Assembly (NCBI GenBank): GCA_027002825.1
Contig: JALWZG010000083.1
Span: 1 to 44,158 of the forward strand
Direction of reading: 5' to 3'
DNA from: Caldifarciminota bacterium
GTDB taxonomy: Bacteria; Hydrothermota; Hydrothermia; LBFQ01
Length of the DNA: 44,158 nucleotides
Part shown: piece by piece, positions 1 through 44,158 of the stretch
Position numbering within the stretch: the stretch's first letter is position 1
How the letters are laid out: each line of letters starts with the position of its first letter
Program-made: the position numbers and the translations under genes
The notes under the pieces: generated by a model
The model's database searches: none
Told to the model about the DNA's origin: nothing
Seen by the model: the letters and a program-made list of their open reading frames with translations, nothing else

Positions 1-1442
1 ACCTGACACATACCCACACCGTGTCCCCAACCCCCACCGTATATCACAAGCCTCCTGCCCCTCCTCCTGAACTTGAAGAGGGAGGATTTCACACCGAGAG
101 CGAGCCTTATGTTCCAATCACCCCTTACAACAGTAGAGCGTTTTGTCCCCACTACGAGGAGTTTGGAAACACGTCCGCTTTCCGTCCTCTCCAACACCTC
201 AACCCGTTTTATCCGGCCCACGTTTGTCCCGAGGTTTTCCCTCAGGTTCCTCTCTATCCGGCTGAAGGGCACCACCTTTTTCCACCTGAAAACCCTCGCC
301 CCGTATCTCAGGATGGGCGGCAGATCCGCCGCGGGGGAACAGGCCTTTGTACTGTCCTTCCCCTTGAACACCTCCTCCAGGTTGAACCCCTTCACGTCCC
401 CGTTTAGATCGTCCGCCTTCGCCCTTATGAGGGTATCCCCCCAATCCCTTCCACTCTCAAGGCTCCCACCGCAGGAGGTGCAGAAGGTTGCTATGCTGAA
501 CCTCTCACCTTCCATCATGACTATACCCCACGTCTCGTCGACGACCCTGTCTATTACGGGATAGTTCGTAACACCCCTGTAAACCTGCGTTGTAAAGTCG
601 CTCGTTATATCATAGGGCTTGTCCAGAAGCGCCCATTTGACACCTGCCACGTCAAGGGCGTGGGTTCTGGCGGCTATTGCCTGAGCCTTTAAGGCCTCCT
701 CGGGATAGGAGGGGGACATCTCCCACGGTATGACACCCTTGAGGTACTCCTCCAGGGGAAGTCTGTTTATCAACATGAGGGATTTCGCCTCCATGTCGGG
801 CATCACCCACATCTGACCCCTGTACTTCCTGATCCCCCCGTCCACCTCCACGAAAATCGTATCGCACTCGTATATCACGGGGGTTTTCAAAACCATCTCC
901 GGGTCCATCAAAACCACCTCGCCCTTTGGAGGACTCTCCAGAATTGAATATGTGGCCCTTTTGTGGGGATGTTTAAACCTCATGGCCTCCTTGAAGGACC
1001 CAAAGGGCCCCTTCAGGACGTAATACCGTGGGTATATTCCGAGCCTTTTTACGACCACGTCACCGTACGTGAGCTTTGCCCTCAGGGCATCGGATCTCCT
1101 GAGATAGACCCCCAGACCCACCCAGTGCAGCACTTTACCCTTCACCGCCCTCTTCAGGCGTAGGCGCAGGGTCTCAGGGGCGAGCTTCAGGACAAGACTA
1201 TCTCCCGACCTCAGGGAACACCTACCCTTCCCGTAAACCTCCAAAACCCTCCCAAACCTACCGATGAAAACCCTGATCTGGGGCTGCTCACGGAATACGG
1301 CTTTGAAGGGGATTGAGAGGACATCCTTCCCCCTTTTCACCTCTATCCGACGCACCCGCTCCTCAACCCTTCTGAAGGGAAAACAGCTATATACCGAGGA
1401 GATCAGAAACCAGACGGTGAAAACCCGAATTGGGGTACTCAT
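1..1442 (-). CDS. SpoIID/LytB domain-containing lipoprotein, 3' end truncated by window edge
   Basis: Manual reverse-strand translation; ORF is open at the left edge, so absent from the ORF track. Starts MSTPIRVFTVWFLISSVYSC (lipoprotein-like signal); contains LPLEEYLKGVIPWEMSPSYPEEALKAQAIAARTHAL and GGWGHGVGMCQ, typical SpoIID motifs. Confidence 0.85.
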   Translation of the reverse strand, partial: MSTPIRVFTVWFLISSVYSCFPFRRVEERVRRIEVKRGKDVLSIPFKAVFREQPQIRVFIGRFGRVLEVYGKGRCSLRSGDSLVLKLAPETLRLRLKRAVKGKVLHWVGLGVYLRRSDALRAKLTYGDVVVKRLGIYPRYYVLKGPFGSFKEAMRFKHPHKRATYSILESPPKGEVVLMDPEMVLKTPVIYECDTIFVEVDGGIRKYRGQMWVMPDMEAKSLMLINRLPLEEYLKGVIPWEMSPSYPEEALKAQAIAARTHALDVAGVKWALLDKPYDITSDFTTQVYRGVTNYPVIDRVVDETWGIVMMEGERFSIATFCTSCGGSLESGRDWGDTLIRAKADDLNGDVKGFNLEEVFKGKDSTKACSPAADLPPILRYGARVFRWKKVVPFSRIERNLRENLGTNVGRIKRVEVLERTESGRVSKLLVVGTKRSTVVRGDWNIRLALGVKSSLFKFRRRGRRLVIYGGGWGHGVGMCQ

Positions 1443-2682
1443 CCCTCAAACGTCTCTTGAGGTTTACGGCCTCGGCCGTGTCCCCCTTCAGTAGGTTCAA
1501 ATACACCAGGGCGTAAAGGGCCTTGGGGGAAAACCTCTCATCTCTGATGGAATCCGCTATGAACCTCCATATGCTGTCGGCGGCCTTCATATCCCCGAGG
1601 TAAAAGAAGTATATCTCCGCCTTCCTGTAGACCTTTTCAACGTCCTTTGCCGTCTGGAGCCTGCGCCACTCGTCAAGGATCACCTTCACCTTTTCCGCTT
1701 CGGACCTCCACCTTCCGGACGCCCCTCTGTACACCCTGTCAAACTCAAGGGCCGCCCCGTTGTAATCCCCCTGGAGCAGCTTGAGCCTCCCCATGAGCAA
1801 CCTCGCCTCCCACTTCTCCTCCGCGGCGCTGTTGGCGGACCTCTCAAGGTGCTTCAAAGCGCCGGACGTGTCCCCCTTTATCAGAGAGATCCTCGCCAGT
1901 TTAAGGGCCAGTCTACCCGCCTCGGCGGAGTTCGGCGGGTGGTCTATGGAGGAGTAGACCTTCTCGGCCTCATCGTATTTCCCGGATAGGAAGAGTATGT
2001 CCCCCCTCTTCTCCTCCGCGAGCTTCCTCTCCGAGGGCTTGAGCTCCAACTCCAGGTACTCGTTCAGGAACCTCTCGGCCGTGTCCGGCTCCTTTAAGGC
2101 CGTGTAAACGTCAACGGCAAGGAGTAGGAACTTCTTGTATATGGGATTCTTCTTGCCCAGACCCGCCATACGGGACAGGTAATGGGCAGCCCCCCTGTAG
2201 TCCCCGCTCATGTACCTCGCGTAGGCCAGCCAGTATAAGGCCTCCGGGGTGCGTACATCACCGAGGGCGTCTGAAACCCTGTGTCTGAACCTCGGATCAA
2301 GGGCGTATACCCTCGCCAGTTCAATCCTGGCCCTCTCCGCCAGGGGATGGGTGGGGAAGTATGTCAGGAACTCCTCAAACTTTTTGGCCGCCTTTTCGTA
2401 CTGACCTTTACGGGAATAGGCGAGTCCGAGGTAGAAAATGGCGTCCGGTAGGTACTTTGAGTGGGGATAGTACTTTATCAGGTAGGCCGCCTTCACCTCA
2501 AGGGAGTCGTATTTGGGCTTGAGGTTGAGTGTGTCCCCCTTCCTCTCCGCCCTCTCTATCTTTTTGGCGAGCCGCCGTAGGTTGTAATAGGTGTTGAAGT
2601 ACGCCCCCAAGTTGGGGTTCGCGCAGGTCAAAAAGGGGGCGGCCATCCCGACGGATAACCACCCCCACACCTTCACCCTCAT
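1387..2682 (-). CDS. Tetratricopeptide-repeat protein (BamD/YbgF-like, secreted or outer-membrane associated)
   Basis: 431 aa ORF with repeated TPR-like helices (YLPDAIFYLGLAYSRKGQYEKAAKKFEEFLTYFPTHPLAERARIELARVY); N-terminal signal; ATGA overlap with the upstream gene. Confidence 0.75.
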   Translation of the reverse strand: MRVKVWGWLSVGMAAPFLTCANPNLGAYFNTYYNLRRLAKKIERAERKGDTLNLKPKYDSLEVKAAYLIKYYPHSKYLPDAIFYLGLAYSRKGQYEKAAKKFEEFLTYFPTHPLAERARIELARVYALDPRFRHRVSDALGDVRTPEALYWLAYARYMSGDYRGAAHYLSRMAGLGKKNPIYKKFLLLAVDVYTALKEPDTAERFLNEYLELELKPSERKLAEEKRGDILFLSGKYDEAEKVYSSIDHPPNSAEAGRLALKLARISLIKGDTSGALKHLERSANSAAEEKWEARLLMGRLKLLQGDYNGAALEFDRVYRGASGRWRSEAEKVKVILDEWRRLQTAKDVEKVYRKAEIYFFYLGDMKAADSIWRFIADSIRDERFSPKALYALVYLNLLKGDTAEAVNLKRRLRDEYPNSGFHRLVSDLLGI

Positions 2683-3680
2683 CTTATAAGGAGTTTGTAG
2701 GTCCTCCTACCCTCTTTTACCATGTAAAGTCCCCTGTTGAGGCGTACAGCCCCATCTCCGTAGAAGACCACCTTTCCGGAGACGTCGTAGACGGTGACCC
2801 TGTTCCGGAATCTGACGAGGCCGTCGGCGATGTAGAACCCTTCCCTCTCGGCAACCTCCCTTTCGGCCACACCCACCTGTGTGTAGTCCACCATCTCGTT
2901 GACGGACCAGCTGAAGACCTCAGCCGTCACGAAGAAGGGTGTGAAAAGGGCGTACTGATAGGTTGAATCCTTTATGAGGCCTATACCCGGCCTCCAGTAC
3001 ACGTAGTAATCCCTGATGAGCGTATCCGACCAGGACTCGGAGGAGTTGCCAGCCTGACTGTAGACAAGGGAGGACCAGAGTTTGGCTCGTATGGCCACGT
3101 ATATCGTGTAGACGCTGTCAAACGTACCCGCCGGCACGGTTAGAGTCCCCATGGAAAGCACCTTAACCGTGTCCAAAAGGAAGACCATCGTGTCCGGGGT
3201 GGAGTAGTTCCTGTCCCCGTCCACGTCCGCCGTGACGGTGTCCCCTGCTATTCCGAGTGTCCAAGATGCCCCAACGCTCAGGGGTGTCCTTATGGCAAGC
3301 ACGTCCACCTTTTTGAAGTACACGCCTTGGGTGGCGTTGGAGTCCGTGCCGACTATCATCAGGCGGTGCATGTCATTCCCGACCTCGTAAACCGTGTCCA
3401 CGTAAACCATGGTATAGTTCGTATCGCCGCTCACGTAGTTCATCCTGAGTATCCCCCTGCCGAGGTTGCCCGAATACGTGAACTCCTGGTTCACCTGAAG
3501 GGTTTCGGCCAGTGTGAGGTTGACCGAGGCCGATCCAGTGAGGCTGCTGTAAGTTGAATCGTACTCCCATCCCTCGTACATACCCTCGGCTCCGACCCTT
3601 ATGCCGAGGTAGTTGAGGGCCTGTGCGTTCAGGTATCCCACGGAAGCGCCCATCAGAAGAGCAGCCAAAACGTACCTCAT
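2679..3680 (-). CDS. Secreted protein with C-terminal Por/T9SS-like sorting domain
   Basis: Signal peptide MRYVLAALLMGASVGYLNAQA; C-terminus VTVYDVSGKVVFYGDGAVRLNRGLYMVKEGRRTYKLLIR resembles type A sorting domains. Confidence 0.7.
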   Translation of the reverse strand: MRYVLAALLMGASVGYLNAQALNYLGIRVGAEGMYEGWEYDSTYSSLTGSASVNLTLAETLQVNQEFTYSGNLGRGILRMNYVSGDTNYTMVYVDTVYEVGNDMHRLMIVGTDSNATQGVYFKKVDVLAIRTPLSVGASWTLGIAGDTVTADVDGDRNYSTPDTMVFLLDTVKVLSMGTLTVPAGTFDSVYTIYVAIRAKLWSSLVYSQAGNSSESWSDTLIRDYYVYWRPGIGLIKDSTYQYALFTPFFVTAEVFSWSVNEMVDYTQVGVAEREVAEREGFYIADGLVRFRNRVTVYDVSGKVVFYGDGAVRLNRGLYMVKEGRRTYKLLIR

Positions 3681-3688
3681 AACGGGGT

Positions 3689-3694
3689 ATTATA
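3689..3694 (-). promoter_or_regulatory. -10 box TATAAT, 8 nt before ATG at 3680
   Basis: Reverse complement TATAAT-ACCCCGTT-ATG. Confidence 0.65.
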
Positions 3695-3753
3695 GGCCTG
3701 AAAGGAAGACCCTTTACACCCCTAAGCCACCTCCAGCCTTTTGACCTTTAGGA

Positions 3754-3791
3754 GGAGGGGGAGAAGGAAACAGGTGCATCCCCCCTCCCCC
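3754..3791 (-). terminator. Candidate G/C-run hairpin terminator downstream of tsf
   Basis: GGAGGGGG (3754-3761) complementary to CCCCCTCC (3781-3788) just 3' of the tsf stop; no U-tract. Confidence 0.4.
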
Positions 3792-3799
3792 GATGTCAG

Positions 3800-4615
3800 T
3801 TAATCCTCCCCAACTTTGAACCTGACGAACCTCCTGACGGTGAAATCCCCCTTACCCTTCAGCCACTCCCCGAAGGTCAAGTTTTGGTCCTTCATGTAGG
3901 GTTGATCCAAGAGGGACCTCTCCCTCAAGAAGGCCTTGAGCCTACCCTCAACTATACGGGGTATTATATGCTCCGGTTTTCCGTCCTTTCTCGCCTGCTC
4001 CTCGTAGATCTCCCTCTCCCGTTTCAGAACATCCTCCGGAAAGTCCTCTTTTGAAACCGCTATGGGGGCCATGGCCGTTATCTGCATGGCCACCTCACGG
4101 GCCACCTCAAGGTCGGGAGGGTATATCTCCACTATAGCACCCGCCGTGGCGCCGGGATGAACGTAGATGTACACCATGCCGTCGTCCGTCTCGTAGTAGA
4201 CCGCCTTTTTCACCTCTATCTTTTCCCCGACCTTTCCCGAGAGGAGTTTCATCTCCTCCTCAAGGGCGGGGTCCATAAGCTCCTCAACGCTGTTCGCCTT
4301 CTTCTCTAAGAGGACCTGAAGGGCCTTCCGGCCGAAGGCCTTGAAGTCGTCCGTCCTCGCGACAAAGTCCGTCTCACATCCCACCTCAACCACCGCACCC
4401 CACCTGTAGTTTTCGTCAAGTTCTGCGAAGATCAAACCCTCCTTGGTCGTCCTTGCCACCTTCTTTTCGGCCTTTGCTATACCCATCTTCCTGAGCAGCT
4501 CTATGGCCTTCTCCACGTCTCCACCCGCCTCCTCCAAAGCCTTCTTGACGTCCATGAGACCGGCACCCGTCGCCTCTCTGACCGTCTGGATGAGCTTTAT
4601 ATCCACCTTTGCCAT
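3800..4615 (-). CDS. tsf: Elongation factor Ts
   Basis: MAKVDIKLIQTVREATGAGLMDVKKALEEAGGDVEKAIELLRKMGIAKAEKK...VVEVGCETDFVARTDDF; downstream of rpsB. Confidence 0.98.
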   Translation of the reverse strand: MAKVDIKLIQTVREATGAGLMDVKKALEEAGGDVEKAIELLRKMGIAKAEKKVARTTKEGLIFAELDENYRWGAVVEVGCETDFVARTDDFKAFGRKALQVLLEKKANSVEELMDPALEEEMKLLSGKVGEKIEVKKAVYYETDDGMVYIYVHPGATAGAIVEIYPPDLEVAREVAMQITAMAPIAVSKEDFPEDVLKREREIYEEQARKDGKPEHIIPRIVEGRLKAFLRERSLLDQPYMKDQNLTFGEWLKGKGDFTVRRFVRFKVGED

Positions 4616-4629
4616 CTTTTCAACCTCCT

Positions 4630-5463
4630 TTAGCCTTGTGTCTCCACACCTTCCGGAAGCAGACCTCCCGCGGCCTCCCTCTCCATCTTACCGTCAAGGT
4701 AGCCCTGGGCCACTATACGTGTGATGAAGCGTATGCTCTTCATGGACTCGTCGTTGGAGGGTATGGGGAGCGTGACCATCTCCGGATCGGTGTTGGTGTC
4801 AACCATGCCTATGGAGTATATGCCCAGCTTCTTCACCTCGTAGGCGGCGAGGTGGTTGTACCTCGGATCGACTATATAGACGAGATCTGGGAGGTGGTTC
4901 ATGTTCTCTATGCCTCCGAAGAGTTTGCGGAGCTTTGCGTACTGCCTCTGCATCTTCAGGATCTCCTTTTTGGTGTAAGGTAGGACTTCACCCCTGCGCC
5001 TGCGCTCCTCAAATTCAAGGAACATCGCCTCGTACTCCTTCATCTTGAGTATCCGCTTGTGTATGGTTGAGAAGTTGGTCAGAAGACCCCCGGGCCACCT
5101 CTCCACGACGTAGAAGGCTCCGACCCTCCGGGCCTCGTCCTTTATTATGGACTTCGCCTGGGGCTTCGTGCTTACGAAGAGAACCGTTCCACCGCGTCTA
5201 CCCTCTTCCCTCATCTTTTCATAGGCTTTCCTGAGGGCCACAACCGTGTACCTCAGATCTATGACGTGTATTCCGTTCCGGGAGGTGTATATAAAGGGTT
5301 TCATCTTCGGATTCCAGCGACTCGTACGGTGTCCGTAGTGCGCTCCCACCTCAAAGAGCTTTCGCAAGAGCTCCTTCGGGTTGTTCAAGAGCTCCTTGAC
5401 GTCCAGATCCTCCATATCAACGCTTGGTGTACTGCCAAGCCCTTCTTCTCTTAGTCTTTCCAT
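4630..5463 (-). CDS. rpsB: 30S ribosomal protein S2 (true start may be ATG at 5415)
   Basis: LLRKLFEVGAHYGHRTSRWNPKMKPFIYTSRNGIHVIDL...VERWPGGLLTNFSTI; the annotated start overlaps the rpsI end. Confidence 0.97.
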   Translation of the reverse strand: MERLREEGLGSTPSVDMEDLDVKELLNNPKELLRKLFEVGAHYGHRTSRWNPKMKPFIYTSRNGIHVIDLRYTVVALRKAYEKMREEGRRGGTVLFVSTKPQAKSIIKDEARRVGAFYVVERWPGGLLTNFSTIHKRILKMKEYEAMFLEFEERRRRGEVLPYTKKEILKMQRQYAKLRKLFGGIENMNHLPDLVYIVDPRYNHLAAYEVKKLGIYSIGMVDTNTDPEMVTLPIPSNDESMKSIRFITRIVAQGYLDGKMEREAAGGLLPEGVETQG

Positions 5464-5803
5464 ACTTCATCCTCTCCTTTTCCCTCGGATCGCGTGTGAG
5501 CATACCCATCTTGCGTAAAACCGGCCTCTTGGAGGGGTCCAACAGGGCTATCGCCCTGGCGAGGGCGTGCCTGACGGCGCCGGACTGACCGGATACGCCT
5601 CCACCTTCCACCCTGACCTTTACGTCAACGACGTTTCTGAGATCGGTGACGTCCAGCGGCTCCAACGCCCACTGGACCAAATGCTCCTTTTTGAAGTACT
5701 CCTGAGGGGATTTGCCGTTTATGAATATCCTGCCGCTTCCCCTTCTCAAAGTAACGCGGGCAACCGCCCTTTTCCTTGAACCTGAGATGTTCACAAGCTC
5801 CAT
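5417..5803 (-). CDS. rpsI: 30S ribosomal protein S9
   Basis: SGSRKRAVARVTLRRGSGRIFINGKSPQEYF...KYGKTKRRRAWQYTKR. Confidence 0.98.
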   Translation of the reverse strand: MELVNISGSRKRAVARVTLRRGSGRIFINGKSPQEYFKKEHLVQWALEPLDVTDLRNVVDVKVRVEGGGVSGQSGAVRHALARAIALLDPSKRPVLRKMGMLTRDPREKERMKYGKTKRRRAWQYTKR

Positions 5804-5816
5804 TTTCTAATCCCGG

Positions 5817-6254
5817 TTAAAGGTTTAAATCCAAAGGTTTGGGTTGCTGGGCGATGTGGGGATGGGTGTCCGAGGCGTAAACCTTCAGCCTTTTCAGGCG
5901 ACGTTTGCGGAGCTTGTTCTTGGGGAGCATGCGTTTGACGGCCAGATAGATCACCCTCTCTGGGTGGTGTTGGAGCATCCACTCAAGTGAGCGCTCCTTC
6001 AGGCCGCTTGGATACCCGCTGTGCCACCTGTACATCTTCTGCTTGAGCTTTTTGCCCGTGGTCTTAACCCTGTGTGCGTTGAGGACTACGACGAAATCGC
6101 CCATGTCCGCGTGCGGTGTGTACTGTGGTTTGTGTTTCCCCATAAGCACCTTCGCTATCTCCGATGCCAGCCTACCCAACACCTTATCCGTCGCGTCCAC
6201 CACGTACCACTCCCTCTTCACGTCCTCTTTTCTCAAGAAAGGCGTCACTTTCAC
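5817..6254 (-). CDS. rplM: 50S ribosomal protein L13
   Basis: [59 protein letters not shown] start preceded by AGGAGGG. Confidence 0.98.
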
Positions 6255-6281
6255 CCTTTACCCTCCTTTTTGGAAGCGTCT

Positions 6282-6287
6282 ATTATA
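6282..6287 (-). promoter_or_regulatory. -10 box TATAAT for the rplM operon (leadered, with SD)
   Basis: Reverse complement of attata; 27 nt from the GTG start with an intervening AGGAGGG. Confidence 0.6.
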
Positions 6288-6314
6288 CTGTTGAAAGGGC
6301 GCCGTGTGGAGGTT

Positions 6315-7406
6315 CTACCTTCCGAAGAACTCCCGCACCTTCTCTATCACGTACTCTATCTGCCATTCCTCCATCTCCGGATATATGGGTAAACTCAAAA
6401 CCTCCTCACTCGCCCTCTCCGCCTCCGGGAACTGTCCCCTCCTGTAGCCGTACCTCTCCATCAGGACCTTTTGCAGGTGCAGGGGTAAAGGGTAGAAGAC
6501 GGAAACCCCAATCCCGTTTTTGATGAGGTGTTCCCTCAACCTGTCCCTCTCATCCGTTCGCACCGTGTACTGGTGGAAGACGTGGATGTTCCCCTCCCCC
6601 ACACTGGGGGTTATCACCACGTCCTTTAGGGCTTCGGTGTAGGTTTCGGCTATCCTCCTCCTCCTCTCGTTCCACGAGTCCAACAGCCTGAGCTTTAGAC
6701 TCAAAAAGGCGGCCTGCAGGTCGTCCAGGCGGCTGTTGTACCCGACGTCATCGTGGATGTACTTCTCCCTCTGACAGTGCACCCGAAGCCTTTCAACCCT
6801 TTGGGCTATCTCCCCGCTTTTGGTGGTTATCATTCCCCCGTCCCCTAAGGCGGATAGGTTTTTCGTCGGGTAGAAGCTGAAGGCCGCCGCATCCCCAAGG
6901 GCGCCTACCTTTTGCCCCTTTCTGACCGCACCGACGGCCTGGGCCGCGTCCTCAAGGAGGGGTATTCCGTCAAATCTCATGTTCTCAACCTCAGCCGCCT
7001 GACCGTAAAGGTGGACGGGAAGTACAACCTTTGTCCTTTCCGAGAGGGCATCCCTTACGGCCTCAGCGTTGAGGTTGAAGGTAAGGGGATCTATATCGGC
7101 GAACACGGGTTTTGCCCCCACAAGCATTACGGCCTCAACCGTGGCGTAAAACGTAAAGGGTGTCGTGATCACCTCATCACCCGGTCCCACGCCCAAAGCC
7201 CTCAGGGAGAGGACGAGGGCATCTGTGCCACTACCCACACCGAGGGCGTGCGGCACACCTATGTACCTCGCGAACTCCTCTTCAAACCCCTTTAGACGGG
7301 GACCGAGGACGAACCTACCGTCGGAGAGGACCTCCGCAAGCACCCTTTTGAACTCCTCCCAAAAACGGGAGTTCTGCTTTACAAGGTCAACCGGTGGAAC
7401 CTTCAA
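6315..7406 (-). CDS. DegT/DnrJ/EryC1/StrS family PLP-dependent aminotransferase
   Basis: YIGVPHALGVGSGTDALVLSLRALGVGPGDEVITTPFTFYAT...LLEDAAQAVGA...AAFSFYPTKNLSALGDGGMI; TTG start. Confidence 0.93.
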   Translation of the reverse strand: MKVPPVDLVKQNSRFWEEFKRVLAEVLSDGRFVLGPRLKGFEEEFARYIGVPHALGVGSGTDALVLSLRALGVGPGDEVITTPFTFYATVEAVMLVGAKPVFADIDPLTFNLNAEAVRDALSERTKVVLPVHLYGQAAEVENMRFDGIPLLEDAAQAVGAVRKGQKVGALGDAAAFSFYPTKNLSALGDGGMITTKSGEIAQRVERLRVHCQREKYIHDDVGYNSRLDDLQAAFLSLKLRLLDSWNERRRRIAETYTEALKDVVITPSVGEGNIHVFHQYTVRTDERDRLREHLIKNGIGVSVFYPLPLHLQKVLMERYGYRRGQFPEAERASEEVLSLPIYPEMEEWQIEYVIEKVREFFGR

Positions 7407-7413
7407 AGGGAGG

Positions 7414-8775
7414 TTATTCTACGGATGCTTGGGTGTCCAGAGACTCGTAGTAGGCGGTGAAACCCCTCCTCCTCATCTCCTTTGCCATCTGACGGCTCAA
7501 CCTGCCGTGCCTGCACACGAAGACGTAGGTGATGTCCTTCGGCCAGGTTTCGGATTCCCTGAGAAGGTCCGAGAAGTTCTCGGCGCTTACCAACACCCTC
7601 CTGACCCTTCCCGGTTGTCCCCTAAACCTCAGATCCTCGGCCTCCTCGTACTCCCTCTCCAGGGCCAGAAGCCTAACACCCTCCAAAACCCTTTCCAGAA
7701 CCGGAAGCACCTTCTCCTCCTCCCTCTTCACATCCCTCAGCCTTGTCCTTATCGGGGACGCCGACGCCACCGCGCAGAACTCGGGGATGGATGCGGAAAT
7801 CCCGTAAATTCCGAGTTCCCTCGTCTTTGCTATGATTTCCTCCTTGTCAAAGCCTATAAGAGGTCTCAAAACCGGTATCCTCACGGCCTCCTCTATAACC
7901 CTGAGGTTGGGAAGGGTCTGTGTGGACACCTGACCTACGGATTCCCCCGTAATTATGGCCTCCGCTCCAACGCTCCTTGAGAGGATCTCCCCCACCCTGT
8001 ACATGATCCTCTTGAGGACGACGAGTCGCAACTCCCTCTTGACCGAGAAAAGGGCCGACAGGACCCCTGAAAAATCCACCACGTAGAATTTCGGCGTGTA
8101 CCCGTAGATCCAGTCCGTGTAAATCCTCCGCAGGATCGCGTGTGTCCCCCTGACGTGTTCTTCACCGCCCATATCGTACAGGACGAAATGCACCTTTGCA
8201 CCCCTCTTGAGCATGTACCAAGCCGCGACCGGCGAGTCAAAACCCCCGGAAACCAGGGCGAGGACCTTGGCCTGTACGCCGACGGGCAACCCCCCAGGTC
8301 CCCTTTCCCACCCGTGGTAGACGTACACCTCCCCTCCTCTTATTTCAACGTTTATCCGGACGTCCGGATTCTCAAGGTCAACCCCAGCCGAGAAGGGATA
8401 AAGCACCCCTCCCAGTTCCCTCTCCAGCGCGGTGGATGATGCGAACTTCTCACGCAGTTTAACCCTTACGGCAAACCTCTTCCCCTTTACCTCCTCCTTG
8501 AAGTTTCTCAGAAGCACCTCTTTGAGGCCTTCCACCCCTTCAAACCTCCACCTCCGGGCGAGGGCGAAGGAGGATACACCGAAAATCCTTTTCAGAACGT
8601 GGGATACGTCCTCATCCGTTTCCACGTAAACCCTGTCCCTGTCCCTCTTCACCTCTCCCCTCAGTCCGTGCCTCCTCAGAGCCTCCTCTATGTTGGAGGC
8701 GAGGCGGAATATGAACTGGCGCTTTACACCCTCGGACTTCGTGAAGACCTCAGGCGAATACCTTACGAGGTACAT
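7414..8775 (-). CDS. thiI: tRNA 4-thiouridine sulfurtransferase ThiI with C-terminal rhodanese-like domain
   Basis: THUMP-like N-terminus; ALVSGGFDSPVAAWYMLKRGAKVHFVLYD PP-loop; ITGESVGQVSTQTLPNL; C-terminal YVFVCRHGRLSRQMAKEMRRRGF. Confidence 0.93.
   Translation of the reverse strand: MYLVRYSPEVFTKSEGVKRQFIFRLASNIEEALRRHGLRGEVKRDRDRVYVETDEDVSHVLKRIFGVSSFALARRWRFEGVEGLKEVLLRNFKEEVKGKRFAVRVKLREKFASSTALERELGGVLYPFSAGVDLENPDVRINVEIRGGEVYVYHGWERGPGGLPVGVQAKVLALVSGGFDSPVAAWYMLKRGAKVHFVLYDMGGEEHVRGTHAILRRIYTDWIYGYTPKFYVVDFSGVLSALFSVKRELRLVVLKRIMYRVGEILSRSVGAEAIITGESVGQVSTQTLPNLRVIEEAVRIPVLRPLIGFDKEEIIAKTRELGIYGISASIPEFCAVASASPIRTRLRDVKREEEKVLPVLERVLEGVRLLALEREYEEAEDLRFRGQPGRVRRVLVSAENFSDLLRESETWPKDITYVFVCRHGRLSRQMAKEMRRRGFTAYYESLDTQASVE
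7416..7421 (-). promoter_or_regulatory. -10 box TAGAAT, 9 nt before TTG at 7406
   Basis: Reverse complement TAGAAT-AACCTCCCT-TTG. Confidence 0.5.
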
Positions 8776-8902
8776 TCCCCTTAAAGCCGGGAGCTCTACA
8801 CCGAAAGCGCGCGCGGGCTAAAAACTCCACTCCGGATCGCTTCGGAAACCCCTCCATCCCAAGGGGTTATTTTACGGGTGAGATTTTTCCGTCCGACGAC
8901 CT

Positions 8903-8908
8903 TAGGAT
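8903..8908 (+). promoter_or_regulatory. -10 box TAGGAT, 6 nt before TTG at 8915
   Basis: TAGGAT-AACATC-TTG. Confidence 0.45.
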
Positions 8909-8914
8909 AACATC

Positions 8915-9325
8915 TTGAGGTTTTGGGGACTTTTGGTGGCATCTACCCTCGTCTCCTGTGCGAAAAAGGCCCCTCCTCCGGGGAAAGGGGAGTTCGTCCC
9001 TCCCCAAATCGTGGTGTTTTCACCTCAGATGGGTGATACGGTGGGGGATACCTTGAGGGTAAACGTGCACGTGGCCGATAGCTCCGGTCTCTCCTCGCTC
9101 AGCGTGATCAGGGGAAGGAAACCCATAGCCGTTTTCACCTTGAGGGGGAAGGCCACCACCGTGGACACCACCCTTCTCCTTGAGAGGTTGGGGGAAAGCC
9201 TCCACCCCGACACGCTTGAGATAAAGGTCGGGGACAGGTGGGACAACTTCAGGAGCTTGAGGCTTGTGGTGTTCACCTTCAGACCTCCGCCGGATACCCT
9301 GAGGGACACCACGGGGAACAAATAG
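8915..9325 (+). CDS. Small putative lipoprotein with Ig-like fold
   Basis: MRFWGLLVASTLVSCAKKAPPPGKG lipobox; TTG start. Confidence 0.65.
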   Translation: MRFWGLLVASTLVSCAKKAPPPGKGEFVPPQIVVFSPQMGDTVGDTLRVNVHVADSSGLSSLSVIRGRKPIAVFTLRGKATTVDTTLLLERLGESLHPDTLEIKVGDRWDNFRSLRLVVFTFRPPPDTLRDTTGNK

Positions 9326-9331
9326 CGCCTT

Positions 9332-9337
9332 TAAACT
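9332..9337 (+). promoter_or_regulatory. -10-like TAAACT, 6 nt before ATG at 9344
   Basis: TAAACT-ACACCG-ATG. Confidence 0.4.
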
Positions 9338-9343
9338 ACACCG

Positions 9344-9952
9344 ATGGAGAGCAGAACACTCGTCCTCGCGGGTGTGGGTGGTCAAGGGGTTATGATGGCC
9401 TCACGGATACTGACGGAAGCCCTTTTCCATATGGGATACGATGTAAAACAGGCCGAAATCCACGGCCTATCCCAGAGAGGGGGGAGTGTGATGACGTACA
9501 TCAGGTGGGGGGAAAAGGTGTGGTCCCCCATTTCCGGTGAGTACGGGGCGGATTTCCTCGTGGCGCTTGAGATGCTTGAGGCCGTAAGGTACCTGAAACT
9601 CCTCAAGCCCTCAGGGGCTGTAGTCCTGAACCTGTACAGGTTTGTACCCATGTCCGTATCCTCAGGCCTGAGGGGACCCGATGGAAAGCCCTACTCATAT
9701 CCGGAAGACGTGCCTTCCGTTTTAAAGGGGAACGTGGAAAGGGTGTTCGTGATAGACGGTCTAAAGGTGGCGATGGACGTGGGGAACGCCCGTGTCATGA
9801 ACGTGGTGGTCGTGGGGGCGGCCTCAAGGGTGATGGGTCTGGACAGGGAGGTCGTCCGGGCAACGGTTGAGAAGAGGGTGCCGCAGAGGTACCGCGAGGT
9901 GAACCTCAGGGCGTTCGGGATGGGTTGGGAGCTCGTGCGGGAGGTTCGTTAA
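9344..9952 (+). CDS. iorB: Indolepyruvate/2-oxoacid:ferredoxin oxidoreductase gamma (beta/IorB-like) subunit
   Basis: LVLAGVGGQGVMMASRILTEALFHMGYDVKQAEIHGLSQRGGSVMTYIRWGEKVWSPISGEYGADFLVALE. Confidence 0.88.
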   Translation: MESRTLVLAGVGGQGVMMASRILTEALFHMGYDVKQAEIHGLSQRGGSVMTYIRWGEKVWSPISGEYGADFLVALEMLEAVRYLKLLKPSGAVVLNLYRFVPMSVSSGLRGPDGKPYSYPEDVPSVLKGNVERVFVIDGLKVAMDVGNARVMNVVVVGAASRVMGLDREVVRATVEKRVPQRYREVNLRAFGMGWELVREVR

Positions 9953-9967
9953 CACGTCTTTCTACGG

Positions 9968-9973
9968 TATAAT
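9968..9973 (+). promoter_or_regulatory. -10 box TATAAT, 11 nt before ATG at 9985
   Basis: TATAAT-AGCCTCTGCAA-ATG. Confidence 0.65.
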
Positions 9974-9984
9974 AGCCTCTGCAA

Positions 9985-10761
9985 ATGGTCATACTGAAGA
10001 ACGAGTTGGACCTCCTCGGCCTGAGGGAGGCGGCGAGGATCGCTTCCGATGCCTTGAGGCTGGCCGCGGGTATGATAAAGGAAGGGGTGTCGGCAAAGGA
10101 GATAGACGACGCCCTGAGGGATTTCATATTCTCCAGAGGGGGAAGGCCATCGTTCCTGAACTACGAGGTTGACGGTAAGCTGTACAGGTACAGCGTATGC
10201 GTCTCAATAAACGATGAGATCGTCCACGGCCTCCCACTGAGGACAAAGGTTTTAAAAGCACCCATGCTCGTGAAGATAGACGTGGGGGTGGAAAAGGACG
10301 GATACCACGCGGACACGGCCTGGACCTTCGCCCTTGGAGACGTGCCAGAGCGGGTCAGACTCCTGATGAGGGCGACGAAGGAGGCCCTTTACAGAGCGAT
10401 AAGCGTCATAAGGCCGAAGGCCAGGATCTCGGACATAACCTTTGCCATCCACGGGGTTGCCAGGAGGTACGGCTTTTACCCGGCGGAGACCCTGACGGGA
10501 CACGGTGTCGGACTTGAACTCCACGAGGAACCCGTTATACCCAACAACCCAAACGATCTGGATCAGGACGGTTTCATAAGGAAGGGTATGACCTTGGCCA
10601 TAGAACCGATGATAAACATGGGCAGCGAGAAGGTTGAAACCCTTGAGGACGGGTGGACCATAGTCACGGCAGATGGAAGCTGGTCCGCCCACTACGAGCA
10701 TACCCTTTACGTCGCGGACGGAGGGGTTGAAATACTAACGGAGGACATAGATGGGTATTAA
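9985..10761 (+). CDS. map: Type I methionine aminopeptidase
   Basis: [12 protein letters not shown]-like motif, [43 protein letters not shown]. Confidence 0.97.
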
Positions 10762-10969
10762 AAAGGGAACCATACGCATGGAAGGGACGGTCGTTGAGGT
10801 TCTCCCCAACACCATGTTCAAGGTCCGGCTGGACAACGGCATAGAGGTAAAGGCGCACTTAAGCGGAAAGATGAGGGTGAGATGGATAAGGATAGTACCA
10901 GGAGACCGGGTGGTCGTGGAGCTAAGCGCTTACGATTTAACAAGGGGAAGGATCATCGCCCGCAAGTGA
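10751..10969 (+). CDS. infA: Translation initiation factor IF-1
   Basis: [62 protein letters not shown]. Confidence 0.98.
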
Positions 10970-11724
10970 TAGAGACCTCCATAGTCGGGGGGGAGTTTGG
11001 GCATTTCGTCCTCCTGAACGCTTTAAAGTGGAGGGTGAACTACGTTTTTATACGGGTTGAGGGTGAGGAACACGAGCGTCTTGTGAAGGTGTTGAAGGTC
11101 CGACCCCTCAGGGAGGGTGAAGACCTGAGGAGGGCCACCTTTTTGAGAGCGGCTACGGAGGGTGAGGTGAAACGTATGCTTCTGAACATGGTAAAGGGGG
11201 TGATCTGGGAGAGGGGCCTGAGGGCGAAGATCGTGGGTGGGGAGTTTGACGTCCAGAGAGGGGTACTCTCCGTGGAGTGTGTCGTTGAACCCGGAGACAG
11301 GGATACAAAGAGGGGTGTTAAGAAGTTGGCGTCCACCCTTGCCAAACTCCTGCACGTGAGGGTGGAGTTTGAGTTCGTGGAGAGCCACACCTACGCGGCC
11401 AAAGTCGGATGGTTGGGGAGATGTGGCCTTGAGCTCTGCTGCCACCTCTGGTTGAAGGACCTGCCCAGCGTAACCCAGGACATGGCCAGAAGACAGTACC
11501 TCTTCGCCGCCCCGGATAAGCTGACAGGGGCGTGCGGTAGGCTTCTGTGTTGCCTCGCCTTTGAAATGCCGTTTTACAACCTTATGGCCTCACGTGTTCC
11601 CAAGCTCAACTCCGTGGTAGAGACCGAGAGGGGGAGGGGAAGGGTGGTTGAGGTTAACCTAATTGCGGGGTATTACACGGTGAAGTACGAGAACGGCCAA
11701 AAGGAGAGGTTTGAAATTGAGTGA
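10966..11724 (+). CDS. ricT: PSP1-domain / RicT (YaaT)-like iron-sulfur regulator; start probably GTG 10966 rather than the listed 10882
   Basis: [40 protein letters not shown]; Cys motifs CGLELCC and [16 protein letters not shown] overlap with infA stop. Confidence 0.88.
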
Positions 11725-12520
11725 AAAGCTGAACGTCCTATGGGAAAACAACGGTGAATTCCTGAGGAGGTTGGAGGGAAAGCTTGAGGAGACGGCGAGA
11801 TGGTTGAACATACCGACCTATCTCATAAAGGGCAAGAGGATAAGGGCCATTTCTTCCCATCTGAGCTGTGAGGTTTACGGGGTTGATCTGGACACGGCCG
11901 TCCTCTCCGGATACGTCCTTGAGCTCATACACGCCGCCTCACTCGTCCACGACGACATAGTGGACGACGCCCAAACGAGGAGGGGGGGAAGAACGCTGAA
12001 CTTTTTGTTCTCAACAAGGAGGGCCGTCCTCATAGGGGACCTCATCTTCACCAAGGCCTTGCGTGATACCGCCCGAAGGGATCTGAACCTCTACCTGAAG
12101 GCCATGTCCGAGACGGTCTACAAAATGTCCTACGGCCAATACCAGGAGGACATCACACCCTTTGAGGATTTTGACGAGCATTTGTACCTCTCGGTCATAT
12201 ACAACAAGACGGCCTCCCTATACGAGCTGGCCTTCGCCTCAGGTCCGCTCATAGCCCGTTCCCCCAACCCCCATATGGCCGAGGCCGGAAAGTACTTCGG
12301 CATGGCCTTTCAGATACTGGACGATTGCGACGATTACGAGGAGGATGAGGGTAAACCCACACTACCCCACATATACTCCAATATGGGGATTGAGGACCCG
12401 CACGGTGCGGCGATCTCGCTCGCCGCCTCCTATTTGAGGAGGACAGAGTGGGAGCTTGATAGGGCTGGTGTAAAGGGGTATTTTGAAGACCTTCTGGACT
12501 ACATGTGGTCCAGGATATGA
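11711..12520 (+). CDS. Polyprenyl (FPP/GGPP/octaprenyl) synthetase family protein
   Basis: VHDDIVDDAQTRRGGRT first Asp-rich motif; GMAFQILDDCDDYEEDEGKPT second Asp-rich motif; TTG start. Confidence 0.92.
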   Translation: MKLSEKLNVLWENNGEFLRRLEGKLEETARWLNIPTYLIKGKRIRAISSHLSCEVYGVDLDTAVLSGYVLELIHAASLVHDDIVDDAQTRRGGRTLNFLFSTRRAVLIGDLIFTKALRDTARRDLNLYLKAMSETVYKMSYGQYQEDITPFEDFDEHLYLSVIYNKTASLYELAFASGPLIARSPNPHMAEAGKYFGMAFQILDDCDDYEEDEGKPTLPHIYSNMGIEDPHGAAISLAASYLRRTEWELDRAGVKGYFEDLLDYMWSRI

Positions 12521-12526
12521 CCTCCT

Positions 12527-12532
12527 TAGAAT
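12527..12532 (+). promoter_or_regulatory. -10-like TAGAAT, 6 nt before ATG at 12539
   Basis: TAGAAT-CCCCGT-ATG. Confidence 0.5.
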
Positions 12533-12538
12533 CCCCGT

Positions 12539-13561
12539 ATGAGGGCGGTTTATATTGAGGAGTTCGGAGGACCTGAGGTTCTTAAGTTCGGTGAGCTTCC
12601 CACGCCGAAACCCGGTCCGCGTGAGGTCCTTGTAAGGGTAAAGGCCGTGAGCGTAAACCATCTGGACATATGGGTCAGGCGCGGCGTTTACAGGGATCTG
12701 CCCTTTCCCCACGTCCTCGGAAGCGATATAGCGGGGATTGTTGAGGAGGTCGGGCCGGGTGTTAGGAACGTGAGGGTGGGCGATAGGGTGGTCGTGAATC
12801 CCGGGACGAGCTGCGGTGTGTGCGAGAACTGTCTGCGTGGGATGGACAACCTCTGCAAGGATTACAAAATACTCGGTGAGCATGTGTGGGGTGGGTACGC
12901 CGAGTACGTGAAGGTCCCGGATGCCAATATCCTCCCCTATCCCGAAGGTCTTAAGTGGGAGGAGGCGGCTGCTGTGCCTTTGACCTTCCTGACAGCGTGG
13001 CACGCGGTGGTCACGAAGGGGAAAATAGAGCAGGGTGAGAAGGTCCTCGTGATGTCGGGGGGTGGAGGTGTGGGAAGCGCCGCCGTCCAAATAGCCAAGC
13101 TCTTCAACGCCTACGTCATAACCACGGTTGGAAGCGACTGGAAGGTTGAAAGGGCCTACGCCTTAGGGGCGGATCTGGTCGTAAACTGGAGGAAGGAGGA
13201 TCTTGAGAGGGCTATAAGGGAAAAGGTGGGAAGGGTGGACCTCGTGATAGATCACACCGGCCAGCAGCACCTACAGAGGCTCATAAACCTGACACGCTGG
13301 GGAGGTAGGGTCGTAATATACGGCGCCACGAGTGGGTACAAAGCCCAGGTAGACCTGAGGCACATCTTCTACAGGCAGGTTTCCCTGATAGGTTCAACGA
13401 TGGGGAGTAAGGGGGAGATGTTCAGGATATTGAAACTCGTTGAAGACAGGAAGTTAAAACCCGTGATCTACAGGGTCCTGCCCCTGAAACAGGCCCAGGA
13501 GGCCCACCGTCTGCTTGAGGGCTTTTCGCCTTTCGGTAAGGTGGTCATGACGGTTGGTTGA
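12539..13561 (+). CDS. Zinc-binding alcohol dehydrogenase / quinone oxidoreductase (MDR family)
   Basis: MRAVYIEEFGGPEVLKFGELPTPKPGPREVLVRVKAVSVNHLD; GTSCGVCENCLRGMDNLC zinc motif; SGGGGVGSAAVQIAKLF. Confidence 0.95.
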   Translation: MRAVYIEEFGGPEVLKFGELPTPKPGPREVLVRVKAVSVNHLDIWVRRGVYRDLPFPHVLGSDIAGIVEEVGPGVRNVRVGDRVVVNPGTSCGVCENCLRGMDNLCKDYKILGEHVWGGYAEYVKVPDANILPYPEGLKWEEAAAVPLTFLTAWHAVVTKGKIEQGEKVLVMSGGGGVGSAAVQIAKLFNAYVITTVGSDWKVERAYALGADLVVNWRKEDLERAIREKVGRVDLVIDHTGQQHLQRLINLTRWGGRVVIYGATSGYKAQVDLRHIFYRQVSLIGSTMGSKGEMFRILKLVEDRKLKPVIYRVLPLKQAQEAHRLLEGFSPFGKVVMTVG

Positions 13562-15199
13562 TCACAGAAAGCCCAGAACGTCCCCCTCAAGGACCCCACC
13601 TCTGAGCCTCAGGTTTTCAACTACGAGTGTCTCGCTGGTGCTTTCAAACACGCCCTTAACCCGCATCCTCAGGTATCTCTCACCCTCAAGGTGTTCAAGT
13701 ATGGCCTCCCCGTTCTCCCTCCCGTAAACCTGGGGTCTCCTCTTCAGGTGGAGGACGAAGACGGGATCCGGGAAGCCGTGGCCGTAGGGTTTTAAAAGTG
13801 TTTTATCCCGCCAGAACTCATGGTTTATCTCCTCAAGGCGGAGCTCCGCGTCCGCCATAACGGTCTTTACGAACTTCCCGTCAACGGACACCTTAAAGGC
13901 GTACTCCTCCAACCTCCTCTTGAGCTCTGCGAGCTTGTCCGCACTTATCTTAAAACCCCCTGCAAGGGCGTGTCCTCCGTAGTTTTCACCTTCGGAGAAG
14001 AGGTCGGAGAGGGAGTTCAAGGCGTCATATACGTTGAAGGGTTCAAAGCTCCTCAGGGACCCCTTCGCCACACCGCCCTTAAGGGCCACCACGACGGCAG
14101 GTTTTGAGAAGGCCTCAACGAGCTTGTTCGCGAGTATTCCGGCTATTCCCTCGCTTATGTCCTCCGCTGATACGAACGCTATGGGTGAAGATCCGTCAAC
14201 TCTCGTCAGGAGTTTGCCCAAGGCCTTGTTCTGGACGCTCTGCCTTTTCCTGTTCAGCTCCGCGAGTCTACGAGCGAGATCTGCGGCTTCTTTTGGGTTT
14301 TGCTTCAGGAGAAGCTCCATCGCGAGGTTGACGTTTCCCATCCTGCCGGCGGCGTTTATACGGGGTGCTATCTGCATGGATATGTTCCAGGTGCTTATGG
14401 GCAGTGAAATTCTGGCCTCCTCTACTATCGCCCTTATTCCCGGCTTCATGAACCTGCCACCCTCCATGTTTATGAGCCTTAGGCCGTGTTTTACCAGAAG
14501 GCGGTTTTCACCGAGCATATAACCCACATCCGCAACCGTCCCTATGGAGAGGAAATCAAGGAGGTGGTACAGGGGCCTCTTGCTGAGTCCGAGCCTCTCG
14601 TAGAGGGCTAAAGCAAGTTTAAAAGCGACACCAACACCCGTGAGGTGGGGGTAGGGGTAATTCCCAAGGCGGGGATGCACTATTACGGTATCCGGCAATC
14701 TCTCCGGAAGTCCGTGGTGATCCGTTATTATGACGTCCATGCCGAGGGCTTTGGCCTCCTCCACCTCCGAGGGTGAGGACACACCGCAATCAACCGTTAT
14801 CAGGAGGCTTGCCCCTATCCGCTTTGCAAACCTGACACCCCTTCGTGAGAGTCCATACCCGTCCGTGAAGCGATCCGGCACAAAAGGCACAACCCTCCCT
14901 CCAACCCACTTCAAGGCGTAAAAGAGGAGGGCGAGACCGGTGATCCCGTCCGCATCGTAATCCCCATGGATCACGATCCTCTCACCCCTTTTCAAGGCCA
15001 AGGCGATTCTGCTCACGGCCTCATCCATCCCCTCCATCAGGAAGGGGTCAGAGCCTTTACCCTTTACGAAAACCTCCTTTAAATCCACACCCCGCAACAC
15101 CCTGTTGTACAGCACCTGTTTGAACACCCGCGTCCTCAGAGCTTCCACACCTTCAACCTCTCCCCTCTCCGGGGGCAACACCAAATGTTTTATGGGCAT
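13562..15199 (-). CDS. recJ: Single-stranded-DNA-specific exonuclease RecJ
   Basis: IVIHGDYDADGITGLALLFYAL, LLITVDCGVSS, VIITDHHGLPERLP, IAPRINAAGRMGN. Confidence 0.97.
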   Translation of the reverse strand: MPIKHLVLPPERGEVEGVEALRTRVFKQVLYNRVLRGVDLKEVFVKGKGSDPFLMEGMDEAVSRIALALKRGERIVIHGDYDADGITGLALLFYALKWVGGRVVPFVPDRFTDGYGLSRRGVRFAKRIGASLLITVDCGVSSPSEVEEAKALGMDVIITDHHGLPERLPDTVIVHPRLGNYPYPHLTGVGVAFKLALALYERLGLSKRPLYHLLDFLSIGTVADVGYMLGENRLLVKHGLRLINMEGGRFMKPGIRAIVEEARISLPISTWNISMQIAPRINAAGRMGNVNLAMELLLKQNPKEAADLARRLAELNRKRQSVQNKALGKLLTRVDGSSPIAFVSAEDISEGIAGILANKLVEAFSKPAVVVALKGGVAKGSLRSFEPFNVYDALNSLSDLFSEGENYGGHALAGGFKISADKLAELKRRLEEYAFKVSVDGKFVKTVMADAELRLEEINHEFWRDKTLLKPYGHGFPDPVFVLHLKRRPQVYGRENGEAILEHLEGERYLRMRVKGVFESTSETLVVENLRLRGGVLEGDVLGFL

Positions 15200-15208
15200 C
15201 GGGTGGAA

Positions 15209-15214
15209 ATTATA
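15209..15214 (-). promoter_or_regulatory. -10 box TATAAT, 9 nt before ATG at 15199
   Basis: Reverse complement TATAAT-TTCCACCCG-ATG. Confidence 0.65.
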
Positions 15215-15282
15215 CCTGCGGCCAAGTTGTTGTCAAAGATGCGACAACCACCCTTAAAATACTCTTCCAACAAGGAGGGAGC

Positions 15283-16908
15283 ATGAAGGTCAGAAATTTG
15301 AAGCTTCTGCTCGCGGTATGGACGGTGCTGGGATGGGCGGCCGGGCTTTCAGCCCAATCCTACGAGCCTTACAGTCCCCAGGATCCCGAGTGGCGCCAGG
15401 GGCGCCACGACTACAAGAAAACGGCTAAGGCGCCCTGGAGGTGTGGCACACCCGCCACGGTTGCGAAGACCTACTCACGTGAAGACCCCAACAACGCCTC
15501 TCTTTACGTGACAACCGCCCGGAACGACTCCGATGACACCACAGATATTTTCTATACCGGCGAGGATAGAGGTTGGTTGGCCGGAGGTCCGAACACGTGG
15601 CTTGAAGGGGCGAACATAGGATCTGCGATATGCGATAACGAAATCTGGCCGGATTTCGGCACGGGAGAGTGTGTCCTCACCACCAACAGGGTTGGCTTCT
15701 GTCCAGCAGTGGAGGAGCCGGATTGGTTTTGGAACGATTGGGAGGCTTACATAGTCAAGATAAACTTCAGCTGCAACGAGGCCTTCAGACGCGGTTTCGG
15801 TGAGAACGACAGCAGAGATGAAAGATCCAACATGACCATCATAGACATAGACCGCGACGGGATAGCCGAGATATACTGGGTCCAGGATAACGACCTCTAC
15901 ATGTTCAGGGAGAACATCACCTCCTGGTCTCCCTCGTGGAGCGTTGGCCTTCCCAGCGACGGTGGGGACCCCGTCATAGGGGACTTTGACGGAAACGGCA
16001 ACTGGGACGTATGTGTCCCACTTGATAACGGCACCGTGAGGTGTTATAACGCGGCCGATGGCTCTTACCTGTGGTCCGGAACCCCACCCTGTGGGTTCTT
16101 CAACACCCCCTCAGGTAACGAAGACTGCTGTCCCTCTGAGTGGAAAACCTCTCTCATGGCCTGGGACCTTGACAGCGACGGTGCGGACGAACTGGTTATA
16201 GTTGGAAACGGATGCGTCTCCGCCTACGATGTGCCTACATGGAACCAGCTCTGGCGTGTTAACGTAGGGGCGAGTAAGGCGGGAGCGATGGGTGATCTTG
16301 ACGGGGACGGCCTCTACGATGTGGTGGTGAACCGCAACGGCACGGTCACGGTCATAGACGGGCAGAGCGGCAGCATAATAGCCACCTTTACGGAAAGCAC
16401 GGAGGGTTGTAGCGCTCCCACGGTTGCGGATGTGGACGGGGACGGTATCTGGGACGTTGTCCTCGCGTGTACCCAGCCCGTCGCATGGTCAATGGCCAAC
16501 GGATGGACGACCAGGATTTGGGAGGGCGCAGACAACGCCCCTTACACCATAACGGGAGACCTGGTCGTATCACGCCTCACGGACAACAGCCTCCAGCTGG
16601 TCTTCGGTGATGCCTCCTGTTTTGTCTCGCAGTGGGTGTGCGACGTGGCGGCGTTTGTGGAAGGTGGAGACGGTGGAGAGAACGAGCTCTCGGCGGAGGA
16701 GAGACCCTCACGGGTGGAATCCCCCGCTATAGAGGTTCTGGAGGACGGTGTGAGGGTCAAGGGCTACAGCGGTGAGGTTGTGGTGTACACCCCGGACGGC
16801 TCCCTGGTCAAGCGCGTGAGGGTTGAGGGAGAGGCCTACATCCGTCTTGATAAGGGCGTCTACATCCTGAAGATCGGCACGGCTGCGCAGAAGGTTGTGG
16901 TGCGCTGA
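15283..16908 (+). CDS. Secreted FG-GAP/VCBS-repeat protein with C-terminal sorting-like domain
   Basis: Signal peptide; DxDxDG repeats (DIDRDGIAEI, DFDGNGNWDV, DLDSDGADELV, DLDGDGLYDV, DVDGDGIWDV); C-terminus LDKGVYILKIGTAAQKVVVR; SD AAGGAGGGAGC. Confidence 0.85.
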   Translation: MKVRNLKLLLAVWTVLGWAAGLSAQSYEPYSPQDPEWRQGRHDYKKTAKAPWRCGTPATVAKTYSREDPNNASLYVTTARNDSDDTTDIFYTGEDRGWLAGGPNTWLEGANIGSAICDNEIWPDFGTGECVLTTNRVGFCPAVEEPDWFWNDWEAYIVKINFSCNEAFRRGFGENDSRDERSNMTIIDIDRDGIAEIYWVQDNDLYMFRENITSWSPSWSVGLPSDGGDPVIGDFDGNGNWDVCVPLDNGTVRCYNAADGSYLWSGTPPCGFFNTPSGNEDCCPSEWKTSLMAWDLDSDGADELVIVGNGCVSAYDVPTWNQLWRVNVGASKAGAMGDLDGDGLYDVVVNRNGTVTVIDGQSGSIIATFTESTEGCSAPTVADVDGDGIWDVVLACTQPVAWSMANGWTTRIWEGADNAPYTITGDLVVSRLTDNSLQLVFGDASCFVSQWVCDVAAFVEGGDGGENELSAEERPSRVESPAIEVLEDGVRVKGYSGEVVVYTPDGSLVKRVRVEGEAYIRLDKGVYILKIGTAAQKVVVR

Positions 16909-16909
16909 G

Positions 16910-16931
16910 GGGGGGAAGGGGCTTTCCCCCC
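16910..16931. terminator. Candidate bidirectional hairpin between convergent genes
   Basis: GGGGGGAA / TTCCCCCC inverted repeat in the 25 nt between the 15283-16908 gene and lepB. Confidence 0.5.
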
Positions 16932-16933
16932 TC

Positions 16934-17599
16934 TCACCAGTTCCACACTACACGGAGGAGGCGGTTGAACCTGACGCGGTGGGTTTTTGGGTCCCAGGAG
17001 AAGTATATCAGAAGGGGTTTTCCCCGAAGGAACCTCACGTCCAGAGGCCCCCAGAACCTTGAGTCCCAGGAGAAATCCCTGTTATCTCCCATTACGAAAA
17101 CGTGTCCTTTCGGCACGACGACGGGGCCGAAGTTGTCCCTTACCCACTGCGTGTTGGCAAACCCACCTCCCTCCCAGATCCTCTGGAACTCACCTTGGGG
17201 AACTTCATAGGGCCACTCTATCACGTTTCTGTCCTTGAAAGTGGCATAAGGTTCGCTGAGGGGACGACCGTTGATGTAGACTTTTTTGTTTATGATCTCA
17301 ACCGTATCACCCTCAAGGGCTATGACCCGCTTTATGTAATCCTTGGGTTCAAAGGGAAAGCGGAAAACAACACTTTCCCCCCGCTTCGGGTACACCCTCT
17401 CGGGAAACTTAAGGGTGGAGAAGGGTAAGGCGACCCCGTATACGGGTTTGAAGACGAAAAGGAAATCCCCCGGTAAGAAGGTGTCCTCCATAGACCCGGT
17501 CGGTATGACGTAGGCCTGAAGTATAAAAGCCCTTATGAAAAGCACTATCAGGATCGTCCATATCCAACCCTTTAGGCTCTCCTTCCACTTCCCCTTCAA
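16934..17599 (-). CDS. lepB: Signal peptidase I
   Basis: QAYVIPTGSMEDTFLPGDFLFV, KDYIKRVIALEGDTVEI, VFVMGDNRDFSWDSRFWGPL; TTG start. Confidence 0.97.
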   Translation of the reverse strand: MKGKWKESLKGWIWTILIVLFIRAFILQAYVIPTGSMEDTFLPGDFLFVFKPVYGVALPFSTLKFPERVYPKRGESVVFRFPFEPKDYIKRVIALEGDTVEIINKKVYINGRPLSEPYATFKDRNVIEWPYEVPQGEFQRIWEGGGFANTQWVRDNFGPVVVPKGHVFVMGDNRDFSWDSRFWGPLDVRFLRGKPLLIYFSWDPKTHRVRFNRLLRVVWNW

Positions 17600-17606
17600 A
17601 GCGGAT

Positions 17607-17612
17607 ATTCTA
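17607..17612 (-). promoter_or_regulatory. -10 box TAGAAT, 7 nt before TTG at 17599
   Basis: Reverse complement TAGAAT-ATCCGCT-TTG. Confidence 0.55.
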
Positions 17613-17628
17613 AGGGATAGGTCGGATT

Positions 17629-17634
17629 TAAAAT
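17629..17634 (+). promoter_or_regulatory. -10 box TAAAAT, 6 nt before ATG at 17641
   Basis: TAAAAT-AGTCCG-ATG. Confidence 0.55.
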
Positions 17635-17640
17635 AGTCCG

Positions 17641-19515
17641 ATGCTTCTCCTCCTGGCCCATTTCAACGTGGTAGAGCTCTGGAAAGCACCGGAGGATCTT
17701 TCCAAACACAAACCCGTCTTTCCCATGTGGGAGTCCCCCACACTCCCGCCCTTGGATGTCAGGAAGTACACCCTGAGTTTTACCGTCCTGAACGGTTATC
17801 TCTACAAGGCGGAGGTGACGCTTGACATATCACCGAGGTGGAGTGTTGACTCGGCCGCGTTTGACTTTTACGGGTACGGGGTTGACAGTATCACCCTGAA
17901 CGGCAACCCCGTCCCTTTCAGCACGGGTGGTGGCGTCGTGTTGGTGCGCTTCCCCACATCCCTCTCCGTAGGCGATGTTTACTCCCTGAAGTTCTTCTAC
18001 TCCGGCGATCCCTCCAGCGCCCGCGCGGAATGCCCCTCCTTCACGAAGGGGATTTACGTGAGGTCCGACGGGAGCTTTTTCACGCTGAGCTATCCCGACG
18101 GTTTCAGATGTTGGGTCCCATCCCTTGACAGGCCTTACGAAAAGGCCGATGAGGGTGTGGAGTTCTTCATAGAGACGGATACGGCGTTTGTGGTGGTCGC
18201 AAACGGGGTCCTTTTGGACACCTTGAGGACGGGAACTACGAAGGTGTGGCACTTCAGGCACTCCCATCCCATAGCCACCTACCTCATATCCATGGCCGGG
18301 AAGGATCTGGCGGCCAACTCCTGGACCTGGAATTACGGTCCCTTCAACATGCCCGTTCTCGCGTGGGTTGACCCCTCGGACACATCCCTTCACTGGGGTG
18401 AAAGTCTTACACAGATGTTGACGGCCTTTTCCGACAGGTTTGGGATCTACCCCTTCTACGACGAGAAGTACGAGCAGAGCGTTGTTATGGGCGTCTTTTC
18501 GGGAGGTATGGAACATCAGACGAGCGTGCATTTCTCCTCCACGTTCGGCGAAGACGTGCAGGCACACGAGCTGTGCCATCAGTGGTGGGGGAACGCCGTG
18601 GGATACGGATCGTTCAAGGACGTATGGCTCGGAGAGGGGTTTGCGACGTACTGCGAGGCCCTATGGCAGGAGAGTACGGGGGGTCTCAGCTCCTACCTGA
18701 ACTACTACAAAACCCGTATTGAAAACGTCTTCTTCACGTACGCATCCAATCCCGGAAAGAGTGTATACGATCCCGGCCCATCCGTAGGGGACATCCTTTC
18801 GGTTTACACGTACCACAAGGGTGCGGCTGTGTTGCACATGCTGCGCTACGTTCTGGATAAGGACACGTCCCTTTTCTTTGGGGCGTTGAGGTATTACAGG
18901 AGCAGGCACGAAGGCTCTTACGCTCTCACCAGTGACTTCGTAAACGACGTAGAGACCTACACGGGCAGGGACTTGGGTTGGTTTTTTGAGCAGTGGGTGT
19001 ATGAGGCGGGATGGCCGGTTTACAACGTGAGGTGGAACAGGTTTGATGAGGGTGGGAGTTGGAGATTGTTGCTGAGGGTTGAGCAGGTGCAACCCGTTGG
19101 CGCTCCTACTTTCAAGATGCCGATAGAGGTTGAGGTGTTCACACCTTCTGGGGATACGACGGTAGTGATATGGGACAGTCTTGACGTTCAGCACTTCTGG
19201 ATAACCCTTAGCGATAGGCCAGACAGCGTGCGATGGGATCCGGACAACTGGGTGCTTGAGGAGCATACGGTTTCGTTTGATCCCGCTCTGGGCATATCCG
19301 AACACATGAACCAGGAGGCCGGGAGGGATATAGTGATAAGATTTGTGGGAGGGGGTGTAGTAATAACTGCGCCGTTGGGTGGGGAGGTAATAGAGATATA
19401 CGACAGGGGTGGTAGGAGGGTGGCGAGGGGGTTTGGGAGGTTGAAGGTGAATCTCAGGGGTGGGGTTTATTACGCCGTGAGCGGAGCCAAGGTGAAGGCC
19501 TTCGTGGTGAGGTAA
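17641..19515 (+). CDS. M1-family metallopeptidase with C-terminal sorting-like domain
   Basis: GVFSGGMEHQTSVHF and AHELCHQWWGNAVGYGSFKDVWLGEGFATYCEALW (HExxH-18-E); C-terminus LRGGVYYAVSGAKVKAFVVR. Confidence 0.95.
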   Translation: MLLLLAHFNVVELWKAPEDLSKHKPVFPMWESPTLPPLDVRKYTLSFTVLNGYLYKAEVTLDISPRWSVDSAAFDFYGYGVDSITLNGNPVPFSTGGGVVLVRFPTSLSVGDVYSLKFFYSGDPSSARAECPSFTKGIYVRSDGSFFTLSYPDGFRCWVPSLDRPYEKADEGVEFFIETDTAFVVVANGVLLDTLRTGTTKVWHFRHSHPIATYLISMAGKDLAANSWTWNYGPFNMPVLAWVDPSDTSLHWGESLTQMLTAFSDRFGIYPFYDEKYEQSVVMGVFSGGMEHQTSVHFSSTFGEDVQAHELCHQWWGNAVGYGSFKDVWLGEGFATYCEALWQESTGGLSSYLNYYKTRIENVFFTYASNPGKSVYDPGPSVGDILSVYTYHKGAAVLHMLRYVLDKDTSLFFGALRYYRSRHEGSYALTSDFVNDVETYTGRDLGWFFEQWVYEAGWPVYNVRWNRFDEGGSWRLLLRVEQVQPVGAPTFKMPIEVEVFTPSGDTTVVIWDSLDVQHFWITLSDRPDSVRWDPDNWVLEEHTVSFDPALGISEHMNQEAGRDIVIRFVGGGVVITAPLGGEVIEIYDRGGRRVARGFGRLKVNLRGGVYYAVSGAKVKAFVVR

Positions 19516-19531
19516 GGGCTGCGCTCCGGCT

Positions 19532-19537
19532 TAGAAT
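19532..19537 (+). promoter_or_regulatory. -10 box TAGAAT, 8 nt before ATG at 19546
   Basis: TAGAAT-TCCCGGTA-ATG. Confidence 0.55.
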
Positions 19538-19545
19538 TCCCGGTA

Positions 19546-20481
19546 ATGCGATACGTCTTTCTCGGCAGCGGAGAGATAGCCCGTTTCACCCTGCGCAATC
19601 TCTTAAAGTACGCCCCCCCTATGCTCGTGATAACCAAACCGGATCGCCCAAAGGGTAGAGGGAGGAAGCTCCGTCCCACACCCGTCAAAGAGGAGGCTTT
19701 GGCACACGGCCTCGCCGTTGAAACACCGGAGAACCCCAACTCTCCGGATTTTGTCGCAAGGGTTTCGGATTTAAAACCCGATTTCATATTCCTCGCCGAT
19801 TACGGGGCCATATTGAAGAAAAACCTCCTATCCTCCGTGAGTGTTGCACCCCTGTGCATGCACCCATCTCTCCTTCCCAAGTACAGAGGCCCCGCACCTT
19901 TAGAACACACCTTTTTTAACTGTGAGCGTATAACCGGTATCACGGTCTTCGTCATGGAGGAAAGGGTGGACGCCGGAGATATACTGCTCCAGGAGACCCT
20001 GACCATAGACCCGGCGCATCAGACGAAGGGGGACATCATACCCCTCTTTGCCGAGGTGGGCGCACGCCTGCTTTACGAGTCGGCCAAACTCCTCTCGGAG
20101 GGCAGGATAAAACCGAGGCCTCAGGAGGGGAGGCCGACATACGCCCCGCGCCTAAAACCTGAGGATGAGTTCATAAATCCGGAGGAGGGTTTCATGAAGA
20201 CGACGTGCAGGATAAACGGACTTTCCCCCAATCCCGGAGCGAGATACGTCTGGAGGACACCTTACGGAAAAACGTTTCACCTAAAACTACTCCGTGCAAA
20301 CCCGGCCCCCGAGCACGTGGATGTACCCGTTGGGGAGTTCGTTTACAGGGACGGCAAACTCCTTCTCGGTTGTGGCGACGGCTCCGTATCCGTCCTACAG
20401 GTCAGAATAGCCCACAAGGGGAAGCTATTGGGGCCGAAGGAGTTCGCCAACGGATACCTCTTGGGCGGTGTGGGGAGATGA
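19546..20481 (+). CDS. fmt: Methionyl-tRNA formyltransferase
   Basis: MRYVFLGSGEIARFTL...CMHPSLLPKYRGPAPLEHTFFNCERITGITVFVMEERVDAGDILLQE. Confidence 0.96.
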   Translation: MRYVFLGSGEIARFTLRNLLKYAPPMLVITKPDRPKGRGRKLRPTPVKEEALAHGLAVETPENPNSPDFVARVSDLKPDFIFLADYGAILKKNLLSSVSVAPLCMHPSLLPKYRGPAPLEHTFFNCERITGITVFVMEERVDAGDILLQETLTIDPAHQTKGDIIPLFAEVGARLLYESAKLLSEGRIKPRPQEGRPTYAPRLKPEDEFINPEEGFMKTTCRINGLSPNPGARYVWRTPYGKTFHLKLLRANPAPEHVDVPVGEFVYRDGKLLLGCGDGSVSVLQVRIAHKGKLLGPKEFANGYLLGGVGR

Positions 20482-20888
20482 AAAGGTACGCACATGAGGC
20501 CTTTTTCACCACCTTGATGGCCGCCTACTCCCTCAGCTTTGCTTTGGTTGACCGTGGATTGCTGCGACCTTCTGCGGTTGTATCACTTGTATCCTTGGCG
20601 TTTTTTCCCGTATTCGTTCTCGTGGGAAGGCTTCTGAAAAAGGGCCCCCTTAAAAGAAACCTCTTTTTGCCGCTTGACATAGCCCTAATGGTGTCCACGG
20701 TTATGAACGCCGTATCCTTCGGTGATGTCCACTTCTTCGCCGTGATGTTCGTGATCCAGATCTTCATCCTCGCGATGGCCTTTGTGTGGAGCGCCTATGA
20801 GTTCGTCAGGGAGGGGAGAACCCTTCAGTTCGTCCTATCCTTTGCCATATGGTTTTCCCTTGTCGTCCTCACCGACGCCTTCCTTTGA
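20478..20888 (+). CDS. Small integral membrane protein of unknown function
   Basis: ATGA overlap with the fmt stop; MKRYAHEAFFTTLMAAYSLSFALVDRG... about four hydrophobic segments. The listed ORF start 20205 lies inside fmt. Confidence 0.65.
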   Translation: MKRYAHEAFFTTLMAAYSLSFALVDRGLLRPSAVVSLVSLAFFPVFVLVGRLLKKGPLKRNLFLPLDIALMVSTVMNAVSFGDVHFFAVMFVIQIFILAMAFVWSAYEFVREGRTLQFVLSFAIWFSLVVLTDAFL

Positions 20889-22191
20889 ACAGACCCCAAA
20901 ACCCCCTGCTTTCCACCTTCTCCTCCTTGGGTTCTGTTAGGAATATCTTTGTGAAAAAGGTTCCCGCCGTCATCCACACGACCGTGAGGAGGATCACGCC
21001 GAAGGCGTAGGAGAGGAACATGTGGGACTTATCGGGTATGTACATGCCCACGGTAAAGGCGACTATGGCCGAGACCAACCCCCTGGGCATCATGAAGAGG
21101 AGGATGAGTCCGTCCCTCATGTTCAGATCCCTGTCAACCCTGTAAAGGAGGAAGGTGACCACCAATCGTACGGCCACTAGGATCAAAAACACGGCGAACA
21201 TGCCTTGGATTATGTGTACGTCAAGGAGGTAGCGCAGGTTCACCGTCATGCCGAGTATCAGGAAGAAAAACGTGCTGAAGACAAAGGATAGCTCCACGCT
21301 CACCTTTCTGGTGAACTCGTCCAACGTGAAGTTGAGCATCTCAAGTCTGTCCTCCTTCACCCTCAAAACGGGTTTGATCATGTCCACGATGTTGTGGGCG
21401 TTGGAGATGACCATACCGAGTATTATGGCCGCGAGGGGACCGCTCCCCCCCAAAAGCTCCACCACCCAGTACACACCGAAGAGCATGCCGAGGGTCAGGA
21501 TGTAGTAGATCTCGTTCTGGACGAGTGTCTTTATAACCTGTAGCCACATGAACCCCACGGCCATGGCTATGAGGACGGCGTACACCACGGAGTCAAACAT
21601 GTACTGCAGGGGGTTTCCACCTTTGCCCTGAAGCATGTTCAAAACCACACTCGCCCCCACGACTATGTATATCTCGGCCAGGACGGCCTCAAACTTGGAG
21701 ATGATCTTGGCCTCGGGGGAGACGTGCAGCTTGGAAATGAGCGGCAGGACTATTGCTCCACTCGTTCCACCCAACATGAAACCTATCAGTAGACCTATGC
21801 TCAGCTCTCCACCGTAGAAGACCCAGAGGGCGGTTATGGCCACCGTTGAAACGACCATCAGCACCATGGAGTAGAGGAAGGCTATGGTCAGCTTTTTTAC
21901 CAGAACCTTTATATCAAGGGCGAGTCCACCCTCAAACAGGATTATGGCGAAGGCCATGGTTCCGAAGTAGGGGGCGATCTTCAGCACCGAGTCGGGTGAG
22001 ACCACGTGGAGGACGTTTGAGAGGACGAATCCAAGGAGTATCAGGAAGAGGGTGGGAGGAATGCTGAGCCTTCTAAAGATAACGTCGGCCACAAAACCGA
22101 CGAGGATAATACCCGCTATAAATCCGAGAAACGCCGAGGGGGAGAGTACACCCGTCCCTCCCCCTGCCGCTATTGTCCCGTTTAAAAGCAC
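20869..22191 (-). CDS. Cation:proton antiporter (CPA family, Na+/H+ exchanger domain)
   Basis: Many TM segments; LLIGFMLGGTSGAIVLPLISKL, AIILFEGGLALDIKVL, GPLAAIILGMVISN; GTG start. Confidence 0.92.
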   Translation of the reverse strand: MLLNGTIAAGGGTGVLSPSAFLGFIAGIILVGFVADVIFRRLSIPPTLFLILLGFVLSNVLHVVSPDSVLKIAPYFGTMAFAIILFEGGLALDIKVLVKKLTIAFLYSMVLMVVSTVAITALWVFYGGELSIGLLIGFMLGGTSGAIVLPLISKLHVSPEAKIISKFEAVLAEIYIVVGASVVLNMLQGKGGNPLQYMFDSVVYAVLIAMAVGFMWLQVIKTLVQNEIYYILTLGMLFGVYWVVELLGGSGPLAAIILGMVISNAHNIVDMIKPVLRVKEDRLEMLNFTLDEFTRKVSVELSFVFSTFFFLILGMTVNLRYLLDVHIIQGMFAVFLILVAVRLVVTFLLYRVDRDLNMRDGLILLFMMPRGLVSAIVAFTVGMYIPDKSHMFLSYAFGVILLTVVWMTAGTFFTKIFLTEPKEEKVESRGFWGLFKGRRR

Positions 22192-22199
22192 AACACAGT

Positions 22200-22205
22200 A
22201 TTATA
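22200..22205 (-). promoter_or_regulatory. -10 box TATAAT, 8 nt before GTG at 22191
   Basis: Reverse complement TATAAT-ACTGTGTT-GTG. Confidence 0.6.
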
Positions 22206-22248
22206 CGGGGCTACCTCCATCCGGTTGGAAATCCTCCGAATACCTCCG

Positions 22249-22254
22249 TAGAAT
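22249..22254 (+). promoter_or_regulatory. -10 box TAGAAT, 9 nt before ATG at 22264
   Basis: TAGAAT-GAAGGGGTT-ATG. Confidence 0.55.
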
Positions 22255-22263
22255 GAAGGGGTT

Positions 22264-22782
22264 ATGGGGTTTAGGATAAGCGAGAAGGATATAAAAGGGC
22301 GCATAAGGGAGATGGCAAGGGAAATAGAGAGGGATTTTGCGGGTAAAGAGCCGCTTTTTGTGGGAGTCCTAAAGGGGGCCTTCGTCTTCATGGCGGATCT
22401 CATAAGGGAGGTGAACCTACCCTTAAAGGTGGACTTCCTCGCCGTATCCAGCTACGGCCTGAAAACCGAAAGCAGCGGGGAGGTGAGACTTATAAAGGAC
22501 CTTGACCACCCTATAGAAAACGAACACGTTCTGGTGGTTGAGGACATACTGGATACGGGCCTTACACTCTCCTACATCGTCAGGATGCTCAAGGACAGAA
22601 ACCCTGCCTCCCTGAAAACCGCCGTCCTCCTGGACAAACCCTCCCAACGCAAGATCCCCTTTAGGGCCGATTACGTGGGTTTTGAGGTTCCTCCGGTCTT
22701 CCTGGTCGGATACGGTCTTGACGCGGGGGAGAGGTACAGAAACCTACCCTACATAACGGACATAGACTCCGTGGGGCTATAG
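22264..22782 (+). CDS. hpt: Hypoxanthine phosphoribosyltransferase
   Basis: LFVGVLKGAFVFMADLIREV, VLVVEDILDTGLTLSYI, YVGFEVPPVFLVGYGLDAGERYRNLPYI. Confidence 0.97.
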   Translation: MGFRISEKDIKGRIREMAREIERDFAGKEPLFVGVLKGAFVFMADLIREVNLPLKVDFLAVSSYGLKTESSGEVRLIKDLDHPIENEHVLVVEDILDTGLTLSYIVRMLKDRNPASLKTAVLLDKPSQRKIPFRADYVGFEVPPVFLVGYGLDAGERYRNLPYITDIDSVGL

Positions 22783-22830
22783 GTTGTACCCCGTCCGCAG
22801 GCGAAACCACACACGGAGATTTTTCAGCAG

Positions 22831-22836
22831 TATAAT
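22831..22836 (+). promoter_or_regulatory. -10 box TATAAT upstream of tRNA-Trp
   Basis: agtataataccatcc, 28 nt before the tRNA 5' end. Confidence 0.65.
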
Positions 22837-22864
22837 ACCATCCGCTGCAGGGGTTTTTGGTTGT

Positions 22865-22937
22865 AGGGCCGTAGCTCAACTGGAAGAGCGGCGGATTCCA
22901 AATCCGCAGGTTGGGGGTTCGAGTCCCTCCGGCCCTG
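22865..22937 (+). tRNA. tRNA-Trp (anticodon CCA), 3' CCA not encoded
   Basis: Cloverleaf: acceptor AGGGCCG/CGGCCCT, D-arm GCTC..GAGC, anticodon stem GCGGA-TTCCAAA-TCCGC, T-arm GGGGG-TTCGAGT-CCCTC, discriminator G then CTT. Confidence 0.97.
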
Positions 22938-22940
22938 CTT

Positions 22941-23108
22941 ATGGCCAAAAAGGCAAAGGGAAGTCATACGGTGGGGTTGAAATGCACCGTATGCGGAAGG
23001 TTTAACTACGCGATAAAGAAACAGAGGTCAAACCGTAAGAAGATGGAGCTCCGGAAGTACTGCAAGTGGTGCCGCAAGCACACCCTCCACAAGGAGGCCA
23101 AGCTATGA
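22941..23108 (+). CDS. rpmG: 50S ribosomal protein L33
   Basis: MAKKAKGSHTVGLKCTVCGRFNYAIKKQRSNRKKMELRKYCKWCRKHTLHKEAKL; CxxC pairs. Confidence 0.97.
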   Translation: MAKKAKGSHTVGLKCTVCGRFNYAIKKQRSNRKKMELRKYCKWCRKHTLHKEAKL

Positions 23109-23350
23109 ACATCCTGACCTCTTTGAAGGAGACCCTGAACAAGTTCTGGGAGATGCTGGTGAACCTCCCGGAGTTCATGGAGGGTATGAAGGAGGAGCTG
23201 GGACGTCTGACGTGGCCCAGCTGGAACGATCTGATCGTCGGAACGGCCGGAGTCCTGGCCATATCCGCCGCGACGACCCTCTTCATATGGGTCTCCGACA
23301 TGCTCGTATCCCGCGTCTTCATAGCGATAATAGGCATGTTCGGCGGATAG
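23105..23350 (+). CDS. secE: Preprotein translocase subunit SecE
   Basis: FMEGMKEELGRLTWPSWNDLIVGTAGVLAISAATTLFIWVSDMLVSRV; ATGA overlap with rpmG; precedes nusG. Confidence 0.96.
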   Translation: MNILTSLKETLNKFWEMLVNLPEFMEGMKEELGRLTWPSWNDLIVGTAGVLAISAATTLFIWVSDMLVSRVFIAIIGMFGG

Positions 23351-23359
23351 GGGGTGGGC

Positions 23360-24286
23360 ATGGCCCAGGTGAAAGAAAAGAACTGGTTGGTCTTTTGGAC
23401 GGTTTCCGGCCAAGAGATGAGGACAAAGCGGAGAATTGAGAAGCTGGTTAAGGACCTGGGTTTGGAGGACAAGGTTGAAAGCGTCTTTGTCCCCACTATA
23501 AGGGTCAGCAGGTTTATAAAGAAGAAGCGCAGACCGAGACTGGTAGACATAGTCATAGAGGCTTGGGAAGACGGCCTGCCGGTCGGATTTCTCAAACTCA
23601 TCTCCCCATATCCCATAGGGTTTACGGGTAAATCCAAGGAGTTGCCCGATCTCCCTTTCCCTTACACACCTCTTAAGAGGGGGCTTTACAGGTTTGAGAA
23701 GGTGGACAGGTACAGGTTGGAGGACCTCTTCAGGACGCTGCGGGCTTACGGTTTCAAACCCGTGATCTTAGGGGTGAACGAGAGAAAACTGCCCGAATTT
23801 GAGAGGAACCTGAGGGAGTGGGGTATAGGTTTTTCCCACCGCAGAAGCGCCTTAAAGCCCGGAGAGGGACAGTACGAGACCGTGGAGGAGATGAGGATCG
23901 TTGAAAAGCCCATATACAAAGGCTATATCTTCATAAAGATGGAGAACGACCAGAGGGTGATAGACAAGATCACCCAGATCATATCGCGCACGAGACCCAT
24001 ACGGGCGAGGGATCCCGAGACGGGAGAGCCTGCCTACCTCAGGATGCCCGAAGAGGACATACGCAAGATAGAGGAGCTCATAAAACAGCAGGAGGAGGAG
24101 AGTCAGAGGGAGATCCCGTTTGCCGTGGGGGATAAGGTGCGTATAGTGGACGGGGTTTTCAAGGGGAGGGAAGGAGAGGTCATGGCGGTTGACGCCGAAA
24201 AGGGCATAGTAACCGTGCGTATAGTTGAGTTTGGAAAGCCGCAGAACATACCCTTCAGGTTTTCCATGGTTGACAGGATAAGCTAA
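23360..24286 (+). CDS. nusG: Transcription termination/antitermination protein NusG with large insertion in the NGN domain
   Basis: NGN start [40 protein letters not shown]; resumes [37 protein letters not shown]; about 308 aa. Confidence 0.96.
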
Positions 24287-24299
24287 GGAGGTTAAAGGT

Positions 24300-24740
24300 A
24301 TGGCCAAGAAAAGGAAGAAGGAAGTAGTGGCGGTTGTTAAGCTCCAGCTCAGTGCGGGTCAGGCTTCACCCGCACCGCCCGTAGGCCCGACCCTAAGCCC
24401 CTACGGTATAAACCTGATGCAGTTCGTCAAGCAGTTCAACGATGCCACAAGGGACAAGATGGGGCTGATAATACCCGTCGTGATCACCATATACAAGGAC
24501 AGGACGTTTGACCTGGAGTTCAAGACGCCACCGGCTTCCGTACTTCTGAAGAAGGCCGCGGGCGTTGAGAAAGGCGCCAGCGAGCCCGGTAAACAGGTGG
24601 TCGGCACCGTAAAGAGATCTCAGGTGGTTGAGATAGCCAAGCAGAAGATGCCGGACCTGAACACGACGGATTTGGACGCCGCCGTGCGGATGATAGAAGG
24701 GACCGCCCGGAGCATGGGAATAAAAATAGTGGAGGGGTGA
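24300..24740 (+). CDS. rplK: 50S ribosomal protein L11
   Basis: [44 protein letters not shown]. Confidence 0.98.
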
Positions 24741-24741
24741 A

Positions 24742-25467
24742 ATGGCAAAGGTGGGAAAGAGGTATCGCAGGCTGCTTGAGATCTACGATCCCCAGAAGGC
24801 CTATCCCCTCAGGGAGGCCGTGGAGATAGTCCGTAAGTTCCAGAGCGCCCGCTTCACCGAGTCCGTGGAGCTCCACGCCAAGTTAAACATAGACCCCCGA
24901 AAGCCGGAGCAGAACGTGCGCCTCCCCGTCGTCCTCCCCCACGGCACCGGCAGGAAGGTCAGGGTCCTGGTCCTCACCGGCGACCCCGAAAAGGAGAAGG
25001 AGGCGAAGGAGGCGGGAGCGGATTACGTGGGTTTCAAGGAGTACGTGGACAGGATAAAACAGGGGTGGCTTGAGTTTGACGCCGTGGTTGCCACGCCTGA
25101 GGCGATGAGGGAGGTGGGCAAGCTGGGACGCATCCTGGGTCCCAGAGGGCTGATGCCCAGTCCCAAAACCGGAACGGTTACGCAGAACGTCGGGGAGGTC
25201 GTCAGGGAGTTGAAAAAGGGACGTGTTGAGATAAGGAACGATAAGACGGGGAACGTCCACGTTATCATAGGTAAAACGGATTTCTCGCCGGAGCAGCTCT
25301 ACGAGAACGCCCTCACCGTCCTTGAGGAGATCGCCCGCAACCGTCCCCAGGGTGTGAAAGGCAACATCTTCAAATCCGTTTACCTTACGACCACCATGGG
25401 ACCGTCCGTCAAGGTGGATCTGAACGACGTTATAAACCTGCTGAGAAAGAGGGGGGTTAAGGCATGA
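24742..25467 (+). CDS. rplA: 50S ribosomal protein L1
   Basis: VELHAKLNIDPRKPEQNVRLPVVLPHGTGRKVRVLV...GPRGLMPSPKTGTVT. Confidence 0.98.
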   Translation: MAKVGKRYRRLLEIYDPQKAYPLREAVEIVRKFQSARFTESVELHAKLNIDPRKPEQNVRLPVVLPHGTGRKVRVLVLTGDPEKEKEAKEAGADYVGFKEYVDRIKQGWLEFDAVVATPEAMREVGKLGRILGPRGLMPSPKTGTVTQNVGEVVRELKKGRVEIRNDKTGNVHVIIGKTDFSPEQLYENALTVLEEIARNRPQGVKGNIFKSVYLTTTMGPSVKVDLNDVINLLRKRGVKA

Positions 25468-25988
25468 AGACGAGGGAGTGGAAGACGAAAATGCTGGAAC
25501 AGCTTCGCCAGTGGGGTGAGGAGGCCACCATGATAGCCCTCTTTGACTTCAAGGGTCTGACAGTGGCCGAGATGAACGACCTGCGCAAGCAGCTGAAGGA
25601 GAAGGGTTATACAGTCAAAGTCGTCAAGAACAACCTGATGAAACTCGCCTTTCAGGAAAAGGTTCCGGAGATCAAGGACGTTCTCGTGGGCCCTACAGCC
25701 ATAATCGTATCCTTTGGTGATGAGGTTGAGCCTGTCAAGATATTCGCCGACTTCTCCAAGGAGGTGGAAAAAGGGGAGTTCAAGGCCGCCATAATGCACG
25801 GCCAGTTCCTGAACAGGGACGAGGTCCTGCGCCTTTCCAAGCTGCCGTCCACCCAGGAGCTGCGGGCGCAGGTCGTCGGCGCGGTGGCCGGTCCCCTCTA
25901 CGGCGTAGTGGGGGCTTTGAGCGGTGTTATGAGGGGTTTGGTTTACGCTCTTAACGCCATAAGGGAAAAGAAAGAAAAGGAGGGTTAA
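25464..25988 (+). CDS. rplJ: 50S ribosomal protein L10
   Basis: DFKGLTVAEMNDLRKQLKEKGYTVKVVKNNLMKLAF; position between rplA and rplL. Confidence 0.97.
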   Translation: MKTREWKTKMLEQLRQWGEEATMIALFDFKGLTVAEMNDLRKQLKEKGYTVKVVKNNLMKLAFQEKVPEIKDVLVGPTAIIVSFGDEVEPVKIFADFSKEVEKGEFKAAIMHGQFLNRDEVLRLSKLPSTQELRAQVVGAVAGPLYGVVGALSGVMRGLVYALNAIREKKEKEG

Positions 25989-25991
25989 AAG

Positions 25992-26381
25992 ATGACGGAG
26001 AAGAAGCTGTCGGTTGAAGAGATAGTGTCTGCGATTGAGCAGCTGACGGTTCTGGAGCTTGCCGAGCTCGTGAAGGCCCTTGAGGACAGGTTCGGGGTTA
26101 GCGCGGCGGCGCCTGTGGCCGTCGCGGCCGTTCCCGGAGCAGCTCCCGCCGCCGAGGCCCAGGAGGAGGAGAAGACCTCCTTTGACGTGGTCCTCACGGC
26201 CATAGACAACAAGATAAAGGCCCTAAAAGTTATACGTGAGGTCACGGGCGTGGGCCTTAAAGAGGCCAAGGAGATGATAGAGAACCTCCCGAAGGTCATA
26301 AAGGAGGGCGTTTCCAAGGAAGAGGCCGAGGAGATCAAGAAGAAGTTTGAGGCGGCCGGGGCAAAGGTGGAGCTGAAGTGA
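25992..26381 (+). CDS. rplL: 50S ribosomal protein L7/L12
   Basis: [36 protein letters not shown]...[30 protein letters not shown] (conserved L7/L12 C-terminal domain). Confidence 0.98.
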
Positions 26382-26398
26382 TAACGCGCTCGGAGGGT

Positions 26399-26423
26399 GG
26401 GGAAGTCTTCTGTGGACTTCCCC
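26399..26423 (+). promoter_or_regulatory. rplL-rpoB intergenic hairpin (attenuator/processing-site-like)
   Basis: GGGGAAGTC-TTCTGTG-GACTTCCCC, perfect 9 bp stem, followed by CTCTTGGTTTT and then the rpoB SD. Confidence 0.7.
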
Positions 26424-26448
26424 CTCTTGGTTTTAAAAGGAGGTTGAC

Positions 26449-29400
26449 ATGGTAGAGCCTGTGAGGGTGGGTAAAATAGAGGAAAAAGGCATACCCTACC
26501 TCTTGGCTTTGCAGCTCAAGTCGTACGATGAGTTTCTGGCCGAGAGGTTCAACGTCTTCTGGAGTCCTGTCATAAGGGGGAAACACACCACTCTCTTTTT
26601 GAAGGATCTGGCCGAGCGGTACGCCCTGAGCATAAAAGTCTACAGGGGAAAGACGGTTGAGAGGTACGAGACGGCAAAGCGGATTGAGGCCGCCTTGAAG
26701 GAAAGGTTTGGAGAGGGTGTGGTGCGAGAGGACATACCCAAACCCCAGATCCACTACCTCGTGCTTCCGAAGGGGAAGTACAGCAGGGAAGACATAGGCG
26801 AGGTCTTCAACCTGGCGGCCGAAAACGGTGCGCAAATAGGTTTTGTGGGGTTGTCCAAGGAATCGCTTGAGGCCTTTAAGGAGTTCGTATCCGAGAGGAT
26901 AGGCAGTCTGAGGTACGAGGTGGAGGAGTCCTTCTTTGACCACTCCGATCCCAGGTCGCGCACGAGCCTGCACCAGATCTTCAGGGAAATCTTTCCAATA
27001 CAAAGCACGTCTGGGCGTGTTGAAATAGAGTATCACGACTACAGGGTGGGTTCACCTCCCCGCTCCCCTGAGGACGCCAAGAAGAAGGACCTGACCTACT
27101 CCGTTCCCATCCACATAAGGGTGACGGAGAGGGTGTTTGACGAAAACGGCATCCTGCAGGAGGAGAGGGAGGACATAGTCTATTTCACGGACATCCCATA
27201 TATGACGGATAGGGGAACCTTCATAGTTCAAGGTGTTGAGAGGGTGGTCATAAGCCAGATCCACAGATCCCCCGGAATATACTTCGTCACGGACGAAGAG
27301 GGTCTGAATAAGATCTTCAAGGCCCTTCTGATACCCTACCGTGGCCCGTGGATGGAGCTGCGTATAGAGGGTGAGAAGGGGATATACTTCGTCCTGCGCA
27401 AGAGGAAGTTTTACCTCACGAGATTCCTGAGGTTCATGGGACTTGAGACCCCCAGGCAGATAGTGAAGGTGGCCATAGGCAACCTCATGAGGGAGGTGCC
27501 GATATCCGAATCCCTGGGGTACGTCTTGGCCGAGGACGTGATCACCGAGGACGGCGAGATAGTGGTTCCCATGTTCAAGGAGCAGAAGAAGGACCGCAAC
27601 GTGGAGCCGACCGTCATAGACGAGGATGTTCTGGAAACCCTAAAGGAGCATAGGATTTCAAAGGTTAAGGTCTTTGACCCCAAGGACCCGGCCGTAGCCC
27701 TGATATACAAGGCCCTACGGGACGACAAGATGCGCACCAAGGAGGAGGCCATAAGGTTCATATACCGTACGATCAGGTTCTCCTCCTCAACGCTTGAGAC
27801 GGCTGAGGAGTTCCTGCGTGTCTACTTCTTCTCCCCCGACAAAACCTATCTCGGAAGGGTTGGTCGCTATAAGATAAACGCCCGCCTGGACTTTGAGAGG
27901 TATCTGAGGGATCTGGAGGGTTATAAAGTTCCGGGCGAGGATGTGGAATGGTTTACGGAGGAGGACTTCATCGTAGCCCTGCGCGAGCTGATAGCCCTCT
28001 ACAGGGGTGAGGGTGAGGAGGACGACATAGACGACCTCGCCCACAGGCGTATAAAGAGGGTGGGAGAGCAGCTCTACGAGGCCGTGAGGACGGAGTTCAT
28101 AAGGACGTCCAAGGGTATCCGTGAGAAGCTCATAGACGAGGAGAGCTCTTTGCGTAAGATAGTGCATCCCAAAATCGTGACACGCTCCGTCATAGCGTTC
28201 TTCACACAGAACAGCCTGTCACAGCTGCTGGACCAGACCAACCCCCTCGCCGAGCTTACCAACAAGAGGCGTATCTCCGCCCTCGGTAAGGGAGGGCTTA
28301 CCCGCGAGACGGCCACACTTGAGGTGAGGGACGTCCACCCCTCCCATTACGGCCGCATCTGCCCCATAGAGACCCCCGAGGGCCAGAACATCGGTCTGAT
28401 ACTCTCCCCCACGGTGTACGCCCGCATAAACGACCTCGGCTTCCTTGAGACACCGATAGTGAAGGTGGAGAACGGCAAAGTCACCAAGGAGGTCAAGTAC
28501 GTCGCACCCCATGAGGACTACGACCTACACATAGCCCCTGCGGACCTGGAAATCCACCCCAAAACCCGTCTCATAAAAAAGGCCAAGAACATAATAGTCC
28601 GGTATCGCCGAAACTACATATTCGTCCCAAGGGAACACGTGGACTACATAGACCTCTCACCAAGGCAGATCATATCCCCCTCCACCTCCCTCATACCCTT
28701 CCTTGAGTACGATGACGCCAACCGCGCCCTGATGGGTTCAAACATGCAGCGCCAGGCCGTACCTCTCATAAACCCCGAACCACCCCACGTGGGTACGGGG
28801 ATGGAGGAGAAGATAGCCAGGGATAGCGGGGCCGTGGTCGTAGCGGAGGAGGACGGTGAAGTCGCCTACGTGGATTACAGCAAGATAATGATCCGTCCGG
28901 AGGGTGTCAGGTTCAACCTGAAGACCTACAACCTCCGGGTGTTTGAGAGGTCCGGGCAGAACACCATCATACACTACGTCCCCAAGGTGAAAAAGGGACA
29001 GAAGGTGAAGAAAGGTCAGATCATCGCCGAGAACCTCTCATCGGTCGGTGGGGAGATCTCCCTCGGGAGGAACCTGACCGTGGCCTTTCTGCCCTGGTAC
29101 GGCTACAACTTTGAGGACGCCATAGTGATATCCGACAGACTCGTCAGGGACGATCTCCTGACCTCCATACACATATTGGAGTTCTCCGCCGACGTTCTGG
29201 ACACCCGGCTTGGACCGGAAGTGGTAACACCGGAGCCTTACAAGGAGAACCCCTCCCGCCTGAAGCACTTGGACGAGTACGGAATAGCCCGTATAGGTAC
29301 GAAGGTGGCGCCGAGGGACATCTTGGTGGGTAAGAACACGCCGAGGGAGGAGAAGAAGTTCAGCGAGCTGTCCCCGGAGGAGAAGCTCCTGATGTCCATC

Positions 29401-30876
29401 TTCGGGGAGAAGTCCCGTCCGTGGAAGAACACTTCCCTGCGTGTGCCTCCGAGCGTGTACGGGACGGTGATCGGTGTTGAGATCCTCACACGTGCGCTTC
29501 AGAACGACCCCATAGCCTTTGGAATGCACAGCAAGGAGGGTGGATTCCTCCCAGGGGAGCTCTACGTTGATGACAGCGTAAGACCCGACAGTCCCATAGA
29601 TCCCTCCAGGCCCATAGGCCCCCGTCAGAAAAAGCTCCTTGACGAGATAAACATAAAGATAGACAACCTCAGGGCAACCTTAAGGGAATCCCTTGTAATA
29701 GCGGTGGGACAGGAAGTGAAGAAACCGATAAAGGTGAGGACCTCCTCCGGACTGAAGGAAGTTCTGAAGAGCGGTGAGAAGATAACCCTTGAATTCCTCC
29801 AGAGCGTGGATCCCCTGAGGTTGGTTATAGAGAAGGGGACGTTTGAGGATAACCTTATGGAGGATGAGGTTATAAAGACCGTGGAGGACGGCAGGGAGGC
29901 CTATGACAACCTCCTGCAAGAGTACGATGAGGGTTTGGAGACCATAAGGAGGGGGGACGACCTACCCGCCGGTGTGCGTCAGGTCATAAAGGTTTACATA
30001 GCCCAGAAGCGGAAGATAAAGGTGGGGGACAAGTTGGCCGGGCGCCACGGGAACAAGGGTGTCATATCCGTCATCGCCCCCCAGGCCGACATGCCCTTTA
30101 TGGACGATGGGACACCCGTTGACGTCGTCCTAAACCCCCTCGGTGTCCCCTCCCGTATGAACTTCGGGCAGATCTTGGAAACGATCCTCGGTTATGCGGC
30201 CGTCAAGAACACGGAGAAGCTCCGCAACCTCCTGAAGAGCAAGGCCCCTGTCTCGGAGATAAGGGAGTTTCTGCTGAAGCTCTACGAGCCTCACAAGGAC
30301 GAGGACCTGAAGAGGTGGATAAGGGAGGCGGAGAAGGAGGACCTCCTCCACTTCGCCCAACAGCTGGCGGAGAGGGGCATAAAGTACGCCGCTCCCGCCT
30401 TCCAGAGCCTAACGGTGGAGGAGGTGAAGGAGCAGCTGAAGTTGGCCGGCCTTTCGGAGGACGGGAAGATGCGCCTTAGGGACGGACGAACGGGCGAGTA
30501 CTTTGACTACCCCGTCACCGTCGGGTCAATGTACATAATGAAGCTCATTCACATGGCCGAGGACAAGATCCACGCCAGATCCACCGGTCCCTACTCCCTC
30601 ATCACGCAGCAGCCCGTCGGCGGTCGCGCCCACATGGGAGGGCAGAGGTTCGGTGAGATGGAGGTATGGGCGCTTGAGGCCCACGGTGCGGCCTACGCCC
30701 TGTGGGAGATGCTGACCGTCAAGTCCGACGACATCAAGGGCAGGGTGCAGACCTACAAGGCCATCCGCGAGGGTACGGAGCCGCCCCTACCCTCCACACC
30801 CGCCACCTTCCAGGTCCTCACAAAGTTCCTGAAGGCGCTCGCGGTTGATCTGAGGATGGAAAAAGAAGAAAAATAA
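26449..30876 (+). CDS. rpoB: DNA-directed RNA polymerase subunit beta (1475 aa, N-terminal insertion)
   Basis: NPLAELTNKRRISALGKGGLTRETATLEVRDVHPSHYGRICPIETPEGQNIGLI; GRHGNKGVISVIAP; GGQRFGEMEVWALEAHGAAYAL. Confidence 0.99.
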   Translation: MVEPVRVGKIEEKGIPYLLALQLKSYDEFLAERFNVFWSPVIRGKHTTLFLKDLAERYALSIKVYRGKTVERYETAKRIEAALKERFGEGVVREDIPKPQIHYLVLPKGKYSREDIGEVFNLAAENGAQIGFVGLSKESLEAFKEFVSERIGSLRYEVEESFFDHSDPRSRTSLHQIFREIFPIQSTSGRVEIEYHDYRVGSPPRSPEDAKKKDLTYSVPIHIRVTERVFDENGILQEEREDIVYFTDIPYMTDRGTFIVQGVERVVISQIHRSPGIYFVTDEEGLNKIFKALLIPYRGPWMELRIEGEKGIYFVLRKRKFYLTRFLRFMGLETPRQIVKVAIGNLMREVPISESLGYVLAEDVITEDGEIVVPMFKEQKKDRNVEPTVIDEDVLETLKEHRISKVKVFDPKDPAVALIYKALRDDKMRTKEEAIRFIYRTIRFSSSTLETAEEFLRVYFFSPDKTYLGRVGRYKINARLDFERYLRDLEGYKVPGEDVEWFTEEDFIVALRELIALYRGEGEEDDIDDLAHRRIKRVGEQLYEAVRTEFIRTSKGIREKLIDEESSLRKIVHPKIVTRSVIAFFTQNSLSQLLDQTNPLAELTNKRRISALGKGGLTRETATLEVRDVHPSHYGRICPIETPEGQNIGLILSPTVYARINDLGFLETPIVKVENGKVTKEVKYVAPHEDYDLHIAPADLEIHPKTRLIKKAKNIIVRYRRNYIFVPREHVDYIDLSPRQIISPSTSLIPFLEYDDANRALMGSNMQRQAVPLINPEPPHVGTGMEEKIARDSGAVVVAEEDGEVAYVDYSKIMIRPEGVRFNLKTYNLRVFERSGQNTIIHYVPKVKKGQKVKKGQIIAENLSSVGGEISLGRNLTVAFLPWYGYNFEDAIVISDRLVRDDLLTSIHILEFSADVLDTRLGPEVVTPEPYKENPSRLKHLDEYGIARIGTKVAPRDILVGKNTPREEKKFSELSPEEKLLMSIFGEKSRPWKNTSLRVPPSVYGTVIGVEILTRALQNDPIAFGMHSKEGGFLPGELYVDDSVRPDSPIDPSRPIGPRQKKLLDEINIKIDNLRATLRESLVIAVGQEVKKPIKVRTSSGLKEVLKSGEKITLEFLQSVDPLRLVIEKGTFEDNLMEDEVIKTVEDGREAYDNLLQEYDEGLETIRRGDDLPAGVRQVIKVYIAQKRKIKVGDKLAGRHGNKGVISVIAPQADMPFMDDGTPVDVVLNPLGVPSRMNFGQILETILGYAAVKNTEKLRNLLKSKAPVSEIREFLLKLYEPHKDEDLKRWIREAEKEDLLHFAQQLAERGIKYAAPAFQSLTVEEVKEQLKLAGLSEDGKMRLRDGRTGEYFDYPVTVGSMYIMKLIHMAEDKIHARSTGPYSLITQQPVGGRAHMGGQRFGEMEVWALEAHGAAYALWEMLTVKSDDIKGRVQTYKAIREGTEPPLPSTPATFQVLTKFLKALAVDLRMEKEEK

Positions 30877-30886
30877 AGGGGGAGAC

Positions 30887-33800
30887 ATGGCCAACACTTG
30901 GAGAACTATAAAGGCCGTTATAGCCTCTCTGGCCTCACCGGATGATATAAAGTCCTGGTCGGAGGCCGAGAGAAAGGGTAAAGAGCGGGGAGAACACGGT
31001 CTCGGTGAGGTGAAGAGTGCCGAGACCATAAACTACAAAACCCTAAAACCCGAACCGGGTGGTCTTTACTGCCAGCGTATATTCGGCCCCGTTAAGGATT
31101 ACGAGTGTGCCTGCGGTAAGTTCAAGGGTCGGAGGTACGAGGGGGTCATATGCGACAGGTGTGGTGTTGAGGTCACCAGATCCGACGTCCGCCGTGAGCG
31201 CATGGGCTACATAGTCCTCAACACCCCCGTGGTTCACCCGTGGTTCTACAAGATGCCCCCCTACATCATCCCCACCCTACTCGGTATTCCGAAGAGCAAG
31301 TTTGAGCTCATCATAAACTACGACGCGTACGTGATATTGGATCCCAAGCGCTCCCCATCACAGGTGAAAATAGAACTGGACAACGGGACCACCCGTGTGA
31401 TCCACATGAAGAAGGGACAGGTGCTTTCCGTTGACGAGTACCGCAAGCTCATAAGCATACTCGGTCCGGACTCCTTTAAAGCCGGTTGGGGAGCAGAGGC
31501 CATAAAGATCCTCCTGGAAGAGCTGAAGGAGATGGTTGAGGATCCCGACAGTAAGGAGAGGATCTCCCAGCTTGAAGCGCTTTACAGGGAGACCAAGCTG
31601 AAATTCCTGAACACGTCAAACCCCACGGAGAGGACCAAACTCATAAACCGCCTCAAGGTCATAGAGGCCTTCATACTCTCAGGGCAGGACCCCGCATGGA
31701 TGGTGCTTGAGGTAATACCCGTCCTTCCACCCGACCTGAGGCCGCTTCTCCCCCTTGAGGGTGGGAAGTTTGCGAACACCGACCTAACGGACCTCTACAG
31801 GGACGTCATAAGGCGGAACAAGAGGTTGAAGATCATAGAGGACAAGGGTGGATTTGAGCTCATGATCATAAACGAGAAGAGGCAGATAAAACACGCCGTT
31901 GAGGCCCTCATAGACAACTCCCGTCTACGCCGCCCCTCCACCAACAGGAGCGGTCAGAGGAGGAAGTCCCTCACCGACTACCTCCGCGGTAAGAAGGGAC
32001 TGCTGCGCCGCAACCTGCTCGGTAAGCGTGTAGATTACTCCGGTCGTGCGGTCATAGTGGTCGGCCCCGATCTCAAACTCCACCAGATGGGTCTTCCAAA
32101 GGACATGGCCATAGAGCTCTTCAAGCCGTGGCTTGAGGAAAAGTTGGAGAGGGCCGGTTTGGCCTACACGAGATCCGAGAAGTACGAGTTCATAAAGGAG
32201 AAGAAGCAGCAGACAATAGAGCTCCTCCTGGACATAACCAAGCACTACCCCGTAATGCTCAACCGCGCCCCCACCCTCCACAGGGTGTCCATACAGGCCT
32301 TTGAGCCGGTCCTGACGGAGGGCTACGCCATAAAGCTCCACCCCCTCGTGTGCGCCGCCTACAACGCCGACTTTGACGGGGACCAGATGGCCGTCTTCGT
32401 ACCCATCCACCCGGAGGCCATTGCCGAGACCTACGCCCTTCTCCTGGCCCCCCACAACATCCTCTCCCCCGCCCACGGTGGGCCGCTCGCAACGGCCTCT
32501 CAGGACATGGTCATCGGTATAAACTACCTGACAAAGGAGAAGCCCACGGACAAGAGGGAGGAGGAGCTACCCAGATTCTCCAGTCCCACCGAGGTTATGG
32601 TAGCCCTTGAAAACGGTGTGATCCACGTAAACGACCCCGTATACGTTTTGATCCCCGAGGGGGGTAATCCCTTCAAACCCGCAGCCGGCACCAAGGGTAG
32701 ACTCGTGAGGACGACGGGTGGAAGGGTTGTCTTCGCATCCATAATCCCCGAACAGATGTGGGAAAGTGGCCTGAAGTTCTCCGATCTGAACAAGGAGTAC
32801 GGCAAGAAGGACATAGCCGAGCTTGTGGGACGTATATACAAGAGCCTTGGGACATGGAAAACCGCCCACTTCCTTGACGATATGAAGGATTTCGGTTTCA
32901 AGTGGGCGGCGAAGTCCGGGGTAACCTTCGGCGTTGACGACGTGATAATCCCGCCGGAGAAGGAGAAGATAATAAAGAAGGCCTTCAAGGAGATAGACCA
33001 GATAGAAAGACTGCACATGCAGGGGAGGATCACCCACGCCGAAAAGCAGCAGAGGATCTTTGACATCTGGACTGCCGTCACGGAAGAGGTTACGAAGAAG
33101 ATGATGGAGTACCTCGCCAAGGACAAGGACGGCTTCAACCCCTTGTACATGATGGTGATGTCCGGCGCCCGTGGAAACATAGACCAGACCCGCCAGCTCG
33201 GAGCCATGAGGGGACTGATGACAAGGCCCGCCAAGAAGGGACAGGCCGGTGAGCTCATACCCACCCCCGTACTCTCCTCCCTGAAGGAGGGTCTGTCCTC
33301 CATAGAGTTCTTCATCTCCTCCCACGGCGCCCGTAAGGGGCTGTCCGACGTGGCCATGAAGACGGCCGACGCCGGTTATCTGACCCGTAGGCTCGTGGAC
33401 GCCGCCCAAGAGGTCGTCATAACCATGGAGGATTGCGGTGCGATACAGGGACGTGAGGTTAGGGCGCTGAAGGAAGGTGAAACCGTGATCGAGCCGCTTT
33501 ATTCCCGTATCGTCGGAAGGTACGCCCTCTTTGACGTGCACGACCCCGTCACGGACGAGGTCATCGTCGCCGCCGGAGAGGAGATAACCGAGGAAAAGGC
33601 CCGCAGGATAGAGGAGGCGGGCATAGAAAGCGTTTACATACGCTCCGTGCTTTACTGCGAGGCACCCCATGGGGTTTGTGCCAAGTGCTACGGTAGAAAC
33701 CTCGCCACAGGAAAACTCGTGGACACGGGTGAGTCCGTCGGAATAGTGGCAGCCCAGTCCATAGGAGAGCCGGGTACCCAGCTGACCCTCAGGACCAAAC

Positions 33801-35137
33801 ACACGGGTGGGGCGGCCGAACGTATAGTCGGTGAGTCCAAACACGTGGCCATGTTCCCCGGTGTTGTGCGTTGGGAGGATGTGAAGGCCATAGAGCAACC
33901 CGACGGCGGATGGGTGGTCATATCACGCAAGGGTAGGCTGTTGCTCGTGGGTAAGGACGGAAGGGTTAAGGAGTACGGGCTTGAGTACGGATACAAGGTG
34001 TACGTAGGAGACGGCGAACGGGTTGAGAGGGGGGATGTGCTGGCCGAGTGGGATTTCTACGCCATGCCCATACTCGTGACGAAAGCGGGTAAACTCGTGT
34101 TTGAGGGCCTTGTGGAGGGTGTATCGCTCAAAGAGGACCTACAAGGCGCCACCCTTGAGTACGTCGTTGAGGTGGTCAGGCACAGAAGGCTTTACCCGAA
34201 GGCGAAGATCCTTGACCCCAACACGGATGAGGTTTTGGAGGTGATCCCCCTCGCGAACGACGCCCGTCTCACGAAAAAGGCCTACGAGATCTTCAAAGGT
34301 ACCGGAAACCCCTACGTCAACCCCGGTGAGGTCATAGCGAGGGTGCCGAGGCTCATATACAAGACGAGGGACATCACCGGTGGGCTACCCAAAGTTGAGG
34401 AGCTCTTTGAGGCCCGTGTTCCCAAGAACAGCGCCGTCATAGTCAGCAAAGACGGTGTGGTGAAGGACATAATCATAGACGACCGGAAGGGGATGATACG
34501 AATAGTTATCGCCCACGATGACAAAACCGAGCAGGTGTACCAGGTGAAATACGGTGAGTACCTACTCGTCTCCAAAGGGGACCGCGTACAGGCCATGGAC
34601 AAACTCATAGAGGGAGACATCTCCCCCAAGGACATCCTGCGGATCAAGGGTAAGGAGGCCGCCGCCGAGTACCTCCTTGAGGAGATACAGAAGGTCTACC
34701 GCGTCTCCGGAGTGAAGATAAACGACAAGCACATAGAGATCATAATCAGGCAGATGCTCCGGCGCGTCCGCATAGTTGACGGTGGAAGTACGAGGTTCCT
34801 GCCGGAACAGATAGTGGATCTCAGCAGGGTGCTTGAGGAGAACAGAAAGGTCGTTGAAAAAGGCGGAGAACCGGCCAAATACGAGCCTATACTCCTCGGC
34901 ATAAGCAAGGTGGCCTCCACCACGGACAGCTTCCTGGCGGCCGCATCCTTTGAGGAGGCGCCGAGGATACTCGCCGAAGCCGCCATAAGGAAGCAGAGGG
35001 ACGAGCTCAAAGGTCTGAAGGAGAGGGTGATCATCGGAGACATAATCCCCGCGGGGACGGGGTTCCCCGACTGGAGGATGGACAGGATAACCCTGGAGAT
35101 AGAGGAGCTGGAGGAGAGGAAGGTGGAAGAGGCCTGA
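30887..35137 (+). CDS. rpoC: DNA-directed RNA polymerase subunit beta'
   Basis: CACGKFKGRRYEGVICDRCGVEVTRSDVRRERMGYI; RAPTLHRVSIQAFEPVLTEGYAIKLHPLVCAAYNADFDGDQMAVFVP. Confidence 0.99.
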   Translation: MANTWRTIKAVIASLASPDDIKSWSEAERKGKERGEHGLGEVKSAETINYKTLKPEPGGLYCQRIFGPVKDYECACGKFKGRRYEGVICDRCGVEVTRSDVRRERMGYIVLNTPVVHPWFYKMPPYIIPTLLGIPKSKFELIINYDAYVILDPKRSPSQVKIELDNGTTRVIHMKKGQVLSVDEYRKLISILGPDSFKAGWGAEAIKILLEELKEMVEDPDSKERISQLEALYRETKLKFLNTSNPTERTKLINRLKVIEAFILSGQDPAWMVLEVIPVLPPDLRPLLPLEGGKFANTDLTDLYRDVIRRNKRLKIIEDKGGFELMIINEKRQIKHAVEALIDNSRLRRPSTNRSGQRRKSLTDYLRGKKGLLRRNLLGKRVDYSGRAVIVVGPDLKLHQMGLPKDMAIELFKPWLEEKLERAGLAYTRSEKYEFIKEKKQQTIELLLDITKHYPVMLNRAPTLHRVSIQAFEPVLTEGYAIKLHPLVCAAYNADFDGDQMAVFVPIHPEAIAETYALLLAPHNILSPAHGGPLATASQDMVIGINYLTKEKPTDKREEELPRFSSPTEVMVALENGVIHVNDPVYVLIPEGGNPFKPAAGTKGRLVRTTGGRVVFASIIPEQMWESGLKFSDLNKEYGKKDIAELVGRIYKSLGTWKTAHFLDDMKDFGFKWAAKSGVTFGVDDVIIPPEKEKIIKKAFKEIDQIERLHMQGRITHAEKQQRIFDIWTAVTEEVTKKMMEYLAKDKDGFNPLYMMVMSGARGNIDQTRQLGAMRGLMTRPAKKGQAGELIPTPVLSSLKEGLSSIEFFISSHGARKGLSDVAMKTADAGYLTRRLVDAAQEVVITMEDCGAIQGREVRALKEGETVIEPLYSRIVGRYALFDVHDPVTDEVIVAAGEEITEEKARRIEEAGIESVYIRSVLYCEAPHGVCAKCYGRNLATGKLVDTGESVGIVAAQSIGEPGTQLTLRTKHTGGAAERIVGESKHVAMFPGVVRWEDVKAIEQPDGGWVVISRKGRLLLVGKDGRVKEYGLEYGYKVYVGDGERVERGDVLAEWDFYAMPILVTKAGKLVFEGLVEGVSLKEDLQGATLEYVVEVVRHRRLYPKAKILDPNTDEVLEVIPLANDARLTKKAYEIFKGTGNPYVNPGEVIARVPRLIYKTRDITGGLPKVEELFEARVPKNSAVIVSKDGVVKDIIIDDRKGMIRIVIAHDDKTEQVYQVKYGEYLLVSKGDRVQAMDKLIEGDISPKDILRIKGKEAAAEYLLEEIQKVYRVSGVKINDKHIEIIIRQMLRRVRIVDGGSTRFLPEQIVDLSRVLEENRKVVEKGGEPAKYEPILLGISKVASTTDSFLAAASFEEAPRILAEAAIRKQRDELKGLKERVIIGDIIPAGTGFPDWRMDRITLEIEELEERKVEEA

Positions 35138-35141
35138 AGAT

Positions 35142-35165
35142 GGGGGGCGCAAGCCCCCCTTTTTT
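35142..35165 (+). terminator. Intrinsic terminator of the rpoBC operon, GNRA loop
   Basis: GGGGGGC-GCAA-GCCCCCC-TTTTTT immediately 3' of the rpoC stop. Confidence 0.92.
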
Positions 35166-35170
35166 ACCGC

Positions 35171-35851
35171 TTAAACCCCCAGATCCCCGTCTTCAACCGC
35201 TGTGCCTATCACGACCACATCGGCACCGGCGGCGAAGTAATCCTCCACCTCCCCCTTCCACCTTATGCCTCCACCCACGATAAGGGGCAAACCCACCTCC
35301 CCCTTTACGGTTTTGACCGCCTTGAGGGGAACGCTGAGTATAGCCCCGGAGCCGGCCTCAAGGTATACGGCCCTAAATCCGAGGTAAAGGGCCGCGAGGG
35401 CGTGGGCCAGTATCAGCTCCGTTTTTTCCCTCGGAATCGGTTTTGTGCCGCTTACGAACTCCACAGCTGTGTAAGCCCCACCCTCCACGAGGATGTACGC
35501 GGTTGGGATCACCTTCAGGTTGTACCGCTTCACAATCGGAGCGGCCTTAACGTGTTCCCCTATCAGGTACTCCGGGTTCCTGCCGGAGATAAGAGAGAGG
35601 AAGAGAACCCAATCGTAATGCGGGCAAAGCTGATAACAGGAGCCGGGAAAGAGTATCAGGGGGAGGGAAACCCTTTCCTTGAGGGATTTAACCTTATCGC
35701 ATACATCCCCCTCCACGAAGCTGCTTCCCACGAGGACGGCCCCCAAGGGCAGCTCCCCTTTCAGCCTCTCCAACCTCTCAAGGAAGTCCTCAACCCCCAA
35801 CCTGTCGGGATCGTAGAGCAGCCAAACACTCTTCCCCTTGAGTACGTCCAT
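35171..35851 (-). CDS. Geranylgeranylglyceryl phosphate synthase (GGGPS/PcrB) family protein
   Basis: LILFPGSCYQLCPHYDWVLFLSLISGRNPEYLIGEHVKAAP; IPTAYILVEGG; AVYLEAGSGA; LPLIVGGGIR; GADVVVIGTAVE. Confidence 0.9.
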   Translation of the reverse strand: MDVLKGKSVWLLYDPDRLGVEDFLERLERLKGELPLGAVLVGSSFVEGDVCDKVKSLKERVSLPLILFPGSCYQLCPHYDWVLFLSLISGRNPEYLIGEHVKAAPIVKRYNLKVIPTAYILVEGGAYTAVEFVSGTKPIPREKTELILAHALAALYLGFRAVYLEAGSGAILSVPLKAVKTVKGEVGLPLIVGGGIRWKGEVEDYFAAGADVVVIGTAVEDGDLGV

Positions 35852-35852
35852 T

Positions 35853-37256
35853 TCAGAGTCCGAGGAGCGTTCTCATAAACTCCAAAAGACCGCTGGGGGC
35901 CAGACCGAAATAGACCACCCCCGCAAAGGCTATGACCATGGCAAAGAAGACGGAGGGCTTCAGCCTCGGCACGACGGAGACCTGAGGTGCAAATCCCAAG
36001 GCGTAGAACACTGGCCTTACGTAGTAGAACAGCGAGATGACACCGTTCAGCAATGCCCACAGGACGAAGCCCATATATCCCTCTTTCAGCACGGAGGAGA
36101 AGAGGTAGAACTTACCCACGAAACCGGCCGTGGGGGGCAATCCGGCCAGGGAAAGCATGAAAACGGCCAGGAAGGCGGTCTGAAAGGGCGCCCTCTTTAA
36201 AAGTCCCTTGTAATGTGCGAGGTCACTGCCCTCCTCCCCGACGGAATGCACCACCGCGAACGCACCCAACGTCATCAGGGTGTAGACCACCAGGTAAAAT
36301 ACGGCCGCCCCTATACTCTCCTCCGTTCCGACGCCGAAGGCGAGCAGCACATAACCCGCGTGGGATATGGTTGAGAAACCGAGCATTCTCTTTATGTTCT
36401 TCTCGGCAAGGGCTGCAAGGTTTCCGACCGTCATGGTTATGACCGCGAGCCATATCATCAGATCCCCCCATACGGCGTATTGCCTTGCAAAGGCCTCAAG
36501 AAGGAGGTTCACGAGAAACCCAAACGCCGCGGCCTTTGAGACCGTGGCGATGAACCCACCGAGGGCGGAGTGGGTACCTCTAAAAACCTCAGGGGTCCAG
36601 AAGTGGAACGGAACCGCGGAGAGCTTGAACCCCATACCCGCTATGATCATGGCAAAAGCCGTCAAAAACAGAAGGGAGTCGCTCAGGGATTTTATCTCAT
36701 AAACGTCACTCCTGTAGATTGTGGGAAAGTGCATGGTGCCGTAAACCCCGTAAACAAGGGTCATGCCCATGACGATCAGCGTGGAGGCCAACACGGAGAG
36801 GAGGAAAAACTTCATCGCCGCCTCAACACCCCTCTTATCCCATGTTATGGCCATCTGCCCGATCAGGGCGAAGGAGAATATCTCAAGGGCCAAAATGAAG
36901 GATATGAAATGGACGGATTTCACCAGCACCATAGCTCCGAGGACGGCCGAAAGGAGTAGGATGTGAAACTCGCTTCTCCTCTCCCATCCTATGAGGAGGG
37001 TTATGAACGCCCCCAGAATTATAACGAGGTCAAAGGCCCTCGCCAAGGGGGTTATGGCCAGCATTTTGAAAGCTTCCCCCGAGTTGAAAAGGTTGAAGTA
37101 CACCATCAGCCCCACCACAATCGTTGAGAAAAGGGCAAATGCGGCTATTATCCATTTCTCCCTCTCCACCACGACGTCCAGGAGCAGGGCTACCAGAACG
37201 GCAAGGGCCGTTGTGATTTCCGGTAGGATTAAAAAGGTATCCTTCAGGATCTCCAT
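35853..37256 (-). CDS. nuoN: NADH-quinone oxidoreductase subunit N (start 37256 rather than the listed 37319)
   Basis: MEILKDTFLILPEITTALAVLVALL; FKLSAVPFHFWTPEVFRGTHSALGGFIATVSKAAAFGFLV; KRMLGFSTISHAGYVLLAF; LSLAGLPPTAGFVGKFYLF. Confidence 0.95.
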   Translation of the reverse strand: MEILKDTFLILPEITTALAVLVALLLDVVVEREKWIIAAFALFSTIVVGLMVYFNLFNSGEAFKMLAITPLARAFDLVIILGAFITLLIGWERRSEFHILLLSAVLGAMVLVKSVHFISFILALEIFSFALIGQMAITWDKRGVEAAMKFFLLSVLASTLIVMGMTLVYGVYGTMHFPTIYRSDVYEIKSLSDSLLFLTAFAMIIAGMGFKLSAVPFHFWTPEVFRGTHSALGGFIATVSKAAAFGFLVNLLLEAFARQYAVWGDLMIWLAVITMTVGNLAALAEKNIKRMLGFSTISHAGYVLLAFGVGTEESIGAAVFYLVVYTLMTLGAFAVVHSVGEEGSDLAHYKGLLKRAPFQTAFLAVFMLSLAGLPPTAGFVGKFYLFSSVLKEGYMGFVLWALLNGVISLFYYVRPVFYALGFAPQVSVVPRLKPSVFFAMVIAFAGVVYFGLAPSGLLEFMRTLLGL

Positions 37257-37265
37257 AGGGCGGTT

Positions 37266-37271
37266 ATTATA
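37266..37271 (-). promoter_or_regulatory. -10 box TATAAT, 9 nt before ATG at 37256
   Basis: Reverse complement TATAAT-AACCGCCCT-ATG. Confidence 0.65.
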
Positions 37272-37342
37272 CTGGGGAAAGGGCGAACACAAACGCCACC
37301 CCTTGGTATGTTGTTCCACCCAAACCGGCCACGGTTCGGAAC

Positions 37343-38782
37343 CTATCTCAGCAGAACCTTCACCCTCTCCGTCCCCGATGTTATGAGGTATACACCTGCG
37401 GGCAGTTTTACGGTTATCTCCTTACCCCTGGCGAGAACGCTCCCGTCGGGTGATATGATCAGGGACTCCCGCCTGGAGTTCACCTTTACGGTTCTCCCGA
37501 ACACGTCAACCCTCAGACCTGTCCTTTCGGAGGAAACGCTCGTGGGCCTTGGGGTTGCCCGGAGCGCGAGATAGGCGTTTACGAGACCGTATCCGTAAAA
37601 GTAATCCTTACCCAACTCCCCCATATCCACAGTCGTTGAAAGTATAACGGCTTTGACGGTATCCGGACTCAGGTTTGGGTTTACGGAGAGGATGAGGGCC
37701 GCCACACCCGATACGTGGGGAGTCGCCATGGAAGTCCCGTCGGCGAACATGTAGAGGTCGTTATATGGGACGGTTGAAAGGATCTTACTCCCCGGTGCGA
37801 CCACGTCCAGAGCCGAACCGTAGTTGCTGAAATCAGCCCTTTTCCCCGATGTATCTATTGCACCGACGGCCAGAGCCTCCGGATAGGCGGCGGGGTAGTA
37901 CACACCGCTCATACCATCGTTCCCGGAAGCGGCGACCGCCAGCGCCCCCTTATCCACGCTGTCCCTCGCATAGATTATGGCGTCTCTGATGATGTCAGCG
38001 GGTGAAGACGCCCCAAGGCTCAGGTTTATCACCCTCGCCCCCTGATCGGCACACCACCTCACACACGAGGCTATGTCCTCGCTCGTACCGCTCCCCCCCG
38101 ACATGGCCCTGCAGGAGAGTACGGAGACCTGGGCCACACCGGATATCCCCTTTGAGTTGTTCATAACGGCCGCAATTGTGCCTGCCACGTGGGTCCCGTG
38201 CATCTCGTTTATATCGGCCGGATAGGGATCGGAGTCCAGGTCAACGAAGTCATAGCCGCCGGCGTAATTTCCGGATAGGTCCTCGTGGTTGTAATCCACC
38301 CCTTCGTCCACAACGCACACCTTCACGGCGGAGTTTCCCCTCTCTATGTCCCAAGCCTTGTCGGCGTAAATGGCCCACAGGCCCCAGAGGTCGCTCCCCA
38401 TATGGGGATCGTTGGGCCAGTAGAGGGTTCTGTAGAGCATTACGGGTTCTGCGAAGAGGACGTCCTCCCTTGTGTTCAGGGCGTCAAGGAGGGTTTTAAC
38501 CCTTTCCACATCACCTTTGAAGGACGAGACGTCCAGGACGTAGGTGTCGGGGTACTTTCCCCTCCTGAAGGGTAGGGAGAAGTGGGGTGCGGTGCCGTTT
38601 CTGAGCTTCACTATGACCTCTTTACCGTTCCAGTTCTCCCAGTAATCCGGAGAACCTTTGAGGGTTGAATACCCCGGAACATCCCTCCTTTCCTCCATCC
38701 TCATCTCGTAGAGGACGGCGTCCAGATCCATTTCAGGCTGCAGGGGAAGGTTCGGACGGAAGAAGGTGAGCAGAAACATCAC
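37343..38782 (-). CDS. Subtilisin-like S8 serine protease with C-terminal sorting-like domain
   Basis: VKVCVVDEGVDYNHEDL, MHGTHVAGTIAAVMNN, ADGTSMATPHVSGVAALIL triad motifs; C-terminus LPAGVYLITSGTERVKVLLR. Confidence 0.96.
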   Translation of the reverse strand: MMFLLTFFRPNLPLQPEMDLDAVLYEMRMEERRDVPGYSTLKGSPDYWENWNGKEVIVKLRNGTAPHFSLPFRRGKYPDTYVLDVSSFKGDVERVKTLLDALNTREDVLFAEPVMLYRTLYWPNDPHMGSDLWGLWAIYADKAWDIERGNSAVKVCVVDEGVDYNHEDLSGNYAGGYDFVDLDSDPYPADINEMHGTHVAGTIAAVMNNSKGISGVAQVSVLSCRAMSGGSGTSEDIASCVRWCADQGARVINLSLGASSPADIIRDAIIYARDSVDKGALAVAASGNDGMSGVYYPAAYPEALAVGAIDTSGKRADFSNYGSALDVVAPGSKILSTVPYNDLYMFADGTSMATPHVSGVAALILSVNPNLSPDTVKAVILSTTVDMGELGKDYFYGYGLVNAYLALRATPRPTSVSSERTGLRVDVFGRTVKVNSRRESLIISPDGSVLARGKEITVKLPAGVYLITSGTERVKVLLR

Positions 38783-39216
38783 CTAACCCCCTTTAGGTAT
38801 GCCCTCACCCAAAACCTCTTGCTGCCCAACACGGCGTCGTTTCCGAGAACCACGTAGTACTCTCCGGAGTCTGGTATCCCGGGATAGAAGGAGACGTAAG
38901 GGACATCCTCCGTGTAATCCCTCAGCTGGGCGGATGAGCTCCCGCCTTTCCAGCTGTTGAAGTTCTCCTCGTCCGCCCAAAAGGCGTAATCTATGTTTCC
39001 GTCTCCGTCCTTCGTCCTGGCCTCAAAGTAGAGGGTATCCCCGGCCTTTGCCGAGAACCTGAGGAAGAGGTAATAACCCGCATCAACATCGTAGTATCCG
39101 TGGAAGAGGTCTATCCTCACGGAGGTCTTACTCCCCTCCACTCCTTCATCCTCCTCAACCTGGCATCCCCAAAGGAGTGGAAACATGAACAACAGAACGA
39201 CAAACAACTTCCTCAT
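38779..39216 (-). CDS. Putative lipoprotein of unknown function; start likely ATG 39216
   Basis: MRKLFVVLLFMFPLLWGCQVEEDEG lipobox; 4 nt overlap with the subtilase start. Confidence 0.7.
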   Translation of the reverse strand: MRKLFVVLLFMFPLLWGCQVEEDEGVEGSKTSVRIDLFHGYYDVDAGYYLFLRFSAKAGDTLYFEARTKDGDGNIDYAFWADEENFNSWKGGSSSAQLRDYTEDVPYVSFYPGIPDSGEYYVVLGNDAVLGSKRFWVRAYLKGVR

Positions 39217-39224
39217 AGACAAAC

Positions 39225-39230
39225 ATTTTA
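39225..39230 (-). promoter_or_regulatory. -10 box TAAAAT, 8 nt before ATG at 39216
   Basis: Reverse complement TAAAAT-GTTTGTCT-ATG. Confidence 0.55.
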
Positions 39231-39246
39231 AGGCCGCCCATACCTC

Positions 39247-40845
39247 TCATGTCAGCAGCTTCACCACCAACAGGCTGACCAGGGCTATGAACAGGAACAT
39301 GCCGAGCAACCCCAACACGTAAAATCTCAGCTCCCTCAAAGCCCTGAGTATATCGTCTGGGGAGAGGGTGTAGGCGGACACGTCCCCCTTTAAAGGGAAC
39401 ACATATGATAGGACTAAGGAAACGGTTGAAGAGAGCAGGAATCCGAAGGCGTTCCACCACATCCAAGAAACCCCCGGTTGGAACTTCCAGAGGTATAAGT
39501 TGAAAAGCACACCGACCGCAAGGCCTACGGCTGCGGGCAAAGCCCCCACCCTTCTCACGAACATCCCCATTACGAAAACCGCCAGTATTGGTCCGTAAAA
39601 GGCCGAACCTATCCTGTTGACGATTTCTATCACCGTTTCGGGCGACCTTATAAGGGTCAGGGCAAAGGCCGTGGAGAAGACACCCCACAGAACGGTTAGG
39701 AGCTTTGAGAGGAACATCTGCCACCTACGCGACAGGTTGGACAGTCTGGGGAACAGAGGCGTTAGGAAATCCTCATAAGTTGCGGCGGACAGGGCGTTCA
39801 TGGCGCTGTCTATTGAGGACATGGTGGCGGCAAACACACCTGAGAGGAAAAGCCCTACGAGACCGGGCGGGAAATAGAGTAGGACGAATTCCGGCACCAA
39901 CATATCCGCCCTCTTCCCCTCCAGCCTGGCGAGGAATTCCGGGTTCGCCGATAGAAAGGCCAGGAGGAGTACACCCACAAAGCTGTAGGTCAGAACAAGG
40001 GGAAACCTCAACATACCGTTTATAAAAAGTGCCTTTTGGGCGCTCCTCGCGTCGGGCGTCGTCAGAAGTCGCTGCGCCTCGCTTTGATCCGTTCCGTAGT
40101 ATGAGAGGTATAGGAAGAACCCCCCAAGGAGCATGGGCCACAAGGCGAAGCTCTCACCGTCTCCCAGACCGCTTTTATCGGTTATGAAAACCCTCAACCT
40201 TTCGGAATGCTCCGGTAGGTATTCCAAGAACGAGAGGCCCATCTCCTTGAACAGGAGAAAGAGCATAAAGGCTGCCGAGAACCACAGTATGAAGAGCTGC
40301 AGAATGTCGGAGTATATGTCGGCCGTGATCCCACCCAACGTGGTGTAAACCACTGTTATAAGGGCTACGAGGATAAGGGTCTCAAAAAGCGGCCATTTGA
40401 GCAACGAGGAAAGCACTATACCCGTGGCGAACAGCACAACACCCGCGCCCAACCCCCTGCTGATGAGGAAAACGGCGCTTATCAACATCCTCATGGACCT
40501 GCCGTACCTACCCTCAAGATAGCCGTAAATCGTTATGCTTTTCACCTTGTGATAGAGGGGGACGAGGGTCAACATGAGGACGATCATGGCGAGCGGGACG
40601 GCGAACTCGTACTGCCACCACTTCAGCCCCCCACCCTCTTTCAGGGCTATAAAGGCCGGAGCTCCTATTATGCTTATGGCGCTGACCTGAGTGGCGACGA
40701 GGGAGAGGGCGACCTGAAGCGATCCCATCCTCCTACCGGCGAGGTAATAATCCTTTCGCGTCTGCTGTCTCCTCGCGAGGTAAAAACCCATGAGCAGTAC
40801 CGCCCCTATGTAGGCTATCACCACCGTCCAATCCAGAGGCGTCAT
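39247..40845 (-). CDS. Sodium:solute symporter (SSS) family transporter
   Basis: MTPLDWTVVIAYIGAVLLMGFYLARRQQTRKDYYLAGRRMGSLQVALSLVATQVSAISIIGAPAFIAL; GLFLSGVFAATMSSIDSAMNALSAATYEDF. Confidence 0.95.
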   Translation of the reverse strand: MTPLDWTVVIAYIGAVLLMGFYLARRQQTRKDYYLAGRRMGSLQVALSLVATQVSAISIIGAPAFIALKEGGGLKWWQYEFAVPLAMIVLMLTLVPLYHKVKSITIYGYLEGRYGRSMRMLISAVFLISRGLGAGVVLFATGIVLSSLLKWPLFETLILVALITVVYTTLGGITADIYSDILQLFILWFSAAFMLFLLFKEMGLSFLEYLPEHSERLRVFITDKSGLGDGESFALWPMLLGGFFLYLSYYGTDQSEAQRLLTTPDARSAQKALFINGMLRFPLVLTYSFVGVLLLAFLSANPEFLARLEGKRADMLVPEFVLLYFPPGLVGLFLSGVFAATMSSIDSAMNALSAATYEDFLTPLFPRLSNLSRRWQMFLSKLLTVLWGVFSTAFALTLIRSPETVIEIVNRIGSAFYGPILAVFVMGMFVRRVGALPAAVGLAVGVLFNLYLWKFQPGVSWMWWNAFGFLLSSTVSLVLSYVFPLKGDVSAYTLSPDDILRALRELRFYVLGLLGMFLFIALVSLLVVKLLT

Positions 40846-40851
40846 TCCGGA

Positions 40852-40857
40852 ATTTTA
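40852..40857 (-). promoter_or_regulatory. -10 box TAAAAT, 6 nt before ATG at 40845
   Basis: Reverse complement TAAAAT-TCCGGA-ATG. Confidence 0.5.
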
Positions 40858-40893
40858 AAAGCGAACGGAAACCCGCCCCTACCCTTTCGCGTC

Positions 40894-40899
40894 TATAAT
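40894..40899 (+). promoter_or_regulatory. -10 box TATAAT, 8 nt before ATG at 40908
   Basis: TATAAT-ACATGGCT-ATG. Confidence 0.65.
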
Positions 40900-40907
40900 A
40901 CATGGCT

Positions 40908-41246
40908 ATGCGATACCTGACGGTTTTTGCCCTTTCCCTTGTGCTGGCTGCATGCGGTGGGACGAAGAAGGCCGATTACTCCGGGGAGTGGAAGACGGGT
41001 TTCGGCAACCTGAGGATAACGCAGGTCGGGGACACCCTGAAGGGTGAGTTTGTGGGCGCGAACTCGGGGAAGTTCCTCGGCGTTATAAAGAACGACACCG
41101 TCCGCTTCGTCATAAGGGACGCCTCTTTCACATCCGAGGAGCTGGAGGGCTACCTTGAGATCAGAAGCGAAAAGACGATGAAGGGGAAGTACAGACCAAA
41201 AGGGACAAAGGTCTGGGAGGGGACGTTTTACATGATGAAAAAATGA
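40908..41246 (+). CDS. Small putative lipoprotein; start likely ATG 40908
   Basis: MRYLTVFALSLVLAACGGTKK lipobox; 112 aa, beta-rich. Confidence 0.7.
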   Translation: MRYLTVFALSLVLAACGGTKKADYSGEWKTGFGNLRITQVGDTLKGEFVGANSGKFLGVIKNDTVRFVIRDASFTSEELEGYLEIRSEKTMKGKYRPKGTKVWEGTFYMMKK

Positions 41247-41249
41247 AGC

Positions 41250-42875
41250 ATGAGGAGGTTTTTGGGGTACTGCGTCGGGGTTTTGAGGCCCGATGAGTTT
41301 ACCTTTACGAGTACGGCGCCGCCAAGGCTGGGCGAGTTTGTCATAGCATCTTACAGGGATGGGGAAAAGGACTTTGAGGTTTTGGGAATCGTCAGCAGAA
41401 TAGAGAGGTTTGACAGGTTCTTGCACGCGGACAACTACCCGGAACACGTTGAAACCATACGCAAGATCTCACCCGTAAAGGGGGTTTTCAAAACGAGGGT
41501 GACCGTCCTCGGGGAACTTGGGCATGACGGTAGCCTGAAGAGGTTGAAGTACCCACCCATGCCGGGCGCCCCCGTTTTCTCCGCCCCTGCGAGCGTCCTG
41601 AAGAGGGTTTTCGGAAATCCGGATGATATCAGAACGGCCAAGATAGGCACGCTTCTGACGTCCGAGAGCGTTGAGGTGGGCGTGGACATAAACCAGATAG
41701 TCTCCCGTCATCTCGCCGTTCTGGCCGTTACTGGAGGGGGGAAGTCCAACGCCGTCTCAGTCCTCTTGGAGGAAATGGCGAAGAAGAGGATAACGGCCCT
41801 GATAGTGGACGTCCACGGTGAGTACGTTGACGCGGACTTTTATGGTCCGAACGGTGAGAGGATCACAAATCCCATAGACGTCAGAATAGACCTGACACAG
41901 CTCTCTGCGAGCGACATAGCCACCATTTCCGGTATTGACTTTGAGAGGAGCAACCGGCAGTACTACGTCCTGATGGAGGTGGTGGATAGGCTGAAAGAGG
42001 CCCGAAAAGGCGTGGTGATAAGCGATGTGATGGATATAAACCCCTTTGAAGAGGGACTTCCCTCAGGTCCACCTTTTATAGAGCATATCATATGTGTCCT
42101 GCGCGCCCTCATAAGGCGTAAGAGCAGTAAAGCTTGGGACGAGGGGATCAGGTGTGGTTCTCTGAGCGTAGAGGATCTTGAGAGACACTTCGGGGATTTC
42201 GTTGATGTGGTTGAGAAACAGGAGCTCATAGGAACGTACATCCGTCTCGTCAACCTAAAGGGTAAGCTCGGAGAAAGGCTCAAGGACAACGCCACGCCGA
42301 TAGTGGATATAATAGGCGGTGTGGGTCTGGGGAAGATCAACGTCCTCGATCTCAGGGGGTTTGACTATGAGGCTATGGACGTAGTCGTATCCCACACCCT
42401 GCTCTCAATCCTCAAGGAGAGGAAGAGGTACGTCCAGACACGTCAGGGAAAGCTGCCCTTGCCCGTTTTGGTGGTCATAGAGGAGGCCCACATCTTCGCT
42501 CCAAAGGGTGTTTCCACGAAGACCAAATACGCCCTCTCAAAGGTCGCCAGGGAGGCGAGGAAGTTCGGCGTGGGTTTGGCCCTGGTCAGTCAGAGACCCA
42601 AAGGTTTGGATGAGAACGTCCTCTCACAGATGAACAACTGGATAATACTGCGTATAGTTGAACCTGAGGATCAGAGACACGTTCAGAGGGCATCCGAGAC
42701 CCTCAGCGCCGATCTCCTGCAGTACTTACCCTCCTTGAACCCCGGAGAGGCGATTCTCATAGGCCCATTTGTAAAGGTCCCCCTCCTGGTGAAGTTCAGA
42801 CTATCACAGGCCAGAAAGGCCGGTCATGATATTGACGTGGTGGGGGAGTCTTTGAGGTTCTTCCAGGGTAATTGA
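41250..42875 (+). CDS. HerA-like ATP-binding protein (DUF87/HerA-FtsK superfamily)
   Basis: HAS-barrel-like N-terminus; LAVLAVTGGGKSNAVSVLLEEM Walker A; ALIVDVHGEYVDADF; LPVLVVIEEAHIFAPKG Walker B; LVSQRPKGLDENVLSQMNNWIILRI. Confidence 0.93.
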   Translation: MRRFLGYCVGVLRPDEFTFTSTAPPRLGEFVIASYRDGEKDFEVLGIVSRIERFDRFLHADNYPEHVETIRKISPVKGVFKTRVTVLGELGHDGSLKRLKYPPMPGAPVFSAPASVLKRVFGNPDDIRTAKIGTLLTSESVEVGVDINQIVSRHLAVLAVTGGGKSNAVSVLLEEMAKKRITALIVDVHGEYVDADFYGPNGERITNPIDVRIDLTQLSASDIATISGIDFERSNRQYYVLMEVVDRLKEARKGVVISDVMDINPFEEGLPSGPPFIEHIICVLRALIRRKSSKAWDEGIRCGSLSVEDLERHFGDFVDVVEKQELIGTYIRLVNLKGKLGERLKDNATPIVDIIGGVGLGKINVLDLRGFDYEAMDVVVSHTLLSILKERKRYVQTRQGKLPLPVLVVIEEAHIFAPKGVSTKTKYALSKVAREARKFGVGLALVSQRPKGLDENVLSQMNNWIILRIVEPEDQRHVQRASETLSADLLQYLPSLNPGEAILIGPFVKVPLLVKFRLSQARKAGHDIDVVGESLRFFQGN

Positions 42876-44008
42876 GGGGGTTTAAACTTCCTTTTTTCCT
42901 GGCCCTCACGCTGTCGCTGGTGGGGGTTTTGAGCCTCTTGCCGGACATATCCCTTTCCCTGAAACAGCTTTTCTTCGGGTTCACGGGTGTTTCCCTTTTC
43001 TTTTACATCTCCCGTTTCAACATAAGGGCTATTGCCAACCTCTCAAAACCCTTTTACTGGATAACAGTACTGCTTCTCGTCCTTGTCCTCCTGATAGGCG
43101 AGGGTGAAGGTGTCAGGAGGTGGATTGACCTGGGACCGGTCAACCTCCAGCCCTCCGAGATCGCAAAGGTTTCCGTTCCCCTATACCTGATGGGTGTGAG
43201 GGGAAACTTGAAGAAGCTCATGGCGGGGATGCTACCGTGGTTTTTGATCCTCGTCGAACCGGACCTGGCGACGAGCAGCGTTGTCCTCCTCCTGACCCTT
43301 TATGTGATCTTCATAACCGCCCGCGACCTCAAGATCGTCCTCTTCCTTTTCTCCGTTATCATTACACCCGTTGTTTCCTTCTGGAAATGGACGTACGCCG
43401 CCTTTCTGGCGGCCGTCTCGGTTTCCCTCCTCCTTCTGCGGGCCTCTATGGGGTGGATGATGGCGGTTTTGGGGACGGTTATGCTCATAGGTCTGTCAAC
43501 ACCTGTGCTTTGGGAGAAAGGACTTAAGGAGTACCAGAGGAAAAGGATCCTGGCCCTCCTAAACCCCACGGAAAGCCGGGAGGTTTTGTGGCAATCCTAT
43601 CAGTCAAAGGTAACCCTCGCGAACGCCAGACCTTTCGGGAAGGGTATAAGCGGTTCCACACAGAAGAATTACGGTTTCCTTCCGGCATCCCACACGGATT
43701 TCGTCTTCGCCGCGTTCGTTGAGGTTTACGGTTATATCGCCGGGTTTCTCCTCATAGTTCTGTTGTACGCCCTGCCGTTGCTCCTTTTGAAGCTCTCCTT
43801 TAGCGGAGATGTGTACGCGAGGAACGTCCTCTCAACCGCGGCCGTCTTTTTCGCATATCAGACCTCGGTCAACCTGTTTTCGGTTATGGGTTTGCTCCCC
43901 ATAGCGGGTATACCCCTGCCCTTTGTATCCTACGGTGGAAGCCATCTGCTGACGGAATGGCTGTGGCTCGCCCTCGCCTACAGCGCCCACAGGTGGAGAC
44001 TTGAATGA
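42872..44008 (+). CDS. rodA: RodA/FtsW/SpoVE (SEDS) family protein, RodA-like
   Basis: RRWIDLGPVNLQPSEIAKVSVPLYL; LPASHTDFVFAAFVEVYGYIAGFLLI; GIPLPFVSYGGSHLLTEW; TTGA overlap with the HerA gene. Confidence 0.92.
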   Translation: MRGFKLPFFLALTLSLVGVLSLLPDISLSLKQLFFGFTGVSLFFYISRFNIRAIANLSKPFYWITVLLLVLVLLIGEGEGVRRWIDLGPVNLQPSEIAKVSVPLYLMGVRGNLKKLMAGMLPWFLILVEPDLATSSVVLLLTLYVIFITARDLKIVLFLFSVIITPVVSFWKWTYAAFLAAVSVSLLLLRASMGWMMAVLGTVMLIGLSTPVLWEKGLKEYQRKRILALLNPTESREVLWQSYQSKVTLANARPFGKGISGSTQKNYGFLPASHTDFVFAAFVEVYGYIAGFLLIVLLYALPLLLLKLSFSGDVYARNVLSTAAVFFAYQTSVNLFSVMGLLPIAGIPLPFVSYGGSHLLTEWLWLALAYSAHRWRLE

Positions 44009-44046
44009 TGGGACGAATCTTCGGTTAAAATATCCGTTTTCACCCG

Positions 44047-44052
44047 TAAAAT
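44047..44052 (+). promoter_or_regulatory. -10 box TAAAAT, 9 nt before ATG at 44062
   Basis: TAAAAT-TGTAAGATT-ATG. Confidence 0.5.
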
Positions 44053-44061
44053 TGTAAGATT

Positions 44062-44158
44062 ATGGATTGGAAAGGGAAGCCCGTTAGCAAAGGCTTGGAA
44101 AACTACCTGAAGAAGGCACGGGAGCTTGCGAAGAGGAGGGGGGAGTTTTACGCCGACA
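44062..44158 (+). CDS. Unknown protein, truncated at right window edge
   Basis: MDWKGKPVSKGLENYLKKARELAKRRGEFYAD... open to the edge; preceded by TAAAAT box. Confidence 0.45.
   Translation, partial: MDWKGKPVSKGLENYLKKARELAKRRGEFYAD

Follow-up and report, generated by a model that had tools for sequence, protein, structure and literature searches.

A group II GGGP synthase gene behind nuoN and candidate partner genes for archaeal-type ether lipids in a WOR-3 genome

The GGGPS locus and its junction with nuoN

We analyzed a stretch of 44,158 nucleotides (hereafter the window) from G000, a WOR-3 (Caldifarciminota/Hydrothermota) MAG of 1.72 Mb in 113 contigs that is 86% complete. Its named relatives are candidate division WOR-3, 'Thermotogota' and Candidatus Hydrothermota; NCBI now assigns WOR-3 and Hydrothermota to the phylum Caldifarciminota. 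The following features of the window were considered.

35171..35851, minus strand: GGGPS gene, group II GGGP synthase (PcrB superfamily), 226 aa, by profile, alignment and tree
35853..37256, minus strand: nuoN, complex I antiporter-like subunit (TIGR01770, 2.8e-92)
35849..35855, minus strand: nuoN/GGGPS junction, TGA (35855-35853), A, ATG (35851-35849), read from the sequence
35140..35165, plus strand: G+C-rich hairpin with a T run behind it, located 3′ of rpoC in the interval where this gene and GGGPS converge, read from the sequence
11711..12520, plus strand: all-trans polyprenyl diphosphate synthase, 269 aa, with a DDIVDD motif (PF00348, 7.2e-39)

The first-pass annotation had recognized a GGGPS by the signatures LFPGS, YLEAGSGA and VGGGI. 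The open reading frame is real and lies on the minus strand, which that annotation did not state. ILFPGS, YLEAGSGA and VGGGI are all present in the 226-residue protein, which matches Pfam PF01884 (PcrB/GGGPS) with an E-value of 1.6e-30 and 105.9 bits (cut-off 23.9). Comparison of the gene between G042 and G040 gave a dN of 0.018–0.023, a dS of 0.25–0.28 and a dN/dS of about 0.07–0.09. This purifying selection indicates that GGGPS is a maintained gene.

The likely start of nuoN is at MEILKD, 21 codons inside the open reading frame 35853-37319, which is where the orthologues of the genus begin. At the other end of the gene the letters read CTC TGA A ATG GAC, so that a single base separates the nuoN stop from the GGGPS start, exactly as had been reported before, and translational coupling is expected from this gap. 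The arrangement is kept throughout the family, as nuoN and GGGPS abut or overlap in all eight family genomes examined (that of the window and seven others); in G036, a member of this family, the nuoN frame looks disturbed. The pairing was confined to the window's family. The link therefore looks lineage-specific, and the conserved coupling need not be functional. A functional tie between GGGPS and complex I found no support beyond the adjacency conserved in this one family.

Elsewhere in the window, a gene for a HerA-type helicase (41250-42875, plus strand; NF040937, 1.6e-90) is followed by a RodA/FtsW-type gene. In addition, exported-looking proteins encoded at 2679-3680 and 37343-38782 on the minus strand and at 15283-16908 and 17641-19515 on the plus strand share a similar short C-terminal stretch (G-VY...VVR/LLR), which resembles a sorting domain.

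Classification of the GGGPS

Among solved structures, the closest match is the group IIb GGGPS of Flavobacterium johnsoniae (4jej, 1.3e-51), and the second is M. thermautotrophicus 4mm1 of the group IIa archaeal enzymes (2.8e-38); the B. subtilis PcrB structure matched with only 4e-8. Likewise, the heptaprenyl model NF003197 scored 22.7 bits (cut-off 260) compared with 238.6 bits for the best-matching model. The phylogeny was based on 65 rows, with B. subtilis PcrB and A. fulgidus GGGPS as group I references, both identical letter for letter to their PDB entries. In this tree the group I references separate from group II at a support of 100, and the window GGGPS joins its own family at 100. 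Together with members of its class and the WOR-3 families f20 and f22 it forms a clade (support 96) next to Bacteroidota. The nearest named kin by GGGPS are the WOR-3 MAGs S143_60 and S141_60.

By alignment, Y119, Y163 and E165 are the candidate catalytic residues and T217, in the phosphate-binding loop, is the group II Thr; the roles of the catalytic Tyr/Tyr/Glu and of this Thr have been described (PMC9385802). F132 aligns with the position of the aromatic anchor, a feature associated with hexamers among group II enzymes. The F. johnsoniae enzyme, the nearest solved relative, belongs to the same larger clade but falls outside the WOR-3 clade and, unlike the window protein, has no aromatic residue at this position.

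These results place the window protein in group II of the GGGPS, on the FCB-bacterial branch, which answers the question of group I or II raised by the first-pass annotation and sets the protein apart from heptaprenyl-type PcrB at 100. We infer GGPP as its C20 donor and G1P as its acceptor. The tree is consistent with a bacterial group II enzyme that has been passed on largely vertically in WOR-3. Thus, the description of the gene as an archaeal-type GGGPS homologue in a bacterium holds for the identity of the enzyme, but by the tree its type is the bacterial group II one common to FCB phyla and not a recent import from archaea.

Divergent homologues were also observed in the phylum; the alignment used to scan the collection for GGGPS was made without such divergent rows. 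In G032 (L133:5671-6384) and G033 (L134:3930-4610), which belong to family f2 of the same order, the GGGPS homologue is strongly altered, with the LSGRNPEYLIGEH region swapped for LNTYDYNYFHIEL, and the genomes are without strong matches to DGGGPS, GGR and G1PDH. These copies appear to be either degenerate or repurposed. In family f12, the GGGPS of G004 (L022) and G001 (L138) is long-branched and lacks two residues in the TKPIPR region; here the gene lies directly behind a GGR gene, and G1PDH and DGGGPS are found in the genome.

Partner genes in the genome and across the phylum

A search of the genome for an EgsA/AraM-type G1P dehydrogenase (G1PDH), a UbiA-type DGGGP synthase (DGGGPS), CarS and GGR, as proposed by the first-pass annotation, returned candidates for all but CarS. 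For CarS (PF01864) there was no match in the 86% complete MAG, and matches in the genomes of 27 relatives were weak. A lack of all downstream ether-lipid genes, which had been named as grounds for dropping the idea, was therefore not seen. The candidates are as follows.

Contig C104, L101:9439-10386: G1PDH, EgsA-like (NF002022, 1.5e-56)
Contig C79, L106:1956-2747: DGGGPS, UbiA superfamily (PRK12884, 6e-41)
Contig C66, L105:9357-10571: GGR (TIGR02032, 6.8e-63)

The G1PDH candidate reaches 191.9 bits with NF002022, below the strict cut-off of 413, compared with 57.7 for the glycerol dehydrogenase model. The same preference is seen among structures, where it matches the Pyrobaculum G1PDH 5fb3 with 2.2e-39 and the glycerol dehydrogenase 1kq3 with 6.8e-13, and the alignment shows conservation of the Asp/His/His positions that should act as metal ligands. 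Throughout the window's family, the gene overlaps or directly follows a gene for a DPM1/AglJ-like glycosyltransferase (L101:8729-10386, L110, L111, L115, L116 and L117); in families f4 and f9 (L036, L038, L120) its neighbor is a nucleotidyltransferase gene instead. Because of this nucleotidyltransferase neighbor elsewhere in WOR-3, and because 10 genomes possess G1PDH without GGGPS, the dehydrogenase and its G1P may also serve another product.

The best PDB match of the DGGGPS candidate is the M. jannaschii DGGGPS 6m31 (3.4e-23), and the protein contains two Asp-rich motifs, NDIFDVEED and DKEGD. Its score lies under the NCBIfam strict equivalog cut-off for DGGGPS, which the archaeal control genomes also fail to reach. 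In the tree it groups at a support of 96 with the M. jannaschii DGGGPS and with GGGPS-adjacent UbiA proteins of Cloacimonadota and Poribacteria, on a long branch. The G1PDH of the window's family likewise forms a clade on a long branch, in a tree without outgroup, and because of these long branches the exact placement of both proteins is unsure. The genome encodes eight UbiA-type proteins, and the candidate stands apart from the seven others in the tree, being not of MenA, CtaB, ChlG or DPRS type. The others resemble CtaB, MenA (two proteins) or the decaprenyl-phosphate phosphoribosyltransferase type or are fusions, and one is without type. UbiA-type prenyltransferases at L104:8421-9800 (459 aa) and L107:6128-8110 (660 aa) are unusually long, and frames of similar length occur in many members of the class.

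GGR scores 213.1 bits with TIGR02032 and exceeds its cut-off of 158.8; the best PDB match is the digeranylgeranylglycerophospholipid reductase of T. acidophilum (3oz2, 1.3e-51). Comparison of G042 and G040 gave a dN/dS of about 0.10–0.12 for G1PDH and 0.03 for GGR. Thus GGGPS, G1PDH and GGR are all under purifying selection. The genome also carries the bacterial ester-lipid route, with PlsY (1.7e-55), three PlsC-family proteins and GpsA (1.1e-53).

The polyprenyl synthase noted earlier in the window is indeed present and is a possible supplier of GGPP. The genome contains two all-trans polyprenyl synthases, and the better-scoring one is located on C105. For this reason, and because chain length cannot safely be read from sequence, a role of the window synthase as dedicated GGPP source is unsupported. 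The gene is not linked to GGGPS.

To assess how often these genes occur together, we scored 147 genomes of the phylum for strong matches, with thresholds placed at the score gap. In the window's genus, each of GGGPS, G1PDH, DGGGPS and GGR is found in at least five of six members (GGGPS in all six, G1PDH in five). Among the 147 genomes we detected GGGPS in 89, a DGGGPS-type UbiA in 88, G1PDH in 66 and an over-cut-off GGR in 95; 47 genomes have all four genes and 34 have none. GGGPS co-occurs with DGGGPS (p = 8e-20, Fisher), GGR (p = 8e-12) and G1PDH (p = 4e-8), p-values that overstate independence since the genomes are related. GGGPS, DGGGPS and GGR are found without G1PDH in 24 genomes, including family f10 of the same class.

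Based on coordinates, GGR lies directly 5′ of GGGPS in about 27 genomes from nine families; the window's own family is without this adjacency. The order DGGGPS-GGR-GGGPS occurs in some Poribacteria and the order polyprenyl synthase-DGGGPS-GGGPS in one Cloacimonadota genome. The recurrent GGR-GGGPS pair is a genetic argument for the reductase acting in this pathway in bacteria.

A predicted ether-lipid pathway and its rivals

Taken together, the group II GGGPS probably joins GGPP to G1P and thereby forms the first ether bond of an archaeal-type pathway for which this WOR-3 genome encodes the other core enzymes at other loci. We infer the substrate chain length, the use of G1P, catalysis and lipid production from the sequences. 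DHAP would be converted to G1P by the EgsA-like dehydrogenase (C104), and the window GGGPS would combine G1P and GGPP into GGGP. The UbiA protein on C79 would then add a further GGPP to yield DGGGP, which would be reduced by the GGR on C66. Since CarS is absent, head-group activation might proceed via the bacterial CDP-diglyceride machinery, as has been argued for Cloacimonetes (PMC7852524). Because GpsA, PlsY and PlsC are also present, we predict a membrane in which ester and ether lipids are mixed and in which both glycerol stereoisomers plausibly occur. Compared with the archaeal G1PDH-GGGPS-DGGGPS-CarS-GGR pathway, the WOR-3 genome has homologues for four of the five core steps, but it lacks CarS and carries GpsA, PlsY and PlsC.

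Genes for archaeal-like lipid routes in FCB bacteria, mentioned by the first-pass annotation as a proposal, are known for Cloacimonetes (PMC7852524) and Fibrobacteres (PMC6431249). MAGs of Ca. Cloacimonetes, a group that could not be brought into culture and is the best-known candidate for such lipids, encode GGGPS (group II-type), DGGGPS and GGR beside an ester-lipid pathway and, as here, no CarS; enzyme activity was shown (Villanueva et al., 2020, PMC7852524). They possess no recognized EgsA/AraM-type G1PDH and their DGGGPS adjoins GGGPS, whereas the WOR-3 genome has an EgsA-like G1PDH and its GGGPS lies behind nuoN. A survey that covered WOR-3 reported single genomes with G1PDH, GGGPS and DGGGPS from Firmicutes, Actinobacteria and Fibrobacteres, but did not name WOR-3 among them (Coleman et al., 2019, PMC6431249). 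The Fibrobacteres Chitinispirillum and Chitinivibrio thus resemble our case, in a different phylum. The B. subtilis PcrB/AraM route shares the superfamily and the G1P chemistry but relies on a group Ib enzyme with a C35 donor and adds no second prenyl chain.

The 24 genomes with GGGPS, DGGGPS and GGR but without G1PDH, a pattern also seen in Cloacimonetes, leave room for a different, rather improbable explanation. GGGPS, DGGGPS and GGR could use G3P to make isoprenoid ether lipids, or could yield them in minor amounts or in a form other than phospholipid, and the EgsA-like enzyme could serve otherwise, for example by providing G1P for a surface polymer. Use of G3P in vitro was reported for Cloacimonetes (PMC7852524), and B. 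subtilis makes its G1P ether lipid in small amounts only (PMC13400652). The coupling of G1PDH to a DPM1-like glycosyltransferase in the window's family and to a nucleotidyltransferase in f4 and f9 would also agree with this explanation. It is opposed by the co-occurrence of GGGPS and G1PDH across the phylum and by the genus itself, which keeps both genes.

That the lipid genes are relics, or serve to break down environmental archaeal lipids, is very unlikely. Coleman et al. (PMC6431249) mention catabolic reversal as one option, and in G032 and G033 the strongly altered GGGPS is all that is retained, with no partner gene. However, the low dN/dS of GGGPS, G1PDH and GGR, the intact catalytic residues and the GGR-GGGPS linkage across nine families all argue against it. 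The fragmented MAG, with the four genes on four contigs, might suggest that archaeal sequences from the sample were binned with it, but this is hardly credible: the contig with GGGPS spans 44 kb and also carries bacterial rpoBC, tsf and nuoN, GGGPS is nested in the bacterial tree, other MAGs of the genus, obtained independently, contain the same genes (70–75% protein identity for GGGPS, up to 63% for G1PDH), and the contigs have a GC content of 0.53–0.56 compared with 0.555 for the window. Finally, the shared superfamily might point to a PcrB of heptaprenyl type that acts as in Bacillus, but this is ruled out by the tree (100), profile scores, structure matches and the group II Thr217.

The archaeal-type pathway with G1P as acceptor thus remains our preferred reading. 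In the main texts of openly readable papers we found no report of a complete gene set in WOR-3. New here is therefore what appears, from its genes, to be a complete set including a G1PDH candidate in a thermophilic WOR-3 family, an unusually complete and more testable addition to the known FCB cases. A further-reaching view, which we hold tentatively and at somewhat less than even chances, is that thermophilic WOR-3 would possess a true heterochiral membrane of G3P ester and G1P isoprenoid ether lipids, made by their own G1PDH, GGGPS, DGGGPS and GGR. The trait would be old in the phylum and maintained by selection, and it may be testable in strain sy37. This strain of the mostly uncultured WOR-3 group is in pure culture, grows at 70 °C and has a complete, public genome, and its relatives include hydrothermal MAGs; the main text of its description contains no lipid analysis (PMC12285271).

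An open part of the lipid-divide question concerns native archaeal-type G1P membrane lipids in any living bacterium and the stability of mixed membranes in nature. With a G1PDH candidate, a thermophilic lineage and a pure culture from the phylum at hand, the genomic suggestion could be turned into a direct lipid experiment, if sy37 carries the genes.
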